Notes: generated from the sequence alone by a model not told the origin. A DNA stretch of 64,000 nucleotides from Gammaproteobacteria bacterium (GCA_016200485.1 JACQEP010000011.1:1-64000), one strand, 5' to 3'; positions 1-64,000 are shown, counted from the stretch's first letter. Numbers and translations: made by a program.

Positions 1-102
1 CAGAACTATGCAACCTCATGGTTATGGTTTTACAATAATGAACGCCCTCACAAGGCTAATGATGGATTACCACCAAAACAAATGCTGGCAGTAGCCGCAT
101 GA
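1..102 (+). mobile_element. IS3-family transposase (OrfB), C-terminal end only
   Basis: Frame 1 is open from the first base to a TGA at 100-102. It reads as the C-terminus of an IS3-family DDE transposase: the block WLWFYNNERPHKANDG followed by LPPKQMLA is the familiar end of the integrase core, just after the catalytic Glu region. The gene starts outside the window, so intactness cannot be judged. The right end of the element should lie shortly downstream, probably in the segment rich in GGGG/CCCC around 120-150, but I could not define the terminal inverted repeat without the other end. Confidence 0.8.
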
Positions 103-349
103 CCTCTACTTTTGGCAGCAGCTAAAAATGGGGAGATTACCCCACCCCCGAACACAGTGCAAAGCGCCAGCGCGTGCTACCCCATAGCACGCCAGCAGGC
201 TCTTTGACTTCCATAGCGTATATCGACAGTTAAAGGATAGGACTTTAGTTGACTGCGTATAAGGCTAGCGAGGGGTGCGCGGTAGTGGCTTATAAAATTT
301 AGAAAATAGCCATGTAGCAAACAGCGAGTATTGGTATATATCACACACT
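103..349. other. Intergenic: presumed IS right end and a hairpin
   Basis: No gene is seen between the transposase tail and the deformylase gene. A perfect 8-bp hairpin (GCGTGCTA, loop CCCCA, TAGCACGC) lies at 172-192. It is not followed by a T-run, so it is a weak terminator candidate and could belong to the IS end. Confidence 0.4.
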
Positions 350-850
350 TTAATGATAGTTTTTACGCCGAAACAAATCATTCCGTCGGCTCACAAGCCG
401 ATCAAGGAACAACAAGCCATCCAGATGATCGATTTCATGCTGAATGGCGCGGGCTTCGTAGCCGCTGGTTTGGAGGGTGTGTTGGGTACTGTGTTCGTCA
501 CAATATTCAACGCTGATGCGTTCGGCGCGCATGACGTTTCCGGTGTAATCGGGCACAGACATGCAGCCTTCGCGGCCTTTGGTGTAGCCTTCGTAAGCGG
601 TAATTTCAGGATTGATCAGCACCAGTCTGCCGTGATGTTCGATTTTGGATTTGCGGGAGACATCGACAATGACGATGCGTTGCAGGCGGCCGACTTGCGG
701 TGCGGCGATGCCGACGCCGCCGGGGCTGCTGCGCATGATTTGTTCGATGTCGATAATGAACTGGCGTAATTCATCATCGAAGTGTACGACCGGCACTGAG
801 ATTTGTTTCAGACGCGGGTCGGGATAGGTGAGGATTTCAAACACAGACAC
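350..850 (-). CDS. def: Peptide deformylase
   Basis: A 166-residue metallohydrolase that removes the formyl group from the N-terminal Met of new proteins at the ribosome. All three family motifs are present: GVGIAAPQVG near residue 46, EGCMSVP near 94 (Met in place of the usual Leu; Cys is the metal ligand) and QHEIDHLDG near 137, with the HExxH His and Glu. Length is typical. It is the last gene of a minus-strand group, with a gap of only a few bases after the ACT-domain gene. Genomes often carry more than one deformylase. This copy is not next to fmt, so it may be a second copy. Confidence 0.93.
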   Translation of the reverse strand: MSVFEILTYPDPRLKQISVPVVHFDDELRQFIIDIEQIMRSSPGGVGIAAPQVGRLQRIVIVDVSRKSKIEHHGRLVLINPEITAYEGYTKGREGCMSVPDYTGNVMRAERISVEYCDEHSTQHTLQTSGYEARAIQHEIDHLDGLLFLDRLVSRRNDLFRRKNYH

Positions 851-853
851 GAA

Positions 854-1375
854 TCACCCAATCATGACATCAATGGGCGTGAGTTTGGCCTGAATTCCTT
901 CCTGGGTAACGATGGCGAGTGCGGATTCGAGTGCGGCAATGCCTTCGCACGCGACGCCGTCGATGTGCATGATGTAGATCGGTTTGTCTTCGGTGCCGCC
1001 GACATCGGAATCAAGATTGACGATATTCAATCCTGCTTCGTCGAGAGCGTTGGTGACTTTGGCGACGATGCCTGGGCGGTCGGCGCCATAAACGGCAATA
1101 TGCACATCCGGCTGCAGATGACGATGCAGGTGGCCGTCGATTTTGTCGATGTGAAAATGCAGGCCCAGCGATTCTGCAACGGGGGCTAACTGTTGCTGCA
1201 AGGCTTTGGCGCCGCCGTTGTGCTTCACCATCATCATGATGGTGAAGCAGTCGCCGAGGCGCAGCATTGAGGTTTCGCCGAGATCGCAACCGCCATCGAA
1301 TAATGCGGCGGTAACGTGGGCGACGATGCCGGGTCGGTCTTTGCCGACGAGTGTGAGCATGTACCATTTGGCCAT
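854..1375 (-). CDS. gcvR: GcvR-like protein with two ACT domains
   Basis: A 173-residue protein made of two ACT domains. The first begins at the N-terminus with LVGKDRPGIVAHVTAAL and the second near residue 95 with VYGADRPGIVAKVTNAL. Both carry the DRPGI ligand-binding turn. This architecture matches the glycine cleavage repressor GcvR and its unassigned relatives. Family members bind amino acids and act by protein-protein contact rather than by direct DNA binding. No gcv genes are nearby and the partner is unknown, so the specific GcvR role is inferred. The gene lies directly upstream of def on the same strand and is probably co-transcribed. Confidence 0.75.
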   Translation of the reverse strand: MAKWYMLTLVGKDRPGIVAHVTAALFDGGCDLGETSMLRLGDCFTIMMMVKHNGGAKALQQQLAPVAESLGLHFHIDKIDGHLHRHLQPDVHIAVYGADRPGIVAKVTNALDEAGLNIVNLDSDVGGTEDKPIYIMHIDGVACEGIAALESALAIVTQEGIQAKLTPIDVMIG

Positions 1376-1390
1376 GGGTGACCTCCTGCG

Positions 1391-2185
1391 TTATCCGTTG
1401 TGTAACGTGGAATGAGCGAAGTATATCACCGCGACTCCAGCGGAGATGAGCGCCATTTGCTGCATGGTAGCGCTGAAATGCAGGCGTTTGTGTAGACCGG
1501 GAATCAGGTCGGCAACGGCAACGTAAATAAAACAGGCGGCGGCAATGGCCAGCACATACGGCAGAATGTGTGCAAAACTCTGCAACGCAAAATAAGTGGC
1601 TAATGCACCAATGACAGTAGTTAGGCTGGTGAGTACGTTCCAGATCAATGCGCGTTTGCGACTGAAGCCACCCTTCAGTAACACAATAAAATCGCCGAGC
1701 TCTTGCGGTATTTCATGCGCGGCAACGGCAAGCGCGGTGACGATCCCCAAATGTGCATCGGTAAGAAATGCGGCGCCGATCAGCACGCCATCGACCAGAT
1801 TGTGCAGACTGTCACCGATCAATACGAAGATGGCGGCGGAATGTTCATGGTGTTCATGTGTTACGACGGGTTCGGTGCCGTGGGCCTCGCAGGTGGAGGT
1901 GTGACAGTGACGCCACAAGACGAGTTTTTCCAGGAGGAAAAATCCGAGGATACCGATCAATACCGTAAAGGTAATGTCATGCGCATCCACGGCCGGATTT
2001 TCCAAAGCATGTGGCAACAAGGCGAGAAAGGCCGCGCCCAGCATCGCGCCGATGGCGAAACTGATCATATGCGGAATGATGTGATCGCGTTGTCGGTCAT
2101 TGAGCAATAACACGACCGAGGCGAGGAGCACGCTCAGCACGCCGCCGACCAGGCTGAAAATAATGATTAATGTGAGCAGGGACAT
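1391..2185 (-). CDS. ZIP-family divalent metal transporter
   Basis: About 264 residues with eight hydrophobic segments. The conserved ZIP helices are recognisable: one carries HSAAIFVLIGDSLHNLVDG and the next AVAAHEIPQELGDF, with the paired His/Glu metal ligands of the transport site. A His-rich loop (HCHTSTCEAHG and THEHHEHS) between helices III and IV is usual for ZIP proteins. The family moves Zn, Fe or Mn into the cytoplasm. I chose the ATG at 2185, which starts directly with a membrane helix; the longer frame would begin with TTG at 2209. It is followed closely by the ACT-domain gene. Confidence 0.88.
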   Translation of the reverse strand: MSLLTLIIIFSLVGGVLSVLLASVVLLLNDRQRDHIIPHMISFAIGAMLGAAFLALLPHALENPAVDAHDITFTVLIGILGFFLLEKLVLWRHCHTSTCEAHGTEPVVTHEHHEHSAAIFVLIGDSLHNLVDGVLIGAAFLTDAHLGIVTALAVAAHEIPQELGDFIVLLKGGFSRKRALIWNVLTSLTTVIGALATYFALQSFAHILPYVLAIAAACFIYVAVADLIPGLHKRLHFSATMQQMALISAGVAVIYFAHSTLHNG

Positions 2186-2339
2186 TGCGGCAACATCTTC
2201 CAAGAACAAAGGCGCACTATATTAGCGTAGGGGAAAGAAAAAGGGTAAGGAATGAGCGGGTGCCTATTCCAGGCCCTGCTCCAGCAGCTTGTTGAAAAAC
2301 GCGATCAGGGGATGCAGCAGAAGCGGGTGAAAATCAATC

Positions 2340-2367
2340 GTAGGGGCGATTCATGAATCGCCCCTAC
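2340..2367. repeat. Dispersed 28-bp palindrome, copy 1
   Basis: A perfect palindrome, GTAGGGGCGATT / CATG / AATCGCCCCTAC. Related copies lie at 10199-10226, 28244-28271 and 34354-34381. It sits in the 2210-2421 gap, which otherwise holds no gene. It could form a strong hairpin in RNA from either strand. Confidence 0.9.
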
Positions 2368-2421
2368 ATGAATCCCGATATTTGGCCGACATCAGCCACG
2401 AAGCGCCCCTCGGTGCGTTTT

Positions 2422-3171
2422 TCAGCCAGCGGCGAGCCAGATCAGGCTCGCCATGCGACCCGTGACACCCTCACGACGATAAGAATAGAAGCGCTCGGCA
2501 TCAGTAAAGGTACACCAATGCCCACCATAAATTTGGTTTACCCCCAATCGCTGCAAACGCAGACGGGCCAGCTGGTAAATATCGGCCAGCCAGCGCCCGG
2601 CAGGTGACGGTACGAAGGCCGCGGCGGCAGCGGGATCATGGGCGATAAAGGCCTGTCGTACCTCGTCGCCGACCTCAAATGCGTCCGGGCCGATAGCAGG
2701 GCCAAGCCAGGCCAGCAGATCATTCGCGGGGCTGCCCATGCGGAGTACAGTTTGTTCGATCACCCCATTCACCAGCCCGCGCCAACCGGCATGGGCGGCG
2801 CCGACATGGGTACCTTGCACATCGCATAACAACACTGGCAGACAGTCCGCCGTCAGCACGGCACAGACCAGACCCGGGCGATCGGCAACACTGGCATCGG
2901 CCATCGGTTTACCGTGCGCGGTAGCCACATCGATTACATCGATGCCATGTACCTGTTCCAGCCACAGCGGCTCGGCAGGCAAGCCCCGCGCTTGACGCAA
3001 GCGGCGGCGGTTTTCGGCCACGGCTTGTGGCTCATCGCTGACGTGATCGCCAAGATTGAGGCTATTCCACGGCGCCACGCTCACACCGCCCTGGCGGGTG
3101 GTGGTGCCGGCCCGCACCCGCGCTGGAGCGGGCCAATCGGGAACGATCCAGCCGTTAACCACCGTGCTCAC
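2422..3171 (-). CDS. pgeF: PgeF/YfiH: purine nucleoside phosphorylase / laccase-domain protein
   Basis: A 249-residue YfiH-family enzyme. Members phosphorolyse purine nucleosides, and E. coli YfiH has also been linked to peptidoglycan precursor editing. The metal-site motifs are present: WLEQVHG near residue 71, the Cys in LTADCLPVLL near 110, and AAHAGWRGLVNG near 127. Length is typical. The start overlaps the end of rluD by 17 bp, so translation is probably coupled; the rluD-yfiH pairing is conserved in gammaproteobacteria. Confidence 0.92.
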   Translation of the reverse strand: MSTVVNGWIVPDWPAPARVRAGTTTRQGGVSVAPWNSLNLGDHVSDEPQAVAENRRRLRQARGLPAEPLWLEQVHGIDVIDVATAHGKPMADASVADRPGLVCAVLTADCLPVLLCDVQGTHVGAAHAGWRGLVNGVIEQTVLRMGSPANDLLAWLGPAIGPDAFEVGDEVRQAFIAHDPAAAAAFVPSPAGRWLADIYQLARLRLQRLGVNQIYGGHWCTFTDAERFYSYRREGVTGRMASLIWLAAG

Positions 3172-4117
3172 GGAGATCCTCTCTCAGGACGTCCAGCAAT
3201 TCGGTCATGTCTGCTGGCGCGGGGGTTTCCCATTCCAGCCACTCGCCGGTCATCGGTTGCTCCAAACCGAGGCACGCCGCATGCAGCGCCTGGCGGTTGA
3301 ACTGGCGCAATGCAGTTTGTATCCGCTCGCCGCTATCGGGCGGCAGTTTCAGGCGCCCGCCATAAACCGGATCACCGACCAACGGGTAATGGATATACGC
3401 CATGTGGACGCGGATCTGGTGGGTGCGGCCAGTTTCTAAGTTCACTTGGATAAAGGTATGGGCGCGAAAGCGCTCGGTCACGCGGTAGTGGGTGATCGCC
3501 TCTTTGCCCGTCTCCACCACCGCCATCCGTTTGCGGTCGACGGGGTGGCGACCAATCGGCGCCTCAACGGTGCCGCCGCCGGTCATCACGCCGCAGACCA
3601 CGGCTTGATACTGGCGTTTGATCTCGCGCAGCTGCATCATCTCCACCAATCGCTTCTGCGACTTGATGTGGCGCGCGACAACCAGCAGGCCGCTAGTGTC
3701 CTTGTCCAAACGATGGATAATCCCCGCCCGTGGCACCGCGGCCACCTCGGGGGCATAATGCAACAGGGCATTGACCAGGGTGCCGTCCGGATTACCGGCC
3801 GCCGGGTGTACCACCATCCCCGCCGGCTTGTTGACCACCAGGATGTCCTCATCCTCATACACCACCGTTAACGGGATGTCCTGCGGCTGCCAATCCACCT
3901 CAATCTCGGTAACAGCGGTGAGCTCGACCTGCTCGCCACCGATCACTTTATCCTTGGGTCGCCAGACCTCGCCATCGACCAGCACCTGCCCCTCCTTGAT
4001 CCAGTGTTGGAGCCGGGCCCTGGAATAGTCCGGAAATAGCTGGGCCAGGGCCTGGTCCAAACGCTGGCCGGTTAAGGTTTCCGGGACTTCAACCGTTAAA
4101 TAATCGTGCGCTAACAT
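3155..4117 (-). CDS. rluD: 23S rRNA pseudouridine synthase RluD
   Basis: A 320-residue protein with an N-terminal S4 RNA-binding domain (RLDQALAQLFPDYSRARL) and an RluA-type catalytic domain. The catalytic-Asp motif is GIIHRLDKDTSGLLVVA near residue 133. The downstream block ETGRTHQIRVHMAYI is also conserved. RluD modifies helix 69 of 23S rRNA (E. coli U1911, U1915, U1917). It is divergent from the BamD-type cluster and overlaps pgeF downstream. The rluD/bamD neighbourhood supports RluD over RluA or RluC. Confidence 0.93.
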   Translation of the reverse strand: MLAHDYLTVEVPETLTGQRLDQALAQLFPDYSRARLQHWIKEGQVLVDGEVWRPKDKVIGGEQVELTAVTEIEVDWQPQDIPLTVVYEDEDILVVNKPAGMVVHPAAGNPDGTLVNALLHYAPEVAAVPRAGIIHRLDKDTSGLLVVARHIKSQKRLVEMMQLREIKRQYQAVVCGVMTGGGTVEAPIGRHPVDRKRMAVVETGKEAITHYRVTERFRAHTFIQVNLETGRTHQIRVHMAYIHYPLVGDPVYGGRLKLPPDSGERIQTALRQFNRQALHAACLGLEQPMTGEWLEWETPAPADMTELLDVLREDLREHGG

Positions 4118-4241
4118 TTATAAGACTTTGTCGTAGGCATATGGTTTAAAGGAGCATTGCGCTGGTCACTGACCATCGAGGCAGCTATCCTAACAAATCC
4201 CCGCTAAACTACCTAAAGCTGACATGGATAAAAGGGACAAC

Positions 4242-5693
4242 ATGGCAAAACGGACTCTCTGCAACCACATTAAAAAGTTAGCGCTATGTGGATTACTGCT
4301 GCTGGACGCCCCATTTCAGACTTGGGCGGCGACCGCCGAGGATTATTATCAAAACGGCAAGAGTTCGATGACCAGCGGCGACCTTCAGGGCGCGCTCACT
4401 TATTTCGACCAGTTACGTAAACTCTATCCGCACGACCCCTACGCCAATCAAGCGCTCATCGAAATGGGCTACGCCTATTACAAACTGGCAGACAGCGATG
4501 CGGCAATTAATATGCTGGATAGTTTCATTGCCGAACAACCCGATCACCCGCATCTGCCTTACGCTTATTATCTCGCCGGACTCACCCGTTACGATGAAGC
4601 CACACAAATGTTTGCTACTGCAAACACCGATCAAGGCAACGCCCGTATCGCCGCCATCACTGACCAGGCGCTTGGTTATTTTGGTTTATTGATTGATCGT
4701 TATCCCGGCAGTCAGTACGTGGCCGATGCGCGCCAAAAAAGTACGCATCTGTTGGAACTGTTGATGCTACGTCGCAACAATACTCAGGTGGCTGAGACTA
4801 CTCCCAAGAACGAAGCCATTTCCAGCGATGGAATCAAAGATGCAAACTGGCTGCTCGGACAACCGCCCTCCTATTTCACCTTGCAGTTGACGGCCGACCC
4901 CAAGCCTGAAGAGCTGCAGCAACTCATTAAAACAAATGAGCTTAAAGACAAGGCGATTATCTACGAGTTGCGGAACGAGAATGGCTCTGTCTATGTTTTG
5001 CTCTATGGCGTATACCTGAATAAACGCGCAGCGATGGAAGCCGGCTCATTGTTGCCTGATCCCATCTTGCGGCGCCAACCCTGGGTACGCGAAGTCAGTT
5101 CAGCACAAATCGACATTCGGCAAAGTCGTCTGGCCATGGTTCAGAACTCTTCCAAACCAAAAGCCACCGACATTTCCGAACCTGTTCCAACCCCCAAACC
5201 AACAGAAACTGTTCAGCCTGTCGACAAATCGCAACCTGCTGCCGTTGAAATCACCGCCGCAGCTGCTGCTGTAATACCGAGCATTACACCCGTAATTCAA
5301 ACAGCGCCGGTACCTGCTCCTGCACCCGCAGCGCCGGCAGCAACCGCAAACAAACCCGAAACAAGCGCACCGGCAAAAACCAATACCACGTCGGGGCCGC
5401 GACGTGAAGAATGGTTGCTAAGCCAGAACCCACGATACTACACCCTTCAGGTAACCGCTGTGTCGCAGGAAAAATCTGCCCAGCAATTTATTCGTCAACA
5501 CCAACTTGGAGACGAGGCCGCCTACTTCCGCAACATACGCGACAACAAAGAGTTTTTCTCCGTCACCTACGGCAGCTATCCTACCAAGCAAGCCGCCGCG
5601 GAGGCGGCCAAAACCGTCGCCGAATCCGCCGGCGCTCAACCTTGGGTGCGCAAATTCAGCGACGTGCATAGCGCCATCCGCAGCACAAAGTAA
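4242..5693 (+). CDS. BamD-like periplasmic protein with two C-terminal SPOR-type domains
   Basis: About 483 residues. A signal sequence (LALCGLLLLDAPFQTWA) is followed by a YfiO/BamD-type TPR block: EDYYQNGKSSMTSGDLQGAL, then YAYYKLADSDAAI and the SQYVADAR signature. Two repeats about 90 residues long follow, near 202-290 and 388-478, each with W-L-L..Y-[FY]-T-L-Q and a later V-[LT]-Y-G-x-Y. This fits the SPOR fold that binds denuded septal glycan. A Pro/Ala/Thr-rich linker separates them. No canonical lipobox is seen, unlike the next gene. I prefer the ATG at 4242, preceded by AAAGGGA, over the ATG at 4224. It is the first of three tandem BamD-type genes. Function is not known. Confidence 0.75.
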   Translation: MAKRTLCNHIKKLALCGLLLLDAPFQTWAATAEDYYQNGKSSMTSGDLQGALTYFDQLRKLYPHDPYANQALIEMGYAYYKLADSDAAINMLDSFIAEQPDHPHLPYAYYLAGLTRYDEATQMFATANTDQGNARIAAITDQALGYFGLLIDRYPGSQYVADARQKSTHLLELLMLRRNNTQVAETTPKNEAISSDGIKDANWLLGQPPSYFTLQLTADPKPEELQQLIKTNELKDKAIIYELRNENGSVYVLLYGVYLNKRAAMEAGSLLPDPILRRQPWVREVSSAQIDIRQSRLAMVQNSSKPKATDISEPVPTPKPTETVQPVDKSQPAAVEITAAAAAVIPSITPVIQTAPVPAPAPAAPAATANKPETSAPAKTNTTSGPRREEWLLSQNPRYYTLQVTAVSQEKSAQQFIRQHQLGDEAAYFRNIRDNKEFFSVTYGSYPTKQAAAEAAKTVAESAGAQPWVRKFSDVHSAIRSTK

Positions 5694-5779
5694 CCGGGTT
5701 AATTCCAGAGACAAAACTGCTCCGCCTATGTTAGGCTGAACCCAGTCTTTGGTACTGGGAACTTCCGGCTTTGTGTGAG

Positions 5780-6991
5780 ATGGCGATTCAGCGGCTAGTC
5801 ATTGCGATATTCACTGCGGCCCTCATCTTCAGCGGCTGTAGTTCGATGAACCCCCGCGATCAGCGTCAATCCTGGTCCGCCGATCGGTATCGGGAAGAAG
5901 CCCACGCCGCAATGCAACTTAACAATTACGGTACCGCCGCAGATTATCTGCAGGAACTCACCGTACGTTATCCGCTGGACTCGCATACCCGCGAATCCTA
6001 TTTACAAATTGCCTACGCCCATTACAAAAATCTTCGCTACGACGCCACGATTGCCGCCGCCGATAAATATTTAACGCTTTATCCCGATGACAAAGATGAC
6101 GCCTATGCCTATTATTTGCGCGGCCTCGCCGATTTTGAACGTGGCATTAATGCGCTTAATGATCCGGTCAAATTGGATGACCCAAACATCGCCAATCAAG
6201 CCCGCGCCGCTTATGATAGTTTTCTTGCCTTGATCCAACATTATCCAGACAGCAATTACGCGCGCGATGCCCACGCGCGGCTGAATTTATTGCGCGACCG
6301 TCTGGCCAATCATGAATTGCAGTTGGCGCAACAAGCCCTGGAAAAAGGCAACAAGGATTCTGCCCGCACCCGCGCCCGCTACGTCGCCGAGCATTACGCG
6401 GATACCCAGGTCGCTACCGAAGCCATGAAACTGCTGGTTCAGCTCAACCATGCACCGGCCACCCCAACGGCGACGCCAGCAACACCCGAACCGGTAACGG
6501 CAACAAAACCAGCGATCGCCGTTGCGGAGCCGATTGATGAAGAGGCAAGCCCGGCCCGTGAATCGATGACCGCCGAATTACCCACGGGCGCTGAACCCGT
6601 CGTTGCCCAGCCGCAGCCTGCACCCTTCGCGTCCACAGGCGAACCTTCCCCCAGCGCTGAAGATCCCAAACAGACAGAACTCTATCTTAAAGGCCTGCGT
6701 GACGAAGCGTGGTTACTCCGGCAACGTGGTGACTTCTACACCCTGCAAATCGCTGGCACCTCACAAGCACGCTGGGTACGCAACTTTGTCAATCAGCATG
6801 ACATCGGCCAGGACGTCGCCTACTACCGCAAACACCAGGCCAAGGGCGAATGGTACTCGGTACTCTATGGTCTTTATGCCAACCTCGCCGATGCCCGTGC
6901 CGCCCGCCGCGATATCCTCAACCAACTCGGCACCCAGGATGCGTGGATACGGCCGTTACGCGATGTACAAAAAGACATTAAATCCAGATAA
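5780..6991 (+). CDS. BamD-like lipoprotein with a C-terminal SPOR-type domain
   Basis: About 403 residues. The signal peptide ends in the lipobox IFSGC, so it is probably an outer-membrane lipoprotein. The BamD-type TPR region aligns by eye with the bamD product downstream (WSADRYREEAHAAM against WTAQRYYEEAQKAM; AYYLRGLADFERGI against AYYLKGLANFDRGL). A Pro/Ala/Thr linker leads to a SPOR-type segment near 315-400 (DFYTLQIAG, later WYSVLYGLYANLADA). The longer frame would use TTG at 5771; ATG at 5780 gives a compact signal peptide. It probably arose by duplication of bamD with added SPOR segments. Confidence 0.78.
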   Translation: MAIQRLVIAIFTAALIFSGCSSMNPRDQRQSWSADRYREEAHAAMQLNNYGTAADYLQELTVRYPLDSHTRESYLQIAYAHYKNLRYDATIAAADKYLTLYPDDKDDAYAYYLRGLADFERGINALNDPVKLDDPNIANQARAAYDSFLALIQHYPDSNYARDAHARLNLLRDRLANHELQLAQQALEKGNKDSARTRARYVAEHYADTQVATEAMKLLVQLNHAPATPTATPATPEPVTATKPAIAVAEPIDEEASPARESMTAELPTGAEPVVAQPQPAPFASTGEPSPSAEDPKQTELYLKGLRDEAWLLRQRGDFYTLQIAGTSQARWVRNFVNQHDIGQDVAYYRKHQAKGEWYSVLYGLYANLADARAARRDILNQLGTQDAWIRPLRDVQKDIKSR

Positions 6992-7203
6992 CCGCGCTGA
7001 GCAGTGGCCGTCGAATCCCAAGCCGCCCACCGGCGGTCGCATCCCCGGCTTACGCCGTGGGCCCTGCTCTTCGCCTCGGGTGGCTGACCCTCAGTGGGGC
7101 GGCAAGCATGAAGTTGAGATAAATTGTGTGCAAAGACAGCCCCTTCGGCTTGTGATAGTCTAGGCAGCCACTAACCCCACAGAAGCCAGCCCAGAATTGC
7201 GTC

Positions 7204-7968
7204 ATGTCGTTGCGGAAAATCATTAGCTTATTCACCCTGACCACCCTCCTCCTTGCCGGTTGCGCCACCACCAAGGACGATCCCAGCACCTGGACCGCCC
7301 AGCGCTACTACGAAGAGGCGCAAAAAGCCATGAAATCGAGCGATTACCAAACCGCCGTCAAGCACTTTGAAGACCTGGAGGTGCGCCATCCCTTTGGCCC
7401 GTATACCGAACAGGCGCAGCTCGAAATCGGCTATGCCTATTACAAGTTCGATGAACCTGAATCTGCCATTGCCGCCGCCGACCGCTTCATCAAACTCTAT
7501 CCGCGCCACAAGAACGTCGAGTACGCCTATTACCTCAAGGGCCTGGCCAATTTTGACCGGGGCTTGAGCAGCTTCGATCTTTTCCTGGGCCTCGATCCGA
7601 CCACCCGCGACCCGAAACCCGCCCGTGAAGCCTTCCGCAATTTTGCCGACTTGATCCAACAATTCCCCAATAGCCGTTACGCCGACGATGCGCGCCAACG
7701 CATGATTCACCTGCGTAATCACCTAGCGCAGTATGAACTACACGTCGCTGACTATTACCTGCGCCGTCAGGCCTATCTCGCCGCTGCCAATCGCGGCAAA
7801 TACCTCCTGGAAACCTATCCCCAAACACCCGCCATCCCGCAAGCCCTGAGCATCATGGTGCAGGCCTATCGCCAGCTCCAGCTCAATGATCTGGCCAATG
7901 ACGCACTGGATGTGTTAAAGCTAAACTATCCGGATAGCCCAGCGTTGAAGGCGCTCAATAACGTTTGA
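7204..7968 (+). CDS. bamD: Outer-membrane assembly lipoprotein BamD
   Basis: A 254-residue lipoprotein with lipobox LLAGC and five TPR-like repeats. The BamD signatures are present: HPFGPYTEQAQLEIGYAYYK, a long YAYYLKGLANFDRGL segment and the NSRYADDARQRM motif. BamD is the essential lipoprotein partner of BamA in beta-barrel insertion. Length is close to E. coli BamD (245). It lies third in a row of BamD-type genes and is the only one without a SPOR extension, so it is the likely working subunit. Confidence 0.93.
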   Translation: MSLRKIISLFTLTTLLLAGCATTKDDPSTWTAQRYYEEAQKAMKSSDYQTAVKHFEDLEVRHPFGPYTEQAQLEIGYAYYKFDEPESAIAAADRFIKLYPRHKNVEYAYYLKGLANFDRGLSSFDLFLGLDPTTRDPKPAREAFRNFADLIQQFPNSRYADDARQRMIHLRNHLAQYELHVADYYLRRQAYLAAANRGKYLLETYPQTPAIPQALSIMVQAYRQLQLNDLANDALDVLKLNYPDSPALKALNNV

Positions 7969-7982
7969 ACCTAAGTTCCTAG

Positions 7983-8103
7983 CCACAGAGACACAGAGAA
8001 AAAGAGAAAACGGAATCAATAGGTTGGCGATCCGATGGCGCTCATCCCAGAGTTGAGCCCCAAAAATAAAACAACCACCTGACTTTTCTCTGTGTCTCTG
8101 TGG
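7983..8103. repeat. CACAGAG-type inverted repeat, copy 1
   Basis: Two perfect 20-bp inverted arms (7983-8002 beginning CCACAGAGACACAGAG, and 8084-8103) flank 81 bp. A second element with closely related arms and an unrelated centre lies at 46976-47061. It sits between bamD and the nitroreductase gene. A spurious ORF reads through it on the minus strand. Confidence 0.85.
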
Positions 8104-8154
8104 TGAAATTGAGATTTTTAGAAGGAAGACACTCAGCAAAGCAAGGAGACAATC

Positions 8155-8679
8155 ATGTGGGATTTTTTCGAAACCGTCCGTCACCGTCACTCAGTCCGCC
8201 GCTATCGCAGCGATCTCCCGGTCGAGCGCGAAAAACTCCACGCTATCCTGGAAACCGCTTGCGCCGCACCCTCTGCGGGCGATCTCCAGGCTTACCGGAT
8301 TTTAGTTGTCAGCGATGCCAGCAAACGCCAAGCGCTTTCCGCCGCCGCCGACAATCAAAGCTTCATCGCCGAAGCGCCTGTGTGCCTGGTTTTTTGTGCC
8401 GATCCACAACGTTCAGCCGAAAAGTATGGTGATCGCGGCCGTACGCTTTATGCCACCAAAGACGCCACCATTGCCGCCGCCTATGCCCAGCTCGCGATTG
8501 TCGCTGCGGGCATGGGATCGACCTGGATTGGATATTTCGACGAAAGCCGTGTCCGAAAAGCGCTCGATATATCTAATAATCTCGTGCCGGTAGCACTCCT
8601 CAGTCTTGGTTATCCCGCCGAATTACCCGAACCCACTCCGCGCCGGCGGCTGGATGATATCGTCAATTATCTCGACTAA
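8155..8679 (+). CDS. Nitroreductase-family flavoprotein
   Basis: A 174-residue protein of the FMN-dependent nitroreductase family. The N-terminal FMN-binding pattern RHSVRRYRSD is followed by APSAGDLQAYRILVV and, later, DATIAAAYAQLAIVAAGMGS with WIG, all typical of the fold. These enzymes reduce nitro groups, quinones or flavins with NAD(P)H. The substrate cannot be read from sequence. Length fits the shorter subfamily. It is encoded alone on the plus strand, about 70 bp before the nfeD-like gene. Confidence 0.88.
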   Translation: MWDFFETVRHRHSVRRYRSDLPVEREKLHAILETACAAPSAGDLQAYRILVVSDASKRQALSAAADNQSFIAEAPVCLVFCADPQRSAEKYGDRGRTLYATKDATIAAAYAQLAIVAAGMGSTWIGYFDESRVRKALDISNNLVPVALLSLGYPAELPEPTPRRRLDDIVNYLD

Positions 8680-8750
8680 CCTGTGCTGACTATCACATCC
8701 GCGCCGATTCGGCCGCTAACACGGCCATGTAATTCGAGGGAGAAACCTCA

Positions 8751-9209
8751 ATGGAATTAGAGTGGTGGTACTGGATTGTCGCGGGACTTGTGATTGCCAT
8801 GTTGGAACTGGTGGTCCCTACATTTTTCCTGATCTGGTTCGGCGCGGGCGCGATCATCGTCGGCCTGCTGATGCTGGCCTTTGATCTTAGCTTCACGACA
8901 CAATTAGTCCTATGGGCCATTATCTCGATCGGCTTCACCTACGCCTGGTTTCGGTTCTTCAAAAATCCGGACCGCACCAAAGCCGGTCTATCCAAAGAGG
9001 CCTTTCTTGGCGAAACTGGTTTAGTCATCAAAGAAGTATCTGAAATGAAGAAAGGCGAAATCATGTTCCAGCGTCCGATACTTGGCTCGGATAAATGGCC
9101 TGTCATCGCCGACGAAACAATCCCCGCCAATGAAAAAGCGAAGATTGTCGATGTGGTTGGACAGTATCTCAAAGTATCCAAGATTGATCACAATAACGGA
9201 GCAAAATAG
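8751..9209 (+). CDS. NfeD-family membrane protein
   Basis: A 152-residue protein with two or three N-terminal membrane helices (WWYWIVAGLVIAMLELVVP, then IIVGLLMLAFDL and a further helix) and a C-terminal soluble part of the OB-fold NfeD type (GETGLVIKEV, later KIVDVVGQYLKVSKI). Short NfeD proteins act with SPFH proteins in membrane-domain organisation. The next gene encodes such an SPFH protein with a gap of only 2 bp, so the two probably form one functional unit. Confidence 0.88.
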   Translation: MELEWWYWIVAGLVIAMLELVVPTFFLIWFGAGAIIVGLLMLAFDLSFTTQLVLWAIISIGFTYAWFRFFKNPDRTKAGLSKEAFLGETGLVIKEVSEMKKGEIMFQRPILGSDKWPVIADETIPANEKAKIVDVVGQYLKVSKIDHNNGAK

Positions 9210-9211
9210 CC

Positions 9212-10069
9212 ATGGAACTTACTTTTTTGGCCATCATTTTTGTCATTTTCGTCGCTGTTACCATTGGTACTGGCATTCGCATCGTTCCGCAAGGCAGTGA
9301 ATGGGTGGTCGAACGGCTGGGCAAATATCACTCTACACTCACCCCTGGGCTACACATCCTGATTCCCTACATCGATCGCGTCGCCTACCGTGTCACCACC
9401 AAAGACATCATTCTCGATGTACCTGAACAAGAGGTCATCACCAAAGACAACGCCGTCTTGATGACCAATGCCATCGCCTTCGTCAAAGTCACGGACACGC
9501 AGAATGCTGTGTATGGTGTGTCTGATTACAATCAGGCCGTCACCAACATGGTACAAACCTCTCTTCGCTCCATCATCGGCAGCATGATGCTGGACGAAGC
9601 GCTTTCTTCTCGCGACAAGATCAAGGCTGAACTCAAGTCATCCATCGCTGACGATGTCGCCGATTGGGGCCTGACTCTCAAATCCGTTGAAATCCAGGAC
9701 ATCAAACCTTCCCTCACCATGCAACAGTCGATGGAACAACAGGCCGCCGCAGAAAGAGAACGCAAAGCCGCCGTCACTCGCGCCGAAGGTGAAAAGACCG
9801 CCGCGATACTCAATGCCGAGGGAAAACTTGAAGCTGCCAAACGCGAAGCCGAAGCACAGATCGCCCTGGCCAAAAGCTCTGCCACAGCCATCGGCATGGT
9901 CACCGCCGCCATTGCCGACAACACAGTACCCGCTTACTTTTTGTTAGGCGAAAAATATATTGCCGCACTGAAAGAAGTCGCCACCAAACAGGGCAATACT
10001 ACCATCGTGTTGCCAGCTGATCTGATTCAGAGCGTGCAAAGCCTGATTGGTCGCAAGGGAGTCAACTGA
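9212..10069 (+). CDS. SPFH/stomatin-like protein (QmcA type)
   Basis: A 285-residue protein with one N-terminal membrane anchor, then an SPFH domain: VPQGSEWVVERLGKYHSTL, YRVTTKDIILDVPEQEVITK and LRSIIGSMMLDEALSSRD. A long Ala/Glu/Lys coiled coil follows (about 170-225), which drives oligomer formation. The C-terminal ILPADLIQSVQSLIG resembles E. coli QmcA. It is paired with the upstream NfeD gene. The role is probably membrane-microdomain organisation or control of FtsH-type proteolysis. Confidence 0.9.
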   Translation: MELTFLAIIFVIFVAVTIGTGIRIVPQGSEWVVERLGKYHSTLTPGLHILIPYIDRVAYRVTTKDIILDVPEQEVITKDNAVLMTNAIAFVKVTDTQNAVYGVSDYNQAVTNMVQTSLRSIIGSMMLDEALSSRDKIKAELKSSIADDVADWGLTLKSVEIQDIKPSLTMQQSMEQQAAAERERKAAVTRAEGEKTAAILNAEGKLEAAKREAEAQIALAKSSATAIGMVTAAIADNTVPAYFLLGEKYIAALKEVATKQGNTTIVLPADLIQSVQSLIGRKGVN

Positions 10070-10673
10070 CCACACCACCGCGCGCTCGCATAGATGCTCA
10101 AGATCTACTTTTTTGCATGTCTCATCGCACAAGCGGCCGGGGTATTAAATCGTAGGAACAGCTTCGCCGCGATAACGCCGCCAGGCGGGGCTTGCGGCGT
10201 AGGGGCGATTCATGAATCATCCCTACAAATCTTTCGCAGTAAGCTGCGGGGAATTACACCCGCAGAGATTAATCAGAGGTTCCTTAAGCTCACTTGTGAA
10301 AAGAAACTCCGGTGCTATGCTTACTGAGCCGACTATATAAGAACAGCCCTGACCATTCACTCTACGAACTGCGAGCGAACTCAGCGGCTAATCTACTGCA
10401 ATAAAAAATAGCCGGAAGGAATATCATTATGAATAAGCTATTTTTTATAGCTTATTCAGCGGCGTGCTACGGTCAAATCAAACAGTGGCAAATTTTTCCG
10501 TGATCTTCAAGTAAATAGCTGCTCTTCACTCATCCATTTCCATTATTTATCAACGTATACCTTGGTATGCGGTACCAATGAGTGATTTCGCAATTTAACC
10601 GCAAACTTTAGAGTACCGGACCTCGGCTACTCGGCAGCCGATTCATATGTCATCTACCACGGAGGGTGTTGTC
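10070..10673. other. Intergenic region with a composite repeat and a palindrome
   Basis: About 600 bp without a recognisable gene. It holds composite repeat copy A (10171-10272) and a separate A/T-rich palindrome at 10431-10457 (GAATAAGCTA, 7-nt centre, TAGCTTATTC). The palindrome could be a terminator-like hairpin. The rest shows no coding signal that I can support. Confidence 0.6.
10171..10272. repeat. Composite repeat element, copy A (contains the 28-bp palindrome)
   Basis: This segment of about 102 bp is nearly the same as 28215-28319. Shared parts in order: GATAACGCCGCCAGGC, TGCGGCGTAGGGG, the 28-bp palindrome (10199-10226 here, with one arm altered), TCTTTCGCAG, AAGCTGCGGGGAATTACACC and CGCAGAGATTAA. 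A spurious ORF across it yields the peptide VGAIHES, also read from copy B. Confidence 0.9.
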
Positions 10674-12767
10674 ATGGTCACACATTACTCGGAAAGTGAA
10701 AGCGGCGGACGCTATGTAAAAGGCGAACTCCGTATCGAAGGGCAAGTCAAACTTGCAGAGGCGGATTCCGAAACCGCTGAACTTGAACTGACCGCCTATG
10801 TCTACAACCGCGTTGGAGAATTTCTCGGCAGCGCTGCCGTAGACAAAAGTGGTGCATTTAACATAGCGCCACGACTGGCACAACCGGCAGACGTCGAGCT
10901 GGTGATTGCACCAAAGGGCAATCCGGCGCAAGTGCGCGCTTCATCGGGCTATATCAAAAAATTTGCCGCCAAGGACTGGCAGCAGGACGGCGGTGTATTT
11001 CTCATTCGGCCAGACCTCAACATCAGACGCGATATCTGGTGGCCCTGGTGGCCGCAGCGCATTTGCATCTCGGGTCATGTGCGCAAGATTTCGCATCACG
11101 ACGGCCACACGGATATTTGTCCGGTTCCATTTGTTAAAGTTGAAATCTTCGATGTCGACCGCGAATCCTGTCTCTGGCCCTGGATCCGCAACGGGTGGGA
11201 TAAACTGATTGATCGGCCGGTCATCCGACTGCCGGAGTTAATCAGGCAATCTCCCATTCCACCCCGCCCCATCCCCGGCCCGGACCCTGCGCCGGAACTC
11301 AATTTCGGCGGCAGCGTGAGTCTTAATCCACAACCCTTGCCACCGCGCGCGCGGGCGATGAGCTTGATGCATGCGGGCGAGGCCGTTGGTTTCGATCCGC
11401 AGCCTGCCCCGCCTGCTGCCAGTCTCAGCATGGGCCGTGTGGGTGAAATCGCGGCACTACAACCCTCACTGGCAAGCCGCCTCGATCGTCTGACGATCAC
11501 ATCTAAATTGGCGCCGTGGCTGCTGTTTCCGCACTGTTTTTACAGTACACAACTCGTTTGCGAAACCACCACTGACTGCCACGGCTATTTCCGTTGTTGC
11601 TTTAAATGGTGGCCGTTCCATTTTCGCCGTGGCCGTTTACGTTTCGATGCTCGCCCCGACATCATTATTCGCGTCACGCAAGTGATCAATGGCGTCGCAC
11701 ATGTCATCTATCTTGACCCCTACACCAGTACGCGCTGGAATATCAGCAACGCCCACATTGATCTGTTCCTTGATAATGAGGAAATCATATGTGGCACACC
11801 GGACTGCGATCCACGCCCGGCAGGTTCGCCGGTATTCTTCACCCGCATCGGTGACGATGAAGTCTATCTCATCAATCAAGGCAGCGGTTTGTACCGGCAA
11901 CCTGGACCACCCAGCAATGTCGCTTACGGTAGTACCTTGCTAGTGTACGGTCAGTTTGGTGATGCGCTAAGCACCGGCGCACCGGCTCGCTATTATCGTT
12001 TGTCATATGCAGCGCATGGCAGCAGTAATTTCGTTCCTATAACTGCGGCGCTGTCGGATACTCGCGTCAACAAGGGTACACTGCTCAGTGATAGCCATGT
12101 GCTCGGCCCACAGACCGTCAATGGCGTGCAGGCACTCTATGCAGTACGTAATTTCAGTGACTACTATTGGTATAACCCGGACTGGATTGGCACCTGGAAT
12201 ACACTGCTCGCGGAAGTGGACACTGGCAAATATGTATTGCGGCTGGAAGTGTTCGACGAAAACGGCAACAAACTCACGTCCGCAATGGGCGTGGATTATC
12301 GCGACGGCACCGTGGTACCACCCGCCGTGTTGCCGCCGATGCTGGATCGTTGTGACCTTGTCATCACGCTCGATAACAAACCGCCAGTGGTCAACATCGA
12401 CATCCCGGCGGTGCTCAACGAGTGCGGCGTCATTCCCGGCTCATCCGTGCCACCACTGAACCTGAATATCAGCGTGTCACAGGAAAACGGCCGGCTGCAC
12501 GCCTGGGGCTTGCAATACACCAAAGGCGTCAATCCGGCAGTACATGTGCTCGACAGCGGCAGCTCGAACACTGGTTTACCTTCCGCAATCAATAAGGTAG
12601 TTGATGCCACCAACGCGCCGACCGGTATCGACATGCTGGATGGTGTCACAACCACTTGTGCGTTTGCATTGAAGCTGTGGGCTACAGCACATGTGCGCGA
12701 TGGACGACAATTCATTTACTACCAGGAGCAGATCAAGGCTATCGCCATTGAAAACTGCATTTGTTAA
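10674..12767 (+). CDS. Large protein of unknown function with NPQPLPP-type motifs
   Basis: About 697 residues; I do not recognise a named family. I chose ATG 10674 because GGAGGG stands 7 bp before it; an earlier in-frame ATG is at 10647. No signal peptide or membrane segment is visible. Seen in order: an N-terminal beta-rich part resembling a carboxypeptidase-regulatory or transthyretin-like fold (AYVYNRVGEFLGSAAVDKSG), a Trp-rich stretch (DIWWPWWPQRICISG), a Pro-rich hinge with SLNPQPLPPRA and GFDPQPAPPAA, a Cys-bearing block (CETTTDCHGYFRCCFKWWPF), then a long C-terminal beta-rich half. A terminator follows directly. It stands alone, so the neighbours give no clue. Confidence 0.7.
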   Translation: MVTHYSESESGGRYVKGELRIEGQVKLAEADSETAELELTAYVYNRVGEFLGSAAVDKSGAFNIAPRLAQPADVELVIAPKGNPAQVRASSGYIKKFAAKDWQQDGGVFLIRPDLNIRRDIWWPWWPQRICISGHVRKISHHDGHTDICPVPFVKVEIFDVDRESCLWPWIRNGWDKLIDRPVIRLPELIRQSPIPPRPIPGPDPAPELNFGGSVSLNPQPLPPRARAMSLMHAGEAVGFDPQPAPPAASLSMGRVGEIAALQPSLASRLDRLTITSKLAPWLLFPHCFYSTQLVCETTTDCHGYFRCCFKWWPFHFRRGRLRFDARPDIIIRVTQVINGVAHVIYLDPYTSTRWNISNAHIDLFLDNEEIICGTPDCDPRPAGSPVFFTRIGDDEVYLINQGSGLYRQPGPPSNVAYGSTLLVYGQFGDALSTGAPARYYRLSYAAHGSSNFVPITAALSDTRVNKGTLLSDSHVLGPQTVNGVQALYAVRNFSDYYWYNPDWIGTWNTLLAEVDTGKYVLRLEVFDENGNKLTSAMGVDYRDGTVVPPAVLPPMLDRCDLVITLDNKPPVVNIDIPAVLNECGVIPGSSVPPLNLNISVSQENGRLHAWGLQYTKGVNPAVHVLDSGSSNTGLPSAINKVVDATNAPTGIDMLDGVTTTCAFALKLWATAHVRDGRQFIYYQEQIKAIAIENCIC

Positions 12768-12781
12768 CAATCAAACATATC

Positions 12782-12813
12782 CCTGGCCGGTGTAATACCG
12801 GCCAGGTTTTGTT
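12782..12813 (+). terminator. Rho-independent terminator
   Basis: A perfect 9-bp stem CCTGGCCGG / CCGGCCAGG with a 7-nt loop, followed by TTTTGTTT, lies 15 bp after the large unknown gene. Confidence 0.9.
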
Positions 12814-12923
12814 TGACGCAACAATTCGACGCACTATTACATCGATAAAAAATAGGCCATTTAGCCCCCTCGCTGAAATGCATGCTGCCGGGTATCGTTG
12901 CATCACCAGCACTTCATTCCTGA

Positions 12924-13517
12924 TTAACGCCTCAAATTATCACTAAGAGTGGGAATAACTAATGAGCGGAAAAGTGTATTAATCTCTTTTGGGCTAATAG
13001 GTTTTTTATAATGAGACCACCAGGTCATGACTGCGATAAACGTAGCCCCCAAAAAGTCAATAAAGAGATCGAATGGGATTTCAGAATCGGCTGAATTTTT
13101 ATAAAGGGGTCGTGCTTCTTTCTTCATTAGCTGCACAATCATTTCTTCAATATGTTGACGCACGATAGTCCAGCCATACCCCCCGACGAGCGAAAGATAT
13201 ATATCCTTATGGTCGTGGGCATGTTCAAACATCGCCAAACTAAACCCAATTACTTTTTCATAACTATCCATGGAATTTCGAGATGCCGATTTTTGTGCGC
13301 TGTGCAAGAGTTCTCGAAGACCTTGAAGGCCATCAACAAGAAGCGCATCTTTATCACGAAAGTGTGAATAAAAAGTTGATCGTCCTATGTCTGCACGATC
13401 TAAAATTTCCTGCACGGCAATAGACTCATAGTTTTTCTCAACCATCAGAGAAAACAATGCATTATTAAGCGCCTTGCGTGTTTTTTGAGTGCGCCTGCCC
13501 TCTGTTTTATTTTGCAT
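12924..13517 (-). CDS. TetR/AcrR-family transcriptional regulator
   Basis: A 197-residue regulator. The N-terminal helix-turn-helix is clear: TRKALNNALFSLMVEKNYES then ILDRADIGRSTFYSHFRDKD. The C-terminal ligand domain has no motif that names its ligand. It is divergent from the envelope-export operon starting at 13691. The 173-bp gap between them holds two palindromes suited to dimer binding, so it probably represses this operon and itself. Confidence 0.9.
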   Translation of the reverse strand: MQNKTEGRRTQKTRKALNNALFSLMVEKNYESIAVQEILDRADIGRSTFYSHFRDKDALLVDGLQGLRELLHSAQKSASRNSMDSYEKVIGFSLAMFEHAHDHKDIYLSLVGGYGWTIVRQHIEEMIVQLMKKEARPLYKNSADSEIPFDLFIDFLGATFIAVMTWWSHYKKPISPKEINTLFRSLVIPTLSDNLRR

Positions 13518-13543
13518 AGCTGTGCCTCGCGATTCGCAATTTT

Positions 13544-13566
13544 GAACAAAATACGCATTTTTGTTC
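13544..13566. promoter_or_regulatory. Candidate TetR operator 1
   Basis: Perfect inverted arms GAACAAAA / TTTTGTTC separated by 7 bp, 27 bp upstream of the TetR start codon. Assignment as an operator rests on symmetry and position only. Confidence 0.5.
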
Positions 13567-13630
13567 CGTAGAAAACAAAATAGCTATCACTGTTCTGGCA
13601 TCTCCGCTTTTCGGCCTTTACCATTAGTAA

Positions 13631-13644
13631 TGAACATATGTTCA
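13631..13644. promoter_or_regulatory. Candidate TetR operator 2
   Basis: A perfect 14-bp palindrome, TGAACATATGTTCA, 47 bp before the first gene of the divergent operon. It shares the GAAC/GTTC half-site ends with the other palindrome. Confidence 0.55.
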
Positions 13645-13690
13645 TATTAGGACTCGTATTCAGATAGGTCAATCAATAGAGTAGATATTC

Positions 13691-14182
13691 ATGGGTATAG
13701 CTAATTTCTGGCACGAGGTTCAAAACAAGACTATTATCAATTTTATTAAGGGAACAAGAGCTGTCACGCTTGTATCCTTGATTTTTTCCGGAACTGCCCT
13801 TGCTGCCGATTCATCCGGAACGCTTTCTATCCAGGTGCACGGTTTCTCCCATGAACGCGGTCATGCGGTGGCGAATCTCTTCCGTGAGGGGGACGATGTG
13901 CTGAAACCAGACAAGGCTTATCGGCGCGAACAAGCAGAAATTCACGATGGCAGCGCCACCATCAACTTTCCAAATCTGGCTTATGGTAAGTATGCCGTTT
14001 CCGTATTTCACGATGAAAACGGCAATGGAAAACTGGATCATAACGTTTTCAGGTTCCCTGCCGAGTCGTTCGGTTTTTCCAATAATTTCCACCTCGGTTT
14101 GTTTTCCGGATTCCCCAGCTTTGAAAAATTGCAATTTCCATTTTCTGCGGATACCGGCGTCTTGGAGATAACGCTCGAATAA
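13691..14182 (+). CDS. DUF2141-family secreted protein
   Basis: A 163-residue protein with an N-terminal signal (VTLVSLIFSGTALA, cleavage near residue 38). The mature part carries the DUF2141 pattern: GHAVANLFREGD, then NLAYGKYAVSVFHDENGNGKLD and PAESFGFSNN. The Asp/Asn-rich loop looks suited to calcium binding. It is the first gene of the operon under the divergent TetR regulator, 10 bp before the first permease gene. The biochemical role is unknown; periplasmic location is inferred. Confidence 0.8.
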   Translation: MGIANFWHEVQNKTIINFIKGTRAVTLVSLIFSGTALAADSSGTLSIQVHGFSHERGHAVANLFREGDDVLKPDKAYRREQAEIHDGSATINFPNLAYGKYAVSVFHDENGNGKLDHNVFRFPAESFGFSNNFHLGLFSGFPSFEKLQFPFSADTGVLEITLE

Positions 14183-14192
14183 GGAGCTGATC

Positions 14193-15416
14193 ATGCTTTT
14201 TCTGGATATTGCCTGGAATAACCTGCGGCGCAACCGGCGGCGCACCCTCTCCACACTCGCGGCAATCGGGGTGGGCGTGAGCATGGTGGTGTTCGTTAAT
14301 GGCATCACCGCGGGCATTTCCGTGAGCATGTCGGATGCGCTGGTCAACCAGATCGACGGTCATGTGCGAGTCCAGCACCGCGATTACAAGAAATATTTCC
14401 TTGCCGAACAGGAAAAGATCCTGATCCGCGATTATCGCGAACTAAAAACAGAAGTCATGAAGAACCCGCATGTGCGCTCAGTCATGCCGCGTGTGATGAC
14501 GGGCGGGCTGATGGGCAATAACGACAAGAGCACCACGTTCTTTGCATTCGCCTCCGACCTTGCCACGCTGCCCACGGTTCTGTCCGACTACGGCAAGAAT
14601 TTGGTTACTGGCCAATTATTGTCCGAGAGCGATCCGGACGGCGTGCTGATTGGCCGTGCGCTAGCGAAGAACTTTAAATTAAACATCGGCGATGAATTGG
14701 TGCTGTTATCGAAAACCGTGCATGGCGAAAACAGCAACGCACTGGTGCATGTCCGTGGCGTGGTGACCTTCCCGCCGGATGAGGTGCTGGAGCAAAGCCT
14801 GGTGTTCACCACTTTGGGCAAGATGATGAAGGACAACCTTCTTGATCTTGGCGACGGCGCGACGCAACTGGTGGTGCGCATAGACGACACGAAAAATGTT
14901 CCCACCGTCGAAGCGGAACTCAACCGTTATTTCGAATCGCGTGGCATGCCATGGCGGGTGGTTCCCTGGTACGACAACGAAATCTACAGCCGCATGGTCG
15001 GAATGTTCGAGGGTGTCAGCAGGCTGATCTCCATCATCCTGATCCTGATGGTCGGCGTGGTGACAAGCAATGCCTTGCTGATGACGTTCTTCGAGCGCAT
15101 CCGGGAAATCGGCACGCTGCGCGCTATCGGCATGAATAAACGTGACGTGTACCGCTTGCTCTATACCGAGTCCGCCATCGTCGGCTTCGGCGGGGCGCTG
15201 GTTGGATTGGCCTTCGGTGTCGCGCTGGTGTTGCTCGGGCGGTACTTCGGCATTCCGCTGGGCGGCATCGTCAACCAGGTGGTGCATCCGATACTGAACG
15301 CCACCAGCCTGGCAGTGTCGGTGGCGGCGCCCATCATCTGCATCCTCATCGCGGCCGTCGCACCGATACACGCCGCAACCCGGATAAGCGTCATCGAATC
15401 GTTGAATTACCGCTGA
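14193..15416 (+). CDS. ABC transporter permease, FtsX/LolC type (first)
   Basis: A 407-residue protein with one N-terminal membrane helix, a large periplasmic domain (about 45-275) and three C-terminal helices, the FtsX/MacB layout. The coupling segment ERIREIGTLRAIGMNKRDVYRLLYTE is the typical contact with the ATPase. Such permeases extract lipids or lipoproteins from the inner membrane instead of passing a solute across it. Its partner is the next gene, with which it probably forms a heterodimer. Confidence 0.88.
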   Translation: MLFLDIAWNNLRRNRRRTLSTLAAIGVGVSMVVFVNGITAGISVSMSDALVNQIDGHVRVQHRDYKKYFLAEQEKILIRDYRELKTEVMKNPHVRSVMPRVMTGGLMGNNDKSTTFFAFASDLATLPTVLSDYGKNLVTGQLLSESDPDGVLIGRALAKNFKLNIGDELVLLSKTVHGENSNALVHVRGVVTFPPDEVLEQSLVFTTLGKMMKDNLLDLGDGATQLVVRIDDTKNVPTVEAELNRYFESRGMPWRVVPWYDNEIYSRMVGMFEGVSRLISIILILMVGVVTSNALLMTFFERIREIGTLRAIGMNKRDVYRLLYTESAIVGFGGALVGLAFGVALVLLGRYFGIPLGGIVNQVVHPILNATSLAVSVAAPIICILIAAVAPIHAATRISVIESLNYR

Positions 15417-15428
15417 ATGGGGGAAGAC

Positions 15429-16655
15429 ATGATGCTCTTTAGCCTGGCTTACAAAAACCTGTGGCGTAACCTGCGCCGGACGATGCTGACCGAATTTTCC
15501 ATCGTGTTCGGCGTGCTGGTGATTATCGGTTCGGGAAACTTCATCAACGGCATGCAACGCGATTGGGCCAAATTTGAAATCAATTCCAATACCGGCGCAT
15601 TCCAGGTCGAGCATAGGGATTATCAGGAGATGGGCAAATCCGAACCGTTGAAGGTGACGCTGGAAAACAGCGCCGCGCTGGTGGAGAGAATCTCAAAAAT
15701 GCCGGGTGTGCGTGCGGCCTACGGAAAACTGAATTTTTCCGGCATGGTGAGCAGTGGCGTCAAGAGCACCTTCTTCGACGGCAGGGCTGTGGACGTTGCG
15801 CGGCAGCGGCAAACCCTGAGCCAGCAGCAGGACCTGATCGTCGCCGGAAAACAACTCGGCGATACGAGCGGTGGAGTCATCCTGGGCGCTGACCTGGCGG
15901 ACATGCTGGGCATCAAGATCGGCGATCCGGTCACGATCGTGGTGCAGACTTTGCATGGCGGCCTCAACCTGACCTATGCCACGCTGGTGGGCACCAAGAA
16001 CGGACGGCATTTCCCCTCCACGATATATCTGGAAATGCCGCTGGACGATGCGCAGAAGTTGCTCAGGGTGCATGACCGCGTGTCGCAGGTGGTGGTGGGC
16101 GCAGAAGATTTCGACGGCATTCCCGCCTTGATGCAACGGGTCGAGGCTGAACTGCGCAACGAACAGGTGTTGTTTTCGCTGCGCGGCTATCAGGTGCTGA
16201 TTCCGGTCTATCCTCGGGCGATCCCATCGTTCAAGTTCATTTCCATCGTCGTCGGCATCGTGCTGTTTATCCTGGTCGGCGGCGGCATCGGCAACGTGAT
16301 GGCGATGGCAGTGCTGGAGCGGAAAAAAGAAATTGGCACGCTGCGCGCGCTGGGAATGGAAAAAAACCAGGTGCGGCGCCTGTTCCTGACCGAGGGGTTC
16401 ATCATCGGCGTTATCGGCGCATTGGCCGGCCTGCTGCTTGCCAGCGCGTTGACGCAGTTCATCGCCACCCACGGCGGCATTCATCTGCCGCCGCCACCGG
16501 GCACTCACCAAATTCTGGTCATCATCCCGCAAATGGATACGTTTACCAGCATGCTGGGCGTGGCCATGCCGATACTGGTGAGCGTGCTGGGTGCATGGTG
16601 GCCCGCAGCGACCTCGGCGAATCTGAATCCCATCGAAGCATTGACGGAGGCCTGA
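15429..16655 (+). CDS. ABC transporter permease, FtsX/LolC type (second)
   Basis: About 408 residues with the same layout as the preceding permease: N-terminal helix, large periplasmic domain and three C-terminal helices. The coupling motif is ERKKEIGTLRALGMEKNQVR. The open frame begins at 15417, touching the previous stop, but GGGGAAG precedes the paired ATG codons at 15429 and 15432, so I prefer 15429. Two different permeases in a row suggest a LolC/LolE-like heterodimer served by the ATPase gene at 18764. Confidence 0.87.
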   Translation: MMLFSLAYKNLWRNLRRTMLTEFSIVFGVLVIIGSGNFINGMQRDWAKFEINSNTGAFQVEHRDYQEMGKSEPLKVTLENSAALVERISKMPGVRAAYGKLNFSGMVSSGVKSTFFDGRAVDVARQRQTLSQQQDLIVAGKQLGDTSGGVILGADLADMLGIKIGDPVTIVVQTLHGGLNLTYATLVGTKNGRHFPSTIYLEMPLDDAQKLLRVHDRVSQVVVGAEDFDGIPALMQRVEAELRNEQVLFSLRGYQVLIPVYPRAIPSFKFISIVVGIVLFILVGGGIGNVMAMAVLERKKEIGTLRALGMEKNQVRRLFLTEGFIIGVIGALAGLLLASALTQFIATHGGIHLPPPPGTHQILVIIPQMDTFTSMLGVAMPILVSVLGAWWPAATSANLNPIEALTEA

Positions 16656-16656
16656 C

Positions 16657-17418
16657 ATGAAGACCATACGACTTGAAAAATTTGGAGCCATGCTGCTTGC
16701 CGGTGCTCTCCTGATTCTGGCGCCACTCAGCAGCTATGCCGAGCCCAACGCCTTACAAATACTAGACCGTGCGGACGACAAGTGGGACCTCAACCTCAAG
16801 AACAGCACGACCGAGCTGGAACTGCTGGTCTATCGCGAGAACGAACTGCGCAAGACTTACCGCATGAACCTGAAATATCAGGACACCGACCATGTGCTGG
16901 CGGAAACGACCTATCCGCCGCGCAACGAGGGCGAAAAAATGTTGCAGGCGGGGCGCAGGAATTACTGGCTGTTCCTGCCGAACATCAACCGTGCGGTGCG
17001 CATATCGGAATCCAACAGCCTCTCCAATAGCGATTTTTCCAACACCGATCTGCTGTCTCCACGCTTGAGCATTGAATATGTGCCGACGCTGATCGGCACG
17101 GAAAAGCTGGGCGATGTGGAAACCTACAAGCTCGAATTGCTGGCGAAAGACGAGAGCACTCCGTATGCCAAAATTATCTACTGGGTGCGCAAGTCCGACT
17201 TCTTCCCGCTGCGGCGTGATTACTATACATTTTCACAACAGCTGCTGAAACGCCTGGACATGAAGGCATCGTCGCCGAAGGTGAGCGGGCCGGACACCTT
17301 TGTCATGAGCAGCGTACTGGAGCGCGACAAGAAGACCGTGATCCGCTACCTCAAGCAAACACCCGGGCCGGGTTTTCCGCCGGAAACTTTCCGCGAAAGC
17401 TCGCTGATGAAGCGCTGA
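16657..17418 (+). CDS. Outer-membrane lipoprotein-sorting (LolA-like) protein
   Basis: A 253-residue periplasmic protein with a signal peptide (LAGALLILAPLSSYA). The mature part fits the LolA-like sorting-protein family: ILDRADDKWDL, TYPPRNEGEKMLQAGRRNYW, then SNSLSNSDFSNTDLL and ELLAKDESTPYAKIIYWV. These half-barrel proteins carry hydrophobic cargo through the periplasm. The start almost touches the second permease stop and the next gene follows at once, so all are one operon. The cargo could be a lipoprotein or another lipid. Confidence 0.85.
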   Translation: MKTIRLEKFGAMLLAGALLILAPLSSYAEPNALQILDRADDKWDLNLKNSTTELELLVYRENELRKTYRMNLKYQDTDHVLAETTYPPRNEGEKMLQAGRRNYWLFLPNINRAVRISESNSLSNSDFSNTDLLSPRLSIEYVPTLIGTEKLGDVETYKLELLAKDESTPYAKIIYWVRKSDFFPLRRDYYTFSQQLLKRLDMKASSPKVSGPDTFVMSSVLERDKKTVIRYLKQTPGPGFPPETFRESSLMKR

Positions 17419-18750
17419 GTGAGCAGACAAGTGAAAACTTCTACTCATATCGTGATGACAATGGGCGTACTTACCGCGCTGCTCGCGGCGAACGTCCGGG
17501 CGGAACCCGTGCCTGATGCACCAGACCCGTTTGGGGGCGATGATCCATTCTCAGTGCTCGGCACCAAAGACAACAAACCAACGCCGGATGAGCCGCAGCG
17601 CGCCGCACGCATCAAGATGGAAGGCTCGGTGTTTCTCAAGAGTGTCTATAACGACCTGAACCAGGACTCGCGTATCAACCCCGGAAATCGCGTCATGCAG
17701 CTGGACAGGCAGCGCCAGATTTTTGAAACACGGCTGACCCTGAGCCAGCACCTTGATGAGGCACAGAAATGGCGTTGGCTATTTAAGGGATTCGCCTCCA
17801 ACGCAAGCTACATCGATCAGTACGGCATGTCGAACCAAGGGGGGCGTGTAGACGAGTTATTCGTGGACTGGAAAGGCGAAGGCTGGTTCGCCAACCTGGG
17901 CAAGCGCCGCATTGTGTGGGGGCACGCGCAAGGGTTCAACCCGGTCAATGTGGTGGTGCCGCCGCGCGACCCCACCAACCCGAGCCGCGAAACCGAGGGC
18001 CAACCGATGCTGTGGGTGAATCGCACCCGCGGCGCTCAAGCGCTGGACGTGATCGCCACGCGCAACTATGACCGCAACTACGCCAGCGACCAGAATCGCA
18101 TGGGTATCAAGTTGAGCCATGCCGCCGCAAAAAGCGACTACGCGCTCTATTACTTCGATGGCGCACGGTACCGTGACGGACGTGCTTACGAACGGATGCT
18201 GGGCGGCTCTTTCTCAGCGGACGTGTATCCGGGGGTCACCGTTTACATGGAAGCGGCACACTTCGCCGACAACTACCGCAACTATTACGACACCTCCGGC
18301 GCAAGCACCGTAAAAAACAATGTTTACTGGCAAACCGTCGCGGGATCCACGCTCAACCTTGGCGGCAAGCGCAGTATCGGCGTCGAATATTACCGCAACG
18401 ACCAAGGCTATTCCAAAGCGGAACGCCTGAACTATTTTCAGGCTGCCGACTTGCAGCCCCCAGGAAGCTTGGCTACCGGGATTGCGCGTGATTACAAGGT
18501 GACCTGGATGAACCGCGATTATCTGCTGATGCGTTACCAGGATGAGTGGCGCGAGCGCTACACCCTGGATGTAAGCGCGCTCGTGGCAAGAGACCGCTCG
18601 CATTTGCTGCGTGCGCAGGGAAACTACGCAATCACCGATTATTTCGAACTGCGGATCGTGCTGCTGCGCAATCAAGGTACACGCGATACCGAATTTGGTA
18701 ACAACACTGTGTCCAACGCGCTGGAACTCTGGCTGGGCGCCAACTTTTAA
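17419..18750 (+). CDS. Outer-membrane beta-barrel protein of the export operon
   Basis: A 443-residue protein with a signal peptide ending near VRAEP. The remainder alternates polar and aromatic residues as in beta strands, with repeated Tyr/Trp girdle positions, and ends in ALELWLGANF; a C-terminal Phe is the usual BAM recognition signal. GTG at 17419 directly follows the previous stop; ATG 17455 is an alternative. I do not recognise a named subfamily, but DUF1302-type barrels have similar lipid-transport operon contexts. It is probably the outer-membrane end of this export route. Confidence 0.75.
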   Translation: MSRQVKTSTHIVMTMGVLTALLAANVRAEPVPDAPDPFGGDDPFSVLGTKDNKPTPDEPQRAARIKMEGSVFLKSVYNDLNQDSRINPGNRVMQLDRQRQIFETRLTLSQHLDEAQKWRWLFKGFASNASYIDQYGMSNQGGRVDELFVDWKGEGWFANLGKRRIVWGHAQGFNPVNVVVPPRDPTNPSRETEGQPMLWVNRTRGAQALDVIATRNYDRNYASDQNRMGIKLSHAAAKSDYALYYFDGARYRDGRAYERMLGGSFSADVYPGVTVYMEAAHFADNYRNYYDTSGASTVKNNVYWQTVAGSTLNLGGKRSIGVEYYRNDQGYSKAERLNYFQAADLQPPGSLATGIARDYKVTWMNRDYLLMRYQDEWRERYTLDVSALVARDRSHLLRAQGNYAITDYFELRIVLLRNQGTRDTEFGNNTVSNALELWLGANF

Positions 18751-18763
18751 TGGAGGTTAAGAC

Positions 18764-19450
18764 ATGAGCATCAGACTAAAATCAGTGAGCAAAACCTACA
18801 AGCTCGGCAAGACCACCGTGCATGCGCTGCGCGATGCCTCGCTCGAAATCGAACAGGGTGAATTCGTCGCGCTGGTCGGACCCTCAGGCAGCGGCAAATC
18901 GACCCTGCTGCAATTGATGGGGGCACTCGATCAGCCCAGCTCTGGCGAAGTATGGATAGATGATCAGCCCGTAAACCAACTGAGCGATCACGCACTCGCG
19001 AAAATCCGCCGCGACCGGATCGGCTTCATTTTTCAGTCCTTCAATCTCATCCCCGTGCTGAGTGTTTTCGGCAACGTCGAACTGCCGCTGGTGTTGCAAA
19101 AGATTCCCAAGCAGGAACGTCATGACAGGGTCTACGCGATGCTGGAGCGTGTTGGGTTGTCCGACCGCGCCGAACACAAAACCGAGGAGCTGAGCGGCGG
19201 CCAGCGCCAGCGCGTAGCCATAGCAAGGGCACTGGTCACCAACCCGAGCATTGTGCTATCCGATGAGCCCACTGCCAATCTGGACTCGAAGACCGGCGAA
19301 GAAATTCTTGGCCTCATGCAGCGCTTGAATCAAGAACAACACGTCACCCTCCTCTTCGCCACGCATGACCCCAAGATAGTCAAACATGCAAAGCGGGTGG
19401 TCAGCATTCTGGATGGGCGTATCAATGAGGATCAGCGAGTGGCTGCTTAA
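18764..19450 (+). CDS. ABC transporter ATPase, LolD/MacB type
   Basis: A 228-residue nucleotide-binding subunit with Walker A GPSGSGKST near residue 38, the Q-loop in IFQSFNLIPVLSVFGNVELP, signature LSGGQRQRVAIARAL and Walker B IVLSDEPTANLD, then the switch His in FATHDP. The sequence around the Q-loop is typical of the LolD/MacB/FtsE group. It ends the operon of two FtsX-type permeases, the LolA-like protein and the barrel, and should energise the permease pair. Confidence 0.92.
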   Translation: MSIRLKSVSKTYKLGKTTVHALRDASLEIEQGEFVALVGPSGSGKSTLLQLMGALDQPSSGEVWIDDQPVNQLSDHALAKIRRDRIGFIFQSFNLIPVLSVFGNVELPLVLQKIPKQERHDRVYAMLERVGLSDRAEHKTEELSGGQRQRVAIARALVTNPSIVLSDEPTANLDSKTGEEILGLMQRLNQEQHVTLLFATHDPKIVKHAKRVVSILDGRINEDQRVAA

Positions 19451-19572
19451 CAAGCTTGGCGATTTCGTTAATATTTTGTTTACGTGCGGCGTAGTGATGC
19501 CGCGTGGGGCCGGTGTTGCGCTACCCATAGACGCAGGACGGCAATGATCAACTATCGAGAAAGGACATCATC

Positions 19573-19992
19573 ATGAAAACGAAATGCTCGGCATACCTGA
19601 CTTTTACCCTCTTCGCTCTGTTTCACCCATTGCTGGCATTTGCGCAGCAGACGCCGCAGCCGGCTGAACCGCAGCAGCCCCCCTGGGATTGGCCGGGTCA
19701 TTGGCACATGTGGCACGGCGGCTGGGAATTCTGGTGGATATTCCCGCTGTTCATGTTGTTCATGATCATCATCTGTGTCGCCATTTTCTTTCTCGGTCAC
19801 AGATCGGGCGGCGGACATCGTCATTGGGGGCCGTGTCAGATGATGGATCAAGCGTCTAGGCCGGGCCGCTCATGGGGTGATCCGACGTATTCCGCGCTGC
19901 AGATACTGAACGAGCGGTTCGCAAAGGGCGAGATACAGAAGCAAGAGTACGAGGAGAAAAAGGCCGCCATCCTTTCGAGTGGGCAGCGCTAG
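19573..19992 (+). CDS. SHOCT-domain membrane protein
   Basis: A 139-residue protein with a signal-like N-terminus (FALFHPLLAFA), a Trp/His-rich stretch (WPGHWHMWHGGWEFWW), one strong membrane helix (IFPLFMLFMIIICVAIFFLG) and a C-terminal SHOCT motif (LQILNERFAKGEIQKQEYEEKKAAI). The SHOCT motif is short, common in oligomeric membrane proteins and of uncertain role. The His-rich part and the heavy-metal-binding protein encoded next suggest a metal-related context, but this is inference. Confidence 0.82.
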   Translation: MKTKCSAYLTFTLFALFHPLLAFAQQTPQPAEPQQPPWDWPGHWHMWHGGWEFWWIFPLFMLFMIIICVAIFFLGHRSGGGHRHWGPCQMMDQASRPGRSWGDPTYSALQILNERFAKGEIQKQEYEEKKAAILSSGQR

Positions 19993-20034
19993 CGATTTCA
20001 AACAACGAAGTATCAATTCGGGGAGGAACATCGA

Positions 20035-20223
20035 ATGAATCAAAGTCCAAACACCAAGAAACTCTATTTTTGCCCCATGTATCCTGACGTTCATCAACCG
20101 AACTCCGGGAAGTGCCAAAAATGCGGCATGCTTAGACACATGATCAAGAACCCTCTGATGGTCATCATAATGATGTTGGTTATGGTCGCGATCATGGCTA
20201 TGATTATGATGATGCGCCAATAG
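20035..20223 (+). CDS. Small membrane protein with a heavy-metal-binding motif
   Basis: A 62-residue protein. The N-terminal half carries the pattern YFCPMYPDVHQPNSGKCQKCGM, with Cys-Pro-Met and Cys-x-x-Cys-Gly-Met, as in the metal-binding domains at the N-termini of copper ATPases and CusB-like proteins. The C-terminal half is one Met-rich helix. GGGAGGAA stands 7 bases upstream of the ATG. It probably binds copper or a similar soft metal at the membrane. Confidence 0.83.
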   Translation: MNQSPNTKKLYFCPMYPDVHQPNSGKCQKCGMLRHMIKNPLMVIIMMLVMVAIMAMIMMMRQ

Positions 20224-20372
20224 AGCGTCTCGAACAGCACTACTCGAAACAAAGCAGGAGATTCAAGTTTTTGACACCTCGAAAACGCCGAACCCTTCGA
20301 TCCAGTGGACAGCCAAAAAGCTGCATTTTTGACTGCCATTAGTTAAACCGTGACTAACTACAGGAGGAAAAA

Positions 20373-20816
20373 ATGACGAAGAATAGCGCACTGAAAATCC
20401 TGCTTGGAGGCCTCGTTGGCGGCTTCATCGGCAACGGAGTATTGGGTGCATTATTTTCCAGCCCGCCGATCCAGTCGATACTTTACAACCCGGCATGGCA
20501 AAGCCACCTTTTTATAGAGATTACCCCGAAACGTAACATCCCGGTCTCGGTTGCGGGTCTTGTCATATTGAGCATCATTCATGCCTGGCTTTTCAGCGTA
20601 CTCATGCCATCGTTACCTGGTCAAACCTGGCTGAAAAAAGGGCTGTTCTGGGGGCTAACGATTTGGGCTATGTACTGGTTGTTTCAGGAGTGGTTTATCT
20701 ACAACACCTTGCTGGGCGAGCCGCTCCTGCTGAATGTTCTTGAGCTGATTATTCTGCTGTCGGGCTCGCTGGTTGAAGGAGTGGTTATTGCTTTCTTTCT
20801 GGCGCGCAAACCTTAG
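20373..20816 (+). CDS. Membrane protein of unknown function
   Basis: A 147-residue protein with four predicted membrane segments (near 9-30, 57-77, 88-107 and 118-140). AGGAGGAAAAA stands just before the start. I do not recognise the family. An Arg/Lys pair ends the last helix (FFLARKP). The stop is only 4 bp before the next gene, so the two may be co-translated. Confidence 0.65.
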   Translation: MTKNSALKILLGGLVGGFIGNGVLGALFSSPPIQSILYNPAWQSHLFIEITPKRNIPVSVAGLVILSIIHAWLFSVLMPSLPGQTWLKKGLFWGLTIWAMYWLFQEWFIYNTLLGEPLLLNVLELIILLSGSLVEGVVIAFFLARKP

Positions 20817-20820
20817 CTCA

Positions 20821-21993
20821 ATGCAACGCGTGAATTGCCCAATGGTCACGAGTGATTTCAAAAACGCATTATCGATCTCCCTGTTTTTGCTTCAGGGAAA
20901 TGCAGCGTATGCCCAAAAAATAGTATCGCTGAATAACCAAAAGGTCGTATCTGCTCAAATTGAAAAACACCTTCAGCCGGAAAATCCCGGCATTCAGTAC
21001 ATCGTGGTAAATGCCCAAAGTATGGTTTACGAATACTCTGGTGGTTTGGCTGATATCAAGCACCATGTCCCGGTAGATCGGAATACCACGATGGCGGCTT
21101 TTTCCATGACCAAGCCGCTCACTGCCATCGCGATACTGCAATTGGTTGAAGCTGACAAGATTCGGCTTGATGATAGGGCGAGCAGCTATGTCTATCATCC
21201 ATACGACCCAAGCATCACGATCAAACAGCTGCTCAACCACACATCTGGGATTTCAAACCCATTGCCTCTAAGGTGGGTTCATACACCGGAGAAGCATGTG
21301 AGTTTCGATGAGAATGCGGCGCTGAAAAAAATTCTTGCAAAGAATCCGAACCAGAAATTTCGCCCTGGCGAGAAGTATTTATATTCCAACATTGCTTACT
21401 GGCTATTAGGAAAGATTATTGAGAAAGTAGCGAAGCAAATATATCCAGAATACGTCAACCAGTACATCCTCACCCCCTTGATGATAAAACCCGAGGAGTT
21501 GAGTTTTACCATTGTTCGCCCAGAAAATCACGCGCACGGCTACCTGAAAAAATACTCCTTGATGAATTTAGTCAAAGGTTTTCTGCTGAATAACGATGTG
21601 TTGGGGGAGTACGAAGGCGACTGGCTGTGCATCAATGATGTCTACCTCGATGGCCCATCCTTTGGCGGTGCGATTGGTTCCGCATCGGCCTTCAGTCGAA
21701 TTCTGCAAGACCTGCTAGGCGAACATTCCGTGCTGATATCCGACACGACTAGAGATTTATTATTTCAGCAGACACAAAATAACTCTAATAAAAATATCGA
21801 AATGACGCTAGGCTGGCATATTGGCGATCTGGCAGGGATCAGGTATTTCTTCAAAGAGGGGGGCGGTGCCGGATTTCACAGTGAGATGAGAATATATCCG
21901 GCCAAAGGGGTTGCTACTGTTGTGATGGTCAATCAGACCACTTTTGATACAAAAAAGTTTTTAAGCGATCTGGATGCAATGTTCCTGATATGA
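20821..21993 (+). CDS. Serine hydrolase, beta-lactamase class C-like family
   Basis: About 390 residues. The catalytic S-x-x-K is in AAFSMTKPLTAIAILQL and the Tyr motif is in YLYSNIAYWLLGKII. The C-terminal HSEMRIYPAKGVATVVMVNQ and the preceding GGGAG correspond to the third motif of the fold. Such proteins are usually esterases or D-amino-acid peptidases rather than true beta-lactamases. The frame opens at TTG 20773; I prefer ATG 20821 just after the preceding stop, and ATG 20842 is also possible. A hydrophobic segment (ALSISLFLLQGNAAYA) suggests export. Its stop overlaps the start of the next gene. Confidence 0.85.
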   Translation: MQRVNCPMVTSDFKNALSISLFLLQGNAAYAQKIVSLNNQKVVSAQIEKHLQPENPGIQYIVVNAQSMVYEYSGGLADIKHHVPVDRNTTMAAFSMTKPLTAIAILQLVEADKIRLDDRASSYVYHPYDPSITIKQLLNHTSGISNPLPLRWVHTPEKHVSFDENAALKKILAKNPNQKFRPGEKYLYSNIAYWLLGKIIEKVAKQIYPEYVNQYILTPLMIKPEELSFTIVRPENHAHGYLKKYSLMNLVKGFLLNNDVLGEYEGDWLCINDVYLDGPSFGGAIGSASAFSRILQDLLGEHSVLISDTTRDLLFQQTQNNSNKNIEMTLGWHIGDLAGIRYFFKEGGGAGFHSEMRIYPAKGVATVVMVNQTTFDTKKFLSDLDAMFLI

Positions 21994-22379
21994 CTGAACA
22001 TGGAAAATTCTTCTGGAACCAACTCGTAACTACGGATCAAAAGAACTGTGGAGACTTCTACTGTGGGTTGCTCGGTTGGAACCGTCGCGAAATAGATGCC
22101 GGCCCCTTCGGCCCTTACACAATTTTCAGTTGCGGGGGCACTGATGTAGGGGGAATGATGAATCCCACAACCGACTATTCACGGTCTCGTCCATCTTGGT
22201 GGCAAGCGTTCATTGCTGTCGCCGATGTTGATGCTTGCGCCGCTCACGTCAGCGAACTCGGTGGCACCATCATTGAACCACCACATGATGTTCCCGGCGT
22301 TGGCCGAGCGTGTATGGTCGCTGACCCAACGGGTGCTGTAATTCAGCTTATTACTCCGGCATCTTCAAATTTGTTGTAG
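21990..22379 (+). CDS. VOC-family protein 1 (glyoxalase/bleomycin-resistance fold)
   Basis: A 129-residue protein with the paired beta-alpha-beta-beta-beta VOC pattern: FWNQLVTTDQKNCGDFYCGL, later FIAVADVDACAAHVSELGG and VADPTGAVIQLITP. Members bind a metal and act on glyoxals, extradiol substrates or drugs; the substrate here is unknown. The start codon overlaps the preceding stop (ATGA), showing translational coupling with the serine hydrolase. Confidence 0.87.
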   Translation: MTEHGKFFWNQLVTTDQKNCGDFYCGLLGWNRREIDAGPFGPYTIFSCGGTDVGGMMNPTTDYSRSRPSWWQAFIAVADVDACAAHVSELGGTIIEPPHDVPGVGRACMVADPTGAVIQLITPASSNLL

Positions 22380-22422
22380 CAGGAAATGCTGGTCTTGTAG
22401 TGTAACTATGGAGGGCGCAAAT

Positions 22423-22803
22423 ATGAAACCTGCTTACTTCGATCTTACAGTACACGATGTCGGTCAAGCACGAAAGTTCTTCGAAGCGGTCTTCGGCTGG
22501 CAGTTCGAGCGCTTCCCGATGCCCTACGAGTATTACCGGATACAGGCGGGGCCTGCGGGTGAACCGGGAATTGATGGGGGAATCGGAGCGTTGAAAGACG
22601 CGCCAATCGCGGGCGGTACGCCTGTGACTCAGCTTACCGTGCCGGTCGCCAATCTCGATGAGGCCATCGCGAAGGTGCAGGCCAGCGGCGGGCGTGTGAT
22701 CGAACCCAAGATGCCGATTCCCGGCATCGGCTGGTATGCCACCTGTGCGGAGCCCGGCGGTCTTCGTTTCGGGATCATCCAGGCCGATCCGACGGCCAAG
22801 TGA
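22423..22803 (+). CDS. VOC-family protein 2
   Basis: About 126 residues of the VOC superfamily: YFDLTVHDVGQARKFFEAVF at the start, VTQLTVPVANLDEAIAKVQA in the second half and WYATCAEPGGLRFGIIQ at the end. An ATG at 22408 is in frame, but GGAGGG is placed 7 bp before the ATG at 22423, which I take as the start. It is related in fold, not closely in sequence, to the upstream VOC protein. No substrate can be assigned. Confidence 0.87.
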   Translation: MKPAYFDLTVHDVGQARKFFEAVFGWQFERFPMPYEYYRIQAGPAGEPGIDGGIGALKDAPIAGGTPVTQLTVPVANLDEAIAKVQASGGRVIEPKMPIPGIGWYATCAEPGGLRFGIIQADPTAK

Positions 22804-22815
22804 ATGAGGTTCGAT

Positions 22816-22846
22816 GCCCAACAATTTATTCCAGCGGATGTTGGGC
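22816..22846. repeat. Short hairpin with attC-like core sites
   Basis: GCCCAAC (22816-22822) and GTTGGGC (22840-22846) are perfect inverse complements and fit the integron R'' (RYYYAAC) and R' (GTTRRRY) consensus. Only 17 bp separate them, too short for an intact attC, so at best it is an internally deleted site. Confidence 0.4.
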
Positions 22847-22895
22847 GGCATGATCCGCTTCTTGCTAAAGCGTCACGTATACGGAGGTATAACCT

Positions 22896-23927
22896 ATGCA
22901 TCAGCCAAATCTTGAGGGAACGCACTATGAAATGGGCCAATACTATGGTGCCCTACTATACGAGCGGGGTTTTCGTATTACGCAGCTGCCCCGCATAAAA
23001 ACCGATGCAAAGGTAATTGCTGAATCCCAGCGCGCAGTCAAATCGGCCTTCCCCGAAATTCTGGAAGAGATTCGGGGTTTTGCTGATGGATGCAAGGCAT
23101 CCTATGATCAAGTGGTGGGTTTCATTTTAAGCATCGGCGTGACCAATAGTGCGCCTAAGTGTAGTTGCTTTGCAGTCAAGAGTGGAATGACAACCTACTT
23201 TGCGAGAAACCATGACTACCTCAAAGCACTCAAGCGCCATATTGAAAGCAGCCTGATTGTGCCAAAGGGTTACAACGCATTCATAGGCCAGTCGGATGTC
23301 TTTATTGGCCGTGAGGATGGCATTAACGAGAAAGGCTTGGCTATAGGTGCCACCTTTGTTGGAGGCAAAGTTTCGGAACCTGGAATCAATTTCATTCTGG
23401 CGGTGCGGTGTATTCTTGAGAAATGCGGCTCCGTCAGCGATGGCGTCAATGTGCTGAGTAGTATGAAATTCTCGACGTCGCAGAACTTCGTTTTAGCAGA
23501 TCAATCCGGCAATATGGCGGTCGTAGAGGCTGGTCCCGAGAAGATCGCTGTGAGATACCCGGAACCAGGCAATTCTTACATCATTGCCACGAATAACTTT
23601 CGGGATCCAGAGATGCTCCCCTTTGAGAAAGAGGACGATAGAAACTGGTATCAATCGCTGACGCGGTACGATTCAATACTAGGAGCTTTACAATCTCCAC
23701 CCAGTGCCGTTGATATGGACTATTGCGAGAAAATCCTTTCCGGAGAGCACGGCTTCGTGTGTCAGTACAAGTGGTGGGGGCGTTTTAATACCCTGTGGTC
23801 GGTCGTTGCTGACTTGCGCACACTCGCAATCTGTAGGGCAGATGGAAATCCAAGCAGGACGAAGTATCAGGATGATCGACGTCTCGCCTCATTGGTTGCT
23901 CACAAAGGGATGGGGACAACGCATTAG
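22896..23927 (+). CDS. C45-type autoproteolytic acyltransferase/hydrolase
   Basis: A 343-residue protein of the Ntn-hydrolase group related to isopenicillin-N acyltransferase (peptidase family C45). The likely nucleophile is Cys89 in APKCSCFAV, which would become the N-terminal residue after self-cleavage. Supporting motifs are FARNHDYLKAL, the GINEKGLAIGATFVGG segment and FVLADQSGNMAVVEAGPEKI. Family members hydrolyse or transfer acyl groups on amides; the natural substrate is unknown. GGAGGTATAACCT lies just before the ATG. It stands alone between two attC-like hairpins. Confidence 0.85.
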   Translation: MHQPNLEGTHYEMGQYYGALLYERGFRITQLPRIKTDAKVIAESQRAVKSAFPEILEEIRGFADGCKASYDQVVGFILSIGVTNSAPKCSCFAVKSGMTTYFARNHDYLKALKRHIESSLIVPKGYNAFIGQSDVFIGREDGINEKGLAIGATFVGGKVSEPGINFILAVRCILEKCGSVSDGVNVLSSMKFSTSQNFVLADQSGNMAVVEAGPEKIAVRYPEPGNSYIIATNNFRDPEMLPFEKEDDRNWYQSLTRYDSILGALQSPPSAVDMDYCEKILSGEHGFVCQYKWWGRFNTLWSVVADLRTLAICRADGNPSRTKYQDDRRLASLVAHKGMGTTH

Positions 23928-23929
23928 CC

Positions 23930-23993
23930 ACATAACCCTGCGTTCGAGAGGGGTGCCGCAAAAACGCGGCGCCCCCAACGTAAAATTTTAGAT
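23930..23993. repeat. Candidate degenerate integron attC site
   Basis: Downstream of the C45 gene: TAAC (23933-23936), a stem 5' arm GGGGTGCCGC (23950-23959), loop AAAAAC, 3' arm GCGGCGCCCC (23966-23975) and an outer pair CGTT/AACG (23941-23944 and 23977-23980). It ends in TTTAGAT, one base off the R' form GTTAGAT. The 64-bp length and layout match an attC. The 5' R'' box is poor, so the call is tentative. Confidence 0.45.
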
Positions 23994-24010
23994 TTCACAG
24001 GAGGCATGTC

Positions 24011-24406
24011 ATGCTTACAAAAGCGATATCAGCTTGTATAACTACGGACAAGGTTGTCGAGTCCCGTGATTTCTACGTCGGATACTTCGGGGCCAATGTC
24101 ACATTCGATTGCGGATGGTATGTGAACCTCCGGTTCGGCAAGGAATCCTCAACTCTGCAATTCATGTCCCCACAACCTGGCCAACCGCTCTGCAATCCCG
24201 CTGGCCTCACGTACAACTTTTCCGTTGCCGATGTTGATGCCGAGCACAACCGGCTAATTGCCGCTGGCCTGCAACCGGTCATGCCGCTTGAAGATCATCC
24301 GTGGGGTGATCGTGGTTTCGCTATTCAAGACCCCAATGGCGTAGTGCTCTACATTTTCTCCGAGCGTGAACCAAGTGCAGAATTCAAGCAGTACTTCAAA
24401 GCCTGA
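24011..24406 (+). CDS. VOC-family protein 3
   Basis: A 131-residue protein with the VOC fold: TDKVVESRDFYVGYFG at the start, NFSVADVDAEHNRLIAAGL in the second half, and DRGFAIQDPNGVVLYIFSE with a metal-ligand Glu. It resembles the PhnB/glyoxalase-like group. AGGAGG lies 8 bp before the start. No substrate can be read. Its stop codon is within GCCTGAC, which resembles an integron R'' box. Confidence 0.88.
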   Translation: MLTKAISACITTDKVVESRDFYVGYFGANVTFDCGWYVNLRFGKESSTLQFMSPQPGQPLCNPAGLTYNFSVADVDAEHNRLIAAGLQPVMPLEDHPWGDRGFAIQDPNGVVLYIFSEREPSAEFKQYFKA

Positions 24407-24410
24407 CTCT

Positions 24411-24449
24411 GCGGTCAGCGGGCGCAAAAGCGCGTCGCCCCTTGGCTGC
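24411..24449. repeat. Imperfect hairpin between VOC 3 and the NTF2-like gene
   Basis: Arms GCGGTCAGCGGGCG (24411-24424) and CGCCCCTTGGCTGC (24436-24449) pair at 13 of 14 positions if G-U pairs are allowed. It is flanked by GCCTGAC and GCCTAAC in direct, not inverted, order, so it is not a proper attC. It may be a decayed one or a terminator. Confidence 0.4.
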
Positions 24450-24480
24450 CTAACCATAATTTCACATAAGGAATTTTTTT

Positions 24481-24882
24481 ATGACTATCAAATTTGACGA
24501 TTCGGTAAAGCAGGAAATCTGGGCAACTGTTCGTGCAATGAATGACGCATGGACAAAAGGCAATCCCGACGACCTCGCACATTTTTTTCATCGAGACATG
24601 GTTGCCATTACGGCTACCGACCGTAATCGTCTCGATGGTGGTGCCGCCTGCATTGCTGGCTGGAAAAACTTTGCCAGTGCCGCACACATTCACCGCTGGG
24701 AAGAAATTGATCCGGTAATCCATGTCTATGGCAACTCGGCAGTGGTTGCCTACAATTTTGATATGTCCTTTGATATGGGCGGACAGACAATCAACATGGG
24801 AGGCCGAGACATGTTTTTCTTCGTCAAAGAAAACGGCAGGTGGTGGGCTGTTGCAGACCAGTTCTCTCCGTACCCGGCCTAA
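24481..24882 (+). CDS. NTF2-like (SnoaL/DUF4440-type) protein
   Basis: A 133-residue cone-shaped-fold protein: VRAMNDAWTKGNPDDLAHFF at the N-terminus, then VIHVYGNSAVVAYNFDM and GRDMFFFVKENGRWWAVADQFS at the end. It matches the NTF2-like group of small ligand-binding proteins. Function is unknown. The stop lies inside GCCTAAC, the classical R'' form in which integron cassette ORFs often end. Confidence 0.85.
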   Translation: MTIKFDDSVKQEIWATVRAMNDAWTKGNPDDLAHFFHRDMVAITATDRNRLDGGAACIAGWKNFASAAHIHRWEEIDPVIHVYGNSAVVAYNFDMSFDMGGQTINMGGRDMFFFVKENGRWWAVADQFSPYPA

Positions 24883-24909
24883 CACGGCAATGTTGCCTGG
24901 GAAGGAGAG

Positions 24910-26061
24910 ATGGGTACTCGACGGATAAAACAATATAGCGCGGTCTTTTTTTCCCTGGTAGCCGCAGTAGTGATATGGTGGATCGTAGCGGCCGGGCCGA
25001 TGACGGTCTACCGGACAGTCGTTTACAACCTTTCCGGCACCGATGACTACCGTATCTTTCCCCAGCGCCGCCTGACAGCCGCACCGCTGCCATTTCGATT
25101 CCGTGAAGGCGGGCATGAGGGGAATACTCCTCTGCGGGTCAACTTTGGTAACCGTCATGATGTTCCGCTTTCGGAACTGCTGCCCGCGACCGGGACTGTC
25201 GCCTTTCTGATAGTGAAGAACGATGCGATCGTACTCGAGAAGTACCTTGAAGGTTTTGATCGCACCACGCCATCCTTGTCGTTCTCCATGACGAAATCGT
25301 TCCTGTCTATTTTGGTGGGTTGCGCCATTGCTGACGGTTACCTGAAATCGGTTGACCAGCCAGTGACGGATTTTGTCCCGGAACTAAGGGAGAAGGGATT
25401 CGCCTCAGTCACGCTGAGGCACCTTCTGCAAATGACTTCCGGCATTGACTACGCGGAAAACGATTTTCCTTTAGGGTTGCACGTCCGCTTCTATTACACG
25501 GATCGACTCGAACAGGAAATATTGAACCTCGGATTACGGGAACAGCCGGGCACCCGGTTTATTTACAAGTCGGGCGATGCCTATTTGCTGACGCTCGCGC
25601 TTAAACGCGCTGGACGGAAAAAGCATCACCGCATATATGCAGGAGCGTCTCTGGCAACCGTTGGGGATGGAGTATGACGGTATCTGGAGCATAGACCATG
25701 CACCGGACGGACTGGAAAAAACCGGATGTTGTTTGGCTGCCACCGCGCGGGATTTTGCCAAATTTGGCCGCCTTTATTTGAACAAGGGCCAGTGGAACGG
25801 GCAGCGCATCGTTCCTGATGCTTGGGTGATGAAATCTTCCCGGATCGATACGAGCGCCGGCAGCGCCTGGAATTACCAGCACCTATGGTGGCTGGTCGCC
25901 GAGGATCGTCCCGACTTTATGGCAAATGGCCACCTCGGACAGTTTCTGTACATCAACCCTTCCGCCGGTGTAATCATCGTTCGCCTTGGCCAAAGCATGG
26001 GGGCTTGAGCCGGGATGAATGGACGCAGGTCTTCATGTCGCTGTCGGATGGTATCCAATGA
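24910..26061 (+). pseudogene. Serine hydrolase (beta-lactamase-related) broken by two frameshifts
   Basis: Reading frame 1 (24910-25677) holds an N-terminal membrane anchor, the catalytic motif LSFSMTKSFLSILVGCA and FIYKSGDAYLLTLALKRA. The family sequence then continues in another frame as SITAYMQERLWQPLGMEYDG; removing one A from the run at about 25619-25623 restores it. Near 26003 a second slip ends the frame at SMGA; adding one G to the GGGGG run restores SMGGLSRDEWTQVFM and runs to TGA 26059-26061. Both slips are in homopolymers with opposite sign, so they may be sequencing errors or real decay. The repaired protein would be about 383 residues, of the class C / 6-aminohexanoate hydrolase-like type. 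Confidence 0.75.
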
Positions 26062-26078
26062 CGCTCAGGAAGAGAAGC

Positions 26079-27164
26079 ATGAGAGGTGAACTTATGATGA
26101 CAAGTGACCGATCTCTGTGCCGGGTGATGTTGCCAATCCGGGTGGGCATCGATCGCATGGAGAGGCTCCTCGTCGCCAGCTTCAAAGGCGATCCTGAATT
26201 CGAAGGATTCGAGCCGCAAGTATTCGATGATGCCGTCAACGGCAAGGGTATGAGGGTGCTGCGCTATAGAAAGGACGGGAGAGTCGACGTCTACTGGCAG
26301 CCGGGTGTCCATGTCGACAGGAGCACCTTCGTCGTCGGCACCGGCATCGGCGACTTTGCAGAAGTGACCATCGAGCCGGCGCGCTTTGAAATCACCGAGC
26401 GCGGCGTGGATCTCCACATGGCATTCACCGATGCGCGGGGCCACCAGATCGAGCTCCGCATCCGCGAGGACGCGCCCGGGAAGCGTGGTTTTCCGTTGCT
26501 GGCTCCTGTAGGTGCCGACATCGAGAAGCCGCTCCAGCTTTTCCTTGTCTACATGCCCGACATCGACCTCGTCCGCCGCGCAGGATCTCTGGTCGAGGCG
26601 CGTATCGGTGATCGCGCGCTACATCCGGCAACTTTGCCCATACTCTTGCACGGGCGGCGCGTCTGGTTCATACGCTACGTCGCAAGGCCCGTCATCGGCA
26701 CGCTGAACCCTCCCATGAGCCGGCCCTGGGTCGTGGAGTTACCCGTGCCGGGGAGTGCTGAAGTCGACGAGATGTCGATCGTCGCGGACGCAGAGGGAAA
26801 CGTCACCCGGATCGGCGCCGGGCAAGAGCCCCGTCAAGTCGAAGTCGATTTTCTGCCCAGCTTCCCGAACCTGCTTGACCTTCCCGCTGGTGGCTCCGCC
26901 TCCGGGCGGTGGTCGATACGGATCGCGGGAATACCCATCACGGCTGGCTCATACCATGTGTCACGCGAGGGTGACCGCGTCGCTGTCGAGCTTGATGTCA
27001 CCGAGCACTGGAAGCCGTCCGATCTGCCTCTGAGCATGGAGATTTTTACACGTGTGGTACGCACGTTTCGCACTTGGCCGACCACCTACCGATGGAGAGG
27101 TGTCATCGAACTTGGCGCGGCGCCAACTATGTCCGGGGTGTGGGAGCGCGCAGGAAAACGATGA
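26079..27164 (+). CDS. Protein of unknown function
   Basis: About 361 residues; I do not recognise the family. It appears all-beta with repeated short strands, no signal peptide and no membrane segment. Visible blocks include RYRKDGRVDVYWQPGVHVD near the N-terminus, DLVRRAGSLVEARIGD in the middle and WSIRIAGIPITAGSYHVSRE later. The frame opens at 26019; ATG 26079 (after AGGAAGAGAAGC) and ATG 26094 (after AGAGGTG) are both plausible starts. It is GC-richer and has a different codon choice from the AT-richer genes on either side, which hints at separate acquisition. Confidence 0.6.
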   Translation: MRGELMMTSDRSLCRVMLPIRVGIDRMERLLVASFKGDPEFEGFEPQVFDDAVNGKGMRVLRYRKDGRVDVYWQPGVHVDRSTFVVGTGIGDFAEVTIEPARFEITERGVDLHMAFTDARGHQIELRIREDAPGKRGFPLLAPVGADIEKPLQLFLVYMPDIDLVRRAGSLVEARIGDRALHPATLPILLHGRRVWFIRYVARPVIGTLNPPMSRPWVVELPVPGSAEVDEMSIVADAEGNVTRIGAGQEPRQVEVDFLPSFPNLLDLPAGGSASGRWSIRIAGIPITAGSYHVSREGDRVAVELDVTEHWKPSDLPLSMEIFTRVVRTFRTWPTTYRWRGVIELGAAPTMSGVWERAGKR

Positions 27165-27594
27165 CGGAAGAAATCACGATGCCAGATTCGGCTCGTTCAC
27201 ATAAAAATCACTTAACCTTGACTGGAAGGCACTTCGCCGCAGCTAAAGCCTAGCACTGGACACAAAGGTGGCGACATGGGATAGCAAGCTCAAAAAGTTA
27301 GTACATGGCAACTTAGCCCAGTTGACTTCCTCGATATGGGAGCCACCCATGAGCAACTTGCATGTTGCTTGAATGTCAGGTTGCCAAGGTGTATTTTGAA
27401 CTCTGGCACTTACCGCAATCCGTAGCGATAAACGGCCAAAGTACTCCTTTCAGTGATATTGATGTGAAACATCGCAAATATCATCTACCTTGCCCCGCCA
27501 CAATACTTTGTGCTCACTGGCAAGTTTATTCAAAATCGTAAACAAGGCGCGTCCAGCCAGCCAGAGCGATATACCAATCACATAGGAGGCAAAA
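27165..27594. other. Intergenic region, nothing identified
   Basis: About 430 bp with no gene, RNA or clear repeat that I can support. A minus-strand frame (27450-27641) exists but has no recognisable product and overlaps the start of the next gene. Confidence 0.5.
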
Positions 27595-28185
27595 ATGAAA
27601 ATTTTCAAAGTAACCGTAATTGTTATTTCTGTCGTTTTCATAACATTGTTATTGGTTCTTTCTCGATATGGTTTATTTGCTTCGGTGAGCGTCTCGGAGA
27701 AAGTTGTCGGACCATATTTGCTGATCTACAAGAAGCATATCGGGGACTACAAGAATGTCGGAACTGTCATAAATGAACTGTGTAGCGATCTGAAGAACAA
27801 CTATTCGCTGGCGCCAACCAAAGGTTTCGGCCTTTATTATGATGATCCGCGACAAGTGGACAAGGCCCAACTAAGGAGCATAGTTGGCTGTGTCGTTGAA
27901 GGTAAAACTCGCGAGGAGTTGAGCAAAGTCAGCAGCAAATATGGCGTCAGGGAATACCCGTCATCGAATAGCGTGGTAGCTGAATTTCCCTACAAGGGGA
28001 TGATATCGATCTTCATTGGGATAATGAAAGTCTATCCGGCGCTGGGCGCCTATATTAAAGAACACCGATACAACCAGACGCCAATAATGGAGCTTTACGA
28101 TATGCAAAATGAAAGAATTGAATATATTTCTTCGATGAATCTGCCTAAAGAGATATTTGATGAATTTTTGAAATCGAAAGAGTAA
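27595..28185 (+). CDS. Membrane-anchored GyrI-like ligand-binding domain protein
   Basis: A 196-residue protein with one N-terminal membrane helix (VTVIVISVVFITLLLVLSRYG) and a GyrI-like small-molecule-binding domain: GPYLLIYKKHIGDYKNVGTV, GFGLYYDDPRQVDKAQLRS and a C-terminal PIMELYDMQ strand with the key Glu. GyrI-like domains bind hydrophobic or cationic drugs, or inhibit gyrase in the cytoplasmic form. The membrane anchor argues for the ligand-binding role. GGAGG lies close before the start. Confidence 0.8.
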   Translation: MKIFKVTVIVISVVFITLLLVLSRYGLFASVSVSEKVVGPYLLIYKKHIGDYKNVGTVINELCSDLKNNYSLAPTKGFGLYYDDPRQVDKAQLRSIVGCVVEGKTREELSKVSSKYGVREYPSSNSVVAEFPYKGMISIFIGIMKVYPALGAYIKEHRYNQTPIMELYDMQNERIEYISSMNLPKEIFDEFLKSKE

Positions 28186-28214
28186 GAATAAGGTAACAAG
28201 GCGTTGCACTCGAT

Positions 28215-28319
28215 GATAACGCCGCCAGGCTGGGCTTTGCGGCGTAGGGGCGATTCATGAATCGCCCCTACTACAATCTTTCGCAGCAAGCTGCGGGGAA
28301 TTACACCCGCAGAGATTAA
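28215..28319. repeat. Composite repeat element, copy B
   Basis: Nearly the same as 10171-10272, with the 28-bp palindrome intact at 28244-28271. It is flanked by GGTAACAAGGCGTTGCACTC on the left and CGTTAGCC on the right, sequences that look like the two ends of an integron attC, so it may have inserted into one. Confidence 0.88.
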
Positions 28320-28389
28320 CGTTAGCCAACACATATGAAGTAGCGGCTGGACTGCAAGTTCTAGGTTTATTTTTTATAGGTGTGTGCCA

Positions 28390-28611
28390 ATGGAAATAGT
28401 ATTATTCAATATTGTTTTAGTATCAGCCATCATCTACATCGTGCCGTTCTTGGTATATGGCCTTGCCAGCGTTGTAACTGACTTGAAGACGCCAGAAGGC
28501 GTATCACCATCACGGTTCCTGATTAGCGTGCTGATTTGCAAAGTGGGAACGGCTATTGCCGGAAGAGCCGCTGCCGTATTGGCGCGGCCGCATCACCAAA
28601 CTCAGTTATGA
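28390..28611 (+). CDS. Small membrane protein, probably truncated
   Basis: 73 residues from ATG 28390. Two hydrophobic segments are visible (IVLFNIVLVSAIIYIVPFLVY and RFLISVLICKVGTAIA). The last 17 residues (from GRAAAVLARP) change character to basic and Pro/Gln-rich, as expected after a frameshift or truncation. I do not recognise the family. It is convergent with lpdA. Confidence 0.45.
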   Translation: MEIVLFNIVLVSAIIYIVPFLVYGLASVVTDLKTPEGVSPSRFLISVLICKVGTAIAGRAAAVLARPHHQTQL

Positions 28612-28645
28612 GTTCGCGCAATGACGAAGACCGCTCGAATTGCGT

Positions 28646-30073
28646 TTATCGATGCAAACTACGTTTATCAACACCTAGCGCTGCCTCATGCACTGCCTCG
28701 GACAACGTAGGATGAGCGTGAACAATACGGGCCAAGTCTTCGGCACTGGCTTGAAATTCCATCGCCACTACCGCTTCGGCAATCAATTCCGATGCGTTCG
28801 CCCCCAGGATGTGAACACCCAAGATACGATCAGTTACCGCATCGCTAACGATTTTAACCATGCCAGAAGGATCGCCCATGGCATGAGCGCGGCCATTGGC
28901 GTTGAACGGAAACACACCTTCCTTGAAATCAACACCATCGGTGCGCAACTCCTGCGAGGTCTTGCCCACCCACGCAATTTCAGGCCAGGTATAAATAATC
29001 CAGGGAATCGTGGCATAATTTACATGCCCTGCCTGGCCCGCAATATGTTCGGCGACAGCAACCCCTTCTTCCGAGGCCTTGTGCGCCAGCATCGGCCCGC
29101 GCACCACGTCACCAATCGCATAAATGCCCGCCACGTTGGTGCGACAAAGTTTATCGACCTCAATAAAACCACGGTCATCAAGTTGCAAACCCACTTCTTT
29201 GGCATTGAGTCCATCGGTATTGGGTTTACGGCCCGCCGCTACCAACACACGATCAAAATTCTGTTTTTTGTCTTCGCCTTTTTCCTGATAGTGAAGCGTG
29301 ACTTGATTTTTATTTACCTTGGCGCTGACCGGACGTGCGCCCAGGCGAATATCCAAACCCTGAGCACCAAGAATTTTATGCGCGGCATCGGCAAGCTGTT
29401 GATCGACATTAGGCAAAAACCGTTCGCGGCGAATAAAAATACTGACTTCTGATCCGAGCCGGCTCCAAACTGAAGACAACTCCAAACCAATTACACCACC
29501 GCCGATCACCGCCAAGCGTTTTGGTACTTGCTCAAAACTCAATGCACCCGTGGAATCAACGATAAATTTTCCGTCGAATGGCGTTTCAGCGGCCTCTGCC
29601 GGCACTGAGCCTGTGGCGATAATAATATGCTCCGCCTCAACCGTGACTGCAGTAGATTTTTTGCCATCCTTATGCGGAGTAAATTCTACTTTGCGTTCAC
29701 CAAGCAGGCTGCCATGCCCTTGTAACCAGCTAATCTTGTGCTTGGCAAATAACATGGCGATACCGCCAGTCAAAGTACGGCACACCGCCTCCTTACGTGC
29801 CAACATCTGTTTGATATCAAGACTGACATTTTTGACATTGATGCCGTGCTGCGCGAACTCATGTTGCAGACGATGATAATGATGTGAAGAATCAAGCATG
29901 GCCTTGGAAGGGATACAGCCGACGTTGAGGCAAGTACCGCCGAGGCTGGGCTTGCCATCCGGCCCCAGCCATTTATCGATAACGGCGACTTTAACTCCCA
30001 ACTGTGCGCAACGGATCGCCGCGACATAACCGCCTGGCCCACCACCAATGACCACCACGTCGAACTTATCCAT
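28646..30073 (-). CDS. lpdA: Dihydrolipoyl dehydrogenase (E3)
   Basis: 475 residues. The FAD-binding VVVIGGGPGGYVAAIRCAQLG starts at residue 5, the redox disulfide is in GGTCLNVGCIPSKAMLD, the NAD-binding fold in LAVIGGGVIGLELSSVWSRLG and the C-terminal His-Glu base in HAHPTLSEAVHEAALG. E3 reoxidises the lipoyl groups of 2-oxoglutarate dehydrogenase. I chose ATG 30073, with GGAGG just upstream; the open frame extends to 30211 over unrelated sequence. It ends the sucA-sucB-lpdA operon. Confidence 0.96.
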   Translation of the reverse strand: MDKFDVVVIGGGPGGYVAAIRCAQLGVKVAVIDKWLGPDGKPSLGGTCLNVGCIPSKAMLDSSHHYHRLQHEFAQHGINVKNVSLDIKQMLARKEAVCRTLTGGIAMLFAKHKISWLQGHGSLLGERKVEFTPHKDGKKSTAVTVEAEHIIIATGSVPAEAAETPFDGKFIVDSTGALSFEQVPKRLAVIGGGVIGLELSSVWSRLGSEVSIFIRRERFLPNVDQQLADAAHKILGAQGLDIRLGARPVSAKVNKNQVTLHYQEKGEDKKQNFDRVLVAAGRKPNTDGLNAKEVGLQLDDRGFIEVDKLCRTNVAGIYAIGDVVRGPMLAHKASEEGVAVAEHIAGQAGHVNYATIPWIIYTWPEIAWVGKTSQELRTDGVDFKEGVFPFNANGRAHAMGDPSGMVKIVSDAVTDRILGVHILGANASELIAEAVVAMEFQASAEDLARIVHAHPTLSEAVHEAALGVDKRSLHR

Positions 30074-30113
30074 GTTTCCTCCCACTGCAGGGTGCGCACA
30101 GCGCGCTCTGCGT

Positions 30114-31325
30114 TTATACTTCCAGAAGAATACGCGCCGGATCTTCCAACTCTTCCTTGATACGCACCAGGAATGAAACCGCATCACGACCGTCGATAAT
30201 GCGATGGTCATAAGACAGCGCTACGTACATCATGGGCCGAATTACAATCTGACCATTTTCCACCACTGGCCGATCCGCGATCTTGTGCATGCCAAGAATC
30301 GCGCTTTGCGGCAGATTGAGGATGGGGGTCGACATCAACGACCCAAACACACCGCCATTGGTAATACTGAACGTGCCACCGCTCAAATCATCCATACCCA
30401 GCTTGCCGTCGCGTGCCTTTTTGGCATAATTGACCACCGACTGTTCCAATTGCGCGATGGACATGCGATCCGCATCGCGAATAATCGGCACCACCAGCCC
30501 GCGTTCGGTACTCACCGCGACACCAATGTCATAATACCCATGGTAGATAATGTCACTGCCATCGATCGAGGCATTGATGATCGGATATTCCTTTAACGCC
30601 TCGGCACAGGCACGAATAAAGAACGACATAAAACCGAGTTTAATGTCATATTTTTTAATAAATGCCTCTTGATATTTCGCACGCAGATCCATGACCGGCT
30701 TCATGTTGATTTCATTAAATGATGTCAACATGGCGGCAGTATGTTGCGCTGTTACTAATCGCTCAGCAATGCGTGCACGCAGGCGTGTCATCGGCACCCG
30801 CTGTTCTGGGCGCCCACCCGCCCCTATCTGTACCATAGCCGGTGGTGGTGTTGGTATTGATTCCGCAGGTTTCTTGGCCTCATCAAGATGCTTAATCACA
30901 TCTTCCTTGGTGATGCGTCCATCACGGCCGGTGCCGGCAATTTTCTCTGACTGTAATTTATTTTCAGCTACCATTTTACGGACTGCTGGGCTCAAATCAG
31001 TATTGGCGGCCGCTTGCGCAGCAAGCTTGGTTTCTGCTTTCGCGGATTTAGTGTCGCTTTTCCCCGTGCTCTTGGCAGCGGCTTTGGCTTCAGTATCAAT
31101 AATCGCGATCACTTCATTGCTGACCACGATAGCACCATCAACCTTCTTAATCTCTTTTAACACCCCATCTTGGGGCGCGACAATTTCCAGCATGACCTTA
31201 TCAGTTTCCAGATCGACCAACTGTTCATCACGAGCGACTGCCTCGCCTGATTTTTTCCGCCAGCGCGCCAGAACGCCGTCTGACACAGACTCGGATAATA
31301 CCGGCACTTTGACTTCAATCAGCAT
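30114..31325 (-). CDS. sucB: Dihydrolipoyllysine succinyltransferase (E2 of 2-oxoglutarate dehydrogenase)
   Basis: 403 residues: an N-terminal lipoyl domain with the modified Lys in [14 protein letters not shown], an E3-binding domain ([14 protein letters not shown] to [12 protein letters not shown]), an Ala/Lys-rich linker and a catalytic domain ending in [17 protein letters not shown] with the His-x-x-x-Asp active site. It transfers succinyl from the E1 thiamine adduct to CoA. It lies between sucA and lpdA with short gaps, as in most gammaproteobacteria. Confidence 0.96.
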
Positions 31326-31343
31326 AATCAGCTCCCTTGTTCA

Positions 31344-34202
31344 TTAACCGGCCGCACGCAAAATCACACCCTTAGCCTTTCCGCTAAGCGCTGCCTGCAC
31401 CAGCTCCGCCTGATTGGCGAGATGCGTTTTCAAATGCCCCTCTGCTGGCGCGGCATAAGGTGCGCGACCGGCATAATAAAGATCCGTTTTATCTTCCAGC
31501 TGCATTCTCAACAGGGCTTGAATGAAGGTCCACGCCCCTTGATTTTGCGGTTCTTCCTGACACCAGACATATTCCTGCGCCTTGCTATAGCGGCTAATAA
31601 TCTTGGCCACAGCTTCTTCCGGGAACGGATAAAGCTGCTCAATACGGACGATGGCGATATCTTTAAGTTGTTGCGTCCGCCGTTGTTCCAGCAAATCGTA
31701 ATAGACCTTACCACTACAGAATACCACTCGCTTCACCTGCGCTGGTTTAATCGGGTCAACCTCATCAATCACCACATTAAAGCCGCCCTTGGTCAGGTCT
31801 TCTACCGAGGATGTCGATAGTTTATGGCGCAATAAACTCTTGGGCGTCATCACCACCAGTGGTTTGCGATAAGGACGCACCATTTGCCGGCGCAACATAT
31901 GAAACATTTGCGCTGGTGTCGTGGGATAGCAGACTTGAATGTTGTCTCCCGCGCACAGCTGAAGATAACGCTCAAGACGTGCAGACGAATGTTCCGGGCC
32001 TTGACCGTCGTAACCGTGCGGCAACAATAACACCAAGCCACAAAGCCGACCCCACTTCACTTCCCCGGCACTGATGAATTGATCAATGACAACCTGGGCA
32101 CCATTGGCGAAATCACCAAACTGCGCCTCCCAGAGTACGAGTGAATTGGGTGATGTCGTTGCGTAACCGTATTCAAAACCCAGCACCGCCTCTTCCGACA
32201 ACAGCGAATCGATGACGCGGAAATGACCTTGATCGTCGCTGAGGTTTTGCAAAGGCACATAGGCTTCGCGCCGTTTTTGATTATGAAACACGGCGTGACG
32301 ATGCGAGAACGTACCACGACCGCTGTCCTGTCCCGACAAGCGCACAGGGTGCCCTTCAGTCAACAAGGTGGCATAGGCCATAATCTCGGCAAAGCCCCAA
32401 TCCAGCGGCAGCTCGCCCGCCGCCATTTTCAGACGATCGGCCACCACCTTGAGCGCGCGCGGATGGACATCGAAATCCGGTGGGAAAACGCTCGTTTTCT
32501 CCATTAATTCGCGGATCACTGCCAGCGGGACAGTGGTATCTGCCGCTTCGGTCCAGTCCTTGCCCTTGTACGGAGCCCAATCAACACCAAATTCATTTTT
32601 GACACCAAACACAATTTCGCGCGACACCAATTTGCCTGCATCGAGCATATCGCGATATTCCTTGATCAAGGCATCGACATCGGCCTGCGCCAGCACACCG
32701 GCATCGATCAGACGCTGCGAGTAAAGCTTCAGCGTCGTGGCATGCGGCCGAATCGCGCTGTACATCACTGGTTGCGTCAGCGATGGTTCATCGGCCTCAT
32801 TGTGACCATGACGACGATAACAGACGAGATCGATCACCACATCGCGCTTGAACTTGAGCCGATAATCAAGCGCCATTTGAGTCACGAAAATCACCGCTTC
32901 GGGATCATCGCCATTCACATGGAAAATGGGTGCCTGGATCATGCGCGCGACCTCGGTGCAATACATGGTCGAACGCACATCGAGCGGGTTACTGGTGGTA
33001 AAACCAATCTGGTTGTTGATAATGATATGCACGGTACCACAAGTGGTGTAACCCCGTGCCTGCGACATCTGCAAAGTTTCCATCACCACGCCTTGGCCCG
33101 AAAACGCTGCGTCGCCGTGGATCAATACCGGCAACACCTGACTACCATCCAGATCGCGACGGCGATGCTGGCGCGCTCGCACAGAACCTTCGACCACGGG
33201 ATTGACAATCTCCAGATGCGAAGGATTGAACGCCAATGCCAGATGTACAACACCACCTGGCGTTTTCATATCGGAAGAAAATCCCTGGTGATATTTGACG
33301 TCACCCCCGACATTGGCCGCGTGTTCAAAAACACCTTCGAACTCCTGGAACAATGCAGCAGGATTCTTGCCCATGATATTGACCAGCACATTGAGACGGC
33401 CGCGGTGGGCCATACCAATCACTGCTTCACTTACTTTATGGCTTCCGGCGCGCCAAACCAATTCATCCAATAACGGAATCAGGCTCTCGCCACCTTCCAG
33501 CGAAAAGCGCTTCTGCCCTACATATTTGGTATGTAGATATTGCTCCAGCCCCTCTGCCGCCACGACTTTGCGCAAAATATGGCGTCTGAAATCAGGCGAT
33601 AACTTGGGCTCTCCGCGACCGCCTTCCAATTGCTGTTGGATCCAGCGTTTTTGCGCAGTATCCGAAATATGCATGTATTCCGCACCAATGTGACGGCAAT
33701 ACGTATCCTGGAGATGACTCACAATCTCCCGCAAGGAAGCCTGGGGCGGCCCGGCCAGCGAACCCGTGCTGAAGACAGTCTCCATGTCCGACTCTGTCAG
33801 GGCGTGGAACACGGGATCAAGTTCGGCTAACGGTTGTTGTGCCTGCAAACCCAACGGATCAAGCTTGGCCTGTTGATGACCACGCACACGATAGGCATTA
33901 ATCAATTGCAGGACGGCGACCTGCTTGCTCTCGGCGGCGGCGACCCCACTACCTGCCACTACGGGGGCATAACGGGAGAGCGCAAGGAAGTTCTTGAGGA
34001 CCTGATCGTGATTGACATCCGCTGCCAGCGGACCGGGTTCCTGTTGCAGCGATTCGAAATATGACCGCCAAACCGGTTCCACCGCATTGGGGTCATCTAA
34101 AAACTGATAATAAAGCTGCTCGATAAAGACGGCGTTCCCGCCGTACAAGTAACTGTTTTTTAACAATTTATCCAATGTATTCTGTGCTTTTTGCTGGCTC
34201 AT
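31344..34202 (-). CDS. sucA: 2-oxoglutarate dehydrogenase E1
   Basis: 952 residues, close to E. coli SucA (933). Features include the N-terminal NSYLYGGNAVFIEQLYYQFL segment, EAVIGMAHRGRLNVLVNIMG, the thiamine-diphosphate region VHINGDDPEAV-like (here FHVNGDDPEAVIFV), and C-terminal GLVLLLPHGYDGQGPEHSSA. It decarboxylates 2-oxoglutarate in the TCA cycle. First gene of the sucA-sucB-lpdA group, 18 bp before sucB. Confidence 0.97.
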   Translation of the reverse strand: MSQQKAQNTLDKLLKNSYLYGGNAVFIEQLYYQFLDDPNAVEPVWRSYFESLQQEPGPLAADVNHDQVLKNFLALSRYAPVVAGSGVAAAESKQVAVLQLINAYRVRGHQQAKLDPLGLQAQQPLAELDPVFHALTESDMETVFSTGSLAGPPQASLREIVSHLQDTYCRHIGAEYMHISDTAQKRWIQQQLEGGRGEPKLSPDFRRHILRKVVAAEGLEQYLHTKYVGQKRFSLEGGESLIPLLDELVWRAGSHKVSEAVIGMAHRGRLNVLVNIMGKNPAALFQEFEGVFEHAANVGGDVKYHQGFSSDMKTPGGVVHLALAFNPSHLEIVNPVVEGSVRARQHRRRDLDGSQVLPVLIHGDAAFSGQGVVMETLQMSQARGYTTCGTVHIIINNQIGFTTSNPLDVRSTMYCTEVARMIQAPIFHVNGDDPEAVIFVTQMALDYRLKFKRDVVIDLVCYRRHGHNEADEPSLTQPVMYSAIRPHATTLKLYSQRLIDAGVLAQADVDALIKEYRDMLDAGKLVSREIVFGVKNEFGVDWAPYKGKDWTEAADTTVPLAVIRELMEKTSVFPPDFDVHPRALKVVADRLKMAAGELPLDWGFAEIMAYATLLTEGHPVRLSGQDSGRGTFSHRHAVFHNQKRREAYVPLQNLSDDQGHFRVIDSLLSEEAVLGFEYGYATTSPNSLVLWEAQFGDFANGAQVVIDQFISAGEVKWGRLCGLVLLLPHGYDGQGPEHSSARLERYLQLCAGDNIQVCYPTTPAQMFHMLRRQMVRPYRKPLVVMTPKSLLRHKLSTSSVEDLTKGGFNVVIDEVDPIKPAQVKRVVFCSGKVYYDLLEQRRTQQLKDIAIVRIEQLYPFPEEAVAKIISRYSKAQEYVWCQEEPQNQGAWTFIQALLRMQLEDKTDLYYAGRAPYAAPAEGHLKTHLANQAELVQAALSGKAKGVILRAAG

Positions 34203-34353
34203 GGCGCTTCATCGCCCACGTGATAGACACCCCAGTTAATGTTTCGTCCTTTCAAGCCAAAACTCAAGGAATTTTTTTAGTTTTCAACAGAATACCTACG
34301 AACATGCAGCAAATTTAGTTGTTAGGCGTATCGCTGAATAACAGTAATCTCCT

Positions 34354-34381
34354 GCATGGGCGATTCGTGAATCGCCCCTAC
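34354..34381. repeat. Dispersed palindrome, copy 4 (variant)
   Basis: A variant of the 28-bp palindrome: GGGCGATTC GTG AATCGCCC with the CTAC end retained on the right only. It is just downstream of glnB on the minus strand and might act as its terminator hairpin. Confidence 0.75.
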
Positions 34382-34386
34382 GGACG

Positions 34387-34746
<360 letters not shown>

Positions 34747-34757
34747 TCAGGTATAGG

Positions 34758-34784
34758 TAGAGGCGGGTTTAAAACCCGCCTCTA
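34758..34784. repeat. Palindrome between nadE and glnB
   Basis: TAGAGGCGGGTTT and AAACCCGCCTCTA pair perfectly with a one-base centre. It lies in the short gap between the two minus-strand genes and could form an intercistronic hairpin. It is not followed by a T-run on the minus strand. Confidence 0.7.
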
Positions 34785-34832
34785 CGCCGGAGGAGAAAGG
34801 AACAATAAAGCATCTTTCGGCAACCTGTCAGC

Positions 34833-36458
34833 CTATTTATACGCCGAAGTGATCGGATAACGCCGGTCGCGGCCAAAAGCACGGCGGCTGATGCGCACTC
34901 CCGGCGGCGCCTGTCGCCGCTTGTATTCGTTACGATTCACCAATTGTACTACGCGGTCAACCATTGCCTCGTCATAACCGGCGGCGATAATATCTTCGGC
35001 ACACATATCCTTTTCAATATACATCTCGATGATCGGATCGAGAATATCGTACGGCGGCAGACTATCCTCATCTTTTTGATTGGGCGCCAACTCTGCTGAC
35101 GGTGGCCGTTCCAACACCCGATCCGGGATCACCGGCGAGATACAGTTACGATAGCGCGCCAGACGATAGACCAAAGTCTTGGGTACATCTTTAATCGGCG
35201 CGTAGCCGCCCGCCATATCGCCATAAAGCGTAGCATAACCCACCGCCATTTCGCTCTTGTTGCCCGTAGTGAGTACGATCTTACGTTTCTTGTTGGAAAT
35301 GGCCATCAACAAAATTCCACGGCAACGGGCCTGAATATTTTCCTCTGTCGTATCCCAGGGACGCCCGGAAAATTCGGCAAACTCTTCCTGCAGCATGCTC
35401 AAAAATGACTGAAAGGCTTGTTCGATTGAAATCGTGTGGCATTCCACGCCTAATGCCTTAGCCTCAACCATGGCGTCTTCAAGACTCATCTCGGCAGTAA
35501 AGCGTGACGGCATGCGCACACCTTCAACTCGATCAGCACCGATGGCATCCACGGCAATCGCCAGCGTCAATGCGGAATCGACACCGCCAGACAAGCCGAT
35601 CACCACGCCGCTGAAGCCGTTTTTCTCAATATAATCACGCACGCCGAGGACAATTGCCTGATAAACGCTAGCCTCTTCCGACATCGGTGCATGAATCACA
35701 CCCGGTACGGCGATCACTTGTGCGCCGATCTCGAAATCGACAGGATAAAGCGCTTCGACAAAGGCTTGGCCACGCATCACCACCGCGCCATCGGCATCCA
35801 TGACAAAAGACTCGCCATCGAACACCAACTCATCCTGACCGCCGATTTGATTGCAATACACAATCGGTATCGCACCTTCCTGCAGCCGTTGACGCATGGT
35901 GGCTTCACGCTCGAATCCTTTATTGAGATGAAACGGCGAGGCGTTGAGATTGAGCATCAATTTGGCGCCACGGTTTTTTGCTTGCGCCATGACGCCGGGG
36001 TGCCACATGTCTTCGCAAATCGATAGCGCAACAGGAACGCCCTTAAAATCAATCACGCATGACTCAGTGCATGCTTCGAAATAACGTTTTTCGTCGAAGA
36101 CGCTGTAGTTGGGCAAAGATTGCTTGCGATAATTGGCCTGGATTTTCCCGTCGGCAATCAATGCGGCGCTATTGAATACGCCTTGAGTAGTTTTTTCCGG
36201 ATAGCCCACCACCAGCGCGATTCCGCGGATATCTTGCAGCTGTTTCATCGCCGTGGCGACACGGCGATAAAGCCCGGGACGTAACAGCAAATCCTCAGGC
36301 GGATAACCGGTGAGACACAATTCAGGGAACAGAATTAGATCCGCGTTGAACTCATCACGTGCCCGCTCGGCGGCAGCGATGATCTTGGCGGCATTACCCG
36401 CGATATCACCGACCAGGGGATTAAGTTGAGCGAGAATGATGCGCAGACGTTGCGTCAT
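34833..36458 (-). CDS. nadE: NAD+ synthase, glutamine-hydrolysing
   Basis: 541 residues. The N-terminal nitrilase-type glutaminase has Glu in FPELCLTGYPPEDLL, Lys in NYRKQSLPNY and Cys in ALSICEDMWHPG. The C-terminal synthetase has the P-loop GLSGGVDSALTLAIAVDAIG near residue 290, then LTTGNKSEMAVGYATLYGDM. It amidates deamido-NAD with glutamine-derived ammonia. glnB follows on the same strand. Length is right for the two-domain bacterial type. Confidence 0.95.
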   Translation of the reverse strand: MTQRLRIILAQLNPLVGDIAGNAAKIIAAAERARDEFNADLILFPELCLTGYPPEDLLLRPGLYRRVATAMKQLQDIRGIALVVGYPEKTTQGVFNSAALIADGKIQANYRKQSLPNYSVFDEKRYFEACTESCVIDFKGVPVALSICEDMWHPGVMAQAKNRGAKLMLNLNASPFHLNKGFEREATMRQRLQEGAIPIVYCNQIGGQDELVFDGESFVMDADGAVVMRGQAFVEALYPVDFEIGAQVIAVPGVIHAPMSEEASVYQAIVLGVRDYIEKNGFSGVVIGLSGGVDSALTLAIAVDAIGADRVEGVRMPSRFTAEMSLEDAMVEAKALGVECHTISIEQAFQSFLSMLQEEFAEFSGRPWDTTEENIQARCRGILLMAISNKKRKIVLTTGNKSEMAVGYATLYGDMAGGYAPIKDVPKTLVYRLARYRNCISPVIPDRVLERPPSAELAPNQKDEDSLPPYDILDPIIEMYIEKDMCAEDIIAAGYDEAMVDRVVQLVNRNEYKRRQAPPGVRISRRAFGRDRRYPITSAYK

Positions 36459-36502
36459 AACAAACTATTAACTCAGTAATAAAATAATGAAGATCAAGTT
36501 CC

Positions 36503-36601
36503 CTCCCCATTGCAGGGGGAGGGCCAGGGTGGGGGTGGAGTACCTGTTACTTTCGAACATTTTACCCCCATCCCTACCTTCCCCCTAAAAGGGGAAGGAG
36601 T
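36503..36601. repeat. CCCTCTCCC-type repeat, copy 1 (two hairpins)
   Basis: Two short hairpins: CCCTCCCC ATTGCA GGGGGAGGG, and CTTCCCC CTAAAA GGGGAAG. They are separated by about 50 bp in the gap between sucD and nadE. Related G/C-rich hairpins are listed at 45668, 48453 and 56664. Confidence 0.7.
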
Positions 36602-36628
36602 TTTATCACAATGTGTTTAGGGGCCGGG

Positions 36629-37504
36629 TTAATAACCGCCCAAAACCTCCGCCATGCGCTTGCCGATCTCCGCTGGCGAGCGAACCACATGCGCACCGGC
36701 CGCAGCCAGTGCCTTGAATTTTTCTTCGGCCGTGCCCTTGCCACCGGCGACAATCGCACCCGCATGCCCCATGCGTTTACCCGGCGGTGCGGTAACCCCC
36801 GCGATGTAAGCAACTACAGGTTTGGTGACATGCGCCTTGATGTATTCAGCCGCTGCTTCTTCGGCCATACCACCAATCTCGCCCACCATGACGATACCTT
36901 CGGTCTGCGGATCGTCCTGGAACAGTTCGAGGCAATCGATAAAATCCGTACCTTGAATCGGATCGCCACCGATACCGATACAGGTGCTCTGTCCCAAACC
37001 ATTATTAGTCGTTTGAAACACGGCTTCATACGTCAATGTGCCAGAACGCGAGACGATACCGATCTTGCCCGGCTTGTGAATATTACCCGGCATGATGCCG
37101 ATCTTGCATTCGCCCGGTGTAATCAAGCCCGGACAGTTCGGGCCAATCAAGCGCGAAGCACTGCCTGCCAGCGCATATTTCACCTTGAGCATATCCTGCA
37201 CCGGAATACCTTCGGTGATGCAGGCAATCACGCTGATGCCGGCATCCGCGGCTTCAAGAATCGCATCGGCAGCAAAGGCGGCGGGTACATAAATCATCGT
37301 CGCATCGGCGCCAGTAGCTTTCACGGCATCATGCACGGTATCGAACACCGGCAATCCCAAATGTGTTTGGCCACCCTTGCCCGGCGTCACACCACCGACC
37401 ATCTTGGTGCCATAGGCGATCGCCTGTTCGGAATGGAACGTACCCTGTTTTCCGGTGAACCCTTGGCAAATAACTTTGGTATTTTTATTAACCAGCACTG
37501 ACAT
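36629..37504 (-). CDS. sucD: Succinyl-CoA ligase, alpha subunit
   Basis: 291 residues with the CoA-binding N-terminus ([19 protein letters not shown]), the segment [20 protein letters not shown], and the phosphorylated His in [17 protein letters not shown] near residue 246. The open frame runs to 37549, but ATG 37504, preceded by GGAGG, is the proper start. sucC ends 1 bp upstream, so the two subunits are made together. The enzyme couples succinyl-CoA cleavage to nucleotide triphosphate formation. Confidence 0.96.
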
Positions 37505-37505
37505 C

Positions 37506-38675
37506 TCACTTGCCTCCTTTTGAAGCAGCAACAACCTTCTGCGCTGCATCAGTCAGGTCAAGCGCACTGGCAATCGCCAAACCACTATTATCCAGTAATT
37601 CACGTCCCTGCTGAGCGTTGGTGCCCTCAAGCCGCACCACCACAGGAATCGTAACGCCAACTTCTTTTACGGCAGAGATAATGCCTTCAGCAATCAAGTT
37701 ACAACGTACGATGCCGCCAAAGATATTGACCAACACTGCCTTCACCTTCTTGTCGGCAAGAATCAGTTTAAAAGCCTCGGCCACTTTCTCAGCCGTGGTA
37801 CCACCACCGACATCGAGAAAATTGGCAGGCATACCGCCGTGAAGTTTAATCAAATCCATAGTCGCCATCGCCAAACCGGCACCGTTGACCATGCAGCCAA
37901 TGTTGCCGTCGAGGGTAACGTAATTTAAACCGTGTTGTTCCGCTTCGTGTTCGGTAGGATCTTCTTGCGACGCATCCTGCATCGCTGCCACCGATTTCTG
38001 ACGATACAATGCGCTGCCGTCGATACCCACCTTGGCATCCAACGCTAACAGTTCACCGGCTTTGGTAATCACCAGCGGATTGATCTCCACCAGACTGCAA
38101 TCTTTTTCGATGAACATCTTGTATAGGCCGGTAAGCAGTTTGGTCATCGGTCCAGCCAACTCGACCGGCAGGCCCATGCCAAAACTGATCTGGCGACATT
38201 GATAGGGCATCAACCCTACCACCGGATCGACCACAATTTTGATCAGCGCCTCAGGCTGCTTGGCGGCCACTTCCTCGATATCCATACCGCCCATCGCCGA
38301 GGCCATGATCACCACACGCTCGCTACTACGATCCACCATCAGACTGACATACAACTCTTTAGCGATATCGCACAACGATTCAATCAAAACCGTATTGATC
38401 GGCAAGCCTTTGGCATCGGTTTGATGCGTGACCAGGCGCGATCCCAGATATTTCTGGGCCGCCGCCTTGAGTTCATCCACACTCTTCACCAGTTTCACAC
38501 CACCGGCCTTGCCACGACCACCGGCATGGACCTGGGCCTTGATCACCCAGCCATTGCCCCCCAGCGTCTTGGCGGCGGCTTCGGCCTCGGCGACGGTCTT
38601 GACCGCAGCGCCTTTCAGCACAGGAACGCCATATTCGGCGAATAATTGTTTGGCTTGATATTCGTGCAGGTTCAT
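37506..38675 (-). CDS. sucC: Succinyl-CoA ligase, beta subunit
   Basis: 389 residues, near E. coli SucC (388). An ATP-grasp fold is followed by the C-terminal subunit-contact domain: [19 protein letters not shown] at the start, [27 protein letters not shown], and [18 protein letters not shown] near the end. It is immediately upstream of sucD. The pair is separated from sucAB-lpd by nadE and glnB, an arrangement different from the E. coli sdh-suc cluster. Confidence 0.96.
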
Positions 38676-38845
38676 TATGTCCTATCTTTCAGTTATGGCC
38701 ATCAAAGCGAACGGTCGCTGCTTCAGAAAACCGATACGCTCGCTATCCGCAGTATATCCCAGCATCATACCGCACCCCTGATCATCAAGAAATATTAGCC
38801 ATGCCCAGACCACCCCTTTATGAATCGGGGGTAAACCCGTATTGA

Positions 38846-39127
38846 TCACTCGCTGCGGCTGGTCACTTCCAATAAATGGTAACCAAACTGGGTCTTCACC
38901 GGGCCTTGCACCACGTTCAACGGCGCACTGAAAACCACTGTGTCGAACTCCGGCACCATCATGCCGCGACTGAATTCACCGAGGTCGCCCCCATCACGTC
39001 CGGAGGGACAGGTGGAGAATTTTTTCGCCATCTCGGCAAAGGCGGCCCCTGCCTCGATCTGTGCCTTGATCTCATTACACTGCGTTTCGGTATTCACTAA
39101 TAAATGCCTTGCCGATGCCTTTGCCAC
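38846..39127 (-). CDS. Parvulin-type peptidyl-prolyl isomerase
   Basis: 93 residues forming a single PpiC/parvulin domain: ARHLLVNTETQCNEIKAQIE, FAEMAKKFSTCPSGRDGGDLGEF, and the end VQGPVKTQFGYHLLEVTSR. No signal peptide is present, so it is cytoplasmic like E. coli PpiC (93 residues). It catalyses cis-trans isomerisation at proline. It lies 29 bp downstream of the HD-GYP gene on the same strand. Confidence 0.93.
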   Translation of the reverse strand: MAKASARHLLVNTETQCNEIKAQIEAGAAFAEMAKKFSTCPSGRDGGDLGEFSRGMMVPEFDTVVFSAPLNVVQGPVKTQFGYHLLEVTSRSE

Positions 39128-39156
39128 AGTTATCTCCTTATTTTACGAATTGACCA

Positions 39157-40587
39157 CTACATTAACGATTCTTTATCGACGGGATAGCGATCATAGATCG
39201 CCACAAATTCATCGACATTATCCAGAAAAATGGCTGCCAGCTGCGGATCGAAATGCTTGCCAGTCTGCCCGCTGATCCATGACTTCACCTCTTCAATTGG
39301 CCACTTCTCCTTGTAGACGCGCGGCGAAAAGAGCGCGTCAAAGACATCGGCAAGCGCGCTGATGCGCGCAAAAATATGAATATTTTCACCAGCCAACCCT
39401 TGGGGATAACCACTACCATCCCACTTTTCATGATGTTGATGCGCAATCACTCCTGCCGCCACCAGAATATCGCGCTGGGAGTGCTTGAGCATGGCATAGC
39501 CAATGGCAGGATGATTCATCATAATCTTGCGTTCAGCTTCGGTGAGGCGATCGGGTTTCAACAGCACTTCATCAGGAATTCCCAGCTTACCTATATCATG
39601 CAGCGGCGAAGCTGCAGTCACCAGATCCACCTGACTGGGAGACAATCCCAGTTTTTGCGCCAGCAGCTGACAATAAAGCGCGACACGCCTCGTGTGATTG
39701 GCTGTCTCTTTGGAGCGTTTTTCCTCAATGACACCCATGGTGTAGACCGTCTCACGGAGGGTGCTCTCGATTTCATCATTCAGCGCGATCAATTCTTCAT
39801 TCTTTTGTTTGAGCATGTCCTGATGGGCGATAATCTCCGAGTTGAAGAGATTGATTTCATCCGCCACATGCGAAAACTCGCGCGTCTCAAATCGATCCGG
39901 ACTCATCGGCTGCTGTTTCTTATAGGCGGTCATGGCGTTGTCGATCAGCGTTTCCAGCGGTTGCTGGACATAATGACTGATGGTACGCGAAGTATTCACA
40001 AAGATAAGGATGAACGCCAGTATCGACAACAACACCAGGCCCGCCATGACCCACAGCGAGTGATTGCGATATTCGGTGACATCCAGCTCAATATCCACCG
40101 CACCCAGCACCGTTCCCTCGTCCACCATATGACAGGCTAGACAGTTCAATGCGGCCCTCTGTGACGCGATGTAGGGAATGATGACACGGACTGTTGGCCT
40201 GACCGAAAACTCATTGAGGATAAAAACCGGCGCTTTGGCATCAAATGCCCGCCTAGCGACGGGGTCCGGCACTTGCTCCAAGTCTTTACCTGGACCAAAC
40301 TGCCTCGACACGGCATCGCCACGAATGACATTCAGCGATATGATCTGATGCAGCTGTCTGATCTCTTCCAGATAGTAATCACGCTGCTCCATGACGCCCG
40401 CTTTCATGTGGGCAGTCAGTCCCGCCTTGACCAGTTCAGCATGGGCCAGCGCCTGGTTCTTAATAGCCTTCGTGGAAAGGGCACGAAAGTTAAACGCAGT
40501 GATCAACAGCAGCGCAATCGCCAGGGTCAACAAGACATTGATCAGACTTTTAACCGTGATGGTTTTAATACTTGGCTTGTTTATCAT
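39157..40587 (-). CDS. HD-GYP phosphodiesterase with a heme-motif sensor domain
   Basis: About 476 residues from ATG 40587; the open frame reaches TTG 40632. An N-terminal helix is followed by a periplasmic sensor with CLACH, a c-type heme attachment motif, near residue 150. A second helix and HAMP-like linker follow, then a coiled coil and an HD-GYP domain: HTRRVALYCQLL, SPLHDIGKLGIPDEVLLKP and HHEKWDGSGYPQGLAGENI. HD-GYP enzymes cleave cyclic di-GMP. The sensor resembles DUF3365/heme sensor types, so redox or gas control of c-di-GMP is a reasonable inference. Both HD and GYP motifs are complete. Confidence 0.85.
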   Translation of the reverse strand: MINKPSIKTITVKSLINVLLTLAIALLLITAFNFRALSTKAIKNQALAHAELVKAGLTAHMKAGVMEQRDYYLEEIRQLHQIISLNVIRGDAVSRQFGPGKDLEQVPDPVARRAFDAKAPVFILNEFSVRPTVRVIIPYIASQRAALNCLACHMVDEGTVLGAVDIELDVTEYRNHSLWVMAGLVLLSILAFILIFVNTSRTISHYVQQPLETLIDNAMTAYKKQQPMSPDRFETREFSHVADEINLFNSEIIAHQDMLKQKNEELIALNDEIESTLRETVYTMGVIEEKRSKETANHTRRVALYCQLLAQKLGLSPSQVDLVTAASPLHDIGKLGIPDEVLLKPDRLTEAERKIMMNHPAIGYAMLKHSQRDILVAAGVIAHQHHEKWDGSGYPQGLAGENIHIFARISALADVFDALFSPRVYKEKWPIEEVKSWISGQTGKHFDPQLAAIFLDNVDEFVAIYDRYPVDKESLM

Positions 40588-40718
40588 CGATGACTCAATG
40601 CCGGACCCTGAATCCTCAACATGCAGGCGCAAGGAGCAAACGCACTGCTGGTTATAATAATTTCATAGTATCCCCTATCACGACCAACACAAACCCTGCG
40701 GCAAACACGTAAACAATA

Positions 40719-40752
40719 AAAAAACCCAGTAAGAACAAGTCCTACCGGGTTA
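40719..40752 (-). terminator. Rho-independent terminator of ssb
   Basis: On the minus strand AACCCGGTAGGA pairs with TCTTACTGGGTT (two G-U pairs) around a 5-nt loop and is followed by a T-run. It lies about 30 bp after the ssb stop. Confidence 0.85.
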
Positions 40753-40780
40753 ATGTTTACAAGTTTAAGATAGGTAGTCC

Positions 40781-41251
40781 CTAGAACGGGATGTCATCAT
40801 CAAAGTCGTCAAATCCTGCGCCGGCTGCAGCCGGTGCCGACGATGACTGTCCCTTGGCTGGCGCGCTGCTGCTACCAAAGTCGCTGCTACTGCCACCAGC
40901 GCCACCGCCCGCGCCACTCCGGCTACCGAGCATCTGCATTTCGTTGGCGATAATTTTGGTGCTATATTTGGTCACGCCGTCTTTTTCATACTTCTCTGTA
41001 CGCAGGCTGCCTTCGATATAAATCTGCGAGCCCTTCTTCAGGTATTCACCGGCGATTTCAGCCAGACGGTTATAAAAAACGACGTTGTGCCATTCGGTAC
41101 GCTCTTTTTGTTCACCGGTCTGCTTATCTTTCCAGGATTCGCTGGTTGCGATCGTGACCGTGGTCACGGCGCCGCCGCTGGGCATGTAACGCACTTCTGG
41201 GTCTTTACCCAGATTCCCCACCAAAATGACTTTGTTTACCCCTTTTGCCAT
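40781..41251 (-). CDS. ssb: Single-stranded DNA-binding protein
   Basis: 156 residues. The OB-fold N-terminus is clear ([20 protein letters not shown], then [15 protein letters not shown] and [19 protein letters not shown]). A Gly/Ser/Ala-rich tail leads to the acidic partner-binding tip DFDDDIPF. It coats single-stranded DNA in replication and repair and recruits partners through the tip. It is downstream of the MFS gene on the same strand; with uvrA divergent, this ssb-MFS-uvrA order is common in gammaproteobacteria. Confidence 0.96.
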
Positions 41252-41324
41252 GATCTACTCCTAAACTGTTCTCCGGGTTGTGTGGCTCAGACTACCATAT
41301 TTATGCCGTTTTCGCCGAGAACCA

Positions 41325-42719
41325 CTAGGTGCTGGTTACGGCCATTTCGCCTCGCACCACCGAAAAACGGCTAAGTGCTTCTTTATCCAGGGCATGGTTA
41401 TCGACCTTGAGATAAGCCACACCATCTTCAAGGATAACGATCGCTTCCGCCACCCCGCGCACCTGCGCCAACTGCGCCTCCAGATGACGTGCCTCGTCCT
41501 CGTTCACGGGACCCACCTTGAGCATGTGGGTGCTGAGGTAACGTGGATTACGCATGGTCGCGGCCCAAAACAGCCACAAGGCCGCCATCAGGGCACTAAA
41601 GACGAAGATCCCGCCTGCACCGATGGTGCCGTAAATCATGCCGCCAAAGGCACCGCCACAAAAGGCTCCCAGGAACTGGGAACTGCTATAAATTCCCATT
41701 GCCGTGCCCTTCTTGTCCGGGGGGGCCATCTTGGCCACCAGCGACGGCAGCGATGCCTCCAGCAGGTTAAAGGCGGTGAAGAATACGAGCAAGGCGGCGA
41801 TGATCCCCCACGCCGAATGACGCAACAGATCCAATCCCCACAGACCGAGCATCAGCAGAGTGATGCCGATCAAAAACACCTGCTTCATCCGCCGCCGTTT
41901 CTCGGCGACAATGATAAAGGGCACCATCAGGGCGATCCCACCCAACATCACGCCAAGATAGACAGCCCAGTGATATTCGGTACCGATGCCGGCTTCATCA
42001 CGTAGCGAGAGCGGCACAGCGATAAAACTGGCCGTCAAAATCAGGTGCAGGACAAAAACGCCGAAATTAAGGCGCATCAACTGGCCATCACCCAGCACCT
42101 GTTTGAATTGCGCTGGCACCGGCTGTGCATCGCGGCGGAAGCGGCTTTCGATGGGGTCTGGCACCCATAACTTGAGCAACACCATGGCCACCAGGGCCAG
42201 TACCGACGTGGTCCAGAAGATGCCTGGGACACCGATCCAGCCGCTCAACACCGGCCCCATGACCAACGCCACCGAAAACGACATCCCCATCGAGGCGCCC
42301 AGGATCGCCATCGCCTTGAGGCGGTGTTCCTCACGCGTCAGGTCCGCCGCCAAGGCCATCACCGCCGCCGCAATCGCGCCCCCACCCTGGATCGAACGGC
42401 CAAGAATGACTCCATAAATGGAATCGGACAGCGCCGCCACCACACTGCCAATCGCGAAAATGATCAGGCCGATGTAAATCATTGGCTTGCGTCCGAAACG
42501 GTCAGACAATAGGCCAAAGGGAATCTGAAACACCGCTTGTGTGAGGCCGTAGATCCCAATCGCCAGGCCGATCAACATCGGCGTCGAACCACTCAAATGC
42601 TCGGCATAAATGGCAAATACCGGCAGGATCATGAACAGGCCGAGCATCCGAGTGCTGAAAATCCCGGCCAAAGATACCGCTGCCCGCTTTTCTTGCGGAC
42701 TCATACCATCTTGTTTCAC
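41325..42719 (-). CDS. MFS transporter of the YajR type with C-terminal YAM-like domain
   Basis: 464 residues with twelve predicted helices. The MFS A-motif is in GLLSDRFGRKPMIYIGL. After the last helix comes a soluble domain of about 65 residues (SRYLSTHML-like PRYLSTHMLKVGPVN, then VRGVAEAIVILEDGVAYLKV) with a ferredoxin-like pattern, as described for YajR. GTG 42719 begins the frame; ATG 42704 is an alternative. Proton-coupled efflux is likely, substrate unknown. It is divergent from uvrA and upstream of ssb. Confidence 0.87.
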   Translation of the reverse strand: MKQDGMSPQEKRAAVSLAGIFSTRMLGLFMILPVFAIYAEHLSGSTPMLIGLAIGIYGLTQAVFQIPFGLLSDRFGRKPMIYIGLIIFAIGSVVAALSDSIYGVILGRSIQGGGAIAAAVMALAADLTREEHRLKAMAILGASMGMSFSVALVMGPVLSGWIGVPGIFWTTSVLALVAMVLLKLWVPDPIESRFRRDAQPVPAQFKQVLGDGQLMRLNFGVFVLHLILTASFIAVPLSLRDEAGIGTEYHWAVYLGVMLGGIALMVPFIIVAEKRRRMKQVFLIGITLLMLGLWGLDLLRHSAWGIIAALLVFFTAFNLLEASLPSLVAKMAPPDKKGTAMGIYSSSQFLGAFCGGAFGGMIYGTIGAGGIFVFSALMAALWLFWAATMRNPRYLSTHMLKVGPVNEDEARHLEAQLAQVRGVAEAIVILEDGVAYLKVDNHALDKEALSRFSVVRGEMAVTST

Positions 42720-42793
42720 GGAGAGTTTCTCTTTTGCGTCGTGGTGCGAAAACGTCGTATATTATCAGGTTCGATCAGTGACGGAAATGCAGC

Positions 42794-45658
42794 ATGAAAT
42801 ATATCCACATTCGCGGCGCACGCACCCACAACCTCAAAAACATCGACCTCGATCTGCCGCGCGACAAACTTATAGTTATCACGGGATTATCCGGCTCCGG
42901 CAAATCCTCGCTCGCGTTCGACACCATTTATGCCGAAGGCCAACGGCGCTATGTCGAATCGCTGAGCAGTTATGCACGCCAATTTTTAGCAATCATGGAA
43001 AAACCCGATGTCGATCACATCGAAGGTTTGTCGCCCGCGATTTCCATCGAGCAAAAATCCACGTCGCACAATCCGCGCTCGACCGTCGGCACCGTCACCG
43101 AGATTTACGATTATCTGCGTCTGTTGTTCGCGCGCGCGGGTGAACCGCGCTGCCCGGACCATGATGTTGTGCTTGAAGCGCAGACGGTCAGCCAAATGGT
43201 CGATCAAGTGATGGCACTGGCGGAAGACACGCGCCTGATGCTGCTGGCGCCAGTGATCGACGATCGCAAGGGCGAACACGTACAGGTCCTGGAACAATTG
43301 CGCAGCCAGGGTTTTGTCCGCGCCCGCGTCGATGGCAAAGTGATCGAGCTGGATCAATTACCGAAGCTCGATCTGCGGCAGAAACATACCATCGAGGCCG
43401 TCGTCGATCGCTTCAAGGTGCGTGAGGATATCAAGGCTCGACTGTCCGAATCGTTTGAAACTGCGTTGCGTCTGTCCGATGGCTTGGCGCGCATCGCCTT
43501 CATGGATGATGAAACAAAATCGGAATTGGTATTTTCGGCCAAGTTTGCCTGCCCGCATTGCGGCTACAGTTTGGCTGAACTTGAACCACGTTTGTTCTCA
43601 TTTAACAATCCCGCAGGTGCCTGCCCAACCTGCGATGGTTTGGGCATGAAGCAGTTTTTCGATCCGGCGCGCGTCGTTCATCATCCCGAGTTAAGCTTGG
43701 CGGCGGGTGCAATTCGCGGCTGGGACCGCCGTAACGCCTATTATTTTCAGTTGCTCACCTCACTGGCAGATCATTATGGTTTCGATGTCGACACGCCATT
43801 TGAACAACTCACCGACGAAGCACGTGGCGTACTGCTTCAAGGCACCGGTGACGAACTGATCGAATTTACCTTCTTCAACGAGCGCGGCAGCGCACAACAT
43901 CAACATCGCCCCTTCGAGGGCGTCATCCCCAACATGGAGCGGCGTTACCGCGAGACCGATTCCAATGCCGTACGTGAGGATCTGGCTAAATATTTAAGCA
44001 CCCACAAATGTCCAGACTGCAAAGGCACACGTCTGCGCCGCGAGGCACGCAATGTCTTTGTCGCCGGCATTACGCTGCCGGAAGCCACTTCCATGGCCGT
44101 AGGGCGTGCGCATGACTTCTTCACCCATTTAACGCTACCGGGTCATCGTGGCGAGATTGCGTCAAAAATTGTTAAAGAAGTCGGCGCCCGTTTGCAATTT
44201 CTGGTCAACGTCGGTCTTGATTATCTGAGCCTTGACCGCAGCGCCGATACGCTTTCCGGCGGCGAGGCGCAACGTATCCGTCTGGCCAGCCAGATCGGCG
44301 CCGGTTTGGTAGGCGTGATGTATGTGCTTGATGAACCGTCGATTGGTCTGCATCAACGCGACAATGAACGCCTGATCAAAACGCTGACCTATTTGCGTGA
44401 TCTCGGCAACACCGTAATCGTGGTCGAACATGACGAAGAAGCGATCCGCAGCGCCGATCACATCGTCGACATCGGCCCCGGCGCCGGTGTACATGGCGGC
44501 CAAGTGATCGCTCAAGGCACATTGCAACAAATACTCGGCTCGCCTGAATCAGTCACCGGCCAATATCTCTCCGGCAAACGCGCAATCCAAGTTCCCGAGA
44601 AACGGGTGGCCATGGACCCAACGCGCATGTTGAGCATTCGCGGCGCCAGCGGCAACAATCTCAAGGGCGTAAACGTCGATATTCCGATGGGCCTGATGAC
44701 CTGCGTTACCGGCGTCTCCGGTTCCGGCAAATCGACACTCATCAATGACACGCTGTATCGCCATGCCGCCTTGTTGATCAACGGTGCGGGCGAAGATCCG
44801 GCACCATGTGCCGAGATCATCGGCCTCGATCAATTCGACAAAGTCGTCGACATCGATCAAAGCCCCATCGGCCGCACACCGCGTTCCAATCCGGCTACCT
44901 ATACCGGCCTGTTCACCCCAATTCGTGATCTGTTTTCCGGCACGGCAGAGGCACGGTCACGCGGCTATGGTCCTGGACGTTTCAGTTTCAACGTCAAGGG
45001 CGGCCGCTGCGAGGCGTGCCAGGGCGACGGCGTGATCAAGGTCGAAATGCACTTCCTGCCCGATATCTATGTGCCGTGCGATGTTTGCAAAGGCCAACGT
45101 TACGACCGTGAAACCCTGGAAGTACGCTACAAGGGCAAGAACATCTACGAAGTGCTGAAAATGACCGTCGAAGACGCACTAGAGTTCTTCAGCGCCGTAC
45201 CGATGATCAAACGCAAGCTGCAAACATTAATGGATGTCGGCCTGTCGTATATCACCCTCGGTCAAAATGCGACCACGCTCTCTGGCGGTGAAGCGCAACG
45301 GGTGAAGTTATCGCGTGAATTATCAAAACGCGATACCGGCAACACGATTTATATTCTCGACGAACCGACTACCGGCCTCCACTTCCATGACATCGAACAA
45401 CTGCTCGGCGTGCTGCTGCAATTGCGCGACCATGGCAACACCATTGTCATCATCGAACATAATCTTGATGTCATAAAAACTGCCGACTGGCTGATTGATA
45501 TCGGCCCCGAGGGTGGCGATAAAGGTGGCGAAATACTGTGTGTCGGCACGCCGGAAGAGATTGCTACCAATGAAAATTCACATACCGGCCGTTTTCTGAA
45601 ACCATTGCTTGCGATGCAAAAACCCAACGCGGAAGTGCGGAGAAGATCTAGAATTTAG
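42794..45658 (+). CDS. uvrA: Excinuclease ABC subunit A
   Basis: 954 residues with two ABC-type ATPase halves. Walker A motifs are [14 protein letters not shown] near residue 31 and [14 protein letters not shown] near 640; signature segments [16 protein letters not shown] and [16 protein letters not shown] are present. Zinc-finger Cys pairs are in [11 protein letters not shown] with CPTCDGLG and in [11 protein letters not shown] with CDVCKGQRY. UvrA finds DNA lesions and loads UvrB. No clear LexA box is seen in the gap to the divergent MFS gene. Confidence 0.97.
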
Positions 45659-45667
45659 CCGCTTGTT

Positions 45668-45712
45668 GAAACACTCCCTCTCCCCAACCCTCCCGCAAGC
45701 GGGGAGGGGGAT
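45668..45712. repeat. CCCTCTCCC-type repeat, copy 2
   Basis: A G/C-rich hairpin (CCCTCCC GCAAGC GGGGAGGG with flanking CCCTCTCCCC) just after uvrA. It may serve as terminator for uvrA and for the convergent exbD. Confidence 0.7.
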
Positions 45713-45795
45713 ACGCACAGATCGACCTTAAAACTTCTTCAGACTGGATCAATAGCGCTTAGCGTCTTTGCGTTGGATTTTCGCTTCGGTAGTAA

Positions 45796-46209
45796 TTACC
45801 TTCCCGGCTCCGTCACAAATCCCAACTTCAAAATCCCCGCCCGCTGCGCGGCGGCCATGACCTGAATCACATGTTCGTAATCGACCTTGCGGTCGCCGCG
45901 AATGTGAATCTCCGGCTGCGGTTGCTGGCGGGCGGCTTGGGTGAGTCGGGTTTGCAAAGCCGCATCGTCGAGCAATGTGTCGTTCCAGTGGATGGCGCCG
46001 TCGGCGGTCACTGACATCATCACCGTCTCCGGTTTGATTTCATTGGGACGATTATCAGCACGCGGCAGATCCAGCTTCACCGAATGCGTCAGCACCGGCA
46101 CGGTGACGATGAAAACAATCAGCAACACCAGCATCACATCCACCAGCGGTGTCATGTTGATCTCGCTCATTACCTCATCACCATCGGCCAAGTCGTTACC
46201 AAATGCCAT
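45796..46209 (-). CDS. exbD: Biopolymer transport protein ExbD
   Basis: 137 residues: short cytoplasmic N-terminus, one membrane helix with the key Asp in INMTPLVDVMLVLLIVFIV, and a periplasmic domain ending in KLGFVTEPGR. With ExbB it uses the proton gradient to energise TonB. It is the last gene of the minus-strand iron cluster, 1 bp after exbB. The iron-receptor context argues for ExbD over TolR. Confidence 0.92.
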   Translation of the reverse strand: MAFGNDLADGDEVMSEINMTPLVDVMLVLLIVFIVTVPVLTHSVKLDLPRADNRPNEIKPETVMMSVTADGAIHWNDTLLDDAALQTRLTQAARQQPQPEIHIRGDRKVDYEHVIQVMAAAQRAGILKLGFVTEPGR

Positions 46210-46210
46210 C

Positions 46211-46948
46211 TCAGCGCCCTCCCACCAACGCGGCCACGACCACCTTGGCCGTGGACGAATTTGAACTGCGCGTCAGCGGCGCGCCGGTGATGAAATAGGC
46301 GTGCAGTTGATGGGCAAAGCGATTGAGGCGACCGAGTACCGTTTTATTACCGCGGATAAGTGCGTTGTAGCCCAGCACGGCGGGAATCGCCACGGCAAGA
46401 CCGAGCGCGGTCATGATCAGGGCCTCACCCACAGGTCCGGCAACTTCGCCGATGCTGGCCTGACCGGCGGCGCCGATCCCAACCAGCGCGTGATAAATAC
46501 CCCACACCGTACCGAACAGACCGACGAAGGGCGCGGTCGAACCGACCGAGGCGAGTAGCGACAGCCCGCTCTGCATCCGTTCCGTGGATTCGTCGATGGC
46601 GCCGCGCAGACAGGCGGTCAGCCAGTCGGCCAGACTCAACTGCCCATGAAGATCCGAGCGATTGTTGGCATGGTGATCCACTGCTGCCTTGCCCTCTTCG
46701 GCTAGATGGCGAAAGGGATTATGATGACGGTGGCCATTCAGGATGTGCAGCCCTTCGCCGAAACTCTGCGCATGCCAGAAATCTGCAGTCGCGTGAGCAT
46801 AACGGCGCAGCTTCATCAGCCGCCAGACGCGGCTGACGATGACATACCAAGTGGCGATGGACATTATCAGCAGCAAAATGGCAATGCTCTTGATGACGAA
46901 ATCGCCTTGCGCCCAGAGGGCGGCCAGTCCGTACGGGTAATCTGTCAT
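46211..46948 (-). CDS. exbB: ExbB/TolQ-family proton channel protein
   Basis: 245 residues with three membrane helices. The family block LLASVGSTAPFVGLFGTVWGIYHAL and the following VAGPVGEALIMTALGLAVAIPAVLGYN are intact. It forms the pentameric channel around ExbD. A CACAGAG inverted repeat separates it from tonB, so co-transcription with tonB is likely but interrupted by about 120 bp. Confidence 0.93.
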   Translation of the reverse strand: MTDYPYGLAALWAQGDFVIKSIAILLLIMSIATWYVIVSRVWRLMKLRRYAHATADFWHAQSFGEGLHILNGHRHHNPFRHLAEEGKAAVDHHANNRSDLHGQLSLADWLTACLRGAIDESTERMQSGLSLLASVGSTAPFVGLFGTVWGIYHALVGIGAAGQASIGEVAGPVGEALIMTALGLAVAIPAVLGYNALIRGNKTVLGRLNRFAHQLHAYFITGAPLTRSSNSSTAKVVVAALVGGR

Positions 46949-46975
46949 TTTTTGTCTCCTTTGAAATTAACAATA

Positions 46976-47061
46976 TTCACCACAGAGGCACAGAGTACGC
47001 AGAAGTGAGAGGTGCGCGCCATAACCATTACACATTTTCTTCTCTGTGCCTCTGTGGTGAA
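46976..47061. repeat. CACAGAG-type inverted repeat, copy 2
   Basis: Perfect 20-bp arms (46976-46995 and 47042-47061, beginning TTCACCACAGAGGCACAGAG) flank 46 bp. Lies between exbB and tonB. The arms resemble those at 7983-8103 while the centres differ. Confidence 0.88.
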
Positions 47062-47072
47062 CAGCCATAAAA

Positions 47073-47732
47073 TCAGTGACCCAGCGCGAAAACGATGGGT
47101 TGCACATACCAGTAAGCGATCGCTGTATTACCACGCCGGGCCGGCACGTAGCGCCAGCGTTGCACTGCTTCGCGTGCGGCAGCATCGAGACGTGGAAAGC
47201 CGCTGGAAACTTTGAGCCTGATCCCGCCCACCGTGCCATCGGCGAGAATGTAGACATCGAACAACACTTGCCCCTGCTCGCCCAATCGCCGCGACAGCGG
47301 TGGGTAAACGGGTGCTGGATTATTGAGATGAGCCGCATCCACCCGCGGTGGAATTACCGGTACGGGTGCAATCTCAGCTTCCGCCGCTGCGGGCGCTGTA
47401 GCCGTCACTGGTGTTTCTGTTTTCGATTCAGTTGCTAATGATGGTTCAGGCTCGACCGGCGGCACGCTGATACTGTGCTCAGTCGGCAGCGCTTCGATTG
47501 GCGACATGGGCGATAACAGCGGACGTGATGACACTGTGTTAGGCCGGGGCGGCTGTGCGACAGGCGGCGCCACCAGTATTCCGCTCATGGTTGGCAACAC
47601 CAGCGACAACCCGGGTTGCATGGCGTGGTTATTTAGCCACGCAATCAACATCAGGTGCGCGACGATCACCAGCATTAACGGCACGATCCGGTCGCTGCCA
47701 TGTGCTTGCCAGATGGGATAAATACGCGTCAT
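47073..47732 (-). CDS. tonB: TonB energy transducer
   Basis: 219 residues: an N-terminal membrane anchor (RIVPLMLVIVAHLMLIAWL), a Pro/Glu/Thr-rich periplasmic spacer and a C-terminal TonB domain (PPLSRRLGEQGQVLFDVYI, VSSGFPRLDAAAREAVQRW). It passes energy from ExbBD to outer-membrane receptors. It is between the PKHD dioxygenase gene and exbB. The gene set makes the Fiu-like receptor its likely local client. Confidence 0.93.
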   Translation of the reverse strand: MTRIYPIWQAHGSDRIVPLMLVIVAHLMLIAWLNNHAMQPGLSLVLPTMSGILVAPPVAQPPRPNTVSSRPLLSPMSPIEALPTEHSISVPPVEPEPSLATESKTETPVTATAPAAAEAEIAPVPVIPPRVDAAHLNNPAPVYPPLSRRLGEQGQVLFDVYILADGTVGGIRLKVSSGFPRLDAAAREAVQRWRYVPARRGNTAIAYWYVQPIVFALGH

Positions 47733-47733
47733 A

Positions 47734-48417
47734 TCAGATCTCGGCCCACTTCCGTAGCAGATTGTGATAGGTGCCAGTCAGCCGGATGACGGGGTCAGTG
47801 TCGCCGTGCGCATGACGCAATTGCAGCAGCGCCATGTCCATTTCATAAAGCAGACGGCGCTGACCGGTATCGCGCACCATGCTCTGCATCCACATAAAAC
47901 AAGCAACGCGGTGGCCGTGCGTCACCGGCATCACCTGGTGAATGGAGGTCGACGGATACACCACCATGCTACCCGCCTTGAGCTTGATGCGTTGACTGCC
48001 ATACATATCCTCGATCACTAATTCACCGCCGTCGTAATTCTCGGGCTCGGCCAAGAACAATGTGGCAGAGACATCGGTGCGCATGTAACCGCTACCATCG
48101 GGCAGTGGCCGCATGGCATTGTCGACATGATTGCCGAAGAAGTTGGTGTCGCCGCCGTAGCGGTTAAACAGCGGTGGAAAGATCCGCTTCGGCAGCGCCG
48201 CCGTGAAAAACAGTGCATTGCGATTGAGTGCGCCCAGCACCGTGCGACGCAGTACCGGCAGATGTTCGGCATTCTCCGGTAGCTGCTGATTGTTTTTCAC
48301 CTGGGCCGATTGTGTCCCGGCGGTGATCTCGCCATGGGCCCAGTGTGAACGCGCCAGCAACTCCTGCATAGTAGCCAATTCGCGCGCTGTCAGTACGTCG
48401 TCAATGGTGATGAGCAT
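47734..48417 (-). CDS. piuC: PKHD-type Fe(II)/2-oxoglutarate dioxygenase (PiuC/YbiX family)
   Basis: 227 residues. The metal ligands are His-x-Asp in GNHVDNAMR near residue 97 and His in [14 protein letters not shown] near 158, with the 2-oxoglutarate Arg in the same segment. E. coli YbiX, encoded beside fiu, belongs to this family and is iron-regulated. Its position 1 bp upstream of tonB and downstream of the receptor repeats that link. Substrate is not known. Confidence 0.9.
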
Positions 48418-48452
48418 GATTTTCTTCCTTTATTGAAAAAAGCTTTTAGTTC

Positions 48453-48550
48453 CTTCTCCCTCAGGGAGAAGGTTAGGATGAGGGGAGATAGTCAAGCAGT
48501 AATGTGTTATCCATCCCTCACCCCAGCCCTCTCCCTCAGGGAGAGGGAGA
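48453..48550. repeat. CCCTCTCCC-type repeat, copy 3 (paired)
   Basis: Two hairpins built on CTTCTCCCT CAGGGAGAAG and CCCTCTCCCT CAGGGAGAGGG, about 60 bp apart, in the gap between the receptor gene and the dioxygenase gene. They could attenuate the receptor operon. Confidence 0.8.
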
Positions 48551-48567
48551 ACTTGTTTCAGCAACAC

Positions 48568-50793
48568 CTAGAACTTATATTCACCGGACAGAATCAGCCT
48601 GCGCCCCTGGCCGGGCACTGCGAAACCACCGTTGTCGTACAAGGCGTCGTAGTAAACTTTGTCGAACAGATTTTGCACGTTCAATGTCAGCGTATACAGG
48701 CGCTGTTCATAACTCAGCATCGCATCCCAACGCACATACGCTGGTGCAGTGTTGGGATGGAACGCCGTGTCACCCGGCAGTGTCGGTATCGCCCCTGCGC
48801 CGCTCGGGTTAAAACCGTAGCGTTCGCCTTTCGCCTCGGCACCGCCACCGGCCTTCCAGCTGTTACCGAGCGTGTACGTCGTCCACACGTTGGCAGTGTA
48901 AGGCGGCGTGTTGCGCGCGCGTTGCCCCTGGTAACCGGCGTTGGCGACAGTGATCACGCCGGTAGTGGCGTTAACATTCTCAGCCACTTCCAGAATCTTC
49001 GCGTCCATCAGCGCCAAGCCGGCGAAGATTTCCCAGGCATCGGTGATGCGCCCGGCGACTTCGAACTCCAAACCGTTGGTACGGCGTTTCTTGGTCAGGA
49101 TCGACGCCGTGGATTCGAGATCGGTATTACGTTCCCATTCCTTCTCGGCACGATAAAGCGCAGCGCGCAACGCCAAATCACCGTCGAGGAGCAACCACTT
49201 GGCGCCCAGCTCCAGCACCTGGCTGCGTTCCGGCGGCATCGGCGTCACGGTAAGCTGATAGAGATCCGCTGTCGGGCTGAAGGAGTCGCTCATGCTCAGG
49301 TAATAATGGGTTTCATCCACGGGATGGAAGGACAGCGCGGCACGCGTGCTCCACTCATCGTATTTCAGACGGGGCGAGGTGGCGCTGGAATAATCCGCAT
49401 CCAGTTCGTCGCGACGTGCGCCCAGCGTGGCCTTCCACCTGGGAATGAACTCGACGGTATCTTGCGCATACACGGCATAGGAAACCGAATCGAACTCGAC
49501 CGGCGTGCCCGTCGTGTTGGCCTGATACGGCAGATAGAACGGCGGATTGACGACGGTGGTACCCCCCACGTTCTGCAAACTGTGACGGAAGCTGTCTTCC
49601 TTGAAATATTCCGCGCCCACCAGGAATTCGTGCTTCATGCCCATCGCCTCGAAGGCGTTGTTGAAATCCGTCTGCAGGGTCAGGGTCTCGTAATCCATGG
49701 TCCGTGTCGGGCCGCCATTCGGAATACCACCGCCACCCAGCACGATCCCTTCCGCATTCGGCGCCTGAGTCAGGTTCGGCGTTCTCGCCCAATAGCTGCG
49801 TTCGTAATCGGCACTGCGCAATTGCGTGCGCCACGAACTACTCGGCGAGAAGTAATGGGTATATGTTGCAGTCGTGATGTTAGTCTCGCTCTCATCGAAA
49901 TTGCGATCGGTGCCCCAGTAAGTGCTGGCGGGGAAATTGGTGCCCGGCTGGCGCGTGGCTGGATCGAAGCTGATACCGTAATCCGGTTTGTCATCGGTCT
50001 GCGTCAGGATGTGGCTCAGAATGAATTCATCGCTGGTGCCAAGGCCGAAACCGATGCTGGGTGCGATGCCATCGCGATGAAGTTCCGGCTCATTGCCATT
50101 GGCCGGATTGGAGCGCCAGCTGCCCTCGTCACGCGTCATCACATTCAGCCGCAGCGCCGTGGTGTCGCCAAGGCGCTGGTTGAAGTCACCGGTCAGTTGC
50201 CGGTAATCGTCAGTGCCGAGGCTGGCGCTAATCTTGTTGCGGTCGGCGAGGAATGGCGTCTTGCTCACCTGATTGATGACACCGCCGGCCTGGCCGCGGC
50301 CAAACAGCATCGCCGCCGAACCGCGCAACACATCGACCTGTTCCAGATTGAATACTTCACGGTTGTATTGGGCGGTATCGCGGATGCCATCGAGATACAT
50401 GTCACCGAAGGTGTAGAAACCGCGCAGCATCATGTTGTCGCCCGAGCGACCGCCTTCAGCCGCGTTAAAAGTGAGACCCGAGACATTGCGCAACGCCTCG
50501 CGCAGCGAACTGGCCTTCTGCTCATCCACCAGCGTACGCGTCACCGTGGTGACGGCTTGCGGCACATCGTGCGGGTCCTGCAGGGTCTTGCCCACCCGCG
50601 TGGTGGTGGCGCGCAAGCCGTCCCGCGGAATCTCGGCGTCGGCATTCACCGTGACCGTGGGCAAGGCCGGCTCATCGGCGGGTTGTTCCTCAGCCATAGC
50701 GCCGAAGGACAATCCGGCCATCATGGCCGCCAAAGGCAACAGTCGAGCAGGTGGCTGGGATGAAAATTGTTTGGTGTTTCTGGCGTGCATCAT
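48568..50793 (-). CDS. TonB-dependent catecholate siderophore receptor (Fiu-like)
   Basis: About 741 residues: signal peptide (PLAAMMAGLSFGAMA), then a plug with SLREALRNVSGLTFNAAEGG, DNMMLRGFYTFGDMYLDGI and NLEQVDVLRGSAAMLFGRGQ, and a 22-strand-type barrel ending in SGEYKF with a terminal Phe. The plug is like Fiu, which imports monomeric catechol-iron. I prefer ATG 50793, with GGAG 6 bp before it, over 50805. It follows hemP and precedes the PKHD dioxygenase and tonB; Fur control is likely from the upstream box. Confidence 0.9.
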   Translation of the reverse strand: MMHARNTKQFSSQPPARLLPLAAMMAGLSFGAMAEEQPADEPALPTVTVNADAEIPRDGLRATTTRVGKTLQDPHDVPQAVTTVTRTLVDEQKASSLREALRNVSGLTFNAAEGGRSGDNMMLRGFYTFGDMYLDGIRDTAQYNREVFNLEQVDVLRGSAAMLFGRGQAGGVINQVSKTPFLADRNKISASLGTDDYRQLTGDFNQRLGDTTALRLNVMTRDEGSWRSNPANGNEPELHRDGIAPSIGFGLGTSDEFILSHILTQTDDKPDYGISFDPATRQPGTNFPASTYWGTDRNFDESETNITTATYTHYFSPSSSWRTQLRSADYERSYWARTPNLTQAPNAEGIVLGGGGIPNGGPTRTMDYETLTLQTDFNNAFEAMGMKHEFLVGAEYFKEDSFRHSLQNVGGTTVVNPPFYLPYQANTTGTPVEFDSVSYAVYAQDTVEFIPRWKATLGARRDELDADYSSATSPRLKYDEWSTRAALSFHPVDETHYYLSMSDSFSPTADLYQLTVTPMPPERSQVLELGAKWLLLDGDLALRAALYRAEKEWERNTDLESTASILTKKRRTNGLEFEVAGRITDAWEIFAGLALMDAKILEVAENVNATTGVITVANAGYQGQRARNTPPYTANVWTTYTLGNSWKAGGGAEAKGERYGFNPSGAGAIPTLPGDTAFHPNTAPAYVRWDAMLSYEQRLYTLTLNVQNLFDKVYYDALYDNGGFAVPGQGRRLILSGEYKF

Positions 50794-50879
50794 TGCAGTC
50801 TCCATGTCGGAAAAATCAAATAAACATGGCTGGCTGCCTAGGGCGCACGCCCGAGGTGGCTGGCTCTTGAATGAAAATA

Positions 50880-51053
50880 TTACTTGGTCAAAATCAGCTT
50901 GTTTTCCTTGGTCTGGCGCAAATTATATGTCTGTCCAGCGTGCAGGATCAGCACTTGGCCGCCACCGCGCAACAGCTCGCGGCTTTCAATCACTGGCAGC
51001 TGGGAAGACTTCATCTCCACCACTTTGATCGTTGGAACGGGTTGGGAATGCAT
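50880..51053 (-). CDS. hemP: Hemin uptake protein HemP
   Basis: A 57-residue protein found by translating the gap upstream of the receptor. The C-terminal part SRELLRGGGQVLILHAGQ, followed by TYNLRQTKENKLILTK, matches the HemP family, whose members end in L-T-[RK]-x-x-K-L-I-L-T-K. HemP proteins are small, Fur-regulated and often lie just before TonB-dependent receptors; in some bacteria they help activate receptor expression. It starts 12 bp after a short upstream ORF. Confidence in the family is high; the role here is inferred. Confidence 0.88.
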   Translation of the reverse strand: MHSQPVPTIKVVEMKSSQLPVIESRELLRGGGQVLILHAGQTYNLRQTKENKLILTK

Positions 51054-51064
51054 AGGGTTATGCC

Positions 51065-51250
51065 TTACAGCAGCACGGGCCAGAAATCCAGGCCACCATG
51101 CTCAGGTATCATCAGCCCGCTGGGGATGTAGTTCCAGGTGACTTTTTCAGTGGCTATCCGGTATTCGCTCACCGCAGCAGTAGCATGATTGGCAAACCAC
51201 ATCGGGGCAAGGGCCGCCAGTCCTACCCATAAAACATTACGAAATTTCAC
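51065..51250 (-). CDS. 61-residue exported leader protein, possibly a truncated multicopper oxidase start
   Basis: GTG start with AGGAG 7 bp upstream. The signal peptide VLWVGLAALAPMWFANHATA is followed by EYRIATEKVTWNYIPSG, which looks like the first strand of multicopper oxidase/hephaestin-type proteins. It then stops after GLDFWPVLL. Only the N-terminal strand is present, so this is either a gene remnant or a small exported protein. It is the first frame after the Fur-box-like site and precedes hemP by 11 bp. Confidence 0.6.
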   Translation of the reverse strand: MKFRNVLWVGLAALAPMWFANHATAAVSEYRIATEKVTWNYIPSGLMIPEHGGLDFWPVLL

Positions 51251-51289
51251 GAACGCACTCCTAATCGTTACTACCTACGCCTTATTGCT

Positions 51290-51308
51290 AATGATAATAC
51301 TTCTCATT
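51290..51308 (-). promoter_or_regulatory. Fur box
   Basis: AATGATAATACTTCTCATT, a 19-bp site with the Fur-type half-sites AATGATAAT and (reverse) AATGAGAAG. It lies about 40 bp before the 61-codon ORF that heads the iron cluster. Judged by eye. Confidence 0.8.
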
Positions 51309-51410
51309 TAGATTTGTTGTCAAGCTTTTTACAAGACAATGCATGGGTAACACCTAACGACAGGTAGAATATGGGCACCTCAACAGACCCAGGATTTCAC
51401 GAGTCCACTC

Positions 51411-52904
51411 ATGAGCCCCCAGATCATCACTATTGAAAACCTTATGCAAAGCAGCGGCGTCGGCTTTGGCACCAGCGGCGCACGCGGCTTGGTCACGGCA
51501 ATGACCGATCGCGTGTGTTACGCCTACACGGTTGGCTTTCTGCAATATTTAAACACCATGGGTCAATTAAAAGCGGGCGGTGAAATTGCGATAGCTGGTG
51601 ATCTGCGCCCCAGCAGCCCGCGCATCATGCGCGCCATCGGTGCCGCCATTACTGACCAGGGATATACCACTTTTAACGGCGGTATGATTCCCTCACCCAC
51701 CATTGCCGCTTTCGGTATCGCGCACAAGATTCCCAGCATGATGGTTACCGGCAGCCACATACCGGATGATCGTAACGGCATTAAGTTCAATCGCTGCGAT
51801 GGTGAAATACTAAAAGATGACGAAAACGGGATTCGCCAGCAACAGATTGTGATTCCCGAGAATCGATTCGATAGTCAGGGCAATTTTCTGGCCACAGAGG
51901 CATTTCACCTGCCAGCCATGGATAACCGCGCCCGTAATGAATACGTCAAACGCTATATCGATTTCTTCCCGCAGCAATGCCTGCACGGAAAAACGATCGC
52001 TCTGTATCAGCACTCCACCGTCGGCCGTGAAATCTTTGTCGATATTCTCGAAGCGTTGGGCGCTAAAGTCATTCGTCTTGGTTTTTCCAATACCTTTATT
52101 CCGGTCGATACCGAAGCTGTCCGCGCCGAAGATATCGAACTCGCAGCCAAATGGGCCAAAGAACATCCGTTTGACGCCATCATCTCCGCCGATGGCGATG
52201 CCGACCGGCCGCTGATTGGAGATGAACACGGCAAATGGCTACGCGGCGATGTTGCCGGGATTCTGTGCGCTCGTTACCTGGGCGCCACCGTGGTTGCCAC
52301 CCCCGTCAGCAGTAACAGCGCTGTTGAAAAATGCAGCTACTTCCGCAACGTGCTGCGCACACGCATCGGTTCGCCTTATGTCATCGCCGCCATGCAACAG
52401 GCGCTTACCGACAAACAGACGATCGTCGTTGGCTACGAAGCCAATGGTGGATTTCTCACCGCATCAGACATTAACATAGATGGGCGAACGCTCACTGCCT
52501 TACCCACCCGCGATGCTATTCTGGTACCACTGACCATTTTGATGCTGGCACAGCAGAAAAATATTAGCGTTTCAAAATTAACCACCGAGCTGCCACAACG
52601 CTTCACAGCCAGTGATCGGGTAAAGGAATTCCCCACCACACTTAGTCAAAAACGAATCGCGGCGCTCAGTCATGAAGCGACCCAGATTGAAGACATTTTT
52701 GGAGCGCTATTTGGCAGCGTAAAAACCACTAATCAAATCGATGGTCTGCGCATCACCTTTAACAACGAAGAAGTTATTCACCTCCGACCTTCAGGTAATG
52801 CCCCTGAATTTCGCTGTTACAACGAAGCGGCGACTGAAGATCGCGCCTTGGAGATGAATCGGATTTGCATGAAGATTATTGAAAAATGGAAAAGTGAGGG
52901 GTAA
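51411..52904 (+). CDS. Phosphomannomutase/phosphoglucomutase-family protein
   Basis: 497 residues of the alpha-D-phosphohexomutase family: N-terminal FGTSGARGLVTAM, an active-site serine loop read as VTGSHIPDDRNGIKF, the metal loop SADGDADRPLIGD, the sugar loop VGYEANGGF and the phosphate loop RPSGNAPEFRCYN. The usual serine loop is T-A-S-H-N-P; here it is T-G-S-H-I-P, a known but less common variant group. It interconverts hexose 1- and 6-phosphates; which sugar is not clear. It is monocistronic, followed by a terminator-like stem. Confidence 0.9.
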   Translation: MSPQIITIENLMQSSGVGFGTSGARGLVTAMTDRVCYAYTVGFLQYLNTMGQLKAGGEIAIAGDLRPSSPRIMRAIGAAITDQGYTTFNGGMIPSPTIAAFGIAHKIPSMMVTGSHIPDDRNGIKFNRCDGEILKDDENGIRQQQIVIPENRFDSQGNFLATEAFHLPAMDNRARNEYVKRYIDFFPQQCLHGKTIALYQHSTVGREIFVDILEALGAKVIRLGFSNTFIPVDTEAVRAEDIELAAKWAKEHPFDAIISADGDADRPLIGDEHGKWLRGDVAGILCARYLGATVVATPVSSNSAVEKCSYFRNVLRTRIGSPYVIAAMQQALTDKQTIVVGYEANGGFLTASDINIDGRTLTALPTRDAILVPLTILMLAQQKNISVSKLTTELPQRFTASDRVKEFPTTLSQKRIAALSHEATQIEDIFGALFGSVKTTNQIDGLRITFNNEEVIHLRPSGNAPEFRCYNEAATEDRALEMNRICMKIIEKWKSEG

Positions 52905-52934
52905 ATATTAAAAGTTTGGCCCCTCATAATTTTT
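52895..52934 (+). terminator. Probable terminator of the phosphohexomutase gene
   Basis: TGAGGGG and CCCCTCA form a 7-bp stem with an 18-nt loop that spans the stop codon, followed by TAATTTTT. Confidence 0.55.
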
Positions 52935-53163
52935 ACCTTTAATTTTTAGAGGTCGAATCGCTCAAGCTGGTTAGCGAATTGCTTGGGCGTAATAACCAGG
53001 ATGGCGGCGACCACAAGTGCTTCCTCTGTGCCCTAACGCACAGACAAGGTTTTGAGTAAGCGGGATGATCACCTCCGCGGCCATAGAGACACAGGACAAA
53101 AATTCTGTCTGTCTGTCTGATGATGATAGTCGCAATTCTCAATCAACCACAAAGGAATCCAAC

Positions 53164-53388
53164 ATGAACTGGGACCGTATTGAAGGTAATTGGAAACAAT
53201 TCAAGGGTAACGTCAAGCAACAATGGGGCAAGCTTACCGATGATCAGCTTGATGTGATTGCGGGTAAACGCGATATCCTGGCCGGCAAAATTCAGGAATC
53301 GTACGGCATCACCAAGGAAGAAGCGGAGAAGCAGCTTGCCGCATGGCAAGCGCGTCAGAAAGAAAAAGAAGTGGAACACTCCAAATGA
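53164..53388 (+). CDS. CsbD-family stress protein
   Basis: 74 residues from ATG 53164, with AAAGGAATCC just before. It is the typical CsbD pattern: MNWDRIEGNWKQFKGNVKQQ, KLTDDQLDVIAGKRDILAGK and YGITKEEAEKQLAAW. CsbD proteins are abundant small stress proteins of unclear mechanism. A strong perfect hairpin follows, and a cation/proton antiporter gene is next. Confidence 0.93.
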   Translation: MNWDRIEGNWKQFKGNVKQQWGKLTDDQLDVIAGKRDILAGKIQESYGITKEEAEKQLAAWQARQKEKEVEHSK

Positions 53389-53402
53389 CATAGTGTGGGG
53401 TG

Positions 53403-53436
53403 GCATAGCGTGGGGGCACTCGCCCCCACGCTATGC
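53403..53436. terminator. Strong 15-bp hairpin after csbD
   Basis: GCATAGCGTGGGGGC and its exact inverse GCCCCCACGCTATGC with a 4-nt loop. No T-run follows, so intrinsic termination is uncertain. A shorter partial copy of the left arm (CATAGTGTGGGG) lies just before it. Confidence 0.65.
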
Positions 53437-53622
53437 ATCACTGTTCACCACACCCATGAACAAAACCGTACATTGCCGCAATCCTAGCCATAACAAGCCT
53501 CGTATTCGGCGTTGGCACACTGGCACGAAACTGTCATTGACACTGAGTGCGACGCCGGATGATCCATCGTGCCTAACCACAGCACTGCACGTGCAAATTT
53601 CGCGTATGAGAACTGACCCACT

Positions 53623-54774
53623 ATGAAATATCCGAACGTAGTGATCCCCGTCAAAAAAGTGGGCATGGGGCTGCTGCAGGAGTGGCCGCTGCTTGTTAAT
53701 CTGGCGACCACACTGGTATTCCTCATCTTCGGCCAAAGCCTGCTTGCCGATCTTTCTCATCCGGTACGCTTCACAGTCATACTGACCTGGCTATTACTCA
53801 CCATGCTTATTTCGGCTTTCGCAGTTGTGAGACATGCAGAAAGCCTGGCGGAGAAACTCCAGGAGCCACTGGGTACATTGGTATTGACGTTGTCCGTTAC
53901 CGGCATCGAAGTGATGATCATCGTCGCAACAATGACGACCGGACATGGTAGCCCAACGCTGGCACGCGATGCGATGTTTGCGGTAATCATGATCGTACTA
54001 AACGGTATGGTCGGACTGACGTTACTGATCGGCGGGTTAAAGTACAAAGAGCAGGACTACAATCTTCAGGGTGCCAATTCCTTCCTGGCGGTCATTTTGC
54101 CGCTGGCCGTGATCGGACTTATTCTACCCAACTACACGAGTTCATCACCTGACCAGACATTTTCTCCGATCCAGGCAGCGTTCCTGATAATCGTATCAGT
54201 CGCCTTGTATGGTGTCTTTCTTACAATCCAAAACGGACGTCATCGTGCGTACTTTAGAGTATTACGCCCGACAGCGGAATCGGAAACTGCAAAACGGAAG
54301 TGGCGGATTGTCCATGAGATTCACTCGGTTCCGTATCATGTATTGCTGCTACTGGCATATATGGCGCCATTGGTGATCCTTTCCCGGCAACTCGCCGTGC
54401 CGATTGATTTTACGATTAGCGTATTAGGCGCGCCGGTAGCACTGGCCGGATTCCTGATTGCCATACTGGTACTCGCCCCCGAGTCATTCGGTGCGGTGCG
54501 TGCCGCGTTGACAAATGACCTGCAAAGATCTGTTAACATCCTGCTGGGATCGGTGCTCGCCACAATTGGGTCGACGATTCCTGCAGTTCTTACGTTCGGG
54601 CTGTTGTCACACAAATCGATTATTCTCGGTCTTGAGCCTGTCGACATCACGTTGCTGTCGTTGACTCTAGTATTAAGCACGATGACGTTTTCGAGCAGTC
54701 ATACTAACGTACTTCTCGGCGCTGTCCACTTATTGTTGTTTTTCGCCTACCTTCTGCTTATTTTCCAGCGATGA
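53623..54774 (+). CDS. chaA: ChaA-type calcium/sodium:proton antiporter
   Basis: 383 residues with about eleven membrane helices. The CaCA/ChaA repeat carrying the acidic transport residue is present twice: AVVRHAESLAEKLQEPLGTL with LSVTGIEVMIIVATM, and in the second half VLAPESFGAVRAALTNDLQR with SVLATIGSTIPAVLTFGLLS. E. coli ChaA is 366 residues. It exports Na+, K+ or Ca2+ in exchange for protons at alkaline pH. Confidence 0.9.
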   Translation: MKYPNVVIPVKKVGMGLLQEWPLLVNLATTLVFLIFGQSLLADLSHPVRFTVILTWLLLTMLISAFAVVRHAESLAEKLQEPLGTLVLTLSVTGIEVMIIVATMTTGHGSPTLARDAMFAVIMIVLNGMVGLTLLIGGLKYKEQDYNLQGANSFLAVILPLAVIGLILPNYTSSSPDQTFSPIQAAFLIIVSVALYGVFLTIQNGRHRAYFRVLRPTAESETAKRKWRIVHEIHSVPYHVLLLLAYMAPLVILSRQLAVPIDFTISVLGAPVALAGFLIAILVLAPESFGAVRAALTNDLQRSVNILLGSVLATIGSTIPAVLTFGLLSHKSIILGLEPVDITLLSLTLVLSTMTFSSSHTNVLLGAVHLLLFFAYLLLIFQR

Positions 54775-54998
54775 TTTGAGATATTCGCCGGCTCCATTTT
54801 CTCAAAAGAAATCGGGGTAAGTACCGGTATGAACTTGGGTCTTGCCTTCGCACCGATGGATTGAAATTTGTCCACCTGGGGAACCACTGATTTATTTGAT
54901 CAAAGGGCGCAATATGCCGCGGCAATATTGCATCTCATGGCGAGCACAAATATATGCAATGCCCACTGGCCCAGTTGTATAGGTCTAATCCAAGGCCA

Positions 54999-55148
54999 CT
55001 ACACAACACGACGACCTTGAATGAGACGAATCAGAATCACCACGATGGCAATGACTAAAAGAATATGAATTAATCCACCCATAGTGTACGAGCTAACCAA
55101 CCCAAGTAGCCATAGTACAATCAAGATGACTGCAATAGTCTCCAACAT
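54999..55148 (-). CDS. Lmo0937-type small membrane protein
   Basis: 49 residues, found by translating the gap after chaA. ATG 55148 is preceded by GAGGAGTAGGAA. It reads MLETIAVILIVLWLLGLVSS, then YTMGGLIHILLVIAIVVILI and ends RLIQGRRVV: two membrane helices with the SYTMGG turn of the Lmo0937 family. Members are stress-associated and often lie near csbD genes. Function is unknown. Confidence 0.9.
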   Translation of the reverse strand: MLETIAVILIVLWLLGLVSSYTMGGLIHILLVIAIVVILIRLIQGRRVV

Positions 55149-55357
55149 TTCCTACTCCTCTGTTAGTAAGTTGGCAACGATACGCACCGGAGCGGTGGTC
55201 AGCGATCACTGCCACTTGAATTCCCCAATATCATTAAAATTCTAATTTTCATTATTTATCTTCTACTACAATCTATAGTCCGCAATTAATGAGTTTTCAA
55301 GGCGGCACGGCCAAGAGGTGGGCTCACCTCGATTTCACGAGTGATTTTTTCTTTCAA

Positions 55358-55554
55358 TTAAACTGGCAAACCCTGCGGTAAGTCCGTCAATTCATCAGCA
55401 TGTTGCACTTCCACAGCCAATACCCTTTCGACAGACGGTCTGTACTGAGATCTTGTTCAATGAAGTGCTGGATAATGTCACAATAGCTATCGATGGCGAT
55501 CAGTTCCGCTACCAGATCATCTTTGATCATATCGATCAGCGAATCGCCCGCCAT
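55358..55554 (-). pseudogene. Ferritin-like (bacterioferritin-type) gene remnant, frameshifted
   Basis: From ATG 55554 one frame reads DSLIDMIKDDLVAELIAIDS and YCDIIQHFIEQDLSTDRL, then the family continues in the next frame as ERVLAVEVQHADELTDLPQG to TAA 55358-55360. The frame slip is at about 55430-55436. KDDLVAE, AIDSY and the E-x-x-HADEL motif are those of ferritin-like diiron proteins. The 5' part of the gene is missing, replaced by the divergent lipoprotein gene. Confidence 0.7.
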
Positions 55555-55653
55555 GTATTCCGGGGAGTTTTAAAGGCAAAGTTAAAGGGGTCGGCCCAGC
55601 CGTGCTGGTAATAGTAGCAAAATTTTCAGCTATCGCGAGGAGGGTAAAAAGTG

Positions 55654-56043
55654 ATGCCAGTGAAAACAAACCGAGTCCTACAATCCACGCGTCTGAGTGA
55701 GGCCAGAAAATGGCGCAGTCTGGCGGGGCTCTCCTGGTTCCTATTGTTGAGCGCATGCGCACAACCCTTGTCAAAATCTGAATCAATCTCCATTGATCAG
55801 CGTCTACAAAAACTCGAGGAGCGCGTTGAATCTCTGGAACGTCTTTACGCTATTGTGCCCTCTCATCCTTTACGCAGCCGCGCAGAAATCGAAGAGCGTA
55901 TACAATCACTTGAGGCCGAGCGAGCTACACTGCTGGAGCAGTATCAGAGCGCGCACCCATATGTACGAGATATTGATCTGCGCCTGAGATTGCTGAAGTC
56001 GCAATTGAAAATACTGGATCAAGCTCAAACAACAACGAAATGA
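55654..56043 (+). CDS. Coiled-coil lipoprotein of unknown function
   Basis: 129 residues from ATG 55654 (a GTG lies one codon earlier), with GAGGAGGG 9 bp before. The signal peptide ends in the lipobox LLLSAC near residue 36. A helical region follows (IDQRLQKLEERVESLERLYA, then IEERIQSLEAERATLLEQY). The segment SAHPYVRDIDLRLRLLKSQL resembles the coiled-coil tips of Wzz/GNVR-type proteins. I do not recognise a named family. Its stop overlaps the start of the integrase remnant. Confidence 0.7.
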   Translation: MPVKTNRVLQSTRLSEARKWRSLAGLSWFLLLSACAQPLSKSESISIDQRLQKLEERVESLERLYAIVPSHPLRSRAEIEERIQSLEAERATLLEQYQSAHPYVRDIDLRLRLLKSQLKILDQAQTTTK

Positions 56044-56617
56044 GCCTAGATTTCGAGTATCAGCAGATTGTAACCAGAGATGGCAAGGGCCAAAAATGCC
56101 GCGTTGTACCGTTGCCCAAGCGTTTGGCGGATTCTCTGAAAAATCATTTACAAAAGGTTCAGTAGCTACACACGGAAGATCTGAAACGCGGCTTCGGTGA
56201 AGTTTTATTACCCAATGCGCTAGAGCGTAAACATTCCAAGGCTGCCAAAGACTGGCGCTGGCAATATGTTTTTCCCAGCGGCAGGCTTTCGGTCGGTCCA
56301 CGTAGCGGCATCACTCGGCCCCATCATATCGATGAAAGTAGATTACAGAAGGCAGTCAAACTCGCTGGGGACGTCGCTGTCATGCAAAAAAATTAAACTG
56401 TCACGCACTACGTCACAGCTTTTCCACGCATCTACTGGAATCGGGTTATGATATCCGTACAGTCGCCGCTCCTGCGCATCCATGCGCTCGCGGCATTCGC
56501 ACATCCCTGTGCAGCACAGAGTTATTGTGGCACGCGGATGTTTCGACGACGATGATTTACACCCATGTGCTAAATCGCGGTGGGCACGGTGTGGTGAGTC
56601 CGCTGGATGGGTTGTGA
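56040..56617 (+). pseudogene. Integron-integrase (IntI-type tyrosine recombinase) remnant
   Basis: The first frame (56040 onward) reads SLDFEYQQIVTRDGKGQKCR, then LHTEDLKRGFGEVLLPNALE and WQYVFPSGRLSVGPRSGI, as in IntI. It has an in-frame TAG at about 56163, then shifts frame near 56390 to [20 protein letters not shown]. About 56 bp of foreign sequence follow (56463-56518), after which the family resumes as [20 protein letters not shown] and ends at TGA 56615-56617. The catalytic His-x-x-Arg, His and Tyr are present; the N-terminal half, with the first Arg, is missing. Clearly non-functional. Confidence 0.85.
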
Positions 56618-56663
56618 TCCTGGTGTATGACGTCAGATTACGGACTGATAAGTGCGCGCAAAT

Positions 56664-56704
56664 CCCCCTCTCCCCTGCCCTCTCCCGCATTGCGGGAGAG
56701 GAGG
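56664..56704. repeat. CCCTCTCCC-type repeat, copy 4
   Basis: CCCTCTCCCG CATTG CGGGAGAGG hairpin with the flanking CCCCCTCTCCCCT. A shorter related piece, CTTCTCCCTGAGGGAG, follows cmoM near 57603. Confidence 0.8.
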
Positions 56705-56793
56705 AAACGGGTGTGAATGGAAAATTGTTTACCATGGCATGATTAATTTGTAATAGCATTGATTTTTACTGAAAAAATCAAGAGCATATTTTT

Positions 56794-57585
56794 ATGAAAC
56801 AAGATCGTAATTTCGACGACCTGTCACACAGGTTCAAGCGCAAGATCTATGACAGTCCGAAGGGGGTCATCCGTCTCGAAGTGGTGTGGGAAGATCTGTT
56901 GGAGTCGCTGCCGGAGTTACAGGGGCCTCCCTTACGTATTCTGGATGCAGGGGCTGGCATGGGGCAAATTGCGCTGCGCCTGGCCAAGCTGGGGCATGAG
57001 GTGGTGTTGTGTGACCACTCGACCGAGATGTTGCAGCTAGCAAAGCAGTGTTTCACCAAAGAGCTGCCATCTGCCAACATTCAGTTCATTCACGCCCCTG
57101 TGCAGCAGCTGCATGAACATATTGAAGGCCAGTTTGATCTGGTGCTGTTTCACGCGGTACTGGAATGGCTGGCGGAACCAGAAACAACGCTGCATACGGT
57201 GATGCGTTACTGTCGTCCTGGCGCGGCGCTGTCGCTGCTGTTCTACAATCGTCACGCGCTGGCCTATCTCAATCTGATCAAGGGTAATCTGCGCAAGGTG
57301 GCTGCGGGCGAGTTTCAGGGCAACCCACACAGTCTCACACCAACACACCCGCTCGACCCTGATGAGGTGCGCAGATGGGTGGAACAATCCGGCATGACCA
57401 TCATCCGCAAAAGTGGCGTGCGTTTTTTCCATGACATGATGTGGCCGGACGCCCGTGAAAAATGTTCTCTCGAAAACATAGTGTTACTGGAACGACAACT
57501 GGCGCGGCAGGAGCCGTTTGCTTCACTTGGGCGTTATGTGCATTTGCTGGCACGTAGCGAAGTGGATAACGTTAGCAGCCGTTGA
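56794..57585 (+). CDS. cmoM: tRNA uridine-5-oxyacetic acid methyltransferase CmoM
   Basis: 263 residues, near E. coli CmoM/SmtA (261). The N-terminus QDRNFDDLSHRFKRKIYDSP is characteristic. SAM-binding motif I is ILDAGAGMGQIALRLAKLGH, the acidic end of motif II is VVLCDHSTEML, and LVLFHAVLEWLAEPE and LSLLFYNRHALAYLNLIKGN follow. It methylates cmo5U34 of tRNA to mcmo5U, widening wobble decoding. It is alone on the plus strand with a terminator shared with the convergent gene. Confidence 0.92.
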   Translation: MKQDRNFDDLSHRFKRKIYDSPKGVIRLEVVWEDLLESLPELQGPPLRILDAGAGMGQIALRLAKLGHEVVLCDHSTEMLQLAKQCFTKELPSANIQFIHAPVQQLHEHIEGQFDLVLFHAVLEWLAEPETTLHTVMRYCRPGAALSLLFYNRHALAYLNLIKGNLRKVAAGEFQGNPHSLTPTHPLDPDEVRRWVEQSGMTIIRKSGVRFFHDMMWPDAREKCSLENIVLLERQLARQEPFASLGRYVHLLARSEVDNVSSR

Positions 57586-57675
57586 AAAAGTGATTTGAGT
57601 CCCTTCTCCCTGAGGGAGCGGATGTTTTTCAACAAGCTGTTAGTTGATCACTACCTGTCAAAGACATACAAAAAA

Positions 57676-57712
57676 GCCCCGCAATGCGGGGCTTCTCGTT
57701 TTACAACTAACG
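57676..57712. terminator. Bidirectional terminator between cmoM and the PEP-CTERM gene
   Basis: Perfect 7-bp stem GCCCCGC / GCGGGGC with loop AAT, A-run on the left (57670-57675) and CTTCTCGTTTT on the right, suiting both convergent genes. Confidence 0.85.
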
Positions 57713-57718
57713 TTTCAA

Positions 57719-58471
57719 TCACTCAGCAACACGCCGACGCGCTGCCGCCATTCCTAACAACCCAAGGCCCATCAACGCCAATACACTTGGCTCTGGCACT
57801 GTTTGCAGATTGGTTTTTTTCGTGGTGACGCTTACGTTCAAATTATCCATCGCCCATGATTCGTCATTGATATCTTGGTTGCCTGGCCCAAAAATATAAA
57901 ATTCGATCGTTGCCGATGAAGCCGTGTGTGCAAAGTTGGCAAAGGTTGGATCGGCACCGAAGTTGTAAGCACTATCGGTGTAGTAACTGCCGGGGCCACT
58001 AAAACCAAGATCCTGATGTCGCGCCAGCTCCACGCCAGCAGGCGGAACATAGCTCTGAATCTGGCTTAAGAGTGCATTTGCAAATGATTCGCTGAACAGC
58101 GTCTGCCCGTCGAATACGATTTTAAAGAAATCACCTGCTGGGAAGGTACCAGTACCGTCAAGCGAGTCAATGGCCGCAAACAAGAATGAGAGGCTGATCG
58201 TATCGTGAGTAGGCAGGTTATTCAGCTGCAGCGTCACGGTATTACCGGTAGCACTGCGTAAGAAGTTTCCGCCAAATTGATTACCCGCAGGGCCAAGTCC
58301 GGCAAACCCCTGAACACCCGTGAGTGTTGCTGAACCCGGAGTAATTTCTGTCGGTAAGCTACCATCGAAATTCGTAGAAAATACCGTGATTGGCGCAGAC
58401 AGTGCGGCACCCGAAAACCCGGCGCTCAGCGCAAGCACCGTTGCCGTAGCAAGAATCTTTTTCAACAACAT
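57719..58471 (-). CDS. PEP-CTERM-anchored exported protein
   Basis: About 250 residues from ATG 58471, preceded by GGGGGAT. A signal peptide (VLALSAGFSGAALS) is followed by a beta-rich body with no named family (SATLTGVQGFAGLGPAGNQF, PTHDTISLSFLFAAIDSLDG). The C-terminus has the sorting signal VPEPSVLALMGLGLLGMAAA then ARRRVAE: Pro-Glu-Pro, a membrane helix and a basic tail. Exosortase EpsH/XrtA would cut it and anchor or release it to the envelope matrix. No exosortase is in this window. Confidence 0.85.
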   Translation of the reverse strand: MLLKKILATATVLALSAGFSGAALSAPITVFSTNFDGSLPTEITPGSATLTGVQGFAGLGPAGNQFGGNFLRSATGNTVTLQLNNLPTHDTISLSFLFAAIDSLDGTGTFPAGDFFKIVFDGQTLFSESFANALLSQIQSYVPPAGVELARHQDLGFSGPGSYYTDSAYNFGADPTFANFAHTASSATIEFYIFGPGNQDINDESWAMDNLNVSVTTKKTNLQTVPEPSVLALMGLGLLGMAAARRRVAE

Positions 58472-58504
58472 TTTATCCCCCAAAATCGAAAGTTCGTGCC
58501 GCAA

Positions 58505-58829
58505 TTCTGCGCGACACTTTTATCATCATCAGCTGAGTAATTTAGCTTCCAATGACAACGTTGCAATATACATGCCATAGATATACTATCTATATAAATC
58601 AATTAGTTATTGGCATCATAAAGGGACGGGCATATTGAAAGTGTAAAGATTTCCGACACTAATATATGGATATTGGGGTGATACTAGCTGCAAAACGCTT
58701 GGCCCCGTCAGGACGGCGGGTACCACTGCCACCCCTAATCAACATGACGGCGGGAGATTGGGGGCCTATCCACCGCAGAGACAGGTAACGATTAGCGGAT
58801 GATTCCTCACTCACTCCTATGGAGATGAG
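58505..58829. other. Intergenic region upstream of the PEP-CTERM gene
   Basis: About 325 bp without a gene that I can support. The part near the PEP-CTERM gene is A/T-rich and could hold its promoter. The part near 58710-58800 is G/C-rich with short inverted bits but no convincing riboswitch or repeat. Confidence 0.4.
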
Positions 58830-61800
58830 CTAATTTTTACTCATAAACGCGTAATACATCACCGGTATCACCACCAGCGTCAGCAGCGTGGAAACCAAGA
58901 TGCCAAAAATCAGCGATATCGCCAGACCATTAAAGATGGGATCGTCAAGAATAAACAGTGCGCCGATCATTGCTGCCAACGCCGTCAAGATAATCGGTTT
59001 GGCACGCACAGCACCGGACTGAATCACCGCCTCATCGAATGACATGCCGCTTGCCAGTGATTGGTTAATAAAATCCACCAGCAGAATTGAGTTGCGGACA
59101 ATGATTCCCGCCAGCGCGATCATGCCGATCATCGACGTAGCGGTGAAATTGGCACCGAGCAAGGCATGGCCAGGCATGACGCCGATGACTGTCAGCGGAA
59201 TCGGCGCCATGATGATCAGCGGCACCAGATACGAACGAAATTGCGCCACGACCAGCAGATAAATCAGGATCATGCCGACACCATAGGCGATGCCCATGTC
59301 GCGGAAGGTTTCATAGGTAACTTTCCATTCACCATCCCATTTCAGGCTGTAGATGTAAGGATTCTCGGGTTGGCCAAGCAAGGTCTGCTCGATGGGATGA
59401 TCACCATGCACCGGCTTATCTTTGAGTGTGCCAAGAATGGAAAACATGCCATAGAGCGGACTATCCGTTTCGCCCGCGACATCACCGGTCACAAATACGA
59501 CTGGTAATAAATCTTTGTGATAAATCGTATATTCACGTTCGCTTTCGACGATCTTGACGATCTCTGCCAACCGTATTTGGCGGCCATCTCTGCCACGCAC
59601 TTCCAAGTCGAGCAATTGCCGTGCCTGCGCTTTGTTGGCGACAGATAACTCTACACGCAATGGCAGCGGATACTTCACCGTCGTGCCATGCAAGTAGCCG
59701 ACATCCTCTCCACCCAACGCTGCGGCCAGCGTTGTGACCACCGTTTGTTGCGAGATACCAAGCAATGCGGCGCGCTGGCGATCTATCTTCAAGATCAATC
59801 TCGGCGCGCGATGCTCGACACTGTCATCGACATCGACCACATCTGCGGTCTTCTCGAACAAACCGCGCACCTGCTTGGCAACGGCAATCTGGCCTTCATA
59901 ATCAAGACCATACACCTCGGCCACCAGCGGTGATTGCACCGGTGGCCCCGGAGGTACTTCGACGATTTTGACATTGGCATTGAATTTTCGACCGATTTCC
60001 TGCAACGGCGCACGCACCGCCAACGCAATCTCATGGCTCTTGCGGTCACGATCATGCTTACCGGCAAGATTAACCTGCAGATCGCCGACATTGGCACCGC
60101 CGCGCAAATAATACTGCCGCACCAAGCCGTTGAAGTTGATCGGCGCCGCAGTGCCAGCATATAGCTGATAATCAGTCACTTCCGGCACTGTGGCAATATA
60201 ATCACCCAAGGCCTGCAACACGCGTGTTGTTTGTTCGACACTGGTGCCTTCCGGCATATCGACCACGACCTGAAATTCTGATTTGTTGTCGAAGGGCAGC
60301 ATTTTTAGAATCACTAGTTTGAATCCGATCAGGCTCACGGCAATCAAGATCAGTACCATGATTACACCGAACATCTGCCAGCGGCGGCGCTTGCCTTCTT
60401 CTCCCGCGAGAAATGGCGCCACCAGTCGCCGGAACAAGGCCAGCAAGCGGGTGTCGGTCTGCGTTTCATGCGTATGATGATCTTTAGCCCTGCTTAATAC
60501 GCGATAGGTCAGCCACGGCGTAATCACAAATGCCACCGCCAGCGAGATAAACATGCCCATGCTGGCATTGATCGGAATCGGGCTCATGTACGGCCCCATC
60601 AGCCCGGTAACAAAGGCCATCGGCAACAAGGCAGCGATGACCGTGAGTGTGGCAAGAATCGTCGGCCCGCCAACTTCATCGACAGCGGCTGGAATCGCTT
60701 CTAACAGGCTCTTGCTACCCATCTGCCGATGGCGATGGATGTTTTCGACGACGACAATCGCATCATCGACCAGAATGCCAATGGAAAATATCAGCGCGAA
60801 GAGAGAAACGCGATTCAGGGTGAAGCCCCAGGCCCACGATGCAAACAGCGTCATCGCCAGCGTGACGATCACCGCCGTACCGACAATAAAGGCCTCACGC
60901 TTGCCGAGCGCAAAGAACACCAACAATACGACTGCCGAGGTGGCAAACAGTAATTTCTTGATCAAGGTCATCGCCTTGTCGGTGGCCGTGGCACCATAGT
61001 TACGGGTCACCTTGGCTTCCACACCCTCTGGCACTAAAATGCCTCGGCTTTGCTCAAAGCGGGCAATGACTTGATCAGCGACCGTCGCGGCATTAACGCC
61101 GGGCTGTTTTGCGACGGCAATCGTCACCGCTGGATACGTACCCACGCCCATCTTCTGATGTGATGCCGGCCCCAGTCCAAACCAAACTGATTGATCGGGA
61201 ACATCTGCTCCGAGCTTGATCTTCGCCACATCATGCAAATACACCGTCGCGCCCCGATACATGCCCACTACCAGAGATTCCACTTCCTGCGGTGTCGTCA
61301 AAAATGTTCCGGCCTGGACCTCAATCTCACGGTTATTACGCACCACCATGCCTGCGTTACGCGTGACATTCGCCGCTTCCAGACTCCCACGCAGATCGTC
61401 GAAGCTAATGTCGTAACCGGCCATCCGTTGCGGATCGAGCAGCACATGCACCACCTGATCTGGGCCACCGATGGTATAAATGTCGCGTGTTCCCGGGACG
61501 CGCTTCAAATCCGCCTCCACGGTATGCGCCACTTGTTCCAACTCATAACCCGCGCGCTTGGGATCCTGGGTCCACAAGGTCAACGCCACAATCGGCACAT
61601 CATCAATGCCTTTGGGTTTGACAATCGGCTGGCCGACACCGAGATTCGCTGGCAACCAATCCTGATTGGAATAAATCTGGTTATAGAGATTAACAATGGA
61701 CTCAGTACGTTTCTCGCCGACTTCAAACTGCACCGTCAATATCGCCAAACCGGGGCGCGATACCGAATACACATGCTCGACGCCTTTAATCTCGGACAAC

Positions 61801-62033
61801 ACCTGCTCCGCAGGTGTCGCCACCAAATGCTCAACTTCCGTCGCCGTTGCGCCAGGATATGGGACAAACACGTTGGCGAAGGTGACATCAATCTGCGGCT
61901 CTTCCTCACGTGGCGTGACCAGTACCGCGAATAAGCCCATCAGCACACCGACTAATGCCAGCAGCGGCGTAATTTCACTGCGCAAAAATTTGCGCGCGAT
62001 CTGGCCGGAAATGCCTAAGCGCGGTTCAGACAT
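58830..62033 (-). CDS. RND-family efflux pump, inner-membrane subunit
   Basis: 1067 residues with twelve predicted helices and two large periplasmic loops, the AcrB/CzcA layout. Seen: an N-terminal helix ITPLLALVGVLMGLFAVLV, FVPYPGATATEVEHLVATPA, the proton-relay helix IGILVDDAIVVVENIHRH with adjacent Asp residues, and the C-terminal PLTVIGVMPGHALLGANFTA. It exports substrates across the periplasm by proton exchange. The subfamily (metal, drug or lipid) is not resolved. It lies 2 bp after the adaptor gene. Confidence 0.92.
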   Translation of the reverse strand: MSEPRLGISGQIARKFLRSEITPLLALVGVLMGLFAVLVTPREEEPQIDVTFANVFVPYPGATATEVEHLVATPAEQVLSEIKGVEHVYSVSRPGLAILTVQFEVGEKRTESIVNLYNQIYSNQDWLPANLGVGQPIVKPKGIDDVPIVALTLWTQDPKRAGYELEQVAHTVEADLKRVPGTRDIYTIGGPDQVVHVLLDPQRMAGYDISFDDLRGSLEAANVTRNAGMVVRNNREIEVQAGTFLTTPQEVESLVVGMYRGATVYLHDVAKIKLGADVPDQSVWFGLGPASHQKMGVGTYPAVTIAVAKQPGVNAATVADQVIARFEQSRGILVPEGVEAKVTRNYGATATDKAMTLIKKLLFATSAVVLLVFFALGKREAFIVGTAVIVTLAMTLFASWAWGFTLNRVSLFALIFSIGILVDDAIVVVENIHRHRQMGSKSLLEAIPAAVDEVGGPTILATLTVIAALLPMAFVTGLMGPYMSPIPINASMGMFISLAVAFVITPWLTYRVLSRAKDHHTHETQTDTRLLALFRRLVAPFLAGEEGKRRRWQMFGVIMVLILIAVSLIGFKLVILKMLPFDNKSEFQVVVDMPEGTSVEQTTRVLQALGDYIATVPEVTDYQLYAGTAAPINFNGLVRQYYLRGGANVGDLQVNLAGKHDRDRKSHEIALAVRAPLQEIGRKFNANVKIVEVPPGPPVQSPLVAEVYGLDYEGQIAVAKQVRGLFEKTADVVDVDDSVEHRAPRLILKIDRQRAALLGISQQTVVTTLAAALGGEDVGYLHGTTVKYPLPLRVELSVANKAQARQLLDLEVRGRDGRQIRLAEIVKIVESEREYTIYHKDLLPVVFVTGDVAGETDSPLYGMFSILGTLKDKPVHGDHPIEQTLLGQPENPYIYSLKWDGEWKVTYETFRDMGIAYGVGMILIYLLVVAQFRSYLVPLIIMAPIPLTVIGVMPGHALLGANFTATSMIGMIALAGIIVRNSILLVDFINQSLASGMSFDEAVIQSGAVRAKPIILTALAAMIGALFILDDPIFNGLAISLIFGILVSTLLTLVVIPVMYYAFMSKN

Positions 62034-62035
62034 TT

Positions 62036-63070
62036 TTATTTGGCATCCTGCTGTTTTAACTGGATACCGGCGGCGATGGGGTCCAGCGCCACTTTTTCAC
62101 CTGCTTCCAGCCCTGCCAATACTTCAACTTCCTTCCCCACTTCCCGACCGGCGCGGATCTGACGCAAGCTGACCTTGCCTGTGGTGTCGACTACATATAC
62201 AGCGGTCAATTCGCTGCGATGAACAACACTGCTTGCGGGTACCAGCAAGGACGATTCCTCGCCAGTGACAAAGGCCACTTTCACAAACATACCGGGATAC
62301 AGCCCGTGATCGCCATTCACCAGATTCACACGCACCTTGAACGCGTGCGATTGTTCATCGGCATAAGGAAAGACACGAATCTTTTCGCTTTCAATACTGC
62401 GCCCATTCTCCAATACAACGCGTGCCTTGCCATGGTCGCGTATTGGCTTCACAAATGCCTGTGGAATCTGCGCAACCACACGCAGGCTTTCCAGCGATAA
62501 GCCAGTCATCAAAGGTTGGCCGACATTCACCGTTTCCCCGACTTCGACATGGCGCTTGGTCACATAACCGGCAAATGGTGCTCGCACCACCGCGTGTTCG
62601 GATTGAACCGTGATTTCGCTGACCCGGGCCTCGGCGGCATCCAGCCGGGCCTTGGCCGCCTTCAATGCAGCGTCGGCTTTATCCACCTGTGCCTTGGCGA
62701 TGAGTTGTTTGGCGTAAATGTCTTTGACCCGCTGATATTCATCGCTGGCTTCTTGATACAGCGCCCGCGCCTCTTTAAGACCGGCCTCCGCCTGTTCGAC
62801 ACGCGCCGTTTGTTCCTTTGAATGAAAACGCAAAATCACCGCGCCTTTGGGCACGAAGTCATCGACGTCATAATTGATTTCCGCTATACGGCCAACAATT
62901 TGCGACGAGACCGTGGATTGGTTCACTGCCTCGATCACGCCATCAAATAGTCGTTCATCGGGAACGTCATGCATAACCGCGGGGGCGGTCATCAAGGGCG
63001 CTGCTTGTATCCCAACGAGTGGCAACAATCCCAGCAACAGGGCATTCGCTAGTCGTGTTATTGAAAGCAC
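62036..63070 (-). CDS. RND pump periplasmic adaptor (membrane fusion protein)
   Basis: 344 residues: a signal peptide (LLLGLLPLVGIQA), a lipoyl-like half-motif, a coiled-coil hairpin (QTARVEQAEAGLKEARALYQ to KAAKARLDAAEARVSEI), the second lipoyl half VVRAPFAGYVTKRHVEVGET and beta-barrel domains (GLYPGMFVKVAFVTG). It links the inner-membrane RND pump to an outer-membrane channel. No outer-membrane factor gene is in the window downstream, so a shared TolC-type channel is likely. Confidence 0.9.
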   Translation of the reverse strand: MLSITRLANALLLGLLPLVGIQAAPLMTAPAVMHDVPDERLFDGVIEAVNQSTVSSQIVGRIAEINYDVDDFVPKGAVILRFHSKEQTARVEQAEAGLKEARALYQEASDEYQRVKDIYAKQLIAKAQVDKADAALKAAKARLDAAEARVSEITVQSEHAVVRAPFAGYVTKRHVEVGETVNVGQPLMTGLSLESLRVVAQIPQAFVKPIRDHGKARVVLENGRSIESEKIRVFPYADEQSHAFKVRVNLVNGDHGLYPGMFVKVAFVTGEESSLLVPASSVVHRSELTAVYVVDTTGKVSLRQIRAGREVGKEVEVLAGLEAGEKVALDPIAAGIQLKQQDAK

Positions 63071-63102
63071 ATCATTCCCCTCTCATTCCAGCTATACGTC
63101 GA

Positions 63103-63122
63103 ATATTAGCATTTACTAATAT
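63103..63122. promoter_or_regulatory. Candidate operator upstream of the RND operon
   Basis: Perfect inverted arms ATATTAG / CTAATAT with a 6-bp centre, 32 bp before the adaptor start, in an A/T-rich stretch. No regulator gene is adjacent, so the binding protein is unknown. Confidence 0.45.
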
Positions 63123-63191
63123 ATAAATATAGCAATCCGGCACCACCTACCCCTCTACCTTTCCAATCAATAAGTTACATTAACAAAAGAA

Positions 63192-63224
63192 AAAGTCCAA
63201 TGCCTCAACGAGACATTGGACTTT
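63192..63224 (-). terminator. Terminator of the chemotaxis-receptor gene
   Basis: AAAGTCCAATG / CATTGGACTTT form a perfect 11-bp stem about 22 bp after the receptor stop codon; on the minus strand a T-rich tract follows. Confidence 0.9.
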
Positions 63225-63246
63225 GATGGAATCTAAACTGCCCGAT

Positions 63247-64000
63247 TTAGGACTTAAAGTGCGACACCAGAGTTTTTAGATTGACGCTGACCTTTTCAAG
63301 GTCCTCACCGGTACGCGCCAATTGCTGGCCACGGGTACTGGTCTGTTCAGTCAACATGCGGATATTCAACACATTACGACTGATCTCGGCCGATACCGCA
63401 CTTTGTTCTTCCGCCGCACTGGCAATTTGGGTGTTCATATCATTAATCACCGTCACTTCATTGGTGATCGATTCCAATGCCTTGCCTGCACGCTCTGCCT
63501 GCTCTACACAGTGCTCTGCCTTCTCTTCACCACGCTGCATCGCATTGACCGCCTGCTGTGCTCCCGTTTGCAAATTCTCGATGATTGCCTGAATCTCTTG
63601 CGTCGAGCGTTGCGTGCGTTGTGCCAGCGCGCGCACTTCATCGGCTACTACGGCAAAACCGCGCCCCTGTTCACCGGCACGCGCCGCTTCGATCGCCGCA
63701 TTTAATGCCAGCAAATTCGTTTGCTCGGCAATATCGCGGATCACTTGCGAAACCTTGCCTATTTCACCGCTTTGCTCTTCCAGAGTTTTGATGGTCACAG
63801 CGGCGCGCTTCACTTCCTCTGCAAGATGATGTATCTCCTCGATCGTGGATTTGACTTCAGCCACACCCTTGGCAGATTCTTCATCGGCATGGCGTGCTGC
63901 TTCCGCCGCGCCAACAGCATTACGTGCCACATCCTGCACAGTAGATGCCATTTCTTCAATCGCGGTCGCCACGGTATCGGTTTCAACTTGCTGCTTGCCC
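63247..64000 (-). CDS. Methyl-accepting chemotaxis protein, C-terminal part
   Basis: The frame runs off the window end, so only the last 250 or so residues are seen. The cytoplasmic signalling hairpin is intact: IRDIAEQTNLLALNAAIEAA then RAGEQGRGFAVVADEVRALA, the CheA/CheW contact tip, flanked by Glu/Gln-rich methylation helices (VETDTVATAIEEMASTVQDV and ESITNEVTVIND). It ends LVSHFKS, with no CheR-tethering pentapeptide. The sensor domain is outside the window, so the signal is unknown. Confidence 0.93.
   Translation of the reverse strand, partial: GKQQVETDTVATAIEEMASTVQDVARNAVGAAEAARHADEESAKGVAEVKSTIEEIHHLAEEVKRAAVTIKTLEEQSGEIGKVSQVIRDIAEQTNLLALNAAIEAARAGEQGRGFAVVADEVRALAQRTQRSTQEIQAIIENLQTGAQQAVNAMQRGEEKAEHCVEQAERAGKALESITNEVTVINDMNTQIASAAEEQSAVSAEISRNVLNIRMLTEQTSTRGQQLARTGEDLEKVSVNLKTLVSHFKS

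Follow-up and report, generated by a model that had tools for sequence, protein, structure and literature searches.

We analyzed a 64,000-nucleotide stretch of DNA from a gammaproteobacterium (GCA_016200485.1, JACQEP010000011.1:1-64000), which in its full length is called the window. Positions 4242-7968 of the window hold three same-strand open reading frames in a row, P1, P2 and bamD, which together with their neighbours and domains are laid out as follows.

3155..4117, minus strand: rluD, the divergent neighbour, which anchors the conserved locus, a locus with the same gene order in relatives
4242..5693, plus strand: P1 coding sequence, 483 aa, with a signal peptide, BamD-type TPR1-3, SPOR A, a disordered linker and SPOR B
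4329..4802, plus strand: BamD/YfiO-type TPR block of P1 (residues 30-187; profile positions 3-151 of 203), without TPR4-5
4842..5150, plus strand: SPOR A of P1 (residues 201-303), with a beta-alpha-beta-beta-alpha-beta fold in the AlphaFold2 model
5406..5687, plus strand: SPOR B of P1 (residues 389-482; best stretch for Pfam SPOR, 397-471), folded in the AlphaFold2 model
5780..6991, plus strand: P2 coding sequence, 403 aa from the ATG at 5780, with a full BamD-type TPR1-5, a linker and a single SPOR domain
5828..5839, plus strand: lipobox of P2, F-S-G-C (Cys20), with Ser at +2 and no Asp, the pattern of an outer-membrane lipoprotein, as read from the sequence
5879..6451, plus strand: BamD-type TPR solenoid of P2 (residues 34-224; pLDDT about 96, AlphaFold2)
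6470..6679, plus strand: low-complexity, disordered linker of P2 (residues 231-300; pLDDT below 60)
6704..6982, plus strand: SPOR domain of P2 (residues 309-401), with a beta-alpha-beta-beta-alpha-beta fold in the AlphaFold2 model (pLDDT about 91)
7204..7968, plus strand: bamD, canonical, encoding a 254-aa lipoprotein (YfiO, 4.1e-74 in Pfam; TIGR03302, 299.7 bits) that groups with canonical BamDs
8155..8679, plus strand: nitroreductase-family gene (family named by inspection), a conserved neighbour 3' of bamD

The ATG of P1 at 4242 is closely preceded by a plausible Shine-Dalgarno stretch, aaaaggga. For P2, a start at the first TTG, 5771 (5771-6991), is possible, and the ATG at 5780 is more plausible. 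A promoter and terminator scan of the locus gave no clear excess over shuffled sequence. The gene order was conserved in the relatives compared, with rluD divergent from the fusion gene or genes, which are followed by bamD and the nitroreductase-family gene; in E. coli, rluD and bamD are divergent and adjoining, with zero genes between them.

Domain evidence for P1 and P2

The TPR blocks of both proteins were assigned as BamD-type by profile and by fold. P1 matched YfiO at 2.9e-27 (Pfam-A) and TIGR03302 (OM_YfiO) at 109.9 bits, above the curated cut-off of 81.4, and its AlphaFold2 model was helical over residues 32-185 and further showed a disordered linker and a pair of SPOR folds. Its PF05036 match (1.5e-14) reached 54.5 bits over two stretches, against a gathering cut-off of 21. 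In a sequence search, residues 203-292 matched the structure of the E. coli DamX SPOR domain (2lfv) at 5.4e-9, and SPOR B was matched in the genome at 5430-5654 (4.6e-11). When the P1 model was searched with Foldseek, BamD structures ranked first and 2lfv was also returned. By inspection, P1 has a signal peptide without a canonical lipobox. It carries TPR1-3 only, whereas P2 and bamD have all five TPRs of BamD.

P2 matched nearly the full YfiO profile (1.3e-39, Pfam-A) and scored 164.6 bits against TIGR03302, relative to the same curated cut-off. BamD structures were the first Foldseek matches to its model (TM 0.69-0.83 by target length, E of about 1e-9); the TPR of YbgF/CpoB and NlpI with MepS or Prc were also returned. 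The single SPOR domain of P2 scored 28.3 bits for PF05036 (2.3e-6; gathering cut-off, 21), and residues 319-404 matched 2lfv at 2e-5 in the sequence search. Most P2-type homologues, across families, have a lipobox, and P2 is predicted to be a lipid-anchored outer-membrane lipoprotein. The AlphaFold2 models of P1 and P2 were built on alignments of sequences gathered in this analysis, and local confidence was high for their TPR and SPOR folds.

The initial annotation had proposed, from the sequence alone, three tandem BamD-type genes of which two are fused to SPOR-type domains, and Pfam, TIGRFAM, PDB sequence matches and AlphaFold2/Foldseek concur in this. Pfam and the AlphaFold2 folds likewise agree with its count of two SPOR domains in the first gene and one in the second, and the domain positions that it gave were essentially right. 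Its assignment of the C-terminal repeats to SPOR is upheld by PF05036 matches over the cut-off in both proteins and by an RNP-like fold in both models. The TPR blocks are, as it had supposed, BamD-type and not CpoB-like only, the CpoB/YbgF matches being far weaker (6.6e-9 for P1). CpoB/YbgF identity was rejected with TIGR02795, for which P1 and P2 scored 36.4 and 27.9 bits, respectively, against a curated cut-off of 90.1.

Distribution and origin of the fusions

At least one fusion gene was found directly 5' of bamD in 10 of the 11 genomes of the window's family/order; the exception, which is 77% complete, has a different gene at the fusion's place. The window's family includes Candidatus Tenderia, of which contig JASBUE010000111.1 is identical to contig 78 of one of the relatives. 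Both P1-type and P2-type genes are present in the window's genome and in one relative, and in a second relative P2 is accompanied by the truncated end of an apparent P1-type gene at a contig edge. Another genome has the P1-type alone, and the remaining fusion carriers of the 11-genome set have the P2-type alone. Four genomes carry a second, distant fusion elsewhere. In a sample of 370 gammaproteobacterial genomes, fusions were present in at least six further families, and in these every locus that was read lies between rluD and bamD; sequence from these further families was matched to record JALSIC010000010.1. The survey of BamD-SPOR fusions that the initial annotation had called for shows the fusions to be a conserved family of genes, present in at least seven gammaproteobacterial families including that of the window. 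In a phylum sample of 249 genomes, no TPR and SPOR fusion was found among the matches listed outside the window's own genome.

Every fusion-carrying genome retains an ordinary bamD, which is present in 11 of 11 genomes of the order, as is a separate cpoB-type gene; DamX-like proteins were read from nine genomes of the order. The idea that the fusion stands in for a missing bamD, DamX or CpoB was rejected on these counts. BamC (PF06804) was detected in two of the 11 genomes, both of which have fusions, giving no clear link.

A maximum-likelihood tree built from 88 TPR blocks placed the 55 canonical BamDs in one clade, with all fusions outside it (support 98/99), so that neither P1 nor P2 is a BamD by phylogenetic grouping. 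A recent local triplication of bamD, with the three genes of the window in one clade, was rejected (AU p = 8e-5); a constraint that joined the P2-type proteins and the bamDs of the window's family, as expected if P2 arose from bamD within that family, was not rejected (AU p = 0.106). Because the fusion branches in the TPR tree are long, the support values overstate the certainty of the fusions' age and origin, and with this reserve an old BamD paralogue is most likely the better reading than a recent triplication. The proposal of bamD duplication with domain gain thus holds only in an older sense and fails as a recent event. Only 11 of 42 inner branches were well supported in a tree of the SPOR domains, a domain too short for fusion events to be counted.

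The dN/dS values were 0.18-0.33 for the fusions and 0.06-0.14 for the neighbouring bamD, indicating purifying selection. The tandem position beside bamD could suggest recent duplicates under weak constraint with no distinct function, but such an explanation is extremely improbable and already contradicted by the tree, the AU test and dN/dS: the fusions occur in seven families with intact frames, are under purifying selection, lie outside the BamD clade, and do not fit a local triplication.

Residues kept and lost, and the proposed role

The core positions of TPR1-3 that the fusions have in common with BamD (Y107, Y110, A143 and P155) are highly conserved. Positions of TPR4-5 behave differently: Y185 and Y222 (each in 100% of 113 BamDs), R188 (97%), N196 (86%) and the almost invariant A190 are gone from most P2-type fusions. 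R197, present in 100% of the BamDs, is retained in 52% of fusions. P2 of the window keeps R197 and has A, K, T and N in place of Y185, R188, N196 and Y222, respectively, and so lacks the TPR4-5 signature of BamD. These changes are predicted to weaken docking to POTRA5 of BamA.

Such findings bear on whether P2 might serve as an alternative BAM subunit, occupying BamD's site on BamA POTRA5 in some of the complexes, for septum-specific insertion of outer-membrane proteins (OMPs) at places where denuded glycan is exposed. P2-type proteins have all five TPRs, exceed the TIGR03302 cut-off and superpose on BamD, their genes adjoin bamD, and R197 is retained in P2 and about half of the fusions; moreover, wall anchoring is given to the BAM complex of Caulobacter by a separate lipoprotein, Pal (PMC2797634). 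However, the loss of Y185, R188 and Y222, the lack of TPR4-5 in P1 and the ordinary bamD of every fusion genome make this role unlikely. A simpler function would be that of a passive tether, in which P2 merely clips the outer membrane to the septal wall at constriction, in the manner of Pal, with the TPR block as a ligand-free spacer. A lipid anchor, a long linker and a glycan-binding domain would suffice for this, and the dN/dS of the fusions is about 2-3 times that of bamD, but the TPR1-3 core is conserved beyond the needs of a spacer and we consider a mere tether more doubtful still.

Three SPOR positions, those of DamX Q351, W416 and K418, are important in DamX, FtsN or RlpA for binding to glycan or for localising to the septum (PMC6895207). 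Of 34 fusion SPOR domains, 32 have Q at the first of these positions, 31 have W at the second and 31 have R at the third, and all three SPOR domains of the window (A and B of P1 and that of P2) have Q, W and R there. Other positions of the SPOR sheet vary; for example, that of W385 is W in just 21 of the 34 and V in SPOR A of P1. The fusion SPOR domains are predicted to bind glycan. A profile of these domains, searched against the window's genome, found its own DamX-like protein (1.3e-28) and reported none of four other SPOR proteins, for which reason we regard the fusion SPOR as being of the DamX type.

The reading that we favor, with moderate confidence, is that P1 and P2 are members of an ancient family of BamD paralogues that gained a DamX-type SPOR domain and act as a scaffold targeted to septal glycan beside BAM, and not as a replacement for BamD. 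A place beside BAM is preferred to replacement because the fusions have lost the TPR4-5 signature and every fusion genome still has a normal bamD. For the same reasons, the suggestion that the fusion ties an outer-membrane-assembly scaffold to the septum is weakened in its BAM half; its septal half is plausible, the glycan-binding residues being kept.

We infer septal localisation, a partner and a role for P1 and P2 along the following lines. The lipid of P2 would anchor the protein in the outer membrane, with the BamD-fold TPR solenoid near the membrane, and the disordered tether of about 70 residues would reach denuded (peptide-free) glycan bared at the septum by amidases. P1, to which the anchoring step does not apply because it has no clear lipobox, would reside in the periplasm, with TPR1-3 only and a pair of SPOR domains to bind glycan. 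A BamD-like scaffold would thereby be placed at the constriction site, holding the outer membrane to the septal wall, and its TPR block would recruit a partner, which might be an outer-membrane protein precursor, a BAM subunit or an envelope factor. A septal linker of this kind is biologically sensible, since E. coli shows midcell enrichment of BAM (PMC8620860) and OMPs are inserted in the wake of septal wall growth, preferentially at septa because mature wall suppresses BAM (PMC9242858).

As to the partner, P2, with P1, could be a septum-specific partner of BAM or an alternative receptor, its SPOR on denuded glycan and its TPRs on OMP precursors or BAM; we put this forward only tentatively. 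If true, OMP insertion would be directly coupled to the splitting of the septal wall. Alternatively, the BamD-like block may by drift have come to bind proteins in some unrelated role. A rival reading is a CpoB/NlpI-like adaptor for wall enzymes, whose TPR block would hold a synthase or hydrolase of peptidoglycan while its SPOR domain takes the enzyme to the septum, with no role in OMP assembly. The additional Foldseek matches of P2 to YbgF/CpoB and NlpI complexes fit this possibility, as does the loss of the TPR4-5 signature, and the SPOR proteins DamX and DedD are reported to stimulate PBP1A and PBP1B (PMC7642682). Nevertheless, the TPR family is that of BamD, far above CpoB, and a true cpoB-type gene is present in 11 of 11 genomes, leaving the adaptor an outside possibility beside the favored septal scaffold.

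Relation to known systems

The initial annotation knew of no description of this architecture, and a full-text search of the open-access literature found no paper on a fusion of BamD or YfiO with SPOR. As far as that literature goes, the novelty lies in the joining of BamD-type TPRs to SPOR, in the conserved locus and in the separation from BamD, each half being of a known family. The fusion probably connects the outer membrane with cell division in a way not yet studied. It bears on the open question of how construction of the outer membrane is coordinated with septal wall splitting, for which, to our knowledge, no dedicated BAM-septum linker is established, and a conserved, bamD-adjoining gene whose product unites a BamD-type scaffold with a domain for septal glycan offers a concrete, testable candidate. 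The fusions also call for care in annotation, as they pass the cut-off of the BamD model and can be named BamD though they lie outside the BamD clade.

With BamD itself (YfiO/ComL; TIGR03302, PF13525), the fusions share the five-TPR solenoid and lipoprotein signal (in P2), the rluD-adjoining locus and a score above the TIGR03302 cut-off. They differ in the added C-terminal SPOR domain, the lost TPR4-5 signature, their place outside the BamD clade and their coexistence with a normal bamD. CpoB/YbgF and NlpI are likewise periplasmic TPR adaptors that connect wall synthesis or turnover with the outer membrane, but the TPR block of the fusions is BamD-type, and we know of no SPOR domain in either CpoB or NlpI. 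DamX has the same SPOR subtype, with a W-L-x-x-Q...Y-T-L-Q lead-in and the Q351/W416/K418 positions, and the same placement of a C-terminal SPOR after a low-complexity linker; the DamX-like proteins of these genomes, however, combine a membrane segment with an N-terminal part resembling an ATPase, as judged by inspection, and have no BamD-type TPR block or lipobox. RlpA is also an outer-membrane lipoprotein with a C-terminal SPOR domain, although its N-terminal part is a lytic transglycosylase domain and not a TPR. Finally, Pal, as a module of the Caulobacter BAM complex, is an outer-membrane lipoprotein through which the outer-membrane assembly machine gains wall binding (PMC2797634), but it does so as a separate, non-TPR subunit with an OmpA-type wall-binding domain instead of SPOR.

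The rluD-bamD junction

The gap between P2, the fusion gene nearest bamD, and bamD itself is 212 bases in the window (6992-7203), longer than that of same-family relatives (roughly 115 bases or less) and exceeded by the corresponding gap of two genomes of f21, another gammaproteobacterial family with fusions (>300 bases). Additional BamD-like genes, one of them of 181 aa, adjoin the fusion or bamD in three other genomes, and SPOR was not detected in these three genes:

L138:2902-3444, additional BamD-like gene
L143:3-1178, additional BamD-like gene
L149:2263-2901, additional BamD-like gene

The junction seems to be a gathering place for BamD paralogues.

Other genes in the window and order

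The 706-aa ORF at 10647-12764 had no match in a Pfam search up to E 0.01. BamC (PF06804) was found, at the threshold used, in only two of the 11 genomes of the order:

G000 (the window's genome), contig 1, 71652-72578, BamC match
G010, contig 7, 9426-10250, BamC match

A second BamD-SPOR family

Within the window's family, four genomes carry a more divergent second BamD-SPOR family at another location:

L048:4042-5457, family member
L049:2-1069, family member
L050:3503-4636, family member
L051:3764-4963, family member

Their TPR blocks formed their own clade (support 100/96) in the maximum-likelihood tree of TPR blocks.
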